Assembly: GCA_021927905.1 (NCBI GenBank)
Contig: BLLK01000075.1
Span: forward strand, 620,001 to 684,000
Reading direction: 5' to 3'
Source: Chaetoceros tenuissimus
Lineage: Eukaryota > Bacillariophyta > Thalassiosirophyceae > Chaetocerotales > Chaetocerotaceae
DNA: 64,000 nucleotides
The notes below the pieces were generated by a model that saw only the letters and a program-made list of their open reading frames with translations, ran no database searches and was not told the DNA's origin. The position numbers and the translations under genes are program-made. This document shows, one piece after another, positions 1-64,000 of the stretch. Within the stretch, counting starts at the first letter, position 1, and every line of letters begins with the position of its first letter.

Positions 1-332
1 AAAAGAATCAGCCACGCATTACACTTTCGCTTGCCGAAATGTGTAAGCGTGGCATAGCCCAACAAATACAAAAAATGTGCGATTCCTTCTCACCTTTTTT
101 GCATTTTGAGCAAGTGCGAAGCACACCAGTGATAATACAAAACTTTTTTTAATTAAAACAAGCTTTTATTATTTACATGTTGAGATTTCAAACACCAAAC
201 CAGGAGGAGACCGTGCTAGGAAGTAGGTTTTCATGCTGATAAAACTCAAATGGATTTCGAAAAGTGATAATGAAAATCCAATACAACAAGTTGTGTAACC
301 TATTTTGTGAACCTTCTACTGAAATACGTGGT
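1..332. repeat. Left arm of a long perfect inverted repeat
   Basis: Bases 1-332 are the exact reverse complement of 7271-7602; I compared them end to end and found no mismatch, including a run of seven T. The match stops sharply after ACGTGGT at 332. The arm begins at the window edge, so the true repeat is longer than what is visible. The absence of any difference over 332 bases implies a recent duplication, ongoing gene conversion, or an assembly artefact. The outer end is not visible, so I cannot say whether it is a terminal inverted repeat of a mobile element. Confidence 0.93.
3..152 (+). CDS. 3' end of an unknown gene, copy in the left repeat arm (partial)
   Basis: An open frame enters from the window edge and ends with TAA at 150-152, giving about 49 residues that finish in IIQNFF. 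The same peptide is encoded on the opposite strand inside the right arm, so the two copies point toward each other. I do not recognise the protein. It contains the stretch LSLAEMCKRGIAQQIQKMC, with two cysteines and a likely amphipathic helix. It may be the last exon of a duplicated gene, or chance coding within the repeat. Confidence 0.35.
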   Translation, partial: KNQPRITLSLAEMCKRGIAQQIQKMCDSFSPFLHFEQVRSTPVIIQNFF

Positions 333-574
333 ATTTCCTCATCTAGCAAAGTCAGCTACCTCGTCATATACGACACTTTTTTCTTGATTACGTCTATATT
401 ATTATGAAATAGAAGCATTGGTATAAAATAGTAGGTACACGCGAATGAAAAAATCATGCGTTGTGAGAAAAGAGAAAAAGCTCTCATCTTTCTTCTTCCT
501 TTGCTTATCTCCTTTCTTTCTTCACATTAATAGATCTTTTCATTCTTTCCTTGACTTAAATTTAGTGCCTAAAA

Positions 575-1656
575 ATGAATACTAACGTGAATGTCAACAA
601 TGATATTGATATGTTCTCTTGGCCTCCCAAAAGAGTCCGGGGAAATGGGAAAGATAAAGCCATTGCAAACACTATCTACGGAACTGCATTTCTAGGTTTT
701 GTAGCAATGGCAATATGGATGGTTAAAACTGCGGTTGAAGCTCCCCCGTCGACAACAAGTGAGTTTGTTCAGAAAGATTTTCCATTCCCTGTCGTATCTA
801 TATGTGGAGATTACTGGTCGAAAAGAAACCATACATTTGGTGATTCCGATTCACGTCGTTGTAGGTTTTATGACTACACACCGAATGATACAACAGACGA
901 TGACTACTATGAGATAGATGGGTGTGATACTAGACTCTTCACGTTCAAAGATGACGAAAATTTTAATTATGGAGGAGTGACAGGTCCATGCTTGGTATTT
1001 AATGGTGAAGCAGTGACTAAAAGGGTAATGGCAGATACAGAAGGAAATGCTATATTCGACATGGCTATGAATTTAGATCTTTCAGAGGCAGATGAAGATA
1101 GCAGATTTTGCAGTGTTTGTGGAGATGGAAATATGCCAAAACAGATGCTTATGGTTATATCTGAGAATGCGCCATGGGAAGAAACCATGGGATATCAGGA
1201 AACTTACAACATCAAGCCATATGGATTTATTACTGCCAAATTAAGCAAGTTGGAAGAAACAACTTGGGCAAAAAACGTGATCGCTTTTCACTAACTACGT
1301 TATCACAAATGGACATGACCAGAGATGGCGTGTTATATATTGAATTATCGGGATCAACTGCTGGAGTGCATGAATTGACTACAACAAAGACAGTGAAATG
1401 GTTCGAATTGTTTGGTTCTATAATGGGTCTCTTTGGATATGTCACTCTCATCTTTACTCTCATATACAAAAAGGATAAAGAGAACCCATATTTCTTTCGA
1501 AGATTTTTAAAGCACGAAGCATGGCTGCGAATTGTAAAAATGCAGGTATGGTGGAACTTGGTATCAAAGACGAGGATGACTTGACGAATAACGAAGAAGA
1601 TGATTACAATATCGAAAGTGAAGAAAATGTAGATACGGAGATTCCTGAAAAGTAAG
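575..1656 (+). CDS. DEG/ENaC-like cation channel gene, frame-disrupted
   Basis: The first 233 residues hold a short cytoplasmic head, a membrane segment at about 34-58, then FPFPVVSIC, which resembles the FPaVTIC motif after the first membrane helix of DEG/ENaC/ASIC channels, and a cysteine-rich extracellular loop. After a frame change in an A6 run near 1271-1275, the next frame carries IELSGSTAGVHE and a second membrane segment with WFELFGSIMGLFGY, matching the family pattern before and within TM2. A second shift near 1505-1515 leads to an acidic tail ending in IPEK and TAA at 1654-1656. I found no GT-AG intron that repairs the first shift. The product would be a two-pass membrane channel of about 360 residues. 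Either the gene is decaying or both homopolymer shifts are sequence errors. It lies just inside the inverted repeat. Confidence 0.6.
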
Positions 1657-1790
1657 CCTCTACTGCCTATGAATAAATAAGAAAAATATACTAAATTATC
1701 CAAGTAACAAATATTTAACTTTAACTTTTTCACTTTTACTCTCAGATTTCTATCAACTTATGTCAACACTCATTATTCAACACCACAAGT

Positions 1791-4700
1791 CTACTTTCTG
1801 AGTCTGCGGGTACTTCCTTTGCTTGGTGCTCCGGCAGTAGATCCTTTGCTTGGCACACCGGCAGTATCCCCTTTGCTTGGTGCTCCGGCAGTAGATCCTT
1901 TGCTTGGTGCTCCGGCAGTAGATCCTTTGCTTGGTGCTGCTGAGCCTTTACCTTTTCCACCTCCATTTGGAGTAGGTCCTCCTGGTGGTTTAGTTAGACT
2001 AGGAGTTGGTGCAGACGTTTTAGTACTTTTGCATGATTTTGCTGACTTTTTTGAGGAATTGCAACTTGGAGCTGTACTTGGGAGCAAAGAAGGAGCGGAA
2101 CTCACAGAAGGATTCATGGATGGACTGTCTGAAGGTTGCAATGACGGTGCAACAGAAACACTCGGAGCCAATGAGGGTGCAACTGATACACTAGGTGATG
2201 TAGACGGAGTTCCAGACGGTTCCATTGACAAAGATGGAGAAGATGATGGTTTCATCGATTCACTTGGCGATGGAGATGGGATTGAAGATGGTCCAGATGT
2301 AGGTACTTTTGACGGTTCCATTGACAAAGAAGGAGAATTCGAAGGAACCGCTGAAGGTCCGTTAGAAGGTACTTCCGATGGTTTGCTGCTGAGACTTGGG
2401 TTAGAACTTGGAAGAGATGACGGTACAGAGGACGGGATGTTAGAAGGTACGCCAGATGGTTTCATCGATTCGCTTGGGGATGAAGACGGGATTGAAGATG
2501 GTCCAGATGTAGGTACTTTTGACGGCTGACTACTTTCACTCGGATTAGAACTTGGAACCATTGAAACTGATGGACTCGCTGATGGTTTCATCGATTCGCT
2601 TGGCGACGCTGACGGCATTAAAGATGCACTAGGGCTTGAAGAAGGCTCCATGCTAAGAGATGGAGAAACGCTTGGAACCATTGATACTGATGGACTCGCT
2701 GATGGTTTCATTGATTCGCTTGGCGACGCTGACGGCATTAAAGATGCACTAGGGCTTGAAGAAGGCTCCATACTGAGACTTGGGTTAGAACTTGGAAGAG
2801 ATGACGGTACAGAGGACGGGGTGTTAGAAGGTACGCCAGATGGTTTCATCGATTCGCTTGGGGATGAAGACGGGATTGAAGATGGTCCAGATGTAGGTAC
2901 TTTTGACGGCTGACTACTTTCACTCGGATTAGAACTTGGAACCATTGAAACTGATGGACTCGCTGATGGTTTCATTGATTCGCTTGGCGACGCTGACGGC
3001 ATTAAAGATGCACTAGGGCTTGAAGAAGGCTCCATACTGAGACTTGGGTTAGAACTTGGAAGAGATGACGGTACAGAGGACGGGGTGTTAGAAGGTACGC
3101 CAGATGGTTTCATCGATTCGCTTGGGGATGAAGATGGGATTGAAGATGGTCCAGATGTAGGTACTTTTGACGGCTGACTACTTTCACTCGGATTAGAACT
3201 CGGAAGAGAAGAAGGTCCAGATGAAGGTACGTTAGAAGGACTTGTCGAAGGTTGAGCAGACTCACTTGGCAATGCAGTAGGGTTTGAAGAAGGCTCCATA
3301 CTAAGGGACGGAGAACCGCTCGGAATCATTGAAACTGATGGACTCGTTGAAATTGATGGTACAGAACTGGGTGCACCTGGATCAATTACTGGCAATGACT
3401 CAAAGGAAAAACTTTGACAGTCTTTGTCTCTAAAAAATTGAATATTTCCATTGAGATTGTTGTAAAGCATTCCTTGGATATTAATTTGGTGAAAGCTGGC
3501 AAAAGAAGAAGAATGAGGAAGTGTTGCAATGGAAAGTGTGTAGTCAATACAATCAATACTTACTTCTTTTGGAGTGGATCAATTACTTTCTCGACAGAGA
3601 AATATTCGCAAGTATTTGTTGGCATTGGGTCAGCAGTTCCATTTACCACATCGTATTTTGGGTTATACTTGACTCTAGTTTTTTTGTATTTATCCTTTGG
3701 ATTCGGTTCAGCTTTAGGACCATCTGAAAATTTGAAGTTACTTGGTTTGTATTGAAGATAGACATCTCTATCATTATAGTTACAAGCTTTTGCCTCGATG
3801 ATACTCTCGAATGGTTGAATAGGCTCATTCTCGTCATTATACATTTCTAGGATTTTCTCTTCACAAGAGTCACCAGTAGGATTTTTGTCTGCATCAATGA
3901 CTTTGCAACTGATTTCAGTCTTTTGATTGGACAAAGTAAACTTGGTGAGCAACATCATGTGAAGGCAGTATGTCGATTCTAATGCACCTGTTTTCTACTT
4001 ACATGGACGTTACATGGTTCATCACCATAGTCATATTGAATATCGACTGGCTCGTAAGCATATGCATAGCAAAATCCTTTATTTGCTTTTGCACCGTTTG
4101 CGTTGAGAAGTGGTCCTTGCATTTTCGCCATTAGATAAAATTTGGAATAAGTAGATCGAATCTCTGTAGATGACTGAGTTGCTGACAGGCATGAGTTCGG
4201 CTCTAAGGAAGTTGCATTATTTGTACTTCCTGTACATTCAGCATCGTCACAATATTCCTCTCTCTCAATGTCAATCTTATCCCAATTTGGATCAGGATAC
4301 CAAAACTTTAGAAAACTGGATGGTTCATCAGAGGTACTTGCTCTACCGAAGGTCATGACTTTGTCGTTGTAGTTGCAAATATCCATGGAATAGTTCACTG
4401 TAATATTTGGATAGTTCTTCTCTCCACCAAGAGTCGCTTGTGTTCCATTGATTACAATATCTCTGCAATTTTCAAACTTATTTCCGTCAACTTCGGCAGA
4501 GCATTGAATGTTTGCCTATGATTCGAGTTGTAGAAGAAAGCACGTTAGCAAACAGACATATGTGAATGATGCCATAGAGAGATATACTTCTTGATATACA
4601 AGTATTATTCAACTTACATAGGAACATGGGCAATTCTCTCCTCCTCTTCTATCCAAGATGATACTTGTAATGTTCTTGCCTTTATTAATTCTCTTAACAA

Positions 4701-4824
4701 TGGTATCTTCTCTCTGTCCAGCATATCCTATGAATTTATCATCTTTATCAGTACAAAACTGCTGTGCTGCTGTCGCACCACTCAACGCTGCAACGAGTCC
4801 AATGTATGCTGTCTGTAATTTCAT
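1791..4824 (-). CDS. Secreted PSxxPS-repeat surface protein, four exons
   Basis: The exons are 4618-4824, 4003-4515, 3564-3940 and 1791-3495. Phases agree (0, 0, 2) and all introns are GT-AG (102, 62 and 68 nt); the acceptor at 3941 is the least certain. The product is about 933 residues. Residues 1-20 are a signal peptide (MKLQTAYIGLVAALSGATA). Two related cysteine-containing modules follow, both with the signature CNYND before a hydrophobic strand. The rest is a long proline/serine track of PSxxPS units (SMKPS, SSVPS, SMEPS), then a basic APSKGSTAG repeat tail ending RRLRK. Such tracts are common in diatom extracellular and cell-wall proteins and are probably glycosylated. It is convergent with the channel gene. 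No catalytic domain is seen; a structural or adhesive role is inference. Confidence 0.8.
2380..3190. repeat. Higher-order 264-bp tandem repeat within the PSxxPS gene
   Basis: The DNA segment with TTAGAACTTGGAAGAGATGA recurs at 2401, 2785 and 3049. The last two copies are 264 bp apart and nearly identical through the following 130 bases. The period corresponds to 88 residues, so in-frame copy-number change is possible. The earlier spacing of 384 bp suggests one partly deleted or rearranged unit. Confidence 0.85.
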
Positions 4825-5914
4825 CTTGAGATTTTATATGTTCAATTGTTCAATGGAAATGAAATTATGGACCCATGTTCTCGTGAAATAGAGATGTGTG
4901 GCGTTGTTTGGCGATAAATGGGATCAACATGTCAAACCATGTGTCTGAATGTACCAGTATGAAAATACTAATAAAATATTTATTTTCAAAGACATTTCAA
5001 TCAGACTCACCTACGCTCGTCGTAGTATGTCAAGTTGACTGATTCATTCCCATAGACTAAATTAACTTATTCGAGATTCTGCAACGGAAATTAGTAACGG
5101 ATACCCTCGCCGAAAAACATGTGAAGAAGAGAGAAGAGAGATCGTTTATTATCGGTTTGTCAGGGAACCGATTCCTTACCCCGTTTATTTTTCCGTGCGT
5201 GCGTGCGTTCGTTCGCGTCACACTACAAACAGATGACCCCAACGGGGTGAAATGATTCGCTCCGTTCTATTGTTCGCGTCGCACTACTAACTGTTGACTC
5301 TAAATGGGTGAAGATGATTCGTTCATTCTCACAATTAGTAACTACCTACTTGACATGATTGACGGATAGAAGGTCAGACTGTCTGCAAGTAAAAGACACT
5401 CTACCTAGGACCATTCTATTGTCTATTGTACAGACATTCTAACACAGTGACGAGGTAAGTGCGTGCTGTACCCAATGTGGGTCGTTTCATACAAAGGATT
5501 ATGAGCCGTTCCATACAAAAAATCGTCATACTAAGCTTATACGTACGAGTACGTCATTTGTTTTGCAAAATAATTAGCTTTAAACATATCCACTTTAACT
5601 CTTCAATTACAGACTTTCTTAATTATGTAAGCCTTTCGGGCAATAAAAATATTATTTAATTACCAGCAACATTCAAGTCTACCTCTTTCGTGACATATAT
5701 TTCATACATATGAATTCGTAAGATTTCTTTGCATTATTTTCTTATAATGCTTTATTAATTAAAGGATGTGTCTATGGTGTATCTAAGCTTATAATGAAAG
5801 TATTATACTCAATTATCAAAGTGTGAGAATGAGAAACACTACTCTTAGATTGATTTTTTCAAAAACATAGAGAAAAGAAAGGGAAAAGAAGGGTCTTTTG
5901 TACAAATTTGTACC
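4825..5914. other. Non-coding upstream region of the PSxxPS gene
   Basis: I see no convincing gene. It should contain the promoter of the minus-strand PSxxPS gene. Short open frames here lack domain-like composition. Confidence 0.5.
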
Positions 5915-6064
5915 TATCAGGAACTTGAGGTGTGGTGGGACTGCGTCCCCCTTACCCCCCTTTCCAAGTACTAACTTGAGAGGTCTCACTTTGTTAATGG
6001 CTAATTATTCTAACTGACTCGCATGTTATTTATGATCAATTTGTCCTAACTCATTGCGCAACCC
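5915..6064. repeat. 150-bp direct repeat, copy 1
   Basis: It begins TATCAGGAACTTGAGG and ends TGCGCAACCC, and is identical to 6841-6990 over all 150 bases. It contains the perfect inverted pair GGGAC-TGC-GTCCC followed by a C-rich run. The flanks of the two copies differ at once, so the boundaries are sharp. Candidates are short terminal direct repeats of a miniature LTR-type element (TRIM), a SINE-like or small-RNA repeat, or a local duplication. The ends are not TG...CA, which argues against a standard LTR. Confidence 0.88.
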
Positions 6065-6840
6065 AACTCGCACCTCCAGTTCAATAGGGATAAGAAAGAA
6101 AATGGAAAATTGAGGATCAATAAATGCCGATCAGGAGAATCTTCGGAACGTCTAATTAACGCTTGAAGACACCGTGTCAGTAAGCATCTGCCAGACAGCG
6201 CCGCCAGTCTACAGTATGAATTCTACGGTAGCAATGTATGATGCACTTGACAGGCAAGGTAATACTGATAAGCATGACGTACGAAGGTGGAAATTGTTTG
6301 AATCAGAGATAGGTGTACATAGGAGAAATGACGAATGTAAAATGTAGGCCATTGAAATTAGACACGTCAGAAAAGGTGTCAGGAAGAAAGCCAACAATAA
6401 CTTTATTGCAGTGTGCTCATAGAAAGTTGAAATTTTGGTTGTATGGAAGGCTAGCTACCTTGTATGGAACTTGAAAGAAAATTTTTTACCCACCCACCAT
6501 CCCGATCAAGAGCTTCCGGAAGACATTATGAGTCATAGCGTTGCTCTTAGTGTTTTTCAAGTAGTAAAGTCTTTATCTGATTTTCGAAAGTGCTGGATTG
6601 CACGTTAGAGGATGTTGACCTTGTGGAGAAGTGACATAGCGCCATCTCCTGTTGCAGCAAGGTCTCATCTTGGCGTTGAGGTTCTAAGTGTACTGTGAAG
6701 CTTTAGATATATGAAAGAGTCAAATCGATTGTATGTCTAGAGTGGAGAAACCTAGAATGTTCTCTTCCCTCACTCTTATAAGAATTGAAAGATAAGTCTC
6801 AACGAAAAGTGAAGTATTCATATTTGATTTTATTCCCGCT
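6065..6840. other. 776-bp segment between the identical direct repeats
   Basis: This segment has no domain-bearing open frame. Its size, with the 150-bp flanks, would fit a miniature element with terminal direct repeats, but no tRNA-primer-binding site or polypurine tract is obvious. I cannot assign a function. Confidence 0.35.
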
Positions 6841-6990
6841 TATCAGGAACTTGAGGTGTGGTGGGACTGCGTCCCCCTTACCCCCCTTTCCAAGTACTAA
6901 CTTGAGAGGTCTCACTTTGTTAATGGCTAATTATTCTAACTGACTCGCATGTTATTTATGATCAATTTGTCCTAACTCATTGCGCAACCC
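6841..6990. repeat. 150-bp direct repeat, copy 2
   Basis: Identical to 5915-6064 in the same orientation. The sequence after it is simple non-coding DNA with a TA microsatellite around 7160-7180. Confidence 0.88.
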
Positions 6991-7270
6991 CTACTATGTA
7001 CTATCATTTACTTTTAGTTTCGATAAGAAAAAACAAACAAACCGATTTCAACCTGACTTGTCAGTTCTTCAGCATGTTATGCACCAATGAGAAATCAATC
7101 ATCTCTGTTTCTAATGCCAACCAACTACTAGCTAGCAAGTATCAAAGAAACTCTCTCTCTATATATATATATATACATATATCAATCATCATATATCCCC
7201 AAAGTAGTCATAATCTAGTGTAAAAATGAGCAAAGGCCACGGAACAATATTTCTCGGCAAAGACGAGAAG

Positions 7271-7602
7271 ACCACGTATTTCAGTAGAAGGTTCACAAAA
7301 TAGGTTACACAACTTGTTGTATTGGATTTTCATTATCACTTTTCGAAATCCATTTGAGTTTTATCAGCATGAAAACCTACTTCCTAGCACGGTCTCCTCC
7401 TGGTTTGGTGTTTGAAATCTCAACATGTAAATAATAAAAGCTTGTTTTAATTAAAAAAAGTTTTGTATTATCACTGGTGTGCTTCGCACTTGCTCAAAAT
7501 GCAAAAAAGGTGAGAAGGAATCGCACATTTTTTGTATTTGTTGGGCTATGCCACGCTTACACATTTCGGCAAGCGAAAGTGTAATGCGTGGCTGATTCTT
7601 TT
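7271..7602. repeat. Right arm of the long perfect inverted repeat
   Basis: Exact reverse complement of 1-332. The identity ends abruptly on its inner side at 7271. On the outer side the match cannot be followed past 7602 because the partner runs off the window. Confidence 0.93.
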
Positions 7603-7645
7603 CAATAAAATAATTTTGCAAAAGTTGAGTGAATGAGCGATTCAA
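7451..7645 (-). CDS. 3' end of an unknown gene, copy in the right repeat arm
   Basis: The minus-strand frame ends at 7451 with the same IIQNFF terminus as the left-arm copy. It extends upstream through SFTQLLQNYFIEKNQ to an in-frame TAG near 7670 with no ATG, so if real it is a last exon or a fragment. Coordinates give the open stretch from a TTG codon, not a proven start. The product is unknown. Confidence 0.3.
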   Translation of the reverse strand: MNRSFTQLLQNYFIEKNQPRITLSLAEMCKRGIAQQIQKMCDSFSPFLHFEQVRSTPVIIQNFF

Positions 7646-8141
7646 GTGATATGAATATATGAAGAAGAATCCAATCTAACAACGTACGTAGTCCTACTTA
7701 GACTAAAATCAATAGCCAATACAAATGCCTCTATCCATGATGACATAATGAACAATTTTCTCTTCAACCATTAAAAATTTTCCCTTGTTGAGAGATAGTA
7801 AATGCAATTTGAAATGACTGCACTGAATTTGTCTTTTTCAGTGCTACTTTTCAGAGAAACTTTTTCATCATCAAATTGAATCTGGGTCAGTTCCTATTTT
7901 CAAAGAAACATAGCATTATTCAAGGATCTCAAGGTAGAGTCGAGTTGACTGTTTTGAACAGCAGATTGGTGCTTTTTTGCGCTAATTATTTGCAATCAAC
8001 ATTTGAAAAGAGAACGGCGTGAAAAGGAAGACGTACAGCTTGTGATGGCCGTGATTGTGTGCTCCGAAATATTTTAGTAAAAATCGTTTTCTTTTCAACA
8101 AAATGAAAGAAATATTCATTTTGGCTGCGCACATGGATTGA
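7646..8141. other. Non-coding region upstream of the HSF-like gene
   Basis: I looked here for the missing N-terminal half of the HSF domain (a W...DG..F stretch) in all plus frames and did not find it. An in-frame TGA lies directly before the ATG at 8142. Nothing else is recognised. Confidence 0.4.
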
Positions 8142-8879
8142 ATGTATTTAGGAGATAGATCGCTAGACTATGCAAGTACAAGTAGTGAGACCTTTCGCCG
8201 TCAGCTGAGCTTCTGGGGCTTCAAACGGATATCTACTTCAAGCAACAGAGAAGAGAATGGATCATATTATCATGAAAAGTTTCTACGGAGCAAAGATTAC
8301 CTTTGTCGACTGATTCCACGATGCAATGAAGCATCTGGTCCTCTTCTAGATAGTGAAAAGCCAGTCTTTGAACGTATGAAAGCGATGTCGCCTTCAGAGC
8401 AGCATCGACTTACGACACCTGAGTCAGATGATGAACTTTTCGATTTGCTATTCTTGTCTTCTTCGAATAAGGATACAAGATCGAGGAGTAGCAATCAGTC
8501 TTCGTCTGTTGTAGCTCTTGCAACCTCTGGATCATTTACAGATGTAAACCCAAACATCAACTCAAGCCTTGTTCCATTTAGTAGCAATAATTTGAACCAT
8601 GAAGTGTCGCTCTTTACAGCAAACAACATGGTAATAAGTAACGCTGACCCTCTCCCTATGCAAACTTCTGATGCTAGCAACACAAGCCAAAGAGAAACCG
8701 ATGACAACGGACAAACATATGACAATCTAGACCTTGAGCAACTCCTATCAGATGAAAATGAGTCGCAATGGAGGCATCTACAACCGTTCCCGATCGGTTT
8801 TCAACCACCATTATCTCAGGGAGAATCGGAAGAAATGGAACAGTTTATGGATTTCGTTAGAAGGAAAACAAGAAATTAA
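8142..8879 (+). CDS. Heat-shock-factor-like protein with only the C-terminal half of the DNA-binding domain
   Basis: Residues 17-60 read TFRRQLSFWGFKRI, then a loop, then YYHEKFLRSKDYLCRLIPR. This matches the recognition-helix half of the HSF DNA-binding domain (SFxRQLNxYGFxK...F.H..F.R....L..I.R). The usual N-terminal part, with the FPxKLxxxL helix and the W...G..F strand, is absent. The remaining 180 residues are serine/asparagine-rich and acidic, as in diatom HSF tails, with ESDDELFDLLF resembling a hydrophobic-acidic activation motif. HSF genes are strongly expanded in diatoms. The gene may be a 5'-truncated copy or may have an upstream exon that I could not find. DNA binding with half a domain is doubtful. 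Confidence 0.65.
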   Translation: MYLGDRSLDYASTSSETFRRQLSFWGFKRISTSSNREENGSYYHEKFLRSKDYLCRLIPRCNEASGPLLDSEKPVFERMKAMSPSEQHRLTTPESDDELFDLLFLSSSNKDTRSRSSNQSSSVVALATSGSFTDVNPNINSSLVPFSSNNLNHEVSLFTANNMVISNADPLPMQTSDASNTSQRETDDNGQTYDNLDLEQLLSDENESQWRHLQPFPIGFQPPLSQGESEEMEQFMDFVRRKTRN

Positions 8880-9846
8880 AAGATACGGCTGGACAATAGA
8901 TAAGGTCACAGATTCATTGTCATAGAAGGAACGTGAATTGATTGGAAGCGACAAGAGAGATGTGTTTTTCGAACGACTACCGCTTTGGTTCGATTTGAGA
9001 ATTTTTACCGGAAAGCCTTTATATTTTCATTGAATGATTCAGCGAAAATACGAGTGAGCACTGTGTAGGAAAAGTAAAAAAATACTTTGGAAAAACCCTT
9101 TAAAGATTTAGCAAGATTCGCGGCCCTGCTATTTAAACTGTCACTCGTTGAAAGTATTCCTTCGTGATATTCGTCTACCTACGTACATTACTGCTCACGT
9201 CTGCCTGATGAACAACAGTCATTTGAAAATCATGCGACTAGCTACTGCCAGTAGGTATCTTCAACTTGATGCGAAACTCCTCAATTTGTAGCACCAGTGG
9301 TCAGCTGCATACAGGAGGGCAAACCTTACTATGATGGAAGCAAAGTTGAGCTATGGTCATTAGATGCTGTAGTTTACTACTGTATGTTAGTTGGCTTTCC
9401 TGTCTTTATTCATTAATAGTAGTCAAAGATCATTAATGCGACACATTCAAAAAGGAGAGTTCTGGGGAGTTATTTCAAAAGAGAGAAGAAGGAAAAATTG
9501 ATGAAAGTTTTTTTTCTCTGTGTCCACGTCCACTGTCCATCCACTTCAATTGGCGTATTTGGAATAGAGAAAAAGATTTGTAAATTTTTTATTTTTATTT
9601 TTCAGTCTACAATTTTCAGTATCTATGATGCAAAAAACTTAGATTCATACCCAATAATTTCAAATGGTCAAAATAAGTTTCCTCGATCATGTTTTCTGGA
9701 AGAAAGTCGAAGGTCATGATAAATACATCAAGAAGGAGGACATCTTTCGTTTTTGTGTTTAGGATTTTCAACTTCGTACTTCCCATATCAATAAATAGAG
9801 TTTATTCAACTGGAAATATCTACTTCAAGAATCGCTAACGACGATG
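8880..9846. other. Non-coding spacer
   Basis: About 970 bp between the HSF-like gene and the convergent LRR gene. No domain-bearing frame, RNA gene or repeat is recognised. Confidence 0.5.
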
Positions 9847-10606
9847 CTAATGCTTGGATGTGACTTCTCCCACCATACTCAGAATATAATGTTTGACTAT
9901 CCTAATTTCATCAATATCTGCAAATGGATTTTGATAAAGATATTCTGTAGATGATATACCAATCTCATTTTGCCGGGATAACTGCGTTTATTGCCTGTAA
10001 TGATGGATTCTCGCTTGCACAAATGCGATGAAGGATGTACATTTCTCCTGCATTCATATTTCGAATCCATTCGTGGACTTCATTCTCTTCATATCGATTT
10101 CGGTATCTTTCAATCAAATCTGTCGAATGTAATACCGAGATACCAAGCATTGTATGAGATGATACATTGAAAATGAGTAACTTGCTACAACATGCAAATG
10201 CTTCCGGAACAATCTCTTTACATGACATCGGAATGAAGATTGAGTAAAGGCTTGAACAATCATAAAATGCCGCTTTTCCTATATACTCTAATCTCATCGA
10301 GAGCTTTACAAACACAAGAGAAGTACAACTTGAGAACGCTGCTTCTTCTATCCTTTGGACAGAATCAGTCATGAGAATTCTTTTGATACTCTTACATCGA
10401 TTAAAGGTCCAACTAGAAATCATCTTTACTCCAGGTAGGACTACAATCTGCTCCCATGACTGTCTCTCTTTTTTATCATGGACGAGTGGATTTCCAAAGC
10501 ACTTGCCATTCCACAGTATCTCTCCGTTGTAAAAGAGCGTTTTGAGGCCTTTGTACATCCGGACTCCGGGAACGAATTTCTGCCACTCATGTGTCGTGAC
10601 TTTCAT
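9847..10606 (-). pseudogene. BspA-type LRR protein gene with a late frameshift
   Basis: The head MKVTTHEWQKFVPGVRMYKG and FYNGEILWNG are the family signature. About residues 50-165 contain BspA/LRR_5-type repeats of roughly 23 residues (I..AF..C.SL..I.L/IP). The frame ends with TGA at 9965, but the conserved family tail continues in another frame: ISSTEYLYQNPFADID and HYILSMVGEV, ending at TAG 9847. So one frame break lies near 9960-9975. Either the gene is broken or the protein is about 37 residues short. LRR_5 proteins are thought to mediate protein contacts; the role of this diatom family is unknown. No signal peptide is seen, so an intracellular place is likely. Confidence 0.75.
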
Positions 10607-11037
10607 TTTTTGTAAAGACTAGACTAATCACTGTTGCTCTTCATTTTTTGACTGCCTCTCTTTTTATATAGGCTTAGTTGCTCAAAAGCAACTATATTTT
10701 CAATTCAGCAGTAAACAGACGTCCTAAAATAAGGTACGGTATGGATAGAGTGTGTTCTGGTGCGTTTATTCAGACAACTTCAAACTACAATGACGTCACA
10801 AGCTACCGTATCCCATGTCATGTTGGTAAACCCTCGACGTATCTTTTTCATATATTCCGTACGTAGACAGCATACTACTGGAAATGAGGTCAAGATTGCT
10901 AATTGACTCTTATTGTCGTTTCAATTTTGTGTCTTTTCGGAACCCTCAAAAGAGCAAAACATCAAACAAGCACACAGTAATAAACTTATCAATGTAATCA
11001 TTACCAGAAAACATATCTTTTACCATCTCAACGGAAT
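10607..11037. promoter_or_regulatory. Divergent promoter region with a perfect TGACGTCA site
   Basis: This 431-bp spacer separates the minus-strand LRR gene from the plus-strand RING/AP2/MYND gene. A palindromic CRE-type site TGACGTCA lies at 10791-10798. TGACGT-type elements are known to be bound by bZIP factors in diatom promoters; use here is inference. Confidence 0.45.
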
Positions 11038-13929
11038 ATGAAGTCGAAATACATCTCTGTCCCAAAGGAAGAGTACGAAGTACTCCAGTCTCAGCTCAAG
11101 GAAAAAGAAAGGCTCCTATCGCAGCTCAAAGCCATCTTGAAAGAAGTAGTCACCGACAACGATGTTCTCTGTACCATCTGTTTAGAAAAACTACAGAACC
11201 CGTGTATCTTGCCGGACTGCCTTCATAGATTCTGTAAAGAGTGCCTTCATGATAGTATTCTCTTGTGTAGCACCAAGTGTCCAGCTTGTAGAAAAAGAAT
11301 TTCAAATCGGAGAGAAGGATTGCATGAAGACAAACCTTTTCAACGGGTGGTATGTAAATAGATACGTTTGGAAAACTAGATCAATATTTTCAGTCATCTA
11401 ACTTACATTTCTGCTTTATAGCTGCAGAAGTTATATATGATGAATGAAATCATTGATCCCGATCAAGAAAAGAGTGGCGGTGAAAAAGATGAAAAAGATT
11501 CTAATAAGAAAATCAAGATAGAGGAGGTGCAATCAGATCCAAAGATAAAGGCGAAGGTGAAGAAAGAAAAGAACATAATGAAAAAACAAGCCAAGGCTGA
11601 AAAGACAATTGGAAAATATGAATCACCTGCAAGAAATTACATTGGGGTGGCAAGAAGTAGAGACAAGTACAAAGCTACAATTACTTACTCTGGCAAAACT
11701 TTTATTATTGGAAACAAATACGAATTGGCTTCGGATGCAGCTGAAATCTTTGATCGAGCTGTCAAAATCCTCAAGATGGATCATAAAACCAATTTCTACA
11801 ATACTTTACATTGGAAGAAGGCGCGAGAAGAAGAACTTATCGACAATCTCAAAGAGGAAGTTGGGGAAGATAATCTTGTTGGAATTGATTTGTCACAAAT
11901 ATCAAAGTCTGTTGATCCAAATTTTCCTACTGACGATGAATTGAGAGTCAAATTTGGTTTGATAAATGAAAAGTCTAGCCTTTATAAAAGGTATGTTCAT
12001 CAAAAGAAGAGAGCAGAGAAAGCTATTGATCAAAAGATGAGAGCAGTGACATTGACCAAGAAACTTAGAATGAAGAATCAATCTCTTCCCGAGAAGAGAA
12101 AAAGTGATGGACTAAAGAAAGAAGTGGTAGTGAAGGTAGAAATGAGCTCGGATGCAACTACATCTTATCATTCAAAAGCCAAAAGTGGTTTCATAGGAGT
12201 CTATCAGAACTGTGGCTATCAGAAATATTTTAGTCAGATCAGCCACAACGGGAAACATCATCACTTGGGATCGTTTATTCTGGCAACTGATGCTGCACTT
12301 GTATTCGATAGAGCCAGAGTAGTCATTTCAGATGCAAAGGAAGGAAGAAACTCACTTCGTTTAAACTTCCAAACCCACGAAGAATATAAAGAAGCTAGAC
12401 AGAGTGAGCTCAGAGGCAAGAGTGTTCATCACGAGCAGAATCTTCCATCCAATGAAGATTTGAAAGTGATACTAGGAATTCATATCCCCAGCTCCATCAT
12501 AGTTGGTACAAAAGTATTGAAAGATTTTGGAGAACATGGGGTTTTTGAAGGAAGTGTGACATCTCTTCCTGACTCCAGGTCGAGATATTATCATGTCGCA
12601 TATACTGACGGTGATGGTGAGGATTTATTTTTATCGCAAATAGAGCCTTTGGTTACAGCGTATGAAGCGAAGGATATGGATAGAAGTATGCAAGAAACTT
12701 CTGTATTGCAATCTGATTTGAGATCCGATTTAAATGAGGTTTCCAACAGCAACCAAACGTCTAGTGGTTCTATCTCTGGAAGATCAAAACGTAGTAGTGC
12801 CAGTGGTATTGATGAAATTTCAACACCAACTTGTACAAATTCTGAGGAGGACATCACATTACCAGATTTGGTTGCTCCTTCTAGTGAAGATATGATGGTT
12901 TTTAACAAAGCTGTGGGTAGAACAAGTCTTAAATTGAGTGCAGATACGGGTGGGGTCGCTAATAACAGCGAATCGTCAAGGGATTCTGAGTCGGAGTGCA
13001 GTAGTGATAGTGATATGGATAGTGAAAGTTCAAGTGATAGTGGTAGTGAAAGTTCCAGTGATAACAATGATGCTATTGATGATTGTCCAGTAACGCCTGT
13101 GAAAGAGATAATACCAATTCCAGCATTGGTTACTCCTTCACGAGAAGAAATAGCTGTTTATAATGAGAAATGTAGCGACGCTGATATAAATTTCCCAGCA
13201 CCAGAGACCACTAAAATTGAAAAGGGTTCGGTCATCATGACATCTAGTGTAGAGGAAGCTGTTGACAATATGAGAAGTGAATTTGAAAGAGATCACGTAT
13301 CCAAATTAGATGAATGGGATATCAATATGCACATAACGAAAAGAGTTCCTGGTGATGATTTACCTTTGTACAAAGATATTTTCAGATCACTGAAATATAG
13401 AAAGCCCGAAAGATACATTAAGTTGAAGAGGAAGCTTTCAGTCAGCAACGATATAGATCGATGCACCAAGTCTTTGAAATCGGAACATTTATCTGAGATT
13501 TGCTTATATACAAGACCACAGAGCATTAAAAATGAGGAGAATGTAGATTTGCCAAAAATGGAAGACGTGAAAGATCCAATTGTAAAGACTCATCATGTTC
13601 GAGGTAGCCAAAAGGTTAAGGAAATCAATACATTGCCAACTCCAAACCTCATGAAACGAAATGAATGCTTCGCAGAAGGTTGCAACGTAATTACCCACTT
13701 AAGACCATGTACTGGATGCAACATTGCGAAATATTGTTCCGAGAGGTGTCAAGAGAAAGATTGGTACAGACACAAGGAGTGCTGTAGAAAGATTGGAAAT
13801 ACTTTGGAACCCACGAGTCAACCAGAAGATGTAAAAAGGCATTCTTGCTCTGAAGATAAAAAACTGAAACTGCAACAAACTAGACTCTTATATAAGTTCT
13901 TGGCATTTACAGCCTCTTTCCGAAAGTAG
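11038..13929 (+). CDS. RING - AP2 - AP2 - Tudor-like - MYND multidomain protein
   Basis: Two exons (11038-11349, 11422-13929) are joined by a 72-nt GT-AG intron in phase 0, giving about 939 residues. In order: a short coiled coil (10-40); a C3HC4 RING at about 45-86 (CTICLEKL...CLHRFCKECL...CPACRKRI), typical of ubiquitin E3 ligases; a lysine-rich linker; an AP2-like DNA-binding fold at about 176-226 (YIGVARSRDKYKA, then AAEIFDRA); a second AP2 at about 359-405 (FIGVYQNCGYQKYF, LGSF, AALVFDRA); a Tudor-like segment at about 465-515 (VGTKVLKDFGEHGVFEG, YHVAYTDGDGEDL); a serine/acidic stretch; and a C-terminal MYND zinc finger at about 853-893 (CFAEGC...CTGC...YCSERCQEKDWYRHK). A nuclear DNA- or chromatin-associated regulator with E3 capacity is inferred. 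The fusion of these domains is unusual. Confidence 0.85.
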
Positions 13930-14668
13930 TGCAATTAATAATTTAAATATACTTTAATACCTAGTTTTACTCAGACTCTGAACTTTTTTAGCTGCCATTG
14001 AAAACCCATTTCCTCCAGCTGTTTTATCTTTGCCTCTGTGAGACTGTTCCGTGGCTTCTTGTCAAGCTGTATTTGCTTATAGGCTTGTCTCATGTATGCA
14101 ACCCAGTTCCCAAGAGAAGGATCATCTTCATACCTACGGGGAACATTACAATGACCTTGCTTCTCCTTAAACTGCTGGAGTTTTGTCATTTGCACTTCAA
14201 ACGACAGATTTTTACTAAGCTGCCATTGAAAACCTATTTCCTCCAACTTGTCTATCCTTGCTTGGGTGAGATTATATCGTGGCGTCTTACCAAGACGTAT
14301 TTGCTTGTAGGAATATCTCATGTCTGAAACCCAGTTCCCAAGAGAAGGATCATCTTCATACTTCCATGGAACATTACAATGACCATGCTTCTCTTTAAAC
14401 TGCTGCAATTTTGTAATTCGTAGATCAAACGGCAGAAATTTACTACACTCCCATTGAAACCCCATTTTCTCCAACTTGTCTATCTTTGCTTGTGTGAGAT
14501 TATGTCGTGGGTTCTTCCCCAGCTGTATTTGCTTGTAGGCTTGTCTCACTTCTGAAACCCAGCTCCCAAGAGAAGGATCGTCTTTACACTTCGTTGGAAC
14601 ATTACAATGACCATGCTTCTCTTTAAATTGTTGCAATTTTGTGATTTGCAGATCGAACGACAGAATTT

Positions 14669-15288
14669 GGATATGCTTTAGTTAAGGGGGCCCAATTTTT
14701 CATACCAAAAATAAGTACGTGTTCATGGTACACTATGTATATACGCTGTGACTCATACTGGAAAAGTACGCATTCTACAGTGGGCCCCCTCAACTAAACT
14801 TCTCGTCATTTATTACTATATATATAGCGAAAAAAGTGGGCCCCCTCAACTAAACTTCTGACAATATAATTACTATATATATGGCGAAAAAAGTGGGCCC
14901 CCTCAACTAAACTTCTGGCAATATATGACACTATATATATAATTAGATCAATATACGAATCCCTTCCTTTCCCTAACCATGTTACTAGACATGATGTTTG
15001 TTTCGCCGAAATCAGGCCTTACCCTTTTAAGCGGAAATGGCCCCGGCGGTGGTTGTGCCTGCGGCGCACATGCTCGGCTTCGCCTGCGCGGTGACTCCGC
15101 TTCGCGTCGTCACCTAGGAAAGAAGAACAACGAGAATACATATCAAATCGATTGAATCGAATCGAATGAATCTAAAGTTTGAAAGTTACTAAGTACGTGC
15201 TTTGAAATAGTTGTGTAAGTATGTTTTGTGAATTTGTTGTGAATTTGTGAAATGGCGTAGACTGGGCCCCCTCAACTAAACCATAACC
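14669..15288. mobile_element. 620-bp non-autonomous DNA transposon with 25-bp terminal inverted repeats and 8-bp target duplication
   Basis: The element is flanked by the 8-bp direct repeat CAGAATTT (14661-14668 and 15289-15296). Its termini are inverted repeats of 25 bp: read inward, the left end starts GGATATGCTTTAG and the right end GGTTATGGTTTAG. They share 21 of 25 positions and both end GGGGGCCC. There is no open frame of transposase size, so it is MITE-like and depends on an enzyme in trans. An 8-bp duplication fits hAT and some other superfamilies, but the ends are not the usual hAT CAG/TAG. It interrupts an HA-repeat coding region cleanly, which dates the insertion after that gene formed. 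Confidence 0.88.
14780..14947. repeat. Three 56-57-bp tandem subterminal repeats inside the transposon
   Basis: Copies start at 14780, 14836 and 14893, each with GTGGGCCCCCTCAACTAAAC followed by TTCT and a TA-rich stretch. The core GGGCCCCCTCAACTAAAC is the same sequence found at the right terminus near 15264-15281, so the element carries internal copies of its own end. Such repeats may be transposase-binding sites; that is inference from other DNA transposons. Confidence 0.88.
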
Positions 15289-15716
15289 CAGAATTTTTCT
15301 AAGCTGCCATTGAAAACCCATTTTCTCCAACTTTTTTATGTTTATTTTGGTTAGACCTTGTCGCGGCTTCTTACCAAGCTGTATTTGCTTATAGGCACGT
15401 CTTATGTGCCCAACCCACTCCCCAAGCGAAGGATCGAAAATCGGTGGCAGCACTCTGGAATGATATAGGGGTCAGATAAGACTTCTAAGCAGATTGTACA
15501 TTCATAGTCTTGAAAGAAAGTTGGATCTTCTAGTTGTTGCTGTACTAGTTGTTGTACTTCAACAGTGTCTTCATTCCCCTCTGACACCTCACTTGAAGTG
15601 ATAGCTCCCCTCGATCTTCTCGTTGATCGGCGGAGTGTTCTCTCTTGATTCCCATGATGGTTCATGTTAGAGTATAAATATTTAATGGTAATGAAGTGGA
15701 ATAATGGAGCAGTCAA

Positions 15717-16075
15717 TAGTCCTCGTAGAAGAGTACGATTATGAATGTTTAGAATTTTGAACTATGACTAGGGAAAAGATTTTGTTCATCTGACGTCACA
15801 GTCTATGCCAGTATGTACTTCTATCGTATATGACGTCAAAAAGATGTTGTCAGTAGCTGTCAAATAGGCTATTTCAATCCTTTGGCCACTTTCGTACTGA
15901 CCTTAAGTACACGATGCACCATATGAGATTGTGTATTGTGTATCTAATCATCATCAAATCCCTCATCTTCATAATCATCACATATCATATCTATCTCTGT
16001 ACATTAGCATTGATCCGTTCAGCCAGGAAAGCGAGTTTCACTTAGGATTAGGGTGTCCAAGCTTGAGAATCAATC
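15717..16075. promoter_or_regulatory. Duplicated divergent promoter with two TGACGTCA sites
   Basis: This lies between the RING/HA pseudogene and the DoxX pseudogene. TGACGTCA occurs at 15791-15798 and 15831-15838. The stretch AAATAGGCTATT followed by CCTTTTGGCCACTTTCG-like sequence at about 15863-15895 recurs at 21395-21425 upstream of the intact DoxX gene, and the leader AAGCGAGTTTCACTTAGG is shared too. So the promoter was duplicated with the gene pair. Confidence 0.6.
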
Positions 16076-16378
16076 ATGAGATGTATCTGGACCCTCATTC
16101 TTCTTCTTACAGTTGAAGCTGCAGCGTTCACGTCACCCTTGTCACTAAGAACAACTTCTATCCATACATCAACTCAAAATATTGGAATGAAATCAAGAAA
16201 GAAGATATGGTCAGCTATCATGTTTCCAAAATCAAAGCCATTTGAAGAAACGACAAGATGGCATGCCTTTCAAAAGTGTCTGTACTAGATTACATGATCA
16301 ATCATCGCTATTCTTTGGAATCTACACACTCCTTTCCATATCTACAGTACAATCAATCAAAGTCATAGACTCGATCTC
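16076..16378 (+). pseudogene. 5' fragment of the DoxX-like gene, decayed copy
   Basis: It starts MRCIWTLILLLTVEAAAFTSPL, nearly identical to the start of the intact gene at 21660, and the DNA stays alignable to about 16378 (the ...ATAGACTC region). Relative to that gene there are small insertions and deletions, and the frame closes after about 70 residues. Beyond 16378 the sequence is unrelated, so the membrane core is missing. Confidence 0.85.
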
Positions 16379-16928
16379 CTTCCTTTTATTAGCTCCACGT
16401 TGTCTATTGAAGGAATTGAAAAAGAAAGCGGAGCACAAAGTATAAACATAGCACCATCCCCAGATACTGGGCCATGTTCGATAGGTGCAAATGAAGCAGA
16501 GAGTGAAGTACCTTCTAATGTACTGTTTACCATCGTCAAGTGTAGCACATTCTATAAATACAGAACCATCATCAGCACCTCCTTCTTCATTACTATCATC
16601 ATCTCCATCTGCATGAAATAGTGTTGCTACAAAGAATAGTTAATGGACGACAAACAAAGTATTGATATCTTTTGGGGGTTAAATGGTTTCTTGTCTAGGC
16701 AAGATGATCGAGGCAAGGTGCAAAAGATATCATAAAGGGGAAAGCATATGAACGTTGTAAATAAGCTAGCCGAATCATAAAGTTTATTTTTTCAAGTTTA
16801 CGTTACGTCAGTATATACCAAAGAACTTAGTTGCTGTCGTAGTCCGAATCGTATTCATTTGAATAAACATGAATTTATATTTTATCATAAATGTATATAT
16901 ATATATATATATAATCATGTATGTAGAA
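16379..16928. other. Non-coding spacer with TA microsatellite
   Basis: No gene is supported. A run of about eleven TA units lies at about 16891-16912, just downstream of the coiled-coil frame's stop codon. Confidence 0.5.
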
Positions 16929-18512
16929 TCATCGATGATGCGCATATGCTTCTATCATATGTTCAAGGCGTGCCAACGTTTTCGCATGGCTTTTCTTCTC
17001 TTTCTTGAGGTCTTTGATGAGTGTCTTATTCACGGTTTCGAAAAATGATGCTTGAGATGCATATTTGCTGCTTGCTACCGAATCGTTTGTTTTACTCCGT
17101 TTGCTTGGAATGATGGAGTTTGTATCATTATCACCTGAATCTTTGTCGACCCTTGATCTTTTGTGAGATGAGTATATTTGTCCCTTCAAACTTTCGTTCT
17201 CTTGCTTCAAACTTTGATTCTCGCTTTCCTTTGAAATAATTACTTCTTGTAGACTTAGGTTCATGTCCTCCTTCTCCTTGATCGTTTCATTCTGACTAAG
17301 GATTTCTTCTTGAAGCTTCTCATTTCGTTTCTCACTTGTTTGCAGTCTATCATGATGTGCAGATTCTATCTTTTCAATTTCTACACATTGCTCCTGTTTC
17401 TCACATCGGAGCCTCTTTATGATTTCGTTCTGATTTTCTATTTCATTCTTCAATGATTCTTTTGACTTCTTTATAATTTGGTTCAGATTTTCTATATCAT
17501 TCTTCAATGATTCTTCTGCTTGCATGATCTCTGCATTCCTTTTGTTCATTGCTTCTTTCACATCCTGCAAAATATCAAGTTTACTTTTCTTTTGATGTTT
17601 GATTAATTCCTGAAGTTGTTCATTTTCATCTTTTGCTTTCTGTAATGAAGATTTAAGCTCATTTACTTGACTGTTTTTTACTTTCTCTGCTTCTTCTAAC
17701 TTCTCAATCATTTGCTTCTGCTCATTTAGATGATTCTTTTGGGATACGCTTGTTTCTTTCAGAAGGTCAATATCGTCCTTACTGAGATCGCAATTTTGTT
17801 TCATTATCTCTACTTGTAGCTGTGAACATTTCTTTTCACCTTCTACGGATATTTGTTTGGTCCTGGTCTCTTTGTCCTCATAGACGACTTTCATTATGCT
17901 CCTCTCGCTTGCTAGTTATTCTCTTCCTACACATTGGACACTCCTTTCCACTTTTCTTGATAGAATCTTCAATACATTTCAAACAAAATCTGTGACAGCA
18001 CTCGGGCACTATATGTGGGTCTTTGAATGGATCGAGGCAGACTGAACACTCGAAATCCTTTTCTAACTTTTCCCTTTGTACTTCTCGCTGTGCCTCCTTT
18101 TTTCGAATATTTTCTTCATCTGTTTTTTGCCTCGACTCAAGATGTTGGATTCAATCATTCTTTTCCTGAAGCTTTGATTGTAAATCCTTGCCTGCAGCCA
18201 CCATACTTTCTATTTTGTTTTTGTCAGAAAGAGTACGAGCTAATTTTTCAAGGTTGTTACTTTTGGATTTTTCTTCCTCTAGCTGAGTCTCTAGATGCTT
18301 ACTTGCTTCAATCAAACATTCAAGATGTTCGATTGTATTATTCTTTTCCTCTAGCTGTTTCTTTAAATGCTCATTTGCCTTCGAAACATCTTCAAGCCTT
18401 TCTCCGTCTACTTTTTGCCTCGACTCAAAATGCTGGGTTGTACTATTCTTTTCCTCTAGCTGTTTCTTTAAATGCTCATTTGCCTTCGAAACATCTTCAA
18501 GCCTTTCTCCGT
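16929..18512 (-). pseudogene. Second RING / coiled-coil module, broken continuation of the upstream gene
   Basis: After the stop of the SANT/HSF/MYND gene at 18513 the coding resumes in the next frame with tandem coiled-coil units (ERLEDVSKANEHLKKQLEEK, twice). It meets a TGA at 18151-18153, then continues through ESRQKTDEEN to a complete RING at about 17918-18048 (CSVCLDPFKDP...CCHRFCLKC...CPMCRKRI). One more frame change near 17895 leads into a 321-residue coiled coil from ATG 17894 to 16929, rich in E/K/Q/N heptads with a basic patch (SHKRSRVDKD). The module repeats the RING-plus-coiled-coil order of the preceding gene, so it is either the tail of one very long protein or a duplicated neighbour. 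The 17894 frame could still be translated alone. Confidence 0.6.
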
Positions 18513-21107
18513 CTATTTTTGCCTCGACTCAAAATGCTGGATTGTACTATTCTTTTCTTCTAGCTGTGCTGAAGCAGCCATACTTTTACTCTTGTGTTCA
18601 TCAGAAAGAGTGCGAACCATAATTTCCAATGTGTTAATTCTAGTTTCCTTTTTCTGAAGCTGTGCCTCTAGAAACTTGATTCCCTTACCATCTTTAGCTT
18701 TCTCAATGTCAAATAAACACAAAAGTTCCCCAAATACTTCATCTCTTCTCAATGCTCGACGCGATGTTACCCGACATCTACACTTTGGGCATTCGTTTCG
18801 ATGCTTCAAAGCTCTCTCGATGCAACCTTTACAGAATCTATGACAACATTCTGGGACTATATGTGGATCATTGAGCTTCTCTAAGCAAATCGGGCAAGAA
18901 ATTTCATGTTGTACATCTGTGGTGATTGGATCTGTCCTTGGCATTTTGGCTTTGTGACCAACAGGGTGAAGGACATTGTTCTCCTTCGCTGGACAAGAAG
19001 GCGAACGCATTTCATTTTCATGATTATAGTCATCACAAGTAGGTTCATATCCATTTTGAGGGCCAGTTGTCTTTTGACGTGACGACTCCAGACTGTTGGT
19101 ATTGACGATCACATTCTCCGTATTTCTCCTTGTATCCTTTTCTTGGTTGATAATATTTGACTCATCATTCTTTTGTCTGCTTGGTTCATTTGTCTTTATC
19201 TTCTTAGAACCCTCACTTAGAGTAATTTCTTCATCTCTGCTTCTCTTTGTATCTGGTCTGTTTACAATCTCCCTAACAGGTAGAGAACTTCCTTCAATAC
19301 AATTCGTCGTGGTATTTCTGTCATGAGTATTATTTGATGCGTTCGTTCCCGTGTCTGTGCTAAGTGGCTTATCATTACAAGTCCCTTTCTTGCCACACGC
19401 TAACTTATGACAAACCCAATCAGATTGCTGACATGCTAAAGAACAGTAGTATGCATTATGACAGCCAGTACACTGCCTTAGATTGTCAGTCTCCTTGCAA
19501 AGTGAATTATTACAAACTCTCGACTGCAAAGCTTGTCCCCTCAATTCTTCTTCACTTAAAGATTTTCCCTTATTTGTATTGGTATCTCCTTTCAATGGCT
19601 TTGCGGTCTTCGTAGCAGCCCTAGTCTTCATTTTACTTTGGCTTGATTTGTCAGGAATTTCGTCCGTCGATACTCCCATACTTTTTGATGTATGTCCATT
19701 TTGAGGACCAGTTGTCTTTTGACGTGACAACTCCAGACTGCTGTTAATCACATTCGCCGTATTTCTCCTTGTATCCTTGTCTGGGGTGACAATATTTTGC
19801 TCATCGTTTGTCTTTATCTTCTTAGAACTCTCACTTGGAGTAATTTCTTCATCTCTGCTTCTCTTTGTATCTGGTCTGTTTACAAACTTCCTAGCCGCTA
19901 GAGAATCTCCCTCCCTACTATCCCTTTCTTGTGATTCTTTGTTCATTTCTTTGAAATATTCCTTAGCGTGAAAAGACGCTTGATTCTGGTTTTTCGTTCC
20001 TACATGGGAAGCTATCTCTACCCAACGTCCTCTATCATATTTTTCCAGACCTTCTAGAAAGAGTTGATGTTCTTTGGTAGTCCAATAGCAATCGACCCTC
20101 TTCAAATATTTTTGGCTATGACCATCAACTTGCCTTGCAGTCCTTGTTTTCACGTGATATGCGATATCTTGCCTTGATCTGCCATATTTTTCCAGAGCTT
20201 CTAAAAAGAGACGGTGTTCTATTGTTGTCCATGCTCCAGTATTCATAATCTTATCTCCTTTCAATGGTTTTTGGGTCTCTGAGGTTGCGCTAGCCTTCAC
20301 TTCACTAATGACTTTGGTATTTCTGTCATGAGTATTATTTGATGCGTTCGTGCCCGTGTCTGTGCTAAGTGACTTATCATTACAAGTCTCTTTCTTGCCA
20401 CACGCCCACTGATGAAAATGCCAATCAGATTGTTGACATGCTAAAGAACAATAGCATACATTATAACATCCAGAGCATTTCATTAAATTCGAAGTCTTCT
20501 TGCAAAGCTTTCTATTGCAAACGTTTTGTTTCAAATCTTGTCGCTTCAATTCCAATGTAGAACCCCTCCAAAAGTCCGAATGAAACCAAGCACCATTGCC
20601 TGGTATTTGATTGAATCCATATGAATAGAGCTCTGTTTCAAAATGACCAAAGCCATGAAAGGATCCACCGAAGTAAAGAAGTAACGCAACTCTCACAAAT
20701 TTCAATGTATCGTAAATGCAAAATGTTTGACCATCAGTCTGCCATCCTATGACATAGCCTAGAGACTTGTCTTCAAGCATTCTCCTTAGAGTAAATATAA
20801 ATGGTTCTTGTTTCTGAAATGAATCAAAATGACACCAAACCTCTTCAGCATTTCGCGACTTGACAAGAGCTGCGATCTTTTCCCAATCTTTTCCATATGC
20901 ATAGAGACCATCTAGAAAAGTACAGTGCTCACTGTAAGACCACTGCCCTTTACTTTCAGTTATATTAACAAGAGCTGATGCTCCCCTGATATTATTAGCA
21001 ATGTTCTCTGCACTTTGTTTCTTTTCTTTCGACCAAGATTTGTCAAAAGAAGTTGCACATCCGCTTCCAGACGTGCACGTCTCACTCTTCCGATCTGAAG
21101 CGTTCAT
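18513..21107 (-). CDS. SANT - HSF - MYND - Myb - Myb - MYND - RING - coiled-coil protein
   Basis: This is an uninterrupted frame of 864 residues. Visible in order: a SANT/Myb-like domain at 56-98 (WSYSEHCTFLDGLYAYGKDW); a complete but divergent HSF DNA-binding domain at 101-182 (FIFTLRRMLED, IGWQTDGQTFCIYD, FETELYSYGF, FHSDFWRG); MYND 1 at 197-236; a SHAQKYF-like Myb at 292-338 (WTTIEHRLFLEALEKYG...GHSQKYLKR) and a second at 340-388; a lysine/arginine linker; MYND 2 at 532-571; RING at 738-777 (CPICLEKLNDP...CCHRFCKGC...CPKCRCRV); and a coiled coil. MYND 2 and the linker at about 530-690 duplicate 197-480 internally (VNRPDTKRSRDEEIT occurs twice). The stop TAG at 18513 appears to come from one lost base compared with the next repeat copy. 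A nuclear regulator combining DNA binding and ubiquitin ligation is inferred. Confidence 0.85.
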   Translation of the reverse strand: MNASDRKSETCTSGSGCATSFDKSWSKEKKQSAENIANNIRGASALVNITESKGQWSYSEHCTFLDGLYAYGKDWEKIAALVKSRNAEEVWCHFDSFQKQEPFIFTLRRMLEDKSLGYVIGWQTDGQTFCIYDTLKFVRVALLLYFGGSFHGFGHFETELYSYGFNQIPGNGAWFHSDFWRGSTLELKRQDLKQNVCNRKLCKKTSNLMKCSGCYNVCYCSLACQQSDWHFHQWACGKKETCNDKSLSTDTGTNASNNTHDRNTKVISEVKASATSETQKPLKGDKIMNTGAWTTIEHRLFLEALEKYGRSRQDIAYHVKTRTARQVDGHSQKYLKRVDCYWTTKEHQLFLEGLEKYDRGRWVEIASHVGTKNQNQASFHAKEYFKEMNKESQERDSREGDSLAARKFVNRPDTKRSRDEEITPSESSKKIKTNDEQNIVTPDKDTRRNTANVINSSLELSRQKTTGPQNGHTSKSMGVSTDEIPDKSSQSKMKTRAATKTAKPLKGDTNTNKGKSLSEEELRGQALQSRVCNNSLCKETDNLRQCTGCHNAYYCSLACQQSDWVCHKLACGKKGTCNDKPLSTDTGTNASNNTHDRNTTTNCIEGSSLPVREIVNRPDTKRSRDEEITLSEGSKKIKTNEPSRQKNDESNIINQEKDTRRNTENVIVNTNSLESSRQKTTGPQNGYEPTCDDYNHENEMRSPSCPAKENNVLHPVGHKAKMPRTDPITTDVQHEISCPICLEKLNDPHIVPECCHRFCKGCIERALKHRNECPKCRCRVTSRRALRRDEVFGELLCLFDIEKAKDGKGIKFLEAQLQKKETRINTLEIMVRTLSDEHKSKSMAASAQLEEKNSTIQHFESRQK

Positions 21108-21659
21108 TTTCTTTTGACTGCCTGACTCGACTCTTCTTGATTATCTTGAAAACTCTCTTTTGCAAAGAAGCTCAAAGTATATATGTATAATTTTGTTTAG
21201 ATGATGACTGAAGTTAGATCTCAAGAAGCTCAAATTGCTCCAGTGAATATGTACTCTCATATGTTTTATGTTCTTTCGAGAAGAATGAGATGATACTCCG
21301 AGTTGTAAAACGCGAGTATCAAAATAGCTGAAATAGGCCTCTGTCATAAACTAAAAAAGATGATTTTGTCCTTCTACTGACGTCATTGGATATCAAATAG
21401 GCTATTATCCTTTTGGCCACTTTCGCCTTTCACTTCACCTCCGATTGATGACGTACCAAAGTACATACTCGTAGATTCTACATTCTACACATTCTATTAC
21501 ACATCAACTCTATTCTCGCATCTTCATCATCATCATACATATCATAACTAACTATCTCAGTACCTTGGCATTGATCCAATCAAAACTTTCATTCATATCA
21601 AAGCTTCTTTCAAAGCGAGTTTCACTTAGGATTAGGGTGTCCAAGCTTGAGAATCAATT
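21108..21659. promoter_or_regulatory. Divergent promoter of the SANT/HSF/MYND gene and DoxX-like gene
   Basis: This 552-bp spacer has TGACGTCA at 21378-21385 and shares the AAATAGGCTATT / CCTTTTGGCCACTTTCG block with 15860-15895. The conservation of this block after duplication suggests it is functional. Confidence 0.6.
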
Positions 21660-22508
21660 ATGAGATGTATTTGGACCCTCATTCTTCTTCTTACAGTTGA
21701 AACTGCAGCGTTCACGTCACCCCTTTCAATAAGAACACCTTCTATCCATGCATCAACTCGAAATAGAGGGAATCAAGAAAACAGATATGGTCAGCTATCA
21801 TGTTTCCAAAATCAAAGCCATTTGAAGAAACGACAAGATGGCATGCCTTTCAACTTCAACAGTCGGTTACAAATGTCACCATCTGGAATCGATGAATTAC
21901 CGATCATCTATCAATCATCGATATTCTTTGGGATCTATACACTCCTTTCCATATCTACTATACAATCTATTAAAATTATAGACTCAATATCCAAAGGAAT
22001 CGGATTGGAAACGTGGCGAAATGTATTTGTAGACAAATTGCTTCCTTTATTGTTGGGAATATTATATGCAACGGCTGGTATTGGACATTTTACAAATTCG
22101 GATGCATTTTGTAGTATATATCCACCAGTTGGTACTTGGGGTATATGGTATTTATTCGGTTCTGCAGAGTTTCATGTAGCATGGACGGGTGTCGTTGAAA
22201 TATTGGGAGGATCGGGACTTTTAGTAGGTGGTGTTCGATCTTTATTCAATATGGAAGATGATGATGATGGACTTGTTCTGAAATTGATCAAGCCGATCAG
22301 TGCAGTTATGCTATTCTTATTGACAGTATTGGTAACTCCTGCGAATATTTACATGTATACTCATGGAGCCGTGATGGGAGCAGATATGCCGCCATTGGAT
22401 ATTTCATTTCATTACATTCGCTTTGTGATTCAAGTCTTGCTTTTGAGTACGTTGTTTGTGCTTGCGAAAGATGGTTTGTTCTTTGCATGGGGCGATGAAT
22501 TAGATTAA
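21660..22508 (+). CDS. DoxX-like multi-pass membrane protein
   Basis: The 282 residues begin with a signal-peptide or first membrane segment (MRCIWTLILLLTVETAAF), then a polar 70-residue stretch that may be a targeting region. About five hydrophobic segments follow, at roughly 92-112, 125-150, 180-200, 215-235 and 250-272. GILYATAGIGHFTNSDAF and AGIGH-type glycine patterns resemble the DoxX/DoxD family, small membrane proteins linked with redox or quinone chemistry in bacteria. The eukaryotic role is unknown. The end is WGDELD. A decayed 5' copy (16076) and a decayed 3' copy (28701) lie in the same window. Confidence 0.7.
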   Translation: MRCIWTLILLLTVETAAFTSPLSIRTPSIHASTRNRGNQENRYGQLSCFQNQSHLKKRQDGMPFNFNSRLQMSPSGIDELPIIYQSSIFFGIYTLLSISTIQSIKIIDSISKGIGLETWRNVFVDKLLPLLLGILYATAGIGHFTNSDAFCSIYPPVGTWGIWYLFGSAEFHVAWTGVVEILGGSGLLVGGVRSLFNMEDDDDGLVLKLIKPISAVMLFLLTVLVTPANIYMYTHGAVMGADMPPLDISFHYIRFVIQVLLLSTLFVLAKDGLFFAWGDELD

Positions 22509-22768
22509 GTTGAAAGATAAGGGTAATGCAAAGGCTAGAGATTTAGAGTCCGGAATGATTCATGATAGACTCAAGAGGGACTGTAAAGGAGATTTTAGAT
22601 TGTATTTATAATTATTATATTTGTGGCTCTAACATAACATAGAACGAGCAACGATCTAGAATTATTTGAAGAATCGTCATCTTTATCTTCTCACACATGT
22701 ATCATTGCCACCATTAACGTCCACAAAGAAGCCAAAGCAAAGATGAGGGAATACAAGTCTTCACACAA

Positions 22769-24570
22769 CTAAGAGCATTTCATAGGTACTAGTGAAACCC
22801 ATTCAACCAATGGCGATTTGCTGGCAGGTGGATTTTGGAACGTAATCACATTGGTACCTTGAGTCAAATCCAGTTGAATAGTTCTAACTAGAGAAGAATC
22901 TCCCTTGCTACATACTTTGCCCGAACGACCAAACTTGAACTTGATACCCTTTTCTCCTCCATTGACTTTGACATGGAGGTATCTATCGGAAGGTGCCACA
23001 TAGGATACATGTAATGAATACGTTCCACTGCAGTCTACATTTGTAGTGTATGTAGCGTATCCATTACCAAAAAGTCTCCTAATGAAAAAAGAGAACATGA
23101 GTTTATAAACATTCTGTAAGCCAAAATATAAGGCAGACTCATCACATTGTCATACAAAGCAGACTTACTTCAACATCTTTGTTTTAGTAGTTGGGCAATA
23201 TGTAAGCTTAGCTTTTCCACCATAGACGAGACTATCAATATCTCTTTTCGTATCTTCAACCGAAGATTTCTTCCAGAACAGAGATTTGTATCCTACTTTG
23301 TTTGGACGAGGATGAGCATCATAGTCTCCAGAGGTGTAGTCATAGCTCTTCCAATCAAATTCTTTCTTAAAGTAGACCTCCACACCATTGGAAGTAAATT
23401 GGACAGGTGCCTGGACAGCTCTTCCAAATCGTAAATCCCAGTCGATAGGACTTTCATTAGGGTATCTATTGCCACTAAATAGCCAACGACCTTCTTCAAT
23501 CTCGAATATCATTCGATGTTGGGATCCAAGAGACCTGATTTGAGGAGAATTCTCCTTGGGATAAAATAAAACTTCTTTTTCTGGTGCATTTGCTAGTGCC
23601 TTGATAGATGTAGCCTTTTTGTAGTATGTTTTTGATCCTTTCCACCCAGCTGTTCTCGAAGCAAAGAGATAGTAGAAATCGCCGTTCTTTACCATATGCA
23701 TACCCTCTTTATTGTGCCCCCAACTGAAGGAAGTATATAGATCTTCTAACTTCTTCCAAGTCGAATCCATGCGGTAAATAAGTACTGTACGAGACGTTTT
23801 AACTCCTTTCTTATGTCTCGAAGTGATGTAATACATGTGTTGGCCATCGTGAAATACGTCACCGGCTCCAAAGTGGTAGCCTGGAAACTCTGCTGCAGCT
23901 GGATCTTCTGGTTTCGCTACACGGACAAACTTTGCATTTTCAATTGGATAGCTATCAATAGTCTCCATGAAGAATAATTTCTTGCAGAAGAGAAGGTATT
24001 TTTGGTCGTAGTCAGGATGCTGAAATAATTTGCAGTTTCCAGTTGAATCCTCGTGTTCACCAAATTCGTAAATCTTTCGAACCAGTTCCCAAGAATTGCT
24101 TCCAAGATTAGAGGACTTGTAGAGATAGATATCCCCAGTATTTAGCTAATAAGTAAAAGGATCGATTAAAACGCGATGCTCAATATTACTGCACAAGAAG
24201 AAAAGATGAGTCTTGCCCATAGACTAGGTCCTGGTGCTGGTTGATGCCCAACCCAGTAAAAGACATCTCCAATCTTGGTAATCTTTCCTCCTCTACCAAT
24301 ATTCAATAGATCACCATTTTGATCTTTCCATTGCACATTGTTTTTGATTGTGCTAGATGATGGATTATGAGGGTTATCAACTTGACGAAAAACAGCCTTG
24401 AGTTGTTTCATCTCAACTTTTTGTTCGTCAAAGGCAGTCTCTGTTTGATGCTGCTCGTCTCGAGTGAGTGTAGAGTTTTGACTTGCTAGTTTCACTTTAA
24501 TAGAACCAACCTGTTGGATAATGATATTCATGAACACTACGGAGATAAAAGAATGGCTGAAAGCTTTCAT
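22769..24570 (-). CDS. Secreted GH43-like glycosidase with C-terminal carbohydrate-binding module
   Basis: The exons are 24190-24570, 23169-24145 and 22769-23078. The last junction is a 90-nt GT-AG intron with matching phase; the first is a 44-nt intron chosen because it keeps the frame, and is less certain. The product is about 555 residues. MKAFSHSFISVVFMNIIIQQ is a likely signal peptide. GRGGKITKIGDVFYWVGHQP is the first-blade motif of GH43-type five-bladed propellers (GG.I...G.YYW.G); later blades include GDVFHDGQHMYYITSR and NGDFYYLFASRTAGW. The last 105 residues form a beta-sandwich like CBM35/6 (GTYSLHVSYVAPSDRYLHVKVNG). Action on an extracellular polysaccharide, perhaps galactan- or arabinan-like, is inferred. 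Catalytic acids were not assigned. Confidence 0.75.
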
Positions 24571-25427
24571 GATTATGCAATTTTAAAGTATTGGCGACAA
24601 ATAAGCAGAAATAGAATATTTAATATGAAAACATACATATTATATGATTCTAAATAAGAATACCAGTAGAGGCAGGCGTAAAAGGCGCCTTTATCAATCG
24701 TATCACTTCCTGACGATCAATCGTTTCACTTCTTTCAAACAGTATCCAATGTATGATTGTATTTATAGACTGGTATTGAAGAATTATATCCATTGTGATT
24801 GGCGTGAGAAAACGCATGAAATGTTACAAACATCAGGAAGTCTTATTCATTTTCGATAAAAGTAGATTTTGAAAATCGACAGGTCATAGGGTCATTGCAC
24901 GATTTGAGAAGGGTCGTGCATATCAAATACTTTGTTCTATGTATCTCAAAGCTTAGTGAAGCTTTGAATTGGTAAATTTATAGCAGGCTGCCAGATGCAT
25001 TTACATATAATATTCGACTCGAGACTCCAATCAAGTGCTTGCTCAAAACTTTTGACTCGTATGTCGTTTCTTTTTAGAGTCTGTACCGTACGTACCGTAC
25101 AACTTCTACTTGAAAAGTTGCTCCGAGTGATTGCTTCGAAAACTCATAATTTTCAGAAGTGGATATGACATTTTATTTCTCCGAAATTCCGGAAACTGAT
25201 TAAATCTTTTAAGATTTCTCAAACATCATGTTTGTGGAAAAAGAAGAGCATCCGTCTAATTTGTAGACAGGATAGTGACACATAGAAGATGATATGAGGA
25301 CGACGATAATGAATTTATTTGACGTTGATGAAACCGATCAGGCTAGAAGATTCAGAGTTGGAAATAGAATGACTAGAAAGTTTATATCTGTAATGCATGT
25401 AAGATAACATAGAACGAAGGAACTTTA
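24571..25427. other. Non-coding spacer between two minus-strand secreted-enzyme genes
   Basis: It holds the promoter of the GH43-like gene. A short palindromic run CCGTACGTACCGTAC occurs at about 25085-25100. No gene is recognised. Confidence 0.5.
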
Positions 25428-27644
25428 TTAGTGCGATAGAACAATATCTGTCCTCCATCTAGAATCATTTGTAGAACCATCATAGATGCTTTCATACCCT
25501 TTCATTTCGCACGAAGCAGTACCATTAGTAAAATCTACAACTAAGAAGCCATCTCCTCGAGCACTGTAAATTTCGGCACTGCTATGAACGGTAGAAGCAG
25601 GTGTCATTGTTCGAATATCCTGTGGCATATGATATACTTCCTTTAATGTGTATTGATTACCATAACTATCAATATATGTTCCACCGATGGCATTTTCATT
25701 TGTTCTCCAAAAGACAGAATTGTAAGTTGCAGGTGCAGCGCAATCCGTTATTTCATATTCGGGATATTCAACAGCAAAACCTATATGTTGATCTCCAGAA
25801 ATTACTAGATTTGTGCAGCCTTGAAGTATTTCCAATGCTCTTTTTCGAGCTTTTGGAGGGAATCCATTTGAGTCTTTATTTCTTTCTGTAACAGTAGTCC
25901 AAAATTCATTATTTTGTCCTCGATAGTGAGTGGCAAAGGAAATGAATGGAGTTTGCGCAAGGACAATCTTGGTTCGATCTATATTTGATTCATTTTCACA
26001 CCAATCTTGAAGCCATTGCTCTTGATCCAACCCCAAAAGTGAATTTCGTTTATTCTTGAACTTTCGTGCCTCTAGAATGGCAATATCCAAATCTCCATAG
26101 ATTAGATTCGTGTATTGATAATTAATTCCGTTGATCAAAGTCTTGGCAGATGCTGGATCGGGGAGATGACTAAGTGCTTGATACTCGTAGGATTGGAATA
26201 GACATGGATCAGAACCAATAAAGCCATCACCACTATTGCATTCACCATCCGTACCAGCGCCAAAAATATTGCCTAGCCCATAATCATGATCATCTAGTTG
26301 CACAATTGTAGGCAGAGATTTCGTGAGTTTATTGATGAAATAGATTGTCTCTAGAAATCCAAACGAAACTTGATGATGGAAATAATTGTGATCTCCGAGA
26401 AGAGCAATGAAATCAGGCTGACTCTTCAGTACTCCTTCAACTACTTTATTAGCATCAATAGTATCTCTAGCTCCGAGACAGCTCATAGTCGCAATTCGAG
26501 GCTTGCCAACTTGCAAAGGTATTAGTCCCTTGTATTCATACACAAGATCTGCACTTTTTGGGCTTGAAGAATACTTGACTTTGTATTTGTAGCTTTCTTC
26601 CATTGGTAAATCATTTAGACGAAAGGTACACATCCATCTTTGTTCAAGGTTGAGAATGTTCAAGTAAGGTTTTGAATGTTATATAAATACAGGAAACGGA
26701 AAGGTCATGACTTACATGAATGGTAAAATATCACATTCATCTACATATATCTGTTCTGATTCTTCTCCTTCTACTTTAATCTGAACCCTTGTCAACTCAT
26801 TTGGGTACAAAGGCGGAAAGAATACACTCATCTTTAGCACAGATTCTGAAAATGTATAGAGTACGCCAGCAATAGCCGTCGTATCATTCACAATAGGTTC
26901 AAAAGGCTTGCGAGTGAGGAACCAATCATATCTTCCAGTTTTTGGACCTGGTTTGTATTCCAGCAGCTTTGGTTGTTCTACCCAAGACCAATTATATTTC
27001 ACTAATGTTTCTCTATAATCTTCTTCTATGTTTTCCATGTAACACTTGTGAAGATCCTTGACAACAGAACAGTCTAAACCTGCATAGATTGGAGCATTTT
27101 CACTATCGCTACACCTAGCCCAGAGCTTTCTGCATGTTTTGTGTAAAGGTTTTATCTTTGCACATTCAGAACACATGGTACTATGTTCGCATACATCTGA
27201 TGCAATATATTTCCTTTGGGAACAACGGTATGAGCATGTAGAGCACAATTTACAGGTTTGCTTGCATTGATCTGAAATGCGAACTTCATCTATAACTCTT
27301 GGGCAATACACAGTTTGCTTTCTCTTTTGTCGTTTCTTGTTTCCTTTCTTCAGCCAGTCACATGTTCTCAAGTTATCACCGTAAGATATGAATTCAAAGG
27401 AGGTAGAATCTTCACAGGTTTCGTCTTCTTGCAAAAGCCTTTGAAGTTCATTTCTACAATCTTCTTCATTCCTGTCTGAAAATGGAGACGATCTCCATTT
27501 GGACAAGAATAATTCATTCCTTGGAATTTGTTCTGTGTATCTTGAAATGCGTTCATTGTTGCGCCTAGTACCTACATTAGCGTCGACAGAGATTCTTAAA
27601 AGTATAGCTAAAAGAACAAAAGCTTTCATTTCCATCTTTTGCAT
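25428..27644 (-). CDS. Secreted PhoD-type metallophosphatase with cysteine-rich N-terminal domain
   Basis: The exons are 26716-27644 and 25428-26637, with a 78-nt GT-AG intron (phase 2 to 1), giving about 712 residues. A signal peptide begins at one of the first methionines (MKAFVLLAILLRISVDA). Residues 60-140 hold a six-cysteine module with TCDW, YCP and CKQTCKLC, like the ShK-type domains common in diatom secreted enzymes, followed by another cysteine-rich stretch with a zinc-finger-like CSxC pattern. From about residue 310 comes a PhoD alkaline-phosphatase core: FIALLGDHNYFH, IVQLDDHDYGLGN and LVISGDQHIG are the metal-binding motifs. PhoD enzymes release phosphate from phosphodiesters and monoesters at the cell surface. 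Induction under phosphate limitation is expected from other diatoms but not visible here. Confidence 0.85.
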
Positions 27645-28700
27645 TTCAAGATAATTTTATATGAAGCTACTTTCCTCGTTATCTTTTGATTAGGCTACTA
27701 AGTACACCCCTGAAGTGTCATGGCCAGAGTTGGTGTTCCGTTCCTGCGTCGATACAACGTATTCTTTTCTCAGTGATTATAATAGTGACTAAATGGGTGG
27801 AGGTGTGGAGGTGCCGTAAATACACGAGATTATGTTTAGTACCCGTGGCCCCCCCCTGAGCGCCCCCCTTAGATAAGATTTTTCTAATGGGTAGAGCTGC
27901 TCGCCCTGGGTGGGATGGCGGGATTTTTTAATCTATATTCAATGTTTGAATTTAAATTTTTGAAGCCAATCTCGCATAGCGCCTATCATAATACTGGTTT
28001 TCCAAAAAGAATGAGTTGTCTTGTTGGTGCTGTTGAGTCAAGTCAAGTTTTGCTTTCTTTTCCTTTCTCCTCTTCCTTTTCCCCTTCCTCTTTCTATCTC
28101 CTTTGTCATTCACACCTCTCTACGAACTTAATAGTAATAATTTGATCGTGCCAAACAATTGTATCAATACAAATGATCATATAGATCATTCACTGTTTGG
28201 ACGATAGTGAAGAACATGACTAAACAAGTCGCCTACTTTTGTTCCTTCGGATATTCCAAACGTCATTGTAACTTCCAAGTTAATAATCACCAAAACAAGG
28301 AATGACTATCTATAGGAGGTTTGATCCTATTTAAGGATGAACATTCCAGATCTCATTTTAACTTCCATACCAATAATCAAACTAACAGTAATTTGGTATT
28401 CCTTTTCATTGTCTTGTCGTATGCAAACCTCGAAGATTAGAATTAAAATAATAGATTATCCGGAACTTCGGAGAAATGAATGGCCCGTCGTTCAAAAAAC
28501 AGGATTCTCATTTGTTCTCATTCCGAATTAATCTTAAATTTGATACGATCAACTGATACGATTGATAATAACATGGAAAAGGGTACCATAGTAGCTATCG
28601 GAATAATATTTGTGGTTCAGAATCTGAAACTTGGTGTTCATTCTTCCTCTTTTGTGTTTGAATCTTACATACCAAACGTATCATCACATTATAAAAGTAA
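27645..28700. other. Non-coding region with a short GC-rich patch
   Basis: The C-run patch at about 27847-27875 (GGCCCCCCCCTGAGCGCCCCCC) stands out from AT-rich surroundings. No coding frame with domain content was found. The 28337-28743 frames are not supported. Confidence 0.45.
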
Positions 28701-29081
28701 GAAGTTCTATAGAAATATTGGGAGGATCGAAACTTGTACTTAGTTGTGTTCGATCTATATTCAACATGCTGGAAGATGATGACGATTGACTTGACTTTTA
28801 GTAGGTGGTGTTCGATCTTTATTCAATATGGAAGATGATGACGATGGACTTGTTTTGAAATTGATCAAGCCGATCAGTGCAGTTATGCTATTCTTATTGA
28901 CGGTATTTGTGACTCATGCGAATATTTACATACTCATTGAGCTGTAATGGGAGCAGATATGCCGCTATTGGATGTTTCATTTCATTATACTCGCTTTGTT
29001 ATTCAAGTCTTGCTTTTGAGTACGTTGTTTGTGCTTGCGAAAGATGATTTGTTCTTTGCATGGGGCGATGAATTAGATTAG
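28701..29081 (+). pseudogene. 3' fragment of the DoxX-like gene with an internal partial duplication
   Basis: The last about 290 bases match the 3' end of the intact DoxX gene (SLFNMEDDDDGLVLKLIKPIS through WGDELD), ending at 29081. Immediately before, at about 28710-28790, is a second, more diverged copy of the same GGATCG...GTGTTCGATCT...GATGACGA segment, so the region has been partly duplicated in tandem. Small deletions relative to the intact gene break the frame. Confidence 0.85.
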
Positions 29082-29544
29082 GGAGGGGAATACACAAAAG
29101 AATGGAAAATATAGGATTGTAAATAGAATGAATGCATCAGACGTACAAGAGGAAATGTAGCAGAATTTTAATTGAAACTTGAAGTATTTATATCTACCAT
29201 ATATTTCATAATTCTCTTTTTTTCTATGGTATGCGCTACTGATAGTTGCATCCTTTTCGCTTTCCCTTTGTACATATGCTCAATTAATTCAATACTCGTA
29301 ATTCAATTTCATACGTGGTAGACTCGACTCGACTCGACTCGACTCTGTTAGTACAACATCATGATCGTCAAGTCCCATCTTACATATATATAGTTTCCCG
29401 CCAAATCTATTCCTACGAATCCTGTCACAAATTCAAATAGGAATAGAATGGACTGACTCGACTGAATTTTTCTAGTTACTTTTGGTCATCTTTTTTTTAT
29501 AAATGAATATAACAGCAATCTGTATCTAACAAAACTATCGCAAG
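29082..29544. other. Spacer with (GACTC)5 microsatellite
   Basis: Five perfect GACTC units lie at 29321-29345. The region upstream of the LRR gene otherwise shows nothing recognisable. Confidence 0.6.
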
Positions 29545-30920
29545 ATGAGAGTCCAGACAGAAGAATGGCGGAGGTTCATTCCCAGAATGAGAATGTACAA
29601 AGGCAAGATGACACTCTTCTATAATGGAGAGATACTTTGCAAAATGGAAGATGGGATGGTAATCCTCTAATCTACAATGAAGAAGATCGACAGAAATGGG
29701 AAGTCATCGTATTTCTACCTGGGGTTAAAATCATTCCCAAATGGAATTTCTATTACTGTAGGAATGTCAAGGCAGTCATCATGAGTGATACAGTTGAAAG
29801 AATTGAAAAGGGTGCTTTCACTGGTTGCGGGAGTCTTGAATATATCAAATTTTCAAGAAATCTTCAACGCATCGAACGAGAAGCATTTCTTAGCTGTAGA
29901 TCTTTGACTTCAGTCGTCATTCCTCCATCCTGCAAAGAGATTGGCAAATCTGCATTTGAAGATTGTCACGAGCTAATCATCTTGAGTGTTCCTGAAGATA
30001 CGCAACTTGGAGAATATATGATTGTTAACACGGCATTGATAATTGCATCGCCATTTGAAACAAATGAGTATGGTCGTTATGAGAACAACGAGGAAGTCAA
30101 TAACTGGATTAAATACAGGCTCAATGAGTATCCACTCCATAAAGTCCGAACTCCTGATCTATATTTCTATAAAGACAGTGATTGGTATCAAAAAGATGAC
30201 TGCAGCTTAACGCCTATCGATTATTTCATTGCCAACTTCGGCACAGAGCATGTTTGGAATTTACCTCAATATGCGCAGTACTTAATTAAGAATAAAAAGC
30301 TGCATGAACTCAAGAAATTGAGCACAGAGAAAATTATAGAAAGTCAGCTTGCGTGGCAGCAAAAACAAATAACTTCTCTCCAGTCACAAATAATTGAGCA
30401 GCAAAAACAAATAACTACCCTCCAGTCTCAAATTACAGAACAAAACAATGAGATCACTTCATTCCAAAAAGACAGATACCATTTCATGTCTGTCAAATTA
30501 TTAGAGGACGAGATCAAGTGCTTAATTCGTTTCAATAAGTTCTCCACAGACATTGCTTCCAATGATCATGACATAAGAAAATTTCTCCCCGTGCTTAGTC
30601 AAAAATGTCATCACTACGTCTGCCAAGGATGCATGATAAAGACGCAGCAGGCTACTGCAGAAAATGCCCCTCGTGTTCCGAAATGGCTCAAGTGCATGTT
30701 CTGTCAACGAAAGACTGCATTTTGTCCGGAAAACCCGTTCTACCACACAAAGCTTATACAATTGCTAGAACGTGCTCGTAGATGTCACCCGACCGATGTG
30801 AAAGTTAAAGTGGAAATCGAAGATACTAGTTTGACTTCTAATATGGAAAGACCATCCAAGCGTCCAAAAAGACCAAATATTGTTGATGAAGAGGAGAGTA
30901 GAAGCAAGAATTTGAATTGA
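29545..30920 (+). CDS. Chimeric LRR - coiled-coil - zinc-cluster protein, with one 5' frameshift
   Basis: MRVQTEEWRRFIPRMRMYKG at 29545 is the plus-type family head. After FYNGEIL near 29635 the frame changes by one base and the second frame continues with WDGNPLIYNEEDRQKWEV, so the gene carries an insertion or a sequence error. BspA-type LRRs span about residues 60-165. Instead of the usual ITPSQYL...MMGE tail, the protein has a different middle domain, then a coiled coil with QQKQITSLQSQI repeats (about 270-300), then CHHYVCQGC and WLKCMFCQRKTAFCPENP, a cysteine/histidine cluster that looks like a degenerate RING, and a basic nuclear-signal-like tail (RPSKRPKRP). This is a domain swap within the LRR family. 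Confidence 0.75.
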
Positions 30921-31306
30921 TCTTATCCATGCAGATGATACACTCAAGCGAGTACACTAATCTTTTCCAAGAATAATAATGTATTAACAAATGTCACATG
31001 TTATATTCCAATTATATTAATATTGTTATGGCAGTCCTATCCTTTGATCCTAGATCCCGATTAACTGATTAACTGATTAACTGTATAACGCTTATTTATT
31101 TATTATCAATCGTAAAAAGTGAAATTGTATTCAAAAATTCAAAATATGATTCTACGACAAAATAACCTTGTTTGACACGAATTTCGCGCCTTTTTAGCCG
31201 TTTTCATGACCGTTTGTTGCAAAGATATTTTGCTTTGATGTGTGGAAACATACACCTAATATTACCATAGTCTAGTTCACCTCATAAGCGAACGAAACCT
31301 ATAAAG
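30921..31306. other. Spacer upstream of the SET/polyamine-type gene
   Basis: It contains TTAACTGA repeated three times at about 31061-31083 and otherwise nothing recognised. It should hold the promoter of the gene at 31307. Confidence 0.5.
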
Positions 31307-34300
31307 ATGCGTTTCAACAAGACTAGCATCTTGTCACTTCTGCTCGCCTCCTTTGCTTCGGCAGAAGTACAAGTTGGAGCAGATGAAAAGCATGCAGCAT
31401 CACTCATTAGTTGGCTCAAGGCAAAGAATGGCTTTTTCCATTCCAGTCTTGAAATGAGAAGACTTGATCCAGACGATCCAACCAGTTTCTTTGGTATGTT
31501 TGCCAAGGATGACATCAAAGAAGGATCTCTTATGCTTCGTATCCCTACGGATGTTATCATTAATAGTAGAGAAGAGAACCCGTAAGTAGCTACTACCTAT
31601 GCTTCGTTTACTTACTATGCCTTGTTGATACCTTTATAGATTCTAACGTAGTCCTTTGCATTTATAGAGAATTGACTCCAATGGTATGTCCACTGGTCTT
31701 TAGCCTCCTTGATGAAATCAGATTAAAAGATGAATCAGACTACGCACCCTACATCAATTATCTCCTTGAAACACAGCCACCTGGTCAGCTCGCATCGGCG
31801 TGGTCAAATGCAGGCAAAGAATTACTACTTAAAGCATTGGGGGATTATAACTTTTCAGTTGATCGTTCTATGCGTCATTTGAAAAAATATGGAAATTTAG
31901 GATTGGCAAATGAATTACCACCAATGGATCCTATTGGATGGATTGAACATGAATTTTACAATGATTGTAAAGGAACTAGCGACCCATTGGCAGAATATGC
32001 TGCTCTACTTGTGATTCAACGTGCATGGGATGATATTTTAATTCCTGTATATGATATGATGAGTCATCGTAATCCACCGTATTTGAATACAAAAAGTGAT
32101 GAATCGGGTGTTCATAGTGGTTTGCCAGTGAGAGTTGCGGCAAGTCGTGATATTAAAAAGGGTGAACAGATTTATACAACCTACAACATGTGTGAAGATT
32201 GTGGTGCGAGGAGAGAAGTGTATGGATCTCCTGAAATCTTTCGTGATTATGGTTTTGTCGAACAATATCCACGGACTTGGATCTTTAATGATATCAATGT
32301 TGGTTTTCGTGTAGATGAACATTCGGAAAAGACTCTGGATGGTGAAACTATGTTTGCTGTGACGGAATGGATCACTGGTGAGCCAAATGATGAAGATATC
32401 GAGGATCTTGAAAATAAACTTGTGGAAATTCGAGAAAATAAAGAGATTCTTGATGATAGAGATGCATTCTCAGATGTGCCTGAGAAGGAATGGGATATGA
32501 TTCAAGAGTATATGGATGCTATGGAAGAAGGTGTCGAGATTGCTCTTAAGTGGATAGAAAGCTCAAAGGCTAGTGATTCATGTGTTGAAAATGGTACATG
32601 CGTTGTTTCGAAAGATCGCTACACAGACCTTGATCAGCCATATGAGACAGAACTAGAGGAATATTATTCTGCCGCAACATGTGATATCACTCAACAATTT
32701 CGTGTATTTGATGATGGTACTTATGAAGAAATCGACTCATTCAAATCTCAATATCAGCAGATCAACTTTTTATACAATGCAGAAACTAGAGATACATGCA
32801 TGGACTTGGATGATACGGTTCAAATCTGTGATGCATATCGTCCGCATTATCATGAGTATGCAGTCCATCAAACAGCAAGATTTATGCCGAAGGGGAGCAT
32901 CAAGCGTGTTTTATTCGTTGGTGGAGGAGACTCGATGCTTCTTCACGAAACACTCAAGTATGATTCACTTGAACTTGTAGTTGGGTTGGAACTTGATCAA
33001 AAAGTCGTACGTGGTTGCTTCAAGCACTTTGGAACTCAGCCTCACTTTCACGATAGTCGTGTGGAATGGTGGTTTGGAGATGCTGCCAAGTCGTTGTTGA
33101 TGCTTCCGAAAGAGTACTTTGGTAGTTTTGATCTCGTTCTCGTAGATCTAAGTGAAACAGTAATGTCCTTCAAAGTAACAGACGAGCTCGATGTATTGGA
33201 CTCTTTGACTCTTTTGGTCAAGCCAGATGGAATCTTTGTGAAGAACGAGGTCTACTTTTCAAAGTTCAAGAATATGTTTCCTTACACTGCTCAAGTACAC
33301 TGGTATGATAATCCAATCATTTGTTCACAGGTTATGGTGATGGGATCAAGAACCATTGATTTTATGAAACCAACCTTGACCAATCACGAGACTGATAACC
33401 TTGTCGTTCGGGAGCTTGATGATATCGGGGACAATTTCGAGTTGTATCATGACTATGCCTTCAATGCTACTAGTCATCATTTATGCGACGATTTCGCGGA
33501 CAAGGAAGCTGATAGCACTCAGAATCGTAGTCCGGGTGTTCTCATGGTCGTAGAAGTTGAAAATGTAGAAGGTGATATCAAGGCTGAATCTCTACAGAAA
33601 AAGATGGCTGAGAGTCTTAGTGGAGCTGGCTTCAAAGTGGAGCCTACAGCTTACATTGTAGAAGATGGTTCCAACAGCATCATTACTATTATGATGGCAG
33701 AGGGATATGTCGTTGCTAGATCTATGACAGATCTGCATTATGTAGGACTCGATATTCACCTATGGAGCTCGATGGATAAGCAGGAGGAAGCGAAAGCTGT
33801 GCTGATAACAGCAGTGGGAGGAAGCATTGATTCAGTTTCAATATATCGAATCATTGCTGGTGGAATGTTTGGAATTAATTCTTGGCAGAAAGACGAGGCA
33901 CTTCGGGGGCCTCAGTTCAAAGAATTATGTCAAGCAGTAAAGGATACAACTCCAGTGGTGGAAACTCACGAAGGGGATGTGAGCAAAGATGATATTAAGA
34001 TCGCTCTCGAACAATCACTCAAAACATCAGAAGCGCAGCACAAAAAGGTTGCAATTCTATCAAGTAATGTTGGATCCATTGTTTCAAAGGCGTATGTAGA
34101 TATGATTCAGTCTTTTGATTCAGTGAAGGAAGTTGTAGAGATTAATTGTCCAGCTATGGCACAATACAATGAGTTCTCTGAGACGGCATCTGAAACTCTC
34201 ACCTCATGTGAAAAGCACTTGTACGATACTTTCAAAAAGACTGCAGCAGACGGACTTGTGAATGCGATCGTCATTGACCCAACTGCAGACAAGACTACAG

Positions 34301-35139
34301 CATCTATTTTGTTGAAACTATTCTCCGCTAGACGTAAGAACTTTCTATATGAGACACTTGCAACTGATTCCTTGATTATTTCTACGCAGTTTGATAAGGA
34401 TGATGAAAGTTGGAAGAAACACCTTCTCTTATTATTCCTTGATGAAGTCTTTGTGGATGCTCCATGTTCCTTTTTGGAAGTTTCGTTCGTGAATTCCATT
34501 TCAGATGGGGAATTCAGTGTACTCATGACAAATGATGGAGGGGATCACTTTATTGATAATTTGAATAGTACGGTAGCAGAGCTCAATGCTCTTGAGGGTG
34601 ATCTTACTGCTAGCGTCAAAGTAATCAATGGAGGGGAATGGTTGTTTCAAGAGAACTTCAAGCCATCCAGATCTTATTTACCTAGTGATTACGATCAAAC
34701 AGCTCCACTTGCACAATGGAAAACTCAAAATCCTACTGGACTTCAACTCATCCTGCAGCTGGAGTCTACTCAAGAGGCGAAGAAAGTTAAAGTTACCAGC
34801 GATCTTTTGAAGCAAGCGGTAACAACTGCAATAAACGACATGGCGTTGAAGGGAGTGCATGGCATTCAAACCTTTGAATCCTTTGGAGATGGAGTTGTCA
34901 TGAGCACTGCTTGGAATGGAGGATCGTTAATTGTGCTTTGGGATGGTCGATCTCACATTGATGTGAATCTATTCACCTTCGTCGAAGATGTACACGTTGG
35001 AAATACATTCGAACGTGCTTTTATGCGAGTTCTTCCAAGTTTCCAAACAATGCTTCGTGATGAGCAGCCACGTGGAACAGGTAATGTTGTTGCATACAAG
35101 AGGGATTTGAAGGACAATGCTGTTCCGCATTGGGCTTGA
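31307..35139 (+). CDS. SET-domain / aminopropyltransferase-like / AdoMet-decarboxylase-like fusion (candidate long-chain polyamine enzyme)
   Basis: Exons 31307-31581 and 31668-35139 join across an 86-nt GT-AG intron (phase 2 to 1), giving about 1248 residues. Residues 1-18 are a signal peptide (SILSLLLASFASAE). About 50-295 resembles SET methyltransferases of the SETD3/6 or Rubisco LSMT type (LIPVYDMMSHRNPP, GEQIYTTYN). About 430-660 is a spermidine-synthase-like domain with VLFVGGGDS, VGLELDQKV and DLVLVDLSE. From about 710 there is an SpeD-like segment (AEGYVVARSMTDLHYVGLDIHLW), and a second similar one near 1100-1190 (GDGVVMSTAWNGGSLIVLWDG). The ESH-type autocleavage serine of SpeD is not evident, so these may be inactive or scaffolding. 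Such fusions have been proposed to make and methylate long-chain polyamines for silica formation in diatoms; the secretory signal fits. Confidence 0.8.
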
Positions 35140-35316
35140 ATTAGACATGGATATATTAGTTTAAACTAATAGAAGACTCAATTCAAAGACGTTTAAATGA
35201 CGACAACATACATATATGAAGTTTTAACTGAGTATGCAATAATGTTCAATAGGTATTATATAATTATGTTTGAACTATTTTCATGTCCATGTCTGTACAC
35301 ACCTTTCTCTTCTACT

Positions 35317-36132
35317 TTAGACCGTCTCGCCCATCATTTCTACAATGTATTTATTGATAATTTCCTTCTGATCGACTTGAGCAAAAGGATTGGCTTCTAG
35401 ATACTGCGATGGCGTGATATCAATTCTATTTGGCACCTTGAATGCTTGAAGACCATTCCTTCTCACAATTTGATAGATGATGACGAAAAGAGGATTGAAA
35501 GAGCAACAAGCACGATGAAGAGCATATTCTTGACTCGCGTTGATGTCGCGGACCCATGCATTTACTTGGTCAATGTTTCTATAGTGACCAAGTCTATCAA
35601 CCTCGAATGGTGATACTTCGAACAATTCTGTCTTTACGAATACATTCCTACCAATACGAGTATTTGGAGGGACACTGAAGATGATCAACTCGTTACAACC
35701 TCTAAATGCTCCAATGCCAATCTCTCTACATCTTGGCGGAATGAAGATTGAAGTCAAAGATTTGCAGTCGTAGAATGCGCTCCTTCCAATGTATTCGAGA
35801 TCTGTTGAAAGGTTTACAAACAAGAGACTGTAACAACAATAGAAAGCATACATTTTGATCGTTCTCACTGTATCAGGCATGATGACAACCTCGACATTCT
35901 TACAAAAACGAAAAGTCCATTCAGGAATGATTTCAACGCCCGGCAATACGATGATGCATTGCCAAGTTTCTCGTTCTTCTTTATTGTAGATAAGCCACTC
36001 TCTGGCAGCTACATCCCTCAGTATCTCTCCATTGTAAAAGAGAGTCCTCTTCCCATTGTACATCCGGACTCCCGGTCCCTCCTTCACAATCTCTGCCCAT
36101 TCTTGCTCAGTAGGGTAGCGTGAGATCCTCAT
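35317..36132 (-). CDS. BspA-type LRR protein, minus-type subfamily (array unit 1)
   Basis: This 271-residue intact frame starts MRISRYPTEQEWAEIVKEG, the minus-type head, followed by PGVRMYNGKRTLFYNGE. Four to five LRR_5 repeats span about 75-170, including YIGRSAFYDCKSLTSIFIPP. A helical C-terminal region has QEYALHRACCSFNP and ends with DITPSQYLEANPFAQVDQKE and MMGETV. There is no signal peptide or membrane segment. It is divergently paired with the plus-strand gene at 36533 and starts the first of three duplicated units. Confidence 0.85.
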   Translation of the reverse strand: MRISRYPTEQEWAEIVKEGPGVRMYNGKRTLFYNGEILRDVAAREWLIYNKEERETWQCIIVLPGVEIIPEWTFRFCKNVEVVIMPDTVRTIKMYAFYCCYSLLFVNLSTDLEYIGRSAFYDCKSLTSIFIPPRCREIGIGAFRGCNELIIFSVPPNTRIGRNVFVKTELFEVSPFEVDRLGHYRNIDQVNAWVRDINASQEYALHRACCSFNPLFVIIYQIVRRNGLQAFKVPNRIDITPSQYLEANPFAQVDQKEIINKYIVEMMGETV

Positions 36133-36532
36133 CTGTTGTTGCTTAGTGTAGCTCTATAGATAATGATGCTGCATCATCCTGAAGATGTGTTTAGTTGAGA
36201 TAAGCGAGGTTGAGATGACATGAGATCTTTCATGTTTCATGTTTGGTGAGAACAATGACGTTGCATAAAATGGAGGTAGGTGTCATAGATGGCTAAATTA
36301 TCCTAGTATTAATGCTCCACGTCATTGGATTTTGTGCGATCTCTGAACGAACGAAAGCAACAACGAAGAATAGAAGATCTTATCGTCTCAATGCATATGT
36401 GAGTTAAACTCTTCATTAGTCTAGTGCTGCTATACTTATCTAACATCACTAAGCACACCTCAATACTTTTCCTATCTATAGTTGAGTGCACAACATCGTT
36501 CTCTTTTCCTATAGTTCTGCTCTAAACTAGAA
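36133..36532. promoter_or_regulatory. Bidirectional promoter of LRR array unit 1
   Basis: This 400-bp divergent spacer contains TGGCTAAATTATC (36290-36302) and CATTGGATTTT (36323-36333), both kept in the other two units. ATTGG is an inverted CCAAT box. A shared leader ending CTCTAAACTAGAA directly precedes the plus-strand ATG. Confidence 0.65.
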
Positions 36533-37342
36533 ATGAGAATTCAGACGGAGGAATGACGGCGATTCATTCCAGGAGTGCGAATGTACAAAGGAAAGAAGAC
36601 TCTCTTTTACAATGGAGAGAAACTCTATGAATGGGATGAAGATTGGGATGGTCGACCTTTAATCTACGATAAAGAAGAGAGACGATCTTGGCAAGTCATC
36701 ATTGTATTGCCAGGAGTTAGAGTGATTCCTTACATAACTTTCTATCGATGTGAGAATGTCGAGGTTGTCATCATGCCTGATACTGTGAGAAGAATTGAAG
36801 ATAAAGTTTTCTATGGTTGCGACAGTCTTGTATTCATCCGACTCTCAAGAAATCTCGAATTCATTGGATGGAAGGCATTCTGGTACTGTTCTTCTCTGAC
36901 TTCAATCTTTATTCCGCCATCTTGTAGAGAGATTGAAAGGAGTGCATTTCATGGCTGTGAAAAGTTGATCATTTGTAATGTCCCCGAAGAAACTCAAGTT
37001 GGTAGAGAAGTTTTTAATGGCACGGCATTGATCAAGAAATCTTCTATTGACTCTGATCAAAACAATCAATATGACTCCACTTATGAGGAGGAAGTTGTTC
37101 GATGGGTCAAGTCCATCAACCATGAAGAGGAATACGATCTCCATCGGGCGTGCACTTCCTTTAATCTTATACCAGAAATTATCCATGCACTCGTAAAGCG
37201 AAAAGGTATCAAAGCAATGAAAATGCCAACCGTAATCGGTATCACGCCTTCACAATATCTGGATGCAAATCCGTTTACTGATATTTCGGAGAAGGAGATT
37301 TTGAATAGATACATTTTAGATATGACGGGAGAAGTAATCTAA
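36533..37342 (+). pseudogene. BspA-type LRR gene, plus-type subfamily, with an early in-frame TGA (unit 1)
   Basis: The family start MRIQTEE at 36533 is followed at 36554-36556 by TGA where all plus-type relatives have TGG (EEWRRFIPG). The rest, RRFIPGVRMYKGKKTLFYNGEK onward, is open to 37342 with the normal LRRs and the tail GITPSQYLDANPFTDISEKE. Translation could restart at the ATG at 36575, giving 255 residues that lack only the head. It is called a pseudogene because of the nonsense codon, but function is possible. Confidence 0.7.
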
Positions 37343-37796
37343 GATAAGGTAATCATATAAATTTCAAGCAAGTTGAAGCTGCTTGTGTAATGTAAATAGA
37401 TATCAATATCATGATGTACAGCTTGGTTTTGATTCTTGTATGATCTCTTGGCAATAACAATAGAAAAAGCCTCGAACTAATTATTGTACTGTAGCTATTT
37501 TCTATACCTTAACATCGTTGAATAAATTTCATTTGTTGTATGTGAGAGAAACTTCAAGGACAATGCTGTTCTTCATTAGGTCTAAACTTAATATAGATAA
37601 AAATAGCTTACATTTTAAAAAAATATTCAATTCAAGGATGCTGCAATGTCGACGATATGAGAAGAAGCAGACATGGTTGAAAGTATAGAAACTAAGTATA
37701 CAAACCAAAGTAAAGTGCGAAATAATATTCAATATTATAGAATTACGCTTGAACTACTAAGATCATGCCCATAATACACGTGTTTCTCTTCTATCT
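37343..37796. other. Spacer of the LRR array, duplicated
   Basis: This spacer, downstream of the unit 1 plus gene, aligns with 39797-40206 (shared ACAGCTTGGTTTT, TCTCTTGGCAAT and AGCCTCGAACTAATT blocks). It shows that the duplicated unit includes the 3' spacer. No gene is present. Confidence 0.7.
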
Positions 37797-38621
37797 TTAG
37801 ATGGTCTCACCCATCATTTCAAGAATGTATCGATTGACGATGTTCTTCTGATCGACTTCAGCAAAAGGATTAGACTCTAAATATTGAAATGGAGTGATAC
37901 CAATTGAATTCTTCGTACGAAGAGCTTTTAACCCTTGACGTTTCAAAACTTGGACAATGATTTCAGGAAGTGGGTTGAAGGAAGAAAATGCCCGATGGAG
38001 AGAATATTCTTGGCCGATATTGATATTGCCATTGCGAAGCCATGTATTCAATGCGTCATTTCTTTCTCGAGAAGGAAATTGACCATCTTCTTTAAATGGT
38101 GATACATTTTTGAGAGCCGTCTCGTGAATCACACTGCGTCCTAGTCGAGTGTGTTGAGGGACACTGAAGGTGATCAATCTCTTACATTTCCAAAATGCTT
38201 CAAAATCAATCTCTACACAGGACTGCGGGATAAAGATTGAAGTAAGAGATTCGCATCTAGCAAAAGCCACCAATCCAATGTATTCGAGATTTCTCGAGAG
38301 TCTGATGAATACAAGTTCAGGACAATGATGGAAAGCATGATGTTCAACTCTTCGTACAGTATCGGCCATGATGACTACCTTAGCAACAATACAATGAGAT
38401 AAAGTCCAATCAGGAATCACTTCCACTCCTGGTAATATGATGATGACTTCCCACTTCAATCTTTCTGCATAGTCATAGATGAGAAACTCTCTGGCAGCTA
38501 CATCTCTCAGTATCTCTCCATTGTAGAATAAAGTTCTTAGTCCGTTGTACATCCTCACTCCTGGTCCCAACGCTACAATCTCTGCCCATTCTTGCTCAGT
38601 AGGGTAGCGTGTGTGCCTCAT
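37797..38621 (-). CDS. BspA-type LRR protein, minus-type subfamily (unit 2)
   Basis: 274 residues, intact. The head MRHTRYPTEQEWAEIVALG differs from unit 1 mainly by T/S and A/K changes. LRRs include HHFCPEL-type spacing (HHAFHHCPELVFIRLSRNLEY). The tail reads GITPFQYLESNPFAEVDQKN and MMGETI. The C-terminal helical part has QEYSLHRAFSSFNPLPE. It is divergent from the gene at 39010. Confidence 0.85.
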   Translation of the reverse strand: MRHTRYPTEQEWAEIVALGPGVRMYNGLRTLFYNGEILRDVAAREFLIYDYAERLKWEVIIILPGVEVIPDWTLSHCIVAKVVIMADTVRRVEHHAFHHCPELVFIRLSRNLEYIGLVAFARCESLTSIFIPQSCVEIDFEAFWKCKRLITFSVPQHTRLGRSVIHETALKNVSPFKEDGQFPSRERNDALNTWLRNGNINIGQEYSLHRAFSSFNPLPEIIVQVLKRQGLKALRTKNSIGITPFQYLESNPFAEVDQKNIVNRYILEMMGETI

Positions 38622-39009
38622 CTCCTTTGTAGTACTTGTACTTATATGCTTGCTTGTGTACGATAATGCATCACCTAAAGACGATGTTCATGTTGTGTTT
38701 GATGATTGATAAGAGATTCAAAAAGGGTTTGCCAATCAAAAGATGAAGGTGTCAATAGCTGGCTAAATTATCATGCTGCCACTAATGCAGCAGTCATTGG
38801 ATTTTGCTCATCTCAACGGAACGAAAGACGAAAGCAAAACACAACGACTTCTACGTATCTTACTTATCGTCTCTACATGCATGTGTGACTAAACTCTTCT
38901 TTAGTCTGTGCTGCTATACTTGTCCATCACAGTAAGCACGCCTCACTGCTTTTTCTATCTAGTTAAGTGCACAACGTCGTTCTTTTCCTAGTTCTGCTCT
39001 AAACTAGAA
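38622..39009. promoter_or_regulatory. Bidirectional promoter of LRR array unit 2
   Basis: The GGCTAAATTATC block is at 38761-38772 and CATTGGATTTTG at 38795-38806. Spacing between blocks differs from unit 1 by small indels around a CTGC-type stretch. The leader GTTCTGCTCTAAACTAGAA precedes the ATG at 39010. Confidence 0.65.
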
Positions 39010-39796
39010 ATGAGGGTCGTTCAGACGGAGGAGTGGAGGCGATTCATACCTGGGATACGAATGTACAAAGGCAAGATGACCTACTTTTACAACGGGGAAA
39101 TACTATGGGATGTTTTAAATGGAGATCATCTTATCTACAACTGGGAAGAAAGACAATCTTGGGAGGTCATCATTATTCTTCCAGGAGTTGAAGTGATTCC
39201 GGAAGATACTTTCAATGAATGTGAGAATGTCAAAACAGTCATCATGGCTGATACAGTCAATAGAATCGAAGAACTTGCATTTGATTTATGCGAAAGTCTT
39301 GTATTCATCGGACTCTCTAGAAATCTGAAATATATTGGAGATTATGCATTTCAAAACTGTTCTTCTCTTCCTACAATCTTCATTCCACCATCGTGTAGAG
39401 AAGTTTGGTAATTGGGCATTCTTTGGCTGTGATGAGCTAATCATTTGTTGTGTACCTGAAAACACTCTTCTTTATAGAAATGTTTTTCAAAGGACAGCAT
39501 TGATCAAGAAATCTCCAATTGATACTGATCAAAACAATCAATATGACTCCGCTTATGAGGAGGAAGTTGTTCGATGGGTCAAGTCCATCAATAATGAGGA
39601 GGAATATGCTCTCCATTGGGCCTGCACTTCTTTCAATCCTTTGTCTGAGAATAGTAAAGCGAAAAGGTATCAAAGCCATGAAAACGCAATCGGTATCACG
39701 CCTTCGCAATATCTGGCTGCAAATCCGTTTGCTGATATTTCGGAGAAGGAGATTGTCAATAGGTACATTTTAGATATGATGGGGGAAGTTTTTTAG
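39010..39796 (+). pseudogene. BspA-type LRR gene, plus-type subfamily, frameshifted (unit 2)
   Basis: The first 133 residues (MRVVQTEEWRRFIPGIRMYKG through PPSCREVW) end at TAA 39409-39411, where relatives read CREIGNWAF. An inserted base near 39404 puts the rest in the next frame, which runs to 39796 with the tail GITPSQYLAANPFADISEKE and MMGEVF. Within it, ENSKAKRYQSHEN at about 39650-39690 replaces the conserved HALVKRKGIKAMK, showing a second, self-compensating frame change. So at least two events have damaged this copy. Confidence 0.8.
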
Positions 39797-40206
39797 ATGA
39801 GTTAATCATATAAATTTCAAACAAGTTGAAGCTGTTTATGTTATGTAATTAGACATCAATAGCATCATGTGCAGCTTGGTTTTTATTGTCGTACAATCTC
39901 TTGGCAATTGCAATAGAAACAAGCCTCGAACTAATTGTGATATAGCTATCCTCTATATCGATTGAATAGATTCGTTGCATACAAGAGAAGCTTGGATTGC
40001 AATGCTGTTCCGTATAGGATTTAAGACCAATATAGATATATTGCTTATCTATTCAATTCAAGGACGCTACAAAATTAATTTCAGGTCCAAACATACCCCT
40101 ACAGATAAGAAAGAGATGCGGGCAGCATAGAAGTAAAGAAACTAAGTATTCAAACTAAAGTAAAGTGTGAGATAATATATTCAATACTACATAATTATGG
40201 TGAGCA
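39797..40206. other. Spacer of the LRR array, copy of 37343-37796
   Basis: No gene is present. Similarity to the equivalent spacer after unit 1 is readable over most of its length, with small indels. Confidence 0.65.
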
Positions 40207-41004
40207 TTAGTTCCCAGTATTGATCAAGTTCATTTTCTCCAAGATATATCTGTTGATGAGGGTCTGCGCTTCAAAATCAACATAAGGATTCGCCGCCAAG
40301 TATTGATATGGAGATACACCTATATTATTTAGGTTCTTCATGACTTCCAGTCCATTGTCTTTGACGAATGCATAAACTTGCTCGAAATCAGGATAGTCAG
40401 AACAGCAAAGACGATGTAGAGAATAGTCTTCAGAATCACGATTGATGTCTTTAATCCATGCCTTGACTTCATCCCATTGTCTGAAATCCCTGTCTTGTGC
40501 ATGTACAAATGGAGAAGCGTGGATCAATGCAGTGTCTAGCAGAACGCTGCCACCAAGGAATTGAGTGTGTTGAGGGACATCAAAGATGATCAACTTTTTA
40601 CAACCCCAAAATGCACCAAAATCAATCTCTCGACATGATGGCGGAATAAAGATTGAAGTCAGAGATTCACACTTTACAAATGCACTCTGCCCAATGTATT
40701 CAAGATTTCTTGAAAGAGTGATGAATTCAAGACTGATGCAACGATGGAAAGCCCAATCTTCAATCCTTCTCACAGAATCAGTCATGATGACAGTCTTCGC
40801 ATTGATACAGGCACAGAAAGTCCATTTAGGAATCACTTCTACTCCAGGCAGTACAATGATGACTTCCAAAGGCGAGCTCTTTGTAATATACAGTTCCTGT
40901 CCGTTCCAAAAGAGAGTCTTCTTGCCTTTGTACATTCGCACTCCCGGTCCTTGCCGAGTAAATTCCTCCCATTCTTGCTCGGGGGGGTAGAGTGAGAGCC
41001 TCAT
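40207..41004 (-). CDS. BspA-type LRR protein, minus-type subfamily (unit 3)
   Basis: The start MRLSLYPPEQEWEEFTRQG at 41004 is preferred by family alignment; the frame stays open upstream to an ATG at 41112 in what is promoter sequence in the sister units. The 265 residues lack the usual seven-residue LIYNEEE block (SSPLEVIIVLPG follows the head). LRRs are normal, and the tail is GVSPYQYLAANPYVDFEAQT and ILEKMNLINTGN, more diverged than in units 1 and 2. Confidence 0.8.
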   Translation of the reverse strand: MRLSLYPPEQEWEEFTRQGPGVRMYKGKKTLFWNGQELYITKSSPLEVIIVLPGVEVIPKWTFCACINAKTVIMTDSVRRIEDWAFHRCISLEFITLSRNLEYIGQSAFVKCESLTSIFIPPSCREIDFGAFWGCKKLIIFDVPQHTQFLGGSVLLDTALIHASPFVHAQDRDFRQWDEVKAWIKDINRDSEDYSLHRLCCSDYPDFEQVYAFVKDNGLEVMKNLNNIGVSPYQYLAANPYVDFEAQTLINRYILEKMNLINTGN

Positions 41005-41408
41005 CTCTTGTTGCTTGGTGCTTAGTGTAGCTTGAATGGATAATGATGTATCATCTAAAGATGGGTTGATGTTATTAGTGTTGATGTATATCGTAGTAGG
41101 TTGATGTGTCAAAATTGACCGTTGGTAAAAGAAAAGGATCTGCCTATCATGAGATGACAGATGTCATAGCTGGCTAAATTATCTTGCTGCTACTTCTGCA
41201 ACGGCAACAGTCATTGGATTTTGCTCTTCCCAGAGAAACGACGAGAAACGGAACGAAAGCAACAACGAAGAATAATAGATATCTTATGTCAACTCTTCAT
41301 TAGTCTAGTGCTGCTATACTTGTCCTCACAGTAGGCACGCCTCACTACTTTTTCTATCTAATTGAGTGCACAACATCGCTCTTTTCCTAGTTCTGCTCTA
41401 AACTAGAA
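41005..41408. promoter_or_regulatory. Bidirectional promoter of LRR array unit 3
   Basis: TGGCTAAATTATC is at 41171-41183 and CATTGGATTTTG at 41212-41223. The leader CTCTAAACTAGAA is just before the ATG at 41409. This is the third copy of the same arrangement. Confidence 0.65.
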
Positions 41409-42221
41409 ATGAGGGTTCAGACGGAGGAGTGGCGACGGTTCATCCCTGGAGTCCGAATGTACAAAGGCAAGAAGACTCTCTTTTACAATGGAGAGAATCT
41501 CTGGGAAAGAAATGGAGATGATTTGAACGGTCGACCTTTAATCTATGATGAAGAAGAGAGAGAAAAGTGGGAGGTCATTATTGTTCTTCCCGGAGTTGAA
41601 GTGATTCCTGAATGCACTTTCCATTGGTGTACGACTATTGAGAGAGTCATCATGGCTGATACAGTCAAGAGAATTGAAGATAATGCTTTCTGTCATTGCT
41701 ATCGTCTAGTGTTTGTCAAACTTTCAAGAAATCTTGAGTTCATTGGAAGGTGGGCATTTGAAGACTGTGTATCTTTGACTTCAATCTTTATTCCGCCATC
41801 CTGTCAAGAGATTGGTACTTGGGCATTTGATAGCTGTAAAAAGTTGATCATTTGTAATGTACCTGAATACACTCGACTTGGTAGATATGTATTTCAAAAT
41901 ACTGCATTGATGAAGAAATCATCTATTGATTTTCATGAAAATGGTGACTATGACTATGAGAATGAAGAGGAAGCAGTTCGATGGGTCAAGTCCATCAACA
42001 TTGCAGAGGAATTTGCTCTCCATCGGGCGTGTACTTCTTTTAATCTTTTGACTGAAATCATTCATCCACTAGTACAATGTCAAGGTATCAAAGCAATGAG
42101 GATGCCAAATGCAATCGGTATCACGCCATCACAATATCTAGCTGCAAATCCGTTTGCTGATATTTCGGAGAAGGAGATTGTCAATAGATATATTTTAGAT
42201 ATGATGGGAGAAGTTTTTTAG
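41409..42221 (+). CDS. BspA-type LRR protein, plus-type subfamily, intact (unit 3)
   Basis: 270 residues. MRVQTEEWRRFIPGVRMYKG and LFYNGENLWERNGDDLNGRP form the head. LRR_5 repeats include NAFCHCYRLVFVKLSRNLEF and WAFEDCVSLTSIFIPPSCQE. The tail has EEFALHRACTSFNL, GITPSQYLAANPFADISEKE and MMGEVF. It is the only plus-type member in the window with no visible break, so it may be the functional reference for this subtype. Confidence 0.87.
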   Translation: MRVQTEEWRRFIPGVRMYKGKKTLFYNGENLWERNGDDLNGRPLIYDEEEREKWEVIIVLPGVEVIPECTFHWCTTIERVIMADTVKRIEDNAFCHCYRLVFVKLSRNLEFIGRWAFEDCVSLTSIFIPPSCQEIGTWAFDSCKKLIICNVPEYTRLGRYVFQNTALMKKSSIDFHENGDYDYENEEEAVRWVKSINIAEEFALHRACTSFNLLTEIIHPLVQCQGIKAMRMPNAIGITPSQYLAANPFADISEKEIVNRYILDMMGEVF

Positions 42222-42293
42222 ATGAGTTAATCATATAAATTACAAACATGATGAAGCTATTGTGTAAAGTAAATAGATTTCTCTACGCTTTCT

Positions 42294-44057
42294 CTATATG
42301 CTCAAAGAAATGGGATACGTAGAATCAATAAATTCTGTACTCGACAAGATCTCCATGTTTTCTTCATTTTTCTTAGGCATGGAGTACCATGATCCCGCAT
42401 TTTCACAAAGCCAACCTACCACGTTGTTCTTTTGCCGAGGCAATTCTCTTGTCAGTCCATATCGCATCCAGCGTACATTCCGCAAAATAACTCCATTGAA
42501 GCGAGGGTCAGGTGTACGGTTCAACAATTTCGTGGCTGGTAATCCCATTTCTCTGCAGGCTTCGGGACTCTTGATAAGTAGTGTAGAATCTTCTACAACT
42601 CCAAAGAATACTTTTTTGAGTCCCTTTTTACCACCGACCATCAATGCAATGATATCATCAGCTTTCATTCCTTCATCTATAATTCCGCAGAATTTACGAT
42701 ATATATTCACGGCTCCTGTGTAATTACCCGAACTATGCTCTGGAGCAAAGAATACTGAATTCTTTGCATGTTCTTTCAATTCCTCCTCCGGACGGCTAAG
42801 GAATGCAATAGCATCAAGCACAGATTGATTTTGATCCTTATCCGATCTCTCAACAATATCAACAGGAACAAGCCTGGAACTGGTTGCTATATACTTATTC
42901 TTGATATCCCAATAAGAAATAGACTCACCATGCGTGTCACTCTTTGGATAAAAATCTGATAGCTCTTTTTTCATTTGCCGAATTCGTACCAACTTTCGTT
43001 TCTCCTTTGTTGTAAACAAAGCCTTCCATTTTTTATCAGCATTCTTACATCTTTTGCGAGGTAAGTCTTTGAATAAATTAATGAGATTCTGTTGGATCTC
43101 CACATCACGTTGATAATCTGCATCTTGATCTTCTTCATCTCCTTCATTAGACATTTCTTCATTGCCTTGTATAGATTGGTCAGATATATCTTTCACATGG
43201 ACATCTTCTACATTGCCTTCATTGTTTCGATTCCGTCTTGGTGATCTTCTAAGCACTGGTTTCATTGCATAATTCTCGGGCAAGTCTGTGCCATCATTTA
43301 TTTCATCGGCATCAGTTTCGGGTTTTGATGGGACAAGATCAGGTAGAGCTTCATTCGATGTATCTGAATCATATATACCACTAGAGCCATGCTCATTATT
43401 GGAATCATCTTCTTCATCAGCATCACTTTTACATTTAGGATGTGATGAGACGAGGTCAGGGAGAGATTCAGACGATAATTCCTTCTTCATAGTATCCCTC
43501 TTTTTATGTATAGTTTCTGCTCCACAACGTTCAGCAGATGATGATTCCATTTCATCTTCTTGCTTGACTTCCGAAGAATTAATATCCGCTTGGACATCTT
43601 TCAAAAGTGTGATTTCATCATTTGTTAGTTTCATCATTTGAGAAAGTGCACTCTCCCAAGGAGAAACTATATTTGCTTTCTGCTGCTTTGCAGCTACAGT
43701 ATTAGATTTCTCGCTATCCTTTTCATCACCAGTTTCGGTAAGGTCTATAACATCTCTCTCAAGGTTGTCAAAACTAGATGACGATACTTTACTCTCTCCA
43801 TACTGATTCTCTTCAAGTTTTGTGATGTCTTTCTCTGCATCTCCATTTGAATAGTCACAAATTTCATCTGAACTAGAACTGTTTGTCTCTACTACCATAG
43901 ATTTACTTTGCTCTTCTACATCTTTTGTGTTTGGAATACGATCACATCTATTTCTATTAATCTTTTTCTGAATCTTTTTCTCCGGCGTGACTACTGTTGT
44001 TCGTTTTCTTTTTGAAAGGGTGGCACTAGTAGAAGCGGGGGCATTTGAAGAATTCAT
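42294..44057 (-). CDS. Acidic, probably nuclear protein of unknown function
   Basis: The start MNSSNAPASTSATLSKRKR at 44057 is preferred; the frame extends to 44147 through a hydrophobic stretch typical of 5' untranslated AT-rich DNA. The 587 residues begin with a basic, nuclear-signal-like patch (KRKRTTVVTPEKKIQKKINR), followed by a long acidic serine-rich region with two repeats of ALPDLVPSK/SLPDLVSSH. A conserved-looking C-terminal domain of about 250 residues follows (SYWDIKNKYIATSSRLVPVD, FNGVILRNVRWMRYGLTREL, VVGWLCENAGSWYSMPKKN). I do not recognise that domain. A DNA- or chromatin-related role is only a guess from composition. Confidence 0.7.
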   Translation of the reverse strand: MNSSNAPASTSATLSKRKRTTVVTPEKKIQKKINRNRCDRIPNTKDVEEQSKSMVVETNSSSSDEICDYSNGDAEKDITKLEENQYGESKVSSSSFDNLERDVIDLTETGDEKDSEKSNTVAAKQQKANIVSPWESALSQMMKLTNDEITLLKDVQADINSSEVKQEDEMESSSAERCGAETIHKKRDTMKKELSSESLPDLVSSHPKCKSDADEEDDSNNEHGSSGIYDSDTSNEALPDLVPSKPETDADEINDGTDLPENYAMKPVLRRSPRRNRNNEGNVEDVHVKDISDQSIQGNEEMSNEGDEEDQDADYQRDVEIQQNLINLFKDLPRKRCKNADKKWKALFTTKEKRKLVRIRQMKKELSDFYPKSDTHGESISYWDIKNKYIATSSRLVPVDIVERSDKDQNQSVLDAIAFLSRPEEELKEHAKNSVFFAPEHSSGNYTGAVNIYRKFCGIIDEGMKADDIIALMVGGKKGLKKVFFGVVEDSTLLIKSPEACREMGLPATKLLNRTPDPRFNGVILRNVRWMRYGLTRELPRQKNNVVGWLCENAGSWYSMPKKNEENMEILSSTEFIDSTYPISLSI

Positions 44058-44576
44058 TGTAATAAAACCTCTAATAGCTAATATTTGGAGAAATTCATAT
44101 ACAAATAGATATAGATGAAGATATACAATTGGAAAACTGTGGTTCACAGCATAGAAAAGAGTAGCAGCTTTCAGAACATGAGAATGTCAATGACGTTTTG
44201 ACGAAAAATGAGATCGAAAATAGCTGGAGTCGACACGTCAATTAGTCAAGATATGATACAATGACTTCCTGTTTTTAAATAAAAGATAGAAAACACCAAA
44301 TGACAAATGAACCCCATTAAAGATGAAATTATTATAAAGCTGATAGAGGGAGAAAAGAATTCATTTCAATAAAATTGTTACTACACGCATCATCTATTTA
44401 CACTATATAATACTAGTTATGGTGTGAGTCCACATTAATTCTTCAGCTACTTTCCTTTCGATAAAAATGGAAATTTTCTTTTCAATGCGCATATGGCATG
44501 GTCCCAATATCTCCTTCAGAGATTCCACAACTGACATACTGCTTTTTCTTTCTTTCTCTTGCATCTGCTACTTTTC
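44058..44576. other. Spacer between two minus-strand genes
   Basis: It includes the promoter of the acidic protein gene and the 3' region of the MYND gene. Nothing specific is recognised. Confidence 0.45.
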
Positions 44577-45853
44577 CTAAGATTCCTTTCTCTCGCCTTC
44601 GCTACTTGACATGGCAAATTGCAGCATAATTTGTTTGCATTCATTTGGATCAAGATCTGCACCTTTTTCGATGGCTCCCTTAGCCATGGGAATAGCTAAG
44701 CACTCATACACTAACTTCATTTCACCCTTGACTTCAAGCAACTGTAAAAAGTCTCCGACATCAATATCAAATTCTTCCATTCGCAGTTGGATCACTGCAA
44801 TGAGAACATTTGTACGGAATTCCACAACCCTTTTGTCTGGTAATTCAATGCTTGGAAAATTGTTCGTAATGACATTTATGTGAGCAATGATCCACTCTGC
44901 ACGTTCCTTTGCTGCAACATCAACTTCCTTTGACTTTCCCAGTAGAATAGCCTTTGCTGCTTTCCTGTTGGTAAATACATGGGTCCAAATACACACAACA
45001 GAAGTGGTAGCCTTTTTAATTTTCCAAAATGAATCCAAATCATCCCTTTGGAAAGTGTCCAGACCTTGGGTTTGAAAGAGTTTAATTACTTGTAGTGATG
45101 CTGTAAACCATGATTCAAATGCTTTTTCGTTGCTTCGTACATATTGTTTGACACGATATCCATCTATGCACGTTACAGTCTCATTTCCAATACATCTTTT
45201 ACTGCAAAATAAGGAGTAAAAGATGTGTCCTGCAATGCTAATATAGAGACCGTATTGGAAGAATGTTTTCACAACTCTGATTTCAATAATGAACAATTGA
45301 AGTAGTTTCTCATTCAGCCCTAATTCTATTGCTTTTATGTAGGGACCGTTTCCGCCTAGACCGTCAACTGCTGAACAGATTTTCTGAAAAGATTCAAATG
45401 GATGTATTTCATTACCATCGACACCAACTCCAAAGAGCTCCTCACATGCACGAATGAATGATTCCGCCTTTGTCTGACATATCTCTTCCATCTTTGTACA
45501 GTCGCCTTTATGCCCATTAGGAGCTTTCCAGTGCTTCTTTTGACATTCCTAAAATACAGATCAAATCAAAATGAGCATCAAGTTGAGTGCAATTCATGCT
45601 TTTTCAGATACCTTTATTCAATTACCTTGGAGCAGTAAAATGCACTACGGCATTGTGAACAAAAGAGTTTCCCAGCGAATTCTTCTCCGCAGGAATCACA
45701 AGATGGAAAATCTGGTTCCTCAGGGACACTAGTCAAACCTTCCTTGCATGTACCCACTGCTTCTTCTTCCTCTTCCATCTTAAGAATATCTGTGTCTTCT
45801 ATGATGCGAAGCATGGCAGCTTTGGCTGCCAATAAGTCAACACTGTCTGTCAT
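44577..45853 (-). CDS. MYND zinc-finger protein
   Basis: Exons 45626-45853 and 44577-45548 flank a 77-nt GT-AG intron in phase 0, giving 399 residues. The start is the ATG at 45853 (MTDSVDLLAAKAAM); the earlier GTG is rejected. An N-terminal acidic stretch is followed by a MYND finger at about 52-92, split by the intron exactly after CRSAFYCSK (CDSCGEEF...CSQC...YCSKECQKKHW...HKGDC). The remaining 300 residues are helical with no recognised catalytic motif; no SET domain is present. MYND fingers bind proline-rich peptides, so an adaptor role is likely. Confidence 0.82.
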
Positions 45854-46320
45854 GTTGCTCGTCTTTTGCGCTGCCAACTTGTTCACTTCTACCTGTCCTA
45901 GATCAATATGCTCTTTCTAGCTGACATGCGAGTCTTTGTGTATGATATATACTGATACTAATTAGATGTTGAGTTTGATCACAATGAATAGAGACTTTGC
46001 TTTTATTCTTTGCTTTTGTGTTTTGTTCCGTTGTTCTCGTGTCGTCTTCACATATGTATCAAGACTATTTATCTACCTTGATATGTATCTGTCAATTTAA
46101 GCTATTTATCCTGTCTATGACGTCATATAAGAAGAAGGTAAGACATTCAAACGACAGGTTATTATTAGTTCTCATCGTTTCTTTATCGTTTCTATTTATT
46201 TCTCTTTCATCTCATAGAAATGCACCATCACATACAGATCAAACATCAGTAAGTAGAGATCATTTCAAGTTTCACAGTTGCGTATAAGAGAGAATAAGAG
46301 TCAAACCATATCCAAAGAAT
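45854..46320. promoter_or_regulatory. Divergent promoter with TGACGTCA
   Basis: A palindromic TGACGTCA site lies at 46128-46135, between the MYND gene and the F-box/ankyrin-like gene. Confidence 0.5.
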
Positions 46321-47910
46321 ATGTCAAGCAACAGAGGAATCAAACGAGCTTGTACCGGAGCCGAAAAGGCATCTTATGGAGATGTCAAACATATCCAAGA
46401 TCTTCCCGATGATCTGTTTCAAATCTGTCTAGATTTTGTCGGACCGGGTAACTTTGCATTTGTAGCTCCAGTATCGAAGCACTTCTACTGGCAATACATC
46501 AATCTTAGTGTGAACTGTACCGTATTTGATACCAACACTGCACTTCAACAAGGTCGGAATAAACGTACCGCCACAAATGTAGTCGTAAATGGCTCGCTGA
46601 GATTTGTTACGGAATGCTTTATGAATTCTCCACGAGAGTTTAAAGAAAAAGTGTGTCATCATGCCGTTGCAAATGGAAGACTGGATATTTTAGACTGTGC
46701 TGTATCTCTCGGAGTAAGCATGAGGTCGTTATTTCTGTACGGTTTTGGAGAAAAATTTTCAACAAAAGCTTTGAAAAATGGTCACTTGAATGTCATTGAG
46801 TTTCTCGCAACAGAAGGTGTTCGCTTTGACACTTTGTCTAATGAAAGGTTATTGCAGAACGATAATGTAAGCAAATATTTTCATTGGATGATGACAAAAG
46901 ACATGATTGTTGTAAATAAAGAGAAAATGGCAGCGTATCTAGCAAGGGATGGGGAGCTTGAAATTTTGAAAGAGCATTACCAAGATTGTATTACGGATGA
47001 AGTGTTCAAGGAATGTGTGAAAGGAGGTCACATTGTTGTTATGGAATGGATGCTACAAATCAGCGGTTATGAAATTGACCCATCAATATTTCCATATGCT
47101 GTAGAAAGCGGAAGTATTCCAATGATGGAGCTATGTCTTGGTCGTCTTCAGGATGGTTATCATTTACCTATAAAATTTCCCTTTATGATACCAAAAGGCC
47201 AATGGAATACACTCGATATCTTGAAGTGGTTGGATGCTCAGAGATGTACTTTTACTGTTCTCATGTGCGACACACTTGCTGGATATGGAGATGTAGAAGC
47301 ATTGAAATGGGCAAGGGAGAAAGGATATGATTGGGATCAAAGCACATTCAAGAATGCAGTAAGTAGTGGTGATATTGCTACATTAGAGTATTGTCTAAAG
47401 AATGATTGTCCCTGTCCTGATGGCCCCACTGTGTATGAATCTGTTTATGAACGGAGTCCCAAAGAGGACAGATATCTTGAAGATAATGAAACTCTAAAAG
47501 TTTACAAATGTCTGCATGAACATGATTTTCCATGGGATCAACAGGCAAGTCCTCTAGCAGCTAGGAAAGGACACGATACTACGATGAAATGGGCAATTGA
47601 TCATGGCTGCCCTTGGCATGAAAGTATACTTCATTTCGCTCTTTCTTGGCCAAGAGCAAACATGGCATTTTTGGATTATATTATAGGATATTGCATTAGA
47701 AATAATATAGATGTGCACCAAATTCGCATAGAAAACTACTATCGCGGAGTCATGACGGGTTGGAGTAGAACAGAAGTTGAAATCATCAAGATAATTCAAA
47801 TATTCCGTGACCATAACATTCATCATTTTGATTTGGACAATATTATTTCTACTGCTGAAAGCCTTGGAAAAACAAATGTTGCAAGATGGTTGAGATGCAA
47901 TGCTTTTTAG
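46321..47910 (+). CDS. F-box-like / ankyrin-like repeat protein
   Basis: 529 residues, single exon. Residues 23-60 (IQDLPDDLFQICLDFVGPGN, then VSKHFYWQYI) resemble an F-box, the SKP1-binding motif of ubiquitin-ligase adaptors. The rest is a series of degenerate ankyrin-like units of about 30 residues (A...G.L.ILDCAVSLG; ALKNGHLNVIEFLATEGVRF; GDVEALKWAREKGYDWD; DTTMKWAIDHGCPW). This WA..NG.PW pattern is typical of the large diatom and giant-virus ankyrin families. A substrate receptor for an SCF-type ligase is inferred; the SKP1 gene lies about 3.5 kb downstream. Confidence 0.78.
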   Translation: MSSNRGIKRACTGAEKASYGDVKHIQDLPDDLFQICLDFVGPGNFAFVAPVSKHFYWQYINLSVNCTVFDTNTALQQGRNKRTATNVVVNGSLRFVTECFMNSPREFKEKVCHHAVANGRLDILDCAVSLGVSMRSLFLYGFGEKFSTKALKNGHLNVIEFLATEGVRFDTLSNERLLQNDNVSKYFHWMMTKDMIVVNKEKMAAYLARDGELEILKEHYQDCITDEVFKECVKGGHIVVMEWMLQISGYEIDPSIFPYAVESGSIPMMELCLGRLQDGYHLPIKFPFMIPKGQWNTLDILKWLDAQRCTFTVLMCDTLAGYGDVEALKWAREKGYDWDQSTFKNAVSSGDIATLEYCLKNDCPCPDGPTVYESVYERSPKEDRYLEDNETLKVYKCLHEHDFPWDQQASPLAARKGHDTTMKWAIDHGCPWHESILHFALSWPRANMAFLDYIIGYCIRNNIDVHQIRIENYYRGVMTGWSRTEVEIIKIIQIFRDHNIHHFDLDNIISTAESLGKTNVARWLRCNAF

Positions 47911-48203
47911 AAATCGATGAATTAGGAGGGTTTTGAGTTCCAATATTACCTTATGTAAATATATAAAAAAGAAATACAAATGCAACTTTTTAAGGTCGGC
48001 GAATGAGGTTTGTTTGCGTTGTAACAAAGTGTGCGTGTGCGATATAAATATCGTCATGAATATAACTACATAATAGACCACATTACAATTAACTTTTTGA
48101 CACATTTTAATGCAAGTAGGATTCCATGTCTTCATTTGAAGTCCTCAATTTTACCGAAATGCGATTTCCAACTTTAGTGACTTTGCTGCTACATCTCTAT
48201 TAA

Positions 48204-50138
48204 TTATACCCCCCACATGGAGGCCATTTTTTCACTATTATCCACTAAGTCTAATCTGCCAAAGTATAAATTGATTCTTTCATCATTAACATCTCGCTGT
48301 TTCCCATTTTTAGACTCTTTTGCAAGAGAATGTTCAGGTTCATGAACTTTCCAATCATCACGCTTGCATTGTTTGGAGCAATAGCTTACAATATCAGGCT
48401 GACACGGGCATTGTGCTGACTTCTTTATTTCGTCATTGCAAGTGGGCTTGCTGCATTTTCTACAATTCCTGAAAGAAAAGTCTGCTGCATCACCCTTGAT
48501 CTTTAATGGACAAAAGTGTCTATGCGTTCCCCAATGGATTAGTTGACAAGCTTGACTACAATAGTAGAAACTTTTGCATTCACATTGAAATGAAATTTTG
48601 ATGTCTTGCTTGTACTTCTCCACTTTATGACAAACTTGACAGGTGATACTTGATGCATTCCTCTTCTTAAAATCTTTCTTTGTTTTATGTGCCGCTGTGA
48701 GATATTTGTTGACACCATCATATTTAATGCTCTCTACAAATGGATCTTGATCTGCAGAATTGTACGCTTCCAATAATAACTCGCGAAAGTGATCAACATT
48801 TAGTGTATCAGCTAAACGAAGTAGGTGTTTCTTTGCTTTTGCCTTCTTACGAGAACTTGGCTTCAGCATACGATAGGGGACAGCTTCAATCATGTCATGA
48901 ATCTGATAATCATCTTCCCCATCAAGAATACCGGCACGTTTTACCAATGCATGGAAAATAATATTCACCTTCTTCTTGGAACCATCAATGATCTCAGTGT
49001 TATTGTGAAGTTCTTCTGATTTGTAATATAGAAGCAAACAGTTTTGAATAACTTTTAGATCCATATATCCCTTGATCTTTTTCCAATAATACCACGCATG
49101 AACATGTGCAAGTTCGGAACGATCAAATTCGTCGGCGCATAAATAAAGCCATGAAGCTCTCCACAGTGTATGTAAGACAGATTCTTCCTCTTCAATATAG
49201 TCATCGTCACCTCTAGACCATCCTTCTAACAAATCTTCAGTAAAGTATTCATGCATTTCCCAGAAAAGCTTTGCTCCTTTTTTCAAGTCTCCTCTTGCTT
49301 CAAAAGCTTCGCCGATGCAACGAAGCATAGAATAAGCACGCAGTAGAGGTACTTCATCAATAGAAAAAAGGATGTCTGCCGCGATGGTAAGCGCTTCTAT
49401 TCCAAGTTGATGCTCTTTAAGTGTATTCTTAGACTCCCAGTATCTACTCAAGCCTGCACATGCTGCTTCAATGAATAAGGAGCCATTGCTATCATCGGGA
49501 GACTCATAGCCACCAAATAAGCGAAACAAATCATGTCCATAGAACTTTAAGAGCATTTGCAAAAATCTAGCCCTTACTTCAAACCGATGCTCTTTCCTCA
49601 AAGACTCATTAATTGCAAATGGAAAGTTTCCACTTATCTCACATTCCAGATTATGCACATCTCCATATTCAATTTCAATATAAGATCCTACATCAATAAT
49701 GATAGACATGCAAGGTTCACTATCTTCATCTTGCATCTTTCAACCTGTCAAAATTTCATACTCGGTAGCATTCACGATTGGCTCAAGTACAAGACGTAAA
49801 GGAATATCAGTAATGCGTTCATTAGACATTGGTGGCTCATTCGTCCGAAGCAATAAAGTAGCTTCTAGGTCATATCGGAAATTGATGAGGTTAGACACTA
49901 TATTGCGTATTGAATCTCTCGAAATCGTCTCAAGTGCCTTCATTTTTCTGAGAGATGCATTTCTTTCTATAGATCTATATGTTTTTGGTACATCTTGGAA
50001 AGGCGTAGTTATGAGTTCATCAGATTCATCTTGTAGATTTCCAAGTCTACGAATTGTAGTATCTTCACTTGTTTTGTAGGATCTTGCCTCGAATTTTACT
50101 TTCTGCAAGATTTCGAAATCTTTGGATAGCACTACCAT
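48204..50138 (-). CDS. Tandem-MYND protein, interrupted by one in-frame TGA
   Basis: The frame from ATG 50138 (MVVLSKDFEILQKVKFEARS) runs to TGA at 49740-49742 (YEILTG stop). It continues in the same frame without shift from KMQDEDSEPCMS to 48204, for about 645 codons in total. Residues 160-480 look helical, possibly TPR-like (KEHQLGIEALTIAADILFSI, LLRAYSMLRCIGEAFEARGD). The C-terminus has two MYND fingers: CQVCHKVEKYKQ...FYYCSQACQLIHWGTH and CRKCSKPTCND...SYCSKQCKRDDWKVHE, ending MASMWGV. The downstream part alone gives 510 residues from the ATG at 49736. One substitution could explain the TGA; no intron removing it was found. Confidence 0.75.
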
Positions 50139-51366
50139 TCTTATCACAGTCTAACCTTTCTAGTTATGTTTCATATAGAGATGAATAATCAACAATAAGC
50201 ATGAATGCGTGTGTTGTTGGAAACAAATAGAGAAACTATTGGCTGATATTTATTTGTACTAGATGTGTTTGTTGAGCGTATCTTTTTTACGCACGTACTT
50301 ACGTACAAGATAGTGGACTTTCTTCTTTCCTAAACGTCAGTTTACCTGTTTTCCCATCTTCATATTTTGATATTATTTTTATTTCATCAGAAGCTTATTT
50401 GCGCCATCAAAGATACATATATTATTATTTTGGTAAGAATATAGTATAAATTATATTACTAATTTATTTTGTAGAAATAATAGAAGAATAATAGACTCGA
50501 ACATCGCTGGTAATTATAACACTATCTGTGCATTCATTCTATGAAATATGGAAACTTCAAATAAAATTCAGTACGGTATAGTGTAACCTCTGCATTTATA
50601 CCTTTAAATAAACTTTAGGGTGGGAGAAGTAAGCAATCTAATCACAACAAGGACAATATTGCTCTCACTTCTGCTCTCGCTTTTAGCGCTTTCACTCGTC
50701 ACTGCTCTTACTCTTTTTCTTCTTTCAATTCCTTTCGCTTTTTGACAGAAAGCGATGAGATACATGTTTCAAATACGAATTCACCTTCAAAATGCAATAA
50801 TATAATGACGCTTTAATAGACGAGTAGAGTACACGAAGAAGAAACACCAAAATATCCTAGTAGCTACAATGGAAGTATTTTAGAGCTGGAGCAAGAAAAA
50901 CAGAGCCTTCGTCAAATGCTCAATAACGTAGCACGGAATAACTTGAGCAGAGAATTCAAAAATTGACGTAGCTAAAGTTTTACATTATGTAACTACAGTA
51001 ATTCTTCCAGCTATGGTTATTCCGAATCATGATTCTTTTCAAGCCGGTATGTATGATTGTCCTGTCAATATTTTCGTTAGTATTAGAGGTTCTATTAGAA
51101 GGAGAGATAGTCAAGCATATAAACAAATTGCCCTTCAATCCTTAGTTCTATAATATATTCCGTTTTCTATTTCGAACAATGATGAAACTTCTTACTATGT
51201 AAAAGATATTTTCTATACTTGCAGGTGAAACTACTATGTTTACAATTCTATCCGTATATAACCATAGTTTCAAATTTTTTGTACTGTACAACAAATGAAT
51301 TCAAACCCTATATGTTCTATGCTAGCACAAGATCCCGACTTGCTCAATGCAACAGTCACAAGAGAT
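50139..51366. other. Intergenic region with decayed coding traces
   Basis: Apart from the fragment listed at 50830-51310, no gene is supported. It contains the promoter of the tandem-MYND gene and AT-rich simple sequence. Confidence 0.45.
50830..51310 (+). pseudogene. Possible remnant of a leucine-zipper-containing gene
   Basis: Three open pieces suggest an old gene. The first is a leucine-zipper-like peptide SILELEQEKQSLRQMLNNVA (about 50870-50935); the second, in another frame, is VAKVLHYVTTVILPAMVIPN (about 50968-51027), followed by a GTATGT donor-like site; the third lies after a TTGCAG acceptor-like site at about 51223 and has ETTMFTILSVYNH. No ATG or full domain is present. This is weak and rests on composition and splice-like motifs only. 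Confidence 0.25.
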
Positions 51367-52037
51367 CTATGCCGCCGCTTCTACATCCGCCTCCGCCGCC
51401 TGAGGAGGAGCAGCAAGACTAGGATTGACCTTTGAAAAGATACCTCTAACCTCTTCAGGACTCTTATCCATAATAGTCATGGTAATAGCCAAGCACATGA
51501 GGTCCAAAAGCGGAGGAACATCCATATAATTCGCAGCCTTGACCAAGAGAAACATTTCTTCACGATCAATATCCGCAAACTTGACATACCACTCCGGTCC
51601 AACACACTCTCCAAGCTTTGTCATTTGCAGTGGAGTCTCAGAGAGAGTCTCCATTGGTTCATCTACATGATGTTCCAAGAACTCGACAACCTTTTTCAAA
51701 GTTTCACCAGTTACCTTGAGAAGTTTCAGATCTTCAGTGATGTTGGTTTCGTCTTCGTCCTCTTCTTCAATCATATTTTTGACGACGCCTGCTAATAGAG
51801 CCGCTTCTTTCTTGCAAGGTACTCCTACACCGTCTTGGCTTGTCTGTATAAAAGTAGAAGATGGTTAGGTATTGATTAGACTAGACAGAAAAATGCTCCA
51901 CGCCCGTGTGCTGTCAAGATTAGTCAACTAATGAAAGCCGCGGCTGCTCTTGCTAGCTATTGCTAGACCGTTGCGAATGCTGCCACTGCTGCAGAAACTT
52001 TACTTACGATTGTTACTAGTTGCTCTTCGTTACTCAT
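51367..52037 (-). CDS. SKP1: SKP1, core subunit of SCF ubiquitin ligases
   Basis: Exon 1 is 52008-52037 (MSNEEQLVTI) and exon 2 is 51367-51843, across a 164-nt GT-AG intron in phase 0, giving 168 residues, close to the usual 160. The BTB/POZ-like N-terminal half has LAGVVKNMIEEEDEDE; the C-terminal half has FLLVKAANYMDVPPLLDLMC, the classic SKP1 block (LilAANYLdik.LLdlcc), then DKSPEEVRGIF. The usual WC..Kn end is replaced by an alanine-rich tail (SLAAPPQAAEADVEAAA). SKP1 bridges cullin and F-box proteins, such as the one at 46321. Confidence 0.92.
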
Positions 52038-53991
52038 TTTAGTATCCTATGTTTGTTGTCTATAGTTTATGTTGTGAAATTTATGAGATGAACAGATGGA
52101 TCGGTCATAGTTCGTGGTTGCTCTTGCTCGCTTGCTTTCATAACGATCGTCGAAAAATGAAGGCAAGGAGCTTCTTCAGTGTTCTGCAAAACATCGGTAG
52201 CTACGTGGCTACTCGACTAGCTGATGAATATAGACAGGTATCAGGGTCAGGTATCCTACCTACCTATCTGATGGTACGATAGCTCAGATCCAGTGAGAAA
52301 TTCAATACAATGACAGAAACAAGCTGATTATAAATCAAATTTTATTTATTTTATTCAGAATGAATAGAGAGATGAAATGAAGCATATTGACTTCATATAA
52401 AATCAAATCTTTTTATCTTTTTTTAATTTGTGATGACGTACAAGACAGTTAAATCTATTAACGGTTCAACGAGAGGCAACTTGCTCCTCAGCAAAAAGAT
52501 AGATACTGTACTATCATTGCATCATCCTAATAGGCTACAGCGCCATAACGGGAGCTTATCATTAATAATATCAGTTGTTAGTGTTGGTTCTAAAGTACGA
52601 CGGCGTCAATGCGTTGACAGAGCTAACTCTATGCATTTATTAATGATAATGCTCTGATAGCCAATCACATCGCTCCTTATTATTGATAAAGAGAGCTTTA
52701 TTAATGATAACGAGAACTTTTTTAAGCTTGATTTAACTGCCGTACTTACTCGAACTAAATGAGCTATGACCTCATTTTTCCGCGGTCATTATCAAGATAC
52801 ATTGAAACTCATAGATTCATACATTCGAACTGCTGTGGTGAATTCATTTCACTATATTTAACTCAAACGACAGTGTAGTATGCACTAAACATAGTGTAGC
52901 TGCTGATCTGTGGAGTGAAAGATGTGAAGTATACGGAAATGATACAGAAGAAAGAGGAAATATGAGCAACTGCTATGGAATTTGAAGATAGGTTCAAGAA
53001 GGTGCATCATAATATCTTTGGGAGGAATACGCTTTTCTCTTTCATGATTACTGTTATACATGCCTATTTCAAGTTGTTTTTCGTATGGGTCTTTCAGGAA
53101 TATGAAAGTGAGTCTGTAGATAAGTCTTTTCCAAATGAGACATATTGAACGAGCAGCTTAAATTTGGCCGATTGTGTAGGGATTAGTCGATGCTACCACT
53201 TACCATAGAAGGCACAAAAAGAATTCATTGATGCGGGAATCGGCTGCAGTTGGATCTTTCTTAATCTGATATATATTTCAGTGCTTTGTGCGAATGTCAG
53301 GGGTATAAAAATTCAAGACGAGTGCGTGTATCCATCTTGGAAAAGGATTGACTGAAAAATAAAATACAAAGCTCAACAATCAACTGGCTATCATATCACG
53401 GCAAAAAATGGTACAGATTGTAAAGGTTTCGCAGAAAGATGTTTTTGACGACTACAATAGGATCAACTGAAATTATTTTCAAATCGTCATTCTTGCTTCC
53501 ATACTATACGATGTCAACGAAGAGAATTGCGCAATTCCTATTCACCATATAATACAATAAAAGCACTACAAAAGTATTCACTTTATAAAATAATCAGTTT
53601 CCAATCGATAAGATGAGAAGGATTGTTGATTACGCTTTAGTTCTTCTTCGAACTCAAAAAAACACTTCAAAAATACAAAATTTTGCCACAGCAGAATGAT
53701 TCTACAAATAGATCTTCTTTAGGACGACTCTATCTAGTATCTTAGTAATACTTCGATTGATTCATTTGTTAGGGCTGAGCATTTTTGCCATGTTTTCCAT
53801 TCCTTATGCCAAATAAGAAAAGAGAACTGAAAATGACTGCAAGTCATTGGAAACGAAAAATCTCCCTCTTTTTTCCTCCTTTTTTTCGCTTCTAGTTTAA
53901 TATCAACTCCCGTTATGACGCCAAAGCCTCCTAATACTTCTCATCCCTCAATGCTGTTCTTTTCCTACTTGAGTTCTGCCATCAAAACGAG
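52038..53991. other. Long intergenic region, partly an old duplicate of 61.5-61.75 kb
   Basis: No convincing gene is present. Pieces near 52335-52490 (TTATTCAGAATGAATAGAGA, GACAGTTA...TAACGGT) and near 53600 (TCCAATCGATAAGAT) resemble 61560-61745 in the spacer before the LRR remnant at 61765. So the duplication around the two LRR/repeat-protein loci probably began further upstream. Confidence 0.45.
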
Positions 53992-54787
53992 ATGAGGGTT
54001 CAGACGGAAGAGTGGCGGCGGTTCATACCAGGAGTGAGAATGTACAATGGCAAGAAGACTCTCTTCTACAACGGAGAAATACTTTTTGATACTGAGAATG
54101 GCGGTTGGCTTATCTACAATTGGGAAGAAAGACAGTCGTGGGAAGTCATCATTGTATTACCAGGAGTTGAATTGATTCCTCGGTGTTTGTAAAAATGTCA
54201 AGGTTGTCATCATGGCGGATACTGTAGAAAGGATAGAATCATATGCTCTCTGTGTCTGCAAGAGTCTTGAGTTTGTCAAACTTTCAAGAAATCTTGAGTA
54301 CATTGGAGAAGATGCATTTGGAGAGTGTGAATCTCTGACTTCTATCTTCATCCCACTGTCATGTAGAGAGATTCTTAGAGACGCATTTTGGAATTGCAAA
54401 AAGCTATTAATCTTTCATGTTCCTCAACACACTGAACTCGGACGTGGTGTGATTAGTCATACAGCATTGTTGAAAGCATCCCCATTTAGTGATAGAATTC
54501 CTGAATATAGTCCTGAGAATCAGAATATTAGTAATGAGATACATCAATGGATCAAAAATATCAACGCGAACCAAGAATTTGCACTTCATCGAGCTTGTTC
54601 AGCATACGATCCTCTGTTCGACATTATCTATCAAATAGTGAAGCGACAAGGTCTCCGATCTTTGAGCAAGGCAAACGATATAGGTATCACACCATTACAG
54701 TACTTAGAGGCAAATCCGTATGCTGAGATCAAGGAGCTAAAGATTGCCAATCGTTACATTCTTGACATGATGGGCGAGATTGCATAG
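53992..54787 (+). pseudogene. BspA-type LRR gene, plus-type, with a short deletion frameshift
   Basis: The head MRVQTEEWRRFIPGVRMYNG and LFYNGEILFDTENG are normal. At 54178-54192 the sequence ELIPRCL stops, where relatives read IPxWTFxxCKNVKVVIMADT. A short deletion has removed the WTF region, and CKNVKVVIMADTVERIE continues in the next frame to 54787. The second part has normal LRRs and the tail GITPLQYLEANPYAEIKELK and MMGEIA. Codon and amino-acid conservation of both parts suggests the break is recent. Confidence 0.8.
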
Positions 54788-54919
54788 AGATAGAAGATAC
54801 ATGCGTAGATACATTTAAAAATGAAAACAAGTTAGCTGAACTCTGTAGGAATATAAACAGTATTTATGAAAGTCTACATAAAACTAGATACTTCAACATG
54901 CAAGGAACAATCATCAAAT

Positions 54920-55075
54920 TTTCATTCTTCAATTTCGTCAATCTTTCTTTTCTTAGTGCTGCGACTCAAAGATGCTCTTGATCGCTTTTCCAAATACAGA
55001 TGGATGTCGTCGTAGCAAATAAAAGCATTGATCCAAGTCATAATGTTCACCTGCTACCATGGCTGCAAAAGAAAT
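54920..55075 (-). pseudogene. C-terminal remnant of the repeat-protein gene found intact at 62036
   Basis: FAAMVAGEHYDLDQCFYLLR and RHPSVF match the C-terminal FAAMAAGEHADLKKSFYLLR RHPSVL of the 62036-63244 gene. The following basic/acidic end is also alignable at the DNA level (CTTCAATTTC.TCAATCTTTCTTTTCTTA). The rest of the gene is missing here. Confidence 0.82.
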
Positions 55076-55179
55076 CAGGACCAGCTTCATACATCTTGAT
55101 GCGATGCGATGCTCGACCATTTCAATCTTTGAGATGGTATGAAAAAAATGAAAAGGCATTGGGGCTTTTCAGAGATTGT

Positions 55180-55285
55180 GTTTCAGTGACGCTAGCACAG
55201 TACATCTCACAACATCCATTTACTGAAATCAAAGAGGAAAAGAATCTAAAATATGCTTGATATGATGGGTGAAAACTTGGTTCTA
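55180..55285 (+). pseudogene. C-terminal scrap of an LRR-family gene
   Basis: YISQHPFTEIKEEKNLK and, after a frame change, LDMMGE match the family tail (QYLEANPFTEI..K......DMMGE). No LRRs are attached. It abuts the repeat-protein remnant, so this spot has collected fragments of two families. Confidence 0.6.
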
Positions 55286-55386
55286 TTATTTTATTTTTCT
55301 ACGTTGGAAATGTACGAGTAAAAATCTTGACTTTTGGACAAAATCAAATCACTTTGCCTCCAAGTTGACAGTCTACTTGGGTTATT

Positions 55387-56217
55387 CTATTCACCTTCAC
55401 CCATCATCTTCATGAGATAATCGTGGATGATTTCTTTCTCGGTCAATTCAGTGTATGGATTTTCCTTCAAGTATTGTGAAGGCGTGATTCCTGCACTATT
55501 TGTTTCTTTGAAAGCCTTCAGTCCTCTCTCTTGAATGATATTGTATACAACTTGTTTCAAAGGTTGGAATGAGGCGCACGCTCGATGGAGAGTGAATGCC
55601 TCGTCATGATTCATGTTTTTGATCCATGTGTTCATATTGTCATTTAGTTCGCTTTTGTACCAGCCAGCTGCAGTTACATCCAAATGCGATGATTTTGCAA
55701 GTGCTGTATATTGAATCATCCATCCACCAAGTTCAACATGTTGAGGAACATTCAAGATGGACAAGTTACTATTCAAGTGGAATGCCCAATTATCAATCTC
55801 TCTACAAGATGGAGGAATAAAGACACTGGAAAGATTACAAGAAAAGAATGCAGAATCTCCAATATATTCCAAATTGATTGACCATTTGATATAGACAAGA
55901 CAATTGCATTCACCAAAAGCCCATGCCTTGATTCTAATAACTGTGTTTGCAAAGATCACTCTCTTGAGATTCTTGCAACGTGTGAAAGCATACTTTGGGA
56001 TTTCAGTGATCCCTTCTTCCACTATTACTTGCTGCCACGATTGTCTCTCTCTCCAATAAAGTTTGCATTCTTCTGATAGATCCCAATCTTCCCAATTATC
56101 ATCATTCTTATGTTCACGGTATCTCCTCCGCCACAAAGCATTTAGTTCATCATTATAGAGCGGCTTCGATCCGTCGTAAAAGAGAGTCACGAGACCATCC
56201 ACTGTAGCGACCCTCAT
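55387..56217 (-). CDS. Divergent BspA-type LRR protein
   Basis: The start is MRVATVDGLVTLFYDG at 56217; the upstream GTG extension is rejected. The 276 residues form the most divergent full-length family member here. It lacks the QEEW/PGVRMYKG head and has an insert of charged residues (ALWRRRYREHKNDDNWEDWD) before WRERQSWQQVIVEEGITEIP. LRRs are kept (FTRCKNLKRVIFANTVIRIK, GDSAFFSCNLSSVFIPPSCR). The tail is canonical: EAFTLHRACASFQP, GITPSQYLKENPYTELTEKE, MMGEGE. Confidence 0.83.
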   Translation of the reverse strand: MRVATVDGLVTLFYDGSKPLYNDELNALWRRRYREHKNDDNWEDWDLSEECKLYWRERQSWQQVIVEEGITEIPKYAFTRCKNLKRVIFANTVIRIKAWAFGECNCLVYIKWSINLEYIGDSAFFSCNLSSVFIPPSCREIDNWAFHLNSNLSILNVPQHVELGGWMIQYTALAKSSHLDVTAAGWYKSELNDNMNTWIKNMNHDEAFTLHRACASFQPLKQVVYNIIQERGLKAFKETNSAGITPSQYLKENPYTELTEKEIIHDYLMKMMGEGE

Positions 56218-57003
56218 TTCCTTTCTACGAGAGACTGCAGTGATTTTATGCACTTATTTACAAAACGAAGTCACTAGGTATGAGATGAAAGAGTGCATAC
56301 AATAGCAAAATACTTAGAGCAACAAGAGATCATCGTGCTTCCTATTTCTGTTGTTATTGGTATCAAAAATAGTTTTGTAAGTAAAGCTATTCCTCAACAA
56401 TGACGTTCATATTTGCTTTTTTTGAATGGAAGATGAAAGAGACTCTTTTGTTTGGACACAAAACATTATACAACCCTTACACAATGTAGAGATCCCTTAT
56501 CAATGTAAGAAAAGAAGTGATTACTTTGAATCAAAGTAATACGAAAGAACAAAATATACGAGATTTTTCGAATGTATTGGCATTTAAAAGTCTTTTCGCA
56601 CGTATAGAAATACTTATATCTTATATGCCAACTTAGTTGTGTCTTGTGTGACAAAATTCAGTGTCAAAATTATTGGATAGAACCAAGATAGAACGATGAG
56701 TGGCTCGTAATGCTCCCAATCGTGGCGTAATGCTCCCAATCGTCTGCCCCGTGTCACCTAGACGAACCTCACGACTTCACCAAACGGAACTAGAGAAAGG
56801 AAAAAGATTTCCACGCTTGTACACATGTTCGAATGTATTTCCAATGGGTACATCTTTGACGAAAGTGAATAGATTCACATCAATGTCTATTGTTGACATA
56901 GATTCCAGGGATCAATCAATAACGTTGTCAACTTTGTTTCTCACGATTGATTATTTTTCGCCACTAATTTTTTTAAAAAAGAAAGTAATTTACATTTGGA
57001 AAG
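56218..57003. other. Divergent intergenic region
   Basis: A 20-bp tandem duplication GTAATGCTCCCAATCGT lies at about 56707-56742. No other feature is seen. Confidence 0.5.
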
Positions 57004-58137
57004 ATGAGCAAACAAAAATTTGATGACAGAAGAGGTGATGCTGGATTGGGTGGCTACTGGATCAATGCAAAAGAAGCAAAAGACATATCCAAACAGCATG
57101 AGAACCATGAAGGCCATGAATGGTGGAAATTTCTTGAGTTGGATGGAAAGAACGTTGAGGTCAAGCAATATGTGAGAGGTGCTCCTCGTGACAGGCCATT
57201 TTGGGCTTATGAGAATGGAGATATGTACTTGGGACAGTGGTCTCGACAGAAAAAGGAGGAGGGCGTAGGAATCACATACAATAATAATCCAAAAGGATTG
57301 ATTTGCATTTCGGAGTGGAAAGGAGGGTTTTTGGATGGTAAAGGGAAGTCGAGCTGGCTTCAAGACTCAAAAATTTGGCTCGATAACAAATATCCAGATT
57401 CACCAATTTTTGAAAAGGAACATGGTGGAAAGACAGTCCCATTTACTTATGACGGTGAGTATGTGAATTCTGTAAAGGTTGCGAAGAATGCAACTGTTAC
57501 ATTGAAAAATGGAATAGCAAAAGTTGGTCCTTGGAAAGAGGGAAAACCTAAAGGCAATTGGTGGAAAGATCATAACACCCTTAAAAGAAATGCTGGCAAT
57601 GCTAGGGAGAAGAGAACAAGCACAAGAAAACGCACTACTCAAGAGAATGAGAATATCCGCACCAACACGAAGAAAAGTAGAAAGAAGATGGCACCTGTGA
57701 AGAAGGAGGATGATGATGAATTCAATGTCTCTCCAAATGATTGCAATTCTCCAGTATCTTCTACGTCAAAACAAGTAAAGAAAAAAGTGTCTTCATCTAC
57801 AAGTAGAAATGATAATGCTTCTCGTCGGAGTAATTCATCCAGATCATCTGCTGCGATGAGTACTGCTCAGACTGCCGCAACACATACAGCTCATACTGCA
57901 ACAAGGGTAGTTCCAACTACAACTCAGACTACAAACCAAGGGGAAAGAATAGGAGTTATTGAAACAATGGAAAGAGCTGTTGATTTAGAGCCAGCGAGAG
58001 AAGTAGGAGCACTGCTTCGTTTATCTAGACTGGAGCAACGTGTTTTTGGAGACGTGACACTTGACGTATTAGTTGGCATCGTACCAAGAGTGGAAAGACT
58101 TCAAAAGAAACTTCAAGAAATATTAGGTGAATTCTAA
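57004..58137 (+). CDS. MORN-like repeat protein with basic disordered tail
   Basis: 377 residues. Residues 60-175 contain MORN-like units (YENGDMYLGQWSRQKKEEGV, ISEWKGGFLDGKGKSSWL, YDGEYVNSV, VGPWKEGKPKGNWW). MORN repeats bind lipids or proteins; only about four, degenerate, are visible. From 190 to 310 the protein is basic and S/T-rich with several KKSRKK-type clusters, suggesting nuclear location. The last 60 residues are a predicted helix (ALLRLSRLEQRVFGDVTLDV...VERLQKKLQEIL). The function is unknown. Confidence 0.75.
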   Translation: MSKQKFDDRRGDAGLGGYWINAKEAKDISKQHENHEGHEWWKFLELDGKNVEVKQYVRGAPRDRPFWAYENGDMYLGQWSRQKKEEGVGITYNNNPKGLICISEWKGGFLDGKGKSSWLQDSKIWLDNKYPDSPIFEKEHGGKTVPFTYDGEYVNSVKVAKNATVTLKNGIAKVGPWKEGKPKGNWWKDHNTLKRNAGNAREKRTSTRKRTTQENENIRTNTKKSRKKMAPVKKEDDDEFNVSPNDCNSPVSSTSKQVKKKVSSSTSRNDNASRRSNSSRSSAAMSTAQTAATHTAHTATRVVPTTTQTTNQGERIGVIETMERAVDLEPAREVGALLRLSRLEQRVFGDVTLDVLVGIVPRVERLQKKLQEILGEF

Positions 58138-58795
58138 ATTTTTTAGTGTTTTGAGATGATTGAAAATGATGAATGCACCATAAAAAATTAAAAGTAAAGA
58201 AAGAGGATACCGTAACATTTGACTACATTTGTTTCGTGAACATCATGGTACTTGTAGAATTTGATTTCCATCTCCATCGAGCGAAAATGTATTTATTATC
58301 AGTCTAATTTTCTCATGTGGAAAAAAAGGTGCGACATTTGTATTCGCAAACATGATGTCTCAAAACACGAACCTTTTAGCTCGGTTTCATATCTTGTTTG
58401 ATAAGAAAAGCAGCAGCCAATGGATACAGAGAAAAAACTTATAGAAAAATGTTGAGTGATAAAATATAATGATAAAATGTAATATTGGCGTTATGAATAA
58501 AGCTACTGCTTCTTCATTTCCAAATGATATGTCTCGTAGAAAAGCATCTTGCAAGAAGAGTCATGAATAAATTTTGCGAGTCGTGTGCGACAAAAATCAA
58601 TTCCGAAAAAGGCCATAAAGAAGACGGAAAATGAAAAGATATAGAAACGGTCTGTACTTCGTTGGAAGATACTTTTTCTTTTCCTTTATCTAACATCTAA
58701 GTGTCTTGTGTCTTGCTAGAAACAACAAAGCACCATATGATCCAATAGTAATACCTGATACATAGAAATCACCACTCTTTATTCAATCTCTCAAC
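58138..58795. other. Intergenic region
   Basis: AT-rich spacer between two plus-strand genes. No gene or repeat is recognised. Confidence 0.5.
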
Positions 58796-61229
58796 ATGTG
58801 TATCATGCGAATCTGTAGTGTATGCAAAGAAGACCTTCCGAAGGAAAGCTATAGTAAAAAGCAATGGCTCAGACCGGCGGCAACTAGAAAATGCGCTAAA
58901 TGTGTAGAAGTAGAAGTAAAAGGCAGTACAGCCAAGTCTGGTCATAATGGCACAAAAAAGCAATCAAGTACTGAAGCTGTAGAATTGGCAATGAAACTAG
59001 CTAGTGTAGACATTTCTGAGATCAAACCGCCTCGCCCTACTGCTCAGATTCTTGGTAGGATTAGGAAAAATACTCAACCGACAGCTAAGGTGCTCAAGGA
59101 ATTGCTAGATGCCCTCACGTATGAGAGGCAGACGCCATCCTATCTAAAAGCAGTCGAACATATGAAGAACACGAAAATTTCGCCAACATGGATTCCTCCG
59201 CGTACATATGAGACCGACGGCATGCTTGAACACTCTAGACAGAGTTATTTGCTAGGGCCGCCGCCTCTTACTTTCAATATCTTGAAACACGACTTTAATA
59301 AACCTGAATTAGGAGGTGAAGGTCTTGTCATTAGGATTGAAGAACTTATGACGACTGTAATTTATTTAGGAGAATGCTTCTTCACACTTGAAGATCTGTG
59401 GTTTTTTGCTGTCAGGTTTCGTACAGGGAAGTGGAAGCCTGATTCGTTACCAGCTAAAATTGCGCCACCAAAGCCTGAAGAATCGGATCATCGTTCCATT
59501 TTGCTTTGTCCCTTCTGTGCAACTCTATTAAATCCTTGTGACGAAAAAAAGAAATACATCATGATCGGACAATTATTTACAAAGTTTAGTGATAATGGAG
59601 TCCAGCCATATTGGATGCCGCAGGTCTGTTGTAGAAGCTGTTTTGGTAATAATCACATTAGCACTAGACCAGAAGCAGAAAAGTTCGATGATTTTTTACA
59701 TGAATGCGAGCTCAATGGTGTTAAAAGAATGTACTTGAGACAGAGAAAGTCTTCTCTATTGCGTATTGATTGTCCAAATGCTCGAGATTTGTATAAATGC
59801 ACCATCTCCACTGGATTAGCAAACGCGTTCATGGAGAACTTTCTGAGTGAAATGATGAAGGAATATGGTGAAAGCGAAGTCCCAGGACTCAAGAAAAAGA
59901 TGAAAAAGAGTAAAACCATGTCTGAAGAAGCAGGGTTTTCTATTTATAAAGGGAAGCGGGAAGTGATAAATATTTGCAATGCATGCGGATTAGAAAGCAA
60001 TACAGTATCTGCTTGTTCCGCATGTAACAACACCTACTACTGTAGCAGAGATTGTCAACGCAAAGATTGGAAAGCTCATAAAAGATCTTGTGGGGAAAGA
60101 AACAAGAAAGACCCACTTCCAAGTGATGATATTGTCGTGAGCAAAGAGGTCGAGGTAAATACAGCAGATATGGAAGCGATGAAGAATAAGTGCAACATAT
60201 GCCTTAAATACAAAGGCGATACTCATGGTTGCGAGGCCTATTGCCTTGGGTGTGGATCCTATATGTAAGTTCGGAACATTTATTTCAAAATGCCTGTCAA
60301 TGCGAATCATAATCTCAATATATTTATTCTATAGGTACTGTGGCCCATGCAATGGTAGACCTGAAGCCAATTTTGGCACTATCAATAACGGGAAAACTCT
60401 GACCATTTACAACGCATGTGAGGATTGCTCTTCTGAAGTTGAGGACCGCTGTGGAAGTTTGGATGAAGTACACATATTCAAAGCTCTTCACGTTCTCCTG
60501 GAACGACATCCAGTTGGAATGCATGTGAAGAGCACAAGATTGAGTCTCGCATTGCTAAAACTTTATGAAACTCCAATGCATATTTGCACAGCGGATGATT
60601 TAGAACATACAAGGAACGAATTGATGTGGCTGGCAAATAATCTAGATTATGCACCTGCACAATTGGCCTTGGCATGTCTTTACGATCCAGTTTGTCATCA
60701 ACAGAGAGATAGAGCTTACTATGATGGTCCATTGGATATTGGATTCTTCCTAGCAGCAGAAAGGCGCCATTTTGAACCTAATCCTGGACTTGCGAAGAAA
60801 TACTACAACCGTGCGTGTGAACAAAAGCTGGCATGCGCACTTGAAGTGGTTGGAAACATGTACAGAGACGGTAGCAATCCAATCTTTGCACAAAATATTC
60901 TCAAGGGAGTTGAACTATTGGAGCAAGCAACAAAAATGGGACATACAAAGGCTCAGTATGAAGTAGCTTCATACTATTGGCGTGTTGATCAAAATAAGGA
61001 TTTGCGCTTTCTTCTATTACAGATGGCAGCAGAAAAGGGTCATGCTATGGCCATGTACAACATCGTGAGACATATCGCATCGACATCCATGCATGATCCA
61101 GGATCGGTGAAATTTGGGAAACGATACATGGAGCTTCTTCTCCAAGCGCGTAATTCAAAACTTTTATTCGAGGTTGACGGGGATTTAACATTCGATGAAC
61201 TTGCAAAACTTTTTGGGCTGTGTCAGTAA
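58796..61229 (+). CDS. Stc1-like / MYND / Sel1-repeat protein
   Basis: Exons 58796-60264 and 60335-61229 join across a 70-nt GT-AG intron (phase 2 to 1), giving 787 residues. The N-terminus CSVCKEDLPKESYSKKQWLR...CAKC resembles the Stc1 zinc domain (CskCgkelp...fsk.Q). A central region of about 350 residues has several CxxC pairs (LLCPFCATLLNPC, CCRSCFG) and is not recognised. MYND lies at about 393-431 (CNACGLESNT...CSAC...YYCSRDCQRKDWKAHKRSC). It is followed by further cysteine pairs across the exon junction (CNICLKY...CLGCGSYMYCGPC) and Sel1-like repeats at about 610-760 (APAQLALACLYD; LAKKYYNRACEQKLACALEV; GHTKAQYEVASYYW; AAEKGHAMAMYNI). A protein-protein adaptor role is likely. Confidence 0.82.
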
Positions 61230-61764
61230 AGAATTCCAAATGGGGAGATTTGATTTCATATTTTAGGGGAGTGATCTAAAGGGCATAGGGTAGAAAATGA
61301 GCAAGAAGGGAAAAGTATAATTATAGTAAATTTAAAGCAAAGACATGATGTTTATTGTTTTAATCTGGTTGTTCTTTCTATACTCGTTGTAGACATAGCA
61401 TCTTTCCATTTTATCAACTGCAGAAGCTATAAAAGTAGCGCTCTGTTCTTTGCTCGCTCGTGGACATGTGAATGTATCTGATTCGAAATGGTCAACTTGC
61501 CGCATCATATTTTATTCATGATCTTCTCATAATAATATGAATATTACAGAGAAAGAGACATTCCAATCGATAAGATAGTAGAAGGAATTAGCTCTAGTCT
61601 TTCTTTATTTTGATCAGAATGAGTAGAGATGACATGTATGAAGCATGGCTATTATTTTACGTTGAAATAATTTTTGAATCTTGGTTTTGTGGGGAAATGT
61701 GAGACAGTTATTAAATAATAACGGTACAACAATGACGAGCGCGACGAGGAACTACAATATTCAT
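61230..61764. other. Intergenic region, related in part to 52.3-53.6 kb
   Basis: No gene is present. See the related pieces near 52335-52490 and 53600. Confidence 0.45.
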
Positions 61765-61900
61765 TATACTATCGACAAGGTCTCCGATCTTTGAGGAAGA
61801 CAAACAATATCAGCATCATACCATTACAGTATTTGGAGGCAAATCCGTATGCTGAGATCAAGGAGCTAAAGATTGCCGGGCGAGATTGTATAAAGATAGA
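61765..61900 (+). pseudogene. 3' remnant of an LRR gene, duplicate of 54640-54787
   Basis: The DNA reads CGACAAGGTCTCCGATCTTT, then ACAGTATTTGGAGGCAAATC, CGTATGCTGAGATCAAGGAG and CTAAAGATTGCC, nearly identical to 54646-54750 of the LRR gene at 53992. The LRR portion and most of the C-terminal helix are missing. It is followed by the same 3' spacer as at 54820-54910. Confidence 0.88.
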
Positions 61901-62035
61901 AGATAAATGCGTATAATATATATTTAAAAACAAGAACAAGTTATCTAGAACTCTGTAGGAATATACACAGTATTTATTACAGTAGTTACAAAAGTCTACA
62001 TAATACTAGATACTTCAAGATACAAGGAGCAAACT

Positions 62036-63244
62036 TCAGTCTTCAATATCTTCAATTTCTTCAATCTTTCTTTTCTTACGACGGCCACTCACAGGTGCTC
62101 TTGAACGCTTCTCTAACACAGATGGATGGCGACGTAGCAAATAAAAGCTCTTTTTCAAGTCAGCATGCTCACCTGCTGCCATGGCAGCAAATGGATATAA
62201 TGCAGTCACAGGATCTCTTTCTTGGATTTGATTGTCGGTAAACATTGCAAAAAGATAATCATGATCATTCATGAGATTTGGTCCAGCTGCCAAGACTGCC
62301 TGCTGAAGAGATCTTCCATCGTGGTCTTTGAGTTGCGTCGCCCACGGAAAATACTTCATGAATAGTTCCTTATGCTGTGGTGCCTTTGTGAAGACATAGT
62401 GAAGTAGAGGGTAGTCTTGTTTGGGAGAAAGTATATTATATAGCAATGACATGATGGTCGCTGTTCCTTTTACATTGCACAATACGTCAAATGCTAAATG
62501 ACCTTCTTCGTCATTCACAAATAGCAATCCGCCAATTTGTGGATGGTATTTGAAGCCAGCTTTCAAAGTCAAAAGCAAACTCTCTTCTGGCTCTAATGAC
62601 AAGAAATGAATCAGTGGTGAAATTCTGTTTCCCCTTCTTACCCTTGTCTCAATCAATGCATCGCGATCCCAGTTGATCAGATATTCAAATCTCATTTTAT
62701 ACTGCTTCCAGCAAGAAAATGCCAGCAACTTTTGTTCAACAATATCTTTCTTGAGGAAAAGACCTGATTGTCGAAGTTCTTTCAGTACATCTACTCTCTT
62801 TGCATCTTGTTCTTCATCGCCAATATTAACAAACCACTGCAAAGTATTCCATCCTCTGTTTTCATATGGGTTTATCATCAGCAGTCCTCCTCTTGCATCT
62901 TCACCACCTACTTTGTGCTTGACCCCTTCCTTTGCTAAGATGGGCACATACCCATATCCATCACGAGTCATTGCAGCTTTTTGGATCGGAATACTTCCCC
63001 TGCCATCCCTGTGCGATAGAGTCGATGGAAACTTTTTCACTACTTTTGCGACGGATTCAATTGAGGGTTTATGCTTCTTCCATCCCAGTGTGTGGATTGA
63101 TCTGCCGAAAGCCTTTTCAATCTTTGCATGACATTCCTGGATGGCTTCTAGAATCGTTTCCCGACACTGTTCATCATTCCATTCTTCGTGGAAATAGAGA
63201 CTCTTGATGAAGTCGAGATTGCTTTGTAGAGTAGAGATGTTCAT
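62036..63244 (-). CDS. Diatom repeat protein of unknown function (ankyrin-like fold suspected)
   Basis: 402 residues in one exon. Helical units recur with ends such as RDGRGSIPIQKAAMTRDGYG, LLFVNDEEGHLAFDVLC and LKDHDGRSLQQAVLAAG, the D.G..P...A pattern typical of degenerate ankyrin repeats. It closes with ALYPFAAMAAGEHADLKKSF, YLLRRHPSVL and a basic-acidic tail (RRKKRKIEEIEDIED). Proteins with this YPF..AA...DL...YLLRR.P ending are common in diatom genomes without assigned role. The paralogous remnant is at 54920. Confidence 0.75.
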   Translation of the reverse strand: MNISTLQSNLDFIKSLYFHEEWNDEQCRETILEAIQECHAKIEKAFGRSIHTLGWKKHKPSIESVAKVVKKFPSTLSHRDGRGSIPIQKAAMTRDGYGYVPILAKEGVKHKVGGEDARGGLLMINPYENRGWNTLQWFVNIGDEEQDAKRVDVLKELRQSGLFLKKDIVEQKLLAFSCWKQYKMRFEYLINWDRDALIETRVRRGNRISPLIHFLSLEPEESLLLTLKAGFKYHPQIGGLLFVNDEEGHLAFDVLCNVKGTATIMSLLYNILSPKQDYPLLHYVFTKAPQHKELFMKYFPWATQLKDHDGRSLQQAVLAAGPNLMNDHDYLFAMFTDNQIQERDPVTALYPFAAMAAGEHADLKKSFYLLRRHPSVLEKRSRAPVSGRRKKRKIEEIEDIED

Positions 63245-63648
63245 TGTGATTGAAATGTCTGTAGTTGATGATTGTAATGTGTGGGTAAGGATACAGATTA
63301 GATATGGAAATAGAGAATTGAGAGAAAAGCAATCGATGCTTCACACACACAACACACATACATAAATGTCACTTCAAACTGAGTCGTGGTTTTGGAGAGT
63401 TGGCCCACTCTCTTTACTTCCCCTTCTCTTCTTGACTATTAGAGAAATAGAGTCAAATAGCTGTTTGACATTCCTATGACGAACGGAGTGGGGTTCAAAA
63501 TGAAAGCAGCAAAACTGCAGCAAAAAAGCACAGCAGCAGTGCAAAACAGCAACACACATAATGTCAGTCAATCTTTTTCCGTAGTCATTACAATTCATTA
63601 ACATCGTCCTTTTCGTAGTTTAGTGCTGCTATCAAATACGTAATCGAG
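63245..63648. promoter_or_regulatory. Divergent spacer before the last LRR gene
   Basis: This 404-bp divergent spacer resembles those of the LRR array in length. The leader TAGTTTAGTGCTGCTATCAAA is shared with array sequences, but the GGCTAAATTATC core is not seen. An AGCAAAACTGCAGCAAAAAAGC-type CAG-rich stretch lies at about 63505-63560. Confidence 0.4.
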
Positions 63649-64000
63649 ATGAGGATTCAGACGGAAGAATGGGCGGAGATCGTAAAGGAGGGGGCAGGAG
63701 TACGGATGTACAAAGGCAAGATGACTCTCTTCTACAATGGAGAGACACTTTGGGATGATGAGAATCAAGAGGCTTATCTACAACGAAGAAGAGCGGCAAT
63801 CTTGGCAGGTCATCATCGTATTGCCAGGAGTTGAAGAGATTCCTGAACTGACTTTTGTTCAATGTGAGAATGCAAGACTGTCATCATGGCTGATAGTGTG
63901 AGAAGAATTGAAAAGATGGCTTTCCATAATTGCAAGATTCTCGTGTTTGTCAGACTTTCAAGAAATCTGGAATTCATTGGATTGGCTGCATTCAGTAGTT
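63649..64000 (+). pseudogene. BspA-type LRR gene with hybrid head, frameshifted and cut by the window end
   Basis: The head MRIQTEEWAEIVKEGAGVRM combines the plus-type start (MRIQTEEW) with the minus-type AEIVKEG. After ETLWDDENQE the frame shifts to LIYNEEERQSWQVIIVLPGV, and again near 63868 before CENA-KTVIMADSVRRIE, so at least two breaks are visible. The sequence continues as LRR (RLSRNLEFIGLAAF) off the end of the window. Confidence 0.78.

What the first reader, a model, noticed from the sequence alone, without database searches (positions are those of the whole stretch)
18513..21107. SANT-HSF-MYND-Myb-Myb-MYND-RING protein in one uninterrupted frame
Seven recognisable domains, including a full HSF DNA-binding domain between a SANT domain and a MYND finger, sit in one 864-residue frame. 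MYND plus linker has been duplicated inside the gene. This is an extreme case of regulatory domain shuffling and may define an undescribed class of DNA-binding E3 ligase.
Basis: partly seen in the sequence, partly recalled or inferred. Interest (0 to 1): 0.8.

Follow-up and report, generated by a model that had tools for sequence, protein, structure and literature searches.

The report
Diatom Myb-HSF-MYND-RING mosaic protein gene
A probable diatom gene strings together seven regulator modules that end in a ubiquitin-ligase-type RING, but its heat-shock-factor module has lost the residues that read DNA and its reading frame breaks off inside a repeated stretch, so it looks like a shuffled and partly decayed regulator rather than a new class of DNA-binding ligase.

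Summary
One 864-codon frame on the minus strand (21107-18513) carries, by profile search, three Myb repeats (SHAQKYF class; the 'SANT' is the first), an HSF-type domain (residues 103-183, 31.1 bits, cut-off 22), two MYND fingers and a C3HC4 RING. MYND plus linker is duplicated inside the gene; each linker copy carries a bipartite-NLS-like motif. The HSF module keeps core residues, but the recognition-helix tetrapeptide RQLN reads TELY, and residues 140-180 hold no Lys or Arg. Replacing that Arg abolished DNA binding in published tests, so heat-shock-element binding is unlikely. The frame ends at a shift inside a tandem repeat of coiled-coil-like sequence; related reading continues downstream in pieces, including a second RING 54% identical to the first. 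Either the 3' half is decaying or the assembly has errors there. Likeliest: a lineage-specific nuclear Myb-MYND-RING E3-type regulator made by shuffling families reported as abundant in Chaetoceros tenuissimus. Orthologues and transcripts could not be tested, as no eukaryote collection was available. New variant of a known kind.

The parts
18513..21107 (-). 864-codon open frame: Myb-HSF-MYND-Myb-Myb-MYND-RING, then coiled-coil-like sequence (by eye; no coiled-coil predictor was run)
20802..20954 (-).
   Evidence: Pfam Myb_DNA-bind_7 best stretch 52-102, 25.3 bits, below that model's cut-off of 31; Myb_DNA-binding has 3 stretches in the protein, above cut-off; aligned with Myb 2 over 47 codons
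20559..20801 (-). HSF-type domain, residues 103-183; recognition helix region 155-165 has T158 and Y161 where HSF1 has Arg71 and Asn74
   Evidence: Pfam PF00447 31.1 bits; alignment to solved HSFs; residue check
20400..20519 (-). MYND finger 1, residues 197-236; all eight Cys/His present, first pair spaced C-x4-C
19941..20234 (-). Myb repeats 2 and 3, residues about 292-389; Myb 2 keeps a SHAQKYF-like helix (GHSQKYL), Myb 3 reads FHAKEYF
19812..19865 (-). bipartite-NLS-like motif 1, residues 415-432
   Evidence: pattern scan with shuffle control
19395..19514 (-). MYND finger 2, residues 532-571; all eight Cys/His present
19194..19247 (-). bipartite-NLS-like motif 2, residues 621-638 (copy of motif 1)
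18780..18896 (-). RING 1 (C3HC4), residues 738-776, followed by Arg777 at the linchpin position and basic R783-R784
18320..18567 (-). Two tandem copies of a unit of about 105 nt (94% identical over 144 nt); the copy nearer the 5' end of the gene is one base shorter, and the 864-codon frame ends in it
18154..18510 (-). Continuation in another frame: 119 codons, coiled-coil-like, with stretches related to residues 811-864
17881..18150 (-). After an in-frame TGA: 90 codons with RING 2, 54% identical to RING 1 over 54 residues, all zinc ligands present
16929..17894 (-). After a further frame change: 321-aa coiled-coil-like ORF (by eye; best Pfam E 0.035) with a KRSR...SKRSK-like stretch near its end

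Best explanation
A lineage-specific diatom gene, most likely of a Chaetoceros, assembled by shuffling and internal duplication of modules from locally abundant families. Its product would be a nuclear E3-ubiquitin-ligase-type regulator. NLS-like linkers would bring it to the nucleus, Myb repeat 2 (and possibly 3) would give DNA or chromatin contact, the two MYND fingers would recruit partner proteins, and the RING with its coiled-coil-like tail would dimerise and recruit an E2. The HSF module is a relic that keeps core residues but no longer reads heat shock elements; it may serve as a spacer or protein contact. The C-terminal part (second RING and more coiled-coil-like sequence) is cut off in this sequence by a frame break in a tandem repeat. 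Shown: modules, order, duplication, loss of the HSF base-reading residues, and the broken downstream related frame. Inferred: source organism, nuclear location, E3 activity, DNA contact by Myb 2, partner recruitment, coiled coil and expression.
For: All modules lie in one frame with curated profile support. Both MYND fingers and both RINGs keep every zinc ligand. RING 1 keeps Ile740, Pro774 and Arg777 at the E2-facing and linchpin positions; among solved chains its best matches are RING1B/RING2 (chimera with BMI1 1.2e-20; plain RING1B from 4.8e-14), with an RNF4 chain interleaved (1.2e-13), and the RING1B similarity runs past the RING. MYND copies give a dN/dS point estimate of 0.48. Two bipartite-NLS-like motifs are present; 3 of 5000 shuffles hold two or more, though the two are copies of each other. 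The HSF helix reads HFETELYSYGF where the solved chains shown read SF[VI]RQLN, and the Arg of RQLN is needed for DNA binding (PMC12251660, PMC8379338, passages). GC of window and gene (38.4%, 39.8%) is close to that printed for C. tenuissimus (38.9% overall, 40.3% coding), where MYND, HSF, LRR5, ankyrin and RING genes are reported as abundant (PMC8613185, passages).
Against: The MYND dN/dS bootstrap interval is 0.24-1.06 and the linker gives 1.03 (0.38-4.08), so selection on the protein is not demonstrated; between Myb repeats dS is saturated. Three breaks from the stop onward suggest decay. No transcript, orthologue or structure supports the fusion: the single-sequence AlphaFold model of residues 48-188 is uninformative (mean pLDDT 39.6). 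Myb 1 and Myb 3 depart from SHAQKYF in the third helix. No coiled-coil predictor was run.
Confidence: 0.5

Rival explanations
1. Decaying gene: the locus is a pseudogene in progress, its 3' half already broken and the 864-codon 5' part still open by recency only.
For: A frame shift, an in-frame TGA and a second frame change lie within about 630 bases from the stop at 18513; linker copies diverge at dN/dS about 1; the HSF recognition helix and two of three Myb third helices are degenerate.
Against: 864 codons without a stop; both MYND and both RING ligand sets intact; MYND point estimate of dN/dS below 1. The first break lies in near-identical repeats, where assembly errors are likely.
Confidence: 0.25
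2. The protein is longer than 864 residues: the stop at 18513 and the two later breaks are consensus errors in a long-read/short-read assembly, and the gene encodes a double-RING protein with a long coiled-coil-like tail, about 1,400 residues. This is compatible with the best explanation and differs in extent.
For: The frame ends in the first of two tandem copies (94% over 144 nt) that differ by one base in length, a place that short reads polish poorly (the polishing point is inference). The C. tenuissimus assembly used MinION plus MiSeq reads (PMC8613185, passages). Downstream pieces are related to the C-terminal part and keep an intact RING.
Against: By eye the TGA is a substitution rather than an indel relative to sister repeats, and three independent errors in so short a stretch would be many. 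That the window is from this assembly is not established.
Confidence: 0.25
3. One reading: a DNA-binding E3 ligase that reads heat shock elements through its HSF domain and defines a new class.
For: Real HSF homology above the Pfam cut-off (31.1 vs 22 bits).
Against: RQLN reads TELY; no Lys/Arg in residues 140-180; 13 residues separate the end of the HSF match from the first MYND Cys, leaving no adjacent HR-A/B. Only one member seen.
Confidence: 0.05
4. Not one gene: in-frame introns or separate transcripts split the modules.
For: Three sites fit the donor pattern used, two of which pair with possible in-frame acceptors.
Against: The possible in-frame introns start at residue 8 (78, 111, 174 or 216 nt) or residue 425 (54 nt). 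The two shorter ones at residue 8 end before Myb 1, the two longer ones would clip Myb 1, and none removes another module. Only one donor pattern and lengths of 45-250 nt divisible by three were scanned, so other splicing is not excluded.
Confidence: 0.08

Closest known systems
HSF-type DNA-binding domain (PF00447; solved HSF1/2/4, yeast and fly HSF, and 5d5w, 'putative transcription factor', recalled as Chaetomium Skn7)
   Same: Profile match over positions 1-90 of 100; Phe, Leu and the YGF turn retained
   Different: Recognition-helix RQLN replaced by TELY, no adjacent HR-A/B region, embedded between Myb and MYND
SHAQKYF-class Myb-related transcription factors (TIGR01557)
   Same: Three stretches match the class profile; Myb 2 keeps GHSQKYL
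   Different: Repeats interrupted by HSF and MYND modules; Myb 1 and 3 depart in helix 3; fused to RING
RING1B/RING2 (PRC1) and BRCA1 histone H2A ubiquitin ligases
   Same: C3HC4 RING with Arg at the linchpin position, R783/R784 aligned with RING1B K97/R98 and K768 with R81
   Different: No RAWUL domain among the Pfam matches shown (the RAWUL of RING1 proteins is recalled); other modules unrelated; a second RING follows only in a broken frame
MYND-fusion proteins abundant in diatoms (Fragilariopsis cylindrus, Chaetoceros tenuissimus)
   Same: MYND attached to diverse partner domains (PMC8991070, passage); 3 of 20 other ORFs of this window scanned with Pfam also carry MYND
   Different: The combination Myb, HSF, MYND and RING was not seen in the listings of 10 paper searches or in the passages read
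DEAF1-type MYND finger
   Same: Zinc-ligand pattern; a DEAF1 chain among solved matches (2.1e-5)
   Different: First Cys pair spaced C-x4-C; no SAND domain in the Pfam table

Membership tests
[quoted passage not shown]
   PF00447 31.1 bits vs cut-off 22, residues 103-183; 2.7e-7 to 5d5w
Heat shock factor | RQLN recognition-helix tetrapeptide with invariant Arg | tested here: not met
   TELY at 158-161; no Lys/Arg in 140-180; requirement from PMC12251660 and PMC8379338 (passages)
Heat shock factor | Oligomerisation region adjacent to the DNA-binding domain (HR-A/B) | tested here: not met
   HSF match ends at 183 and the first MYND Cys is at 197; a coiled-coil-like stretch exists only far downstream (residues about 800-864, by eye). 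PMC12251660 passage names an adjacent oligomerisation domain; the name HR-A/B is recalled
SHAQKYF Myb-related | Class profile match | tested here: met
   TIGR01557 58.6 bits vs 29.3, 3 stretches
SHAQKYF Myb-related | SHAQKYF-like third helix | tested here: inconclusive
   Myb 2 GHSQKYL close; Myb 3 FHAKEYF partial; Myb 1 CHFDSFQ no
MYND finger | Profile and eight zinc ligands | tested here: met
   2 stretches, 39.7 bits vs 22.7; both copies complete
RING E3 ligase | C3HC4 ligands plus E2-facing residues and linchpin Arg | tested here: met
   41.6 bits vs 27; I740, P774, R777; linchpin Arg91 of RING1B from PMC6465349 (passages), roles of the Ile and Pro recalled
RING E3 ligase | Ubiquitin transfer | not testable with these tools
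   needs an in vitro assay
RING1/PRC1 H2A ubiquitin ligase | RING1B-like RING with basic post-RING residues | tested here: met
   best solved match, similarity through SRRALRRDEVFGELL vs SKRSLRPDPNFDALI; R81 and R91 read in PMC6465349, K97/R98 counted from R91 and their role recalled
RING1/PRC1 H2A ubiquitin ligase | C-terminal RAWUL domain | tested here: not met
   no RAWUL among the Pfam rows shown for the frame and three downstream pieces at E up to 10; 10 of 35 weak rows of one piece were not shown

The most novel reading that the evidence does not exclude
A sequence-targeted histone ubiquitin ligase in a single polypeptide: Myb repeats choose the locus, MYND fingers bring partners, and a RING1B-like RING (duplicated further downstream) with an arginine-anchor-like basic patch marks the adjacent nucleosome. 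It would do in one protein what Polycomb-type complexes do with several subunits, with the HSF fold reused for a non-DNA role.
Probability: 0.08. Interest if true: 0.75.

Novelty: new variant of a known kind. Interest (0 to 1): 0.38.

Why it matters
If transcribed whole, it would show how far transcription-factor and ubiquitin-ligase modules recombine in diatoms and would give a natural case of an HSF-type domain kept without its DNA-reading residues. It also warns that domain counts of 'HSF transcription factors' in diatoms may include members unable to bind heat shock elements. If the frame break is an assembly error, it shows how tandem coiled-coil-like repeats truncate gene models.

Tried and rejected
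Relatives: the whole protein and two sub-segments, residues 99-188 and 522-577, in viral contigs; the whole protein in genome contigs and in phages by tblastn. Searches had 2, 1 and 10 pattern matches, none confirmed; searches had none. These collections hold prokaryotes, viruses and phages, so absence says nothing about diatoms. Own genome: none is held.

Structure: the single-sequence AlphaFold of residues 48-188 was too poor to search with (mean pLDDT 39.6), so no fold search was run; the second structure job was not used.

Splicing across the first break was rejected because the two tandem copies align closely and differ there by one base in length. The functional-HSF view was rejected on the recognition helix. 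The K/R-free run in residues 140-180 is not itself improbable (201 of 2000 whole-protein shuffles hold such a run somewhere); it matters only because it spans the recognition helix.

Papers: 10 searches; none of the listings showed a Myb-HSF-MYND-RING protein. Passages only were read of eight papers: PMC4222949, PMC8613185, PMC4827209, PMC8991070, PMC8379338, PMC12251660, PMC6465349, PMC10959955. Most subscription papers are not in that library.

Full report
Observation. The minus-strand frame from ATG 21107 to the stop at 18515-18513 has 864 codons. The other five frames of the same stretch hold 36-87 stops each and no run over 83 codons, so the frame is not chance. Pfam supports three Myb stretches, HSF_DNA-bind (103-183, 31.1 bits against 22), two MYND fingers and a C3HC4 RING, all above curated cut-offs.

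Internal duplication. MYND plus the following linker is duplicated: 238 nt at 83% identity, linker blocks of 118, 62 and 60 nt at 87-88%, and a 72-nt block at 72% (blastn). By the coordinates of these blocks, the first copy has the Myb 2-Myb 3 pair between MYND-plus-linker and the second linker part; in the second copy it is absent. A script of the Nei-Gojobori type gives, over 79 codons of MYND, dN 0.165, dS 0.346, ratio 0.48 (bootstrap 0.24-1.06), and over 74 codons of linker 1.03 (0.38-4.08). Between Myb repeats dS is saturated. Each linker copy carries one bipartite-NLS-like motif (residues 415-432, 621-638). Shuffling the protein gives two or more in 3 of 5000 trials, but the copies are not independent. 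Of 32 ATG-started frames of 150 or more residues in the window, one other matches the same pattern.

HSF module. Pfam and solved-chain alignments are clear from helix 1 to the YGF turn. At the recognition helix the five solved alignments shown (of 20 matches listed) read SFVRQLN or SFIRQLN and this protein reads HFETELY: Thr158 stands at the Arg71 position of HSF1 and Tyr161 at Asn74. Residues 140-180 hold no Lys or Arg at all, so no shifted alignment supplies the arginine. PMC8379338 (passages) attributes sequence-specific contact mainly to that invariant arginine, with the asparagine auxiliary. PMC12251660 (passages) reports RQLN in all species it compared and loss of binding on Arg to Ala in two maize HSFs. 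The one other HSF match among the 20 further ORFs scanned here (8142-8876) keeps RRQLS. The HSF match ends at 183 and the first MYND Cys is at 197, so there is no adjacent oligomerisation region. The module is HSF-derived but very unlikely to read heat shock elements; whether it still folds was not shown (model too poor).

RING. RING 1 keeps all ligands, Ile740, Pro774 and Arg777 at the linchpin position. Among solved chains its best matches are RING1B/RING2 (a RING1B-BMI1 chimera 1.2e-20; plain RING1B from 4.8e-14), with an RNF4 chain interleaved (1.2e-13), then RAD18, PCGF proteins and BRCA1. Similarity to RING1B continues past the RING, and R783/R784 align with K97/R98 of RING1B, counted from Arg91. 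PMC6465349 (passages) names Arg91 as linchpin and Arg81 as a driver of nucleosome binding; K768 aligns with Arg81. PMC10959955 (passages) says the catalytic RINGs of RING1B, BRCA1 and Bre1 use conserved arginines as anchor on the acidic patch. The role of K97/R98 in particular is recalled. This is a lead for nucleosome targeting, not a test.

End of the frame. The last codons lie in a tandem repeat whose two copies are 94% identical over 144 nt but differ by one base in length, and the 864-codon frame ends in the shorter one. Beyond it, in other frames, come 119 codons of coiled-coil-like sequence partly related to residues 811-864, a TGA, 90 codons with RING 2 (54% identical to RING 1 over 54 residues; Pfam zf-C3HC4_2 37.3 bits), a frame change, and a 321-aa ORF at 17894-16929. 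'Coiled-coil-like' is by eye; no predictor was run. So 864 residues is probably not the original extent: either the 3' part has decayed or the assembly has errors. The Chaetoceros tenuissimus assembly was a MiSeq-MinION hybrid (PMC8613185, passages), where near-identical tandem copies are hard to polish (inference). That the window is from it is inferred, not shown.

Setting. Window GC is 38.4% and the frame's 39.8%, against 38.9% and 40.3% (coding) printed for C. tenuissimus. That paper lists LRR5, MYND, HSF and ankyrin genes as more abundant than in three other diatoms, and LRR5 and RING among eight domains notably higher than in other organisms. Of 20 other ORFs of the window scanned with Pfam (the rest of the 36 listed, besides this frame and the 321-aa ORF, were not scanned), MYND occurs in 3, LRR_5 in 3, HSF in 1 and ankyrin in 1. 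PMC4827209 (passages) reports the HSF expansion in diatoms and stramenopile combinations bHLH-PAS and bZIP-LOV; its main text has no occurrence of MYND or RING. MYND joined to varied partner domains is described for Fragilariopsis cylindrus in a review (PMC8991070, passage). The architecture is thus an extreme product of a known process.

Verdict. Observation confirmed, interpretation partly supported. Best reading: a shuffled Myb-MYND-RING nuclear E3-type regulator with a relic HSF module, truncated or mis-assembled at its 3' end. Expression, orthologues and activity are untested.

Noticed in passing
15949-16379, 21502-21992 (5' part of ORF 21660-22508), 22197-22507 and 28712-29080: The gene at 21660-22508 (no Pfam match at 0.001; membrane-protein-like by eye) has its 5' part repeated at 15949-16379 (77% over 495 nt) and its 3' part repeated at 28712-29080 (best stretch 93%), on either side of the intact copy, as if a second copy had been split by a block carrying this gene and its neighbours.
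   Followed up: partly
11437-13929 +: 830-aa ORF with a PTM/DIR17-type Tudor domain and a C-terminal MYND whose first Cys pair also looks spaced C-x4-C (by eye), like the MYND fingers of this gene.
   Followed up: partly
8142-8876 +: HSF fragment matching only profile positions 46-99, with RRQLS retained; the upstream half is not in this ORF.
   Followed up: partly
29637-30920 +: LRR_5 ORF with a RING-like Cys-rich stretch (by eye) near its C terminus and a basic tail, another possible shuffled regulator; no RING family matched at 0.001.
   Followed up: no
13980-15436: Helicase-associated (HA) repeats of 228 nt in tandem, with a partial further copy at 15289-15435.
   Followed up: no
14779-14941: Three copies of a 56-57 nt unit beginning AGTGGGCCCCCTCAACTAAACTTCT, outside the ORFs of 150 aa or more listed.
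   Followed up: no
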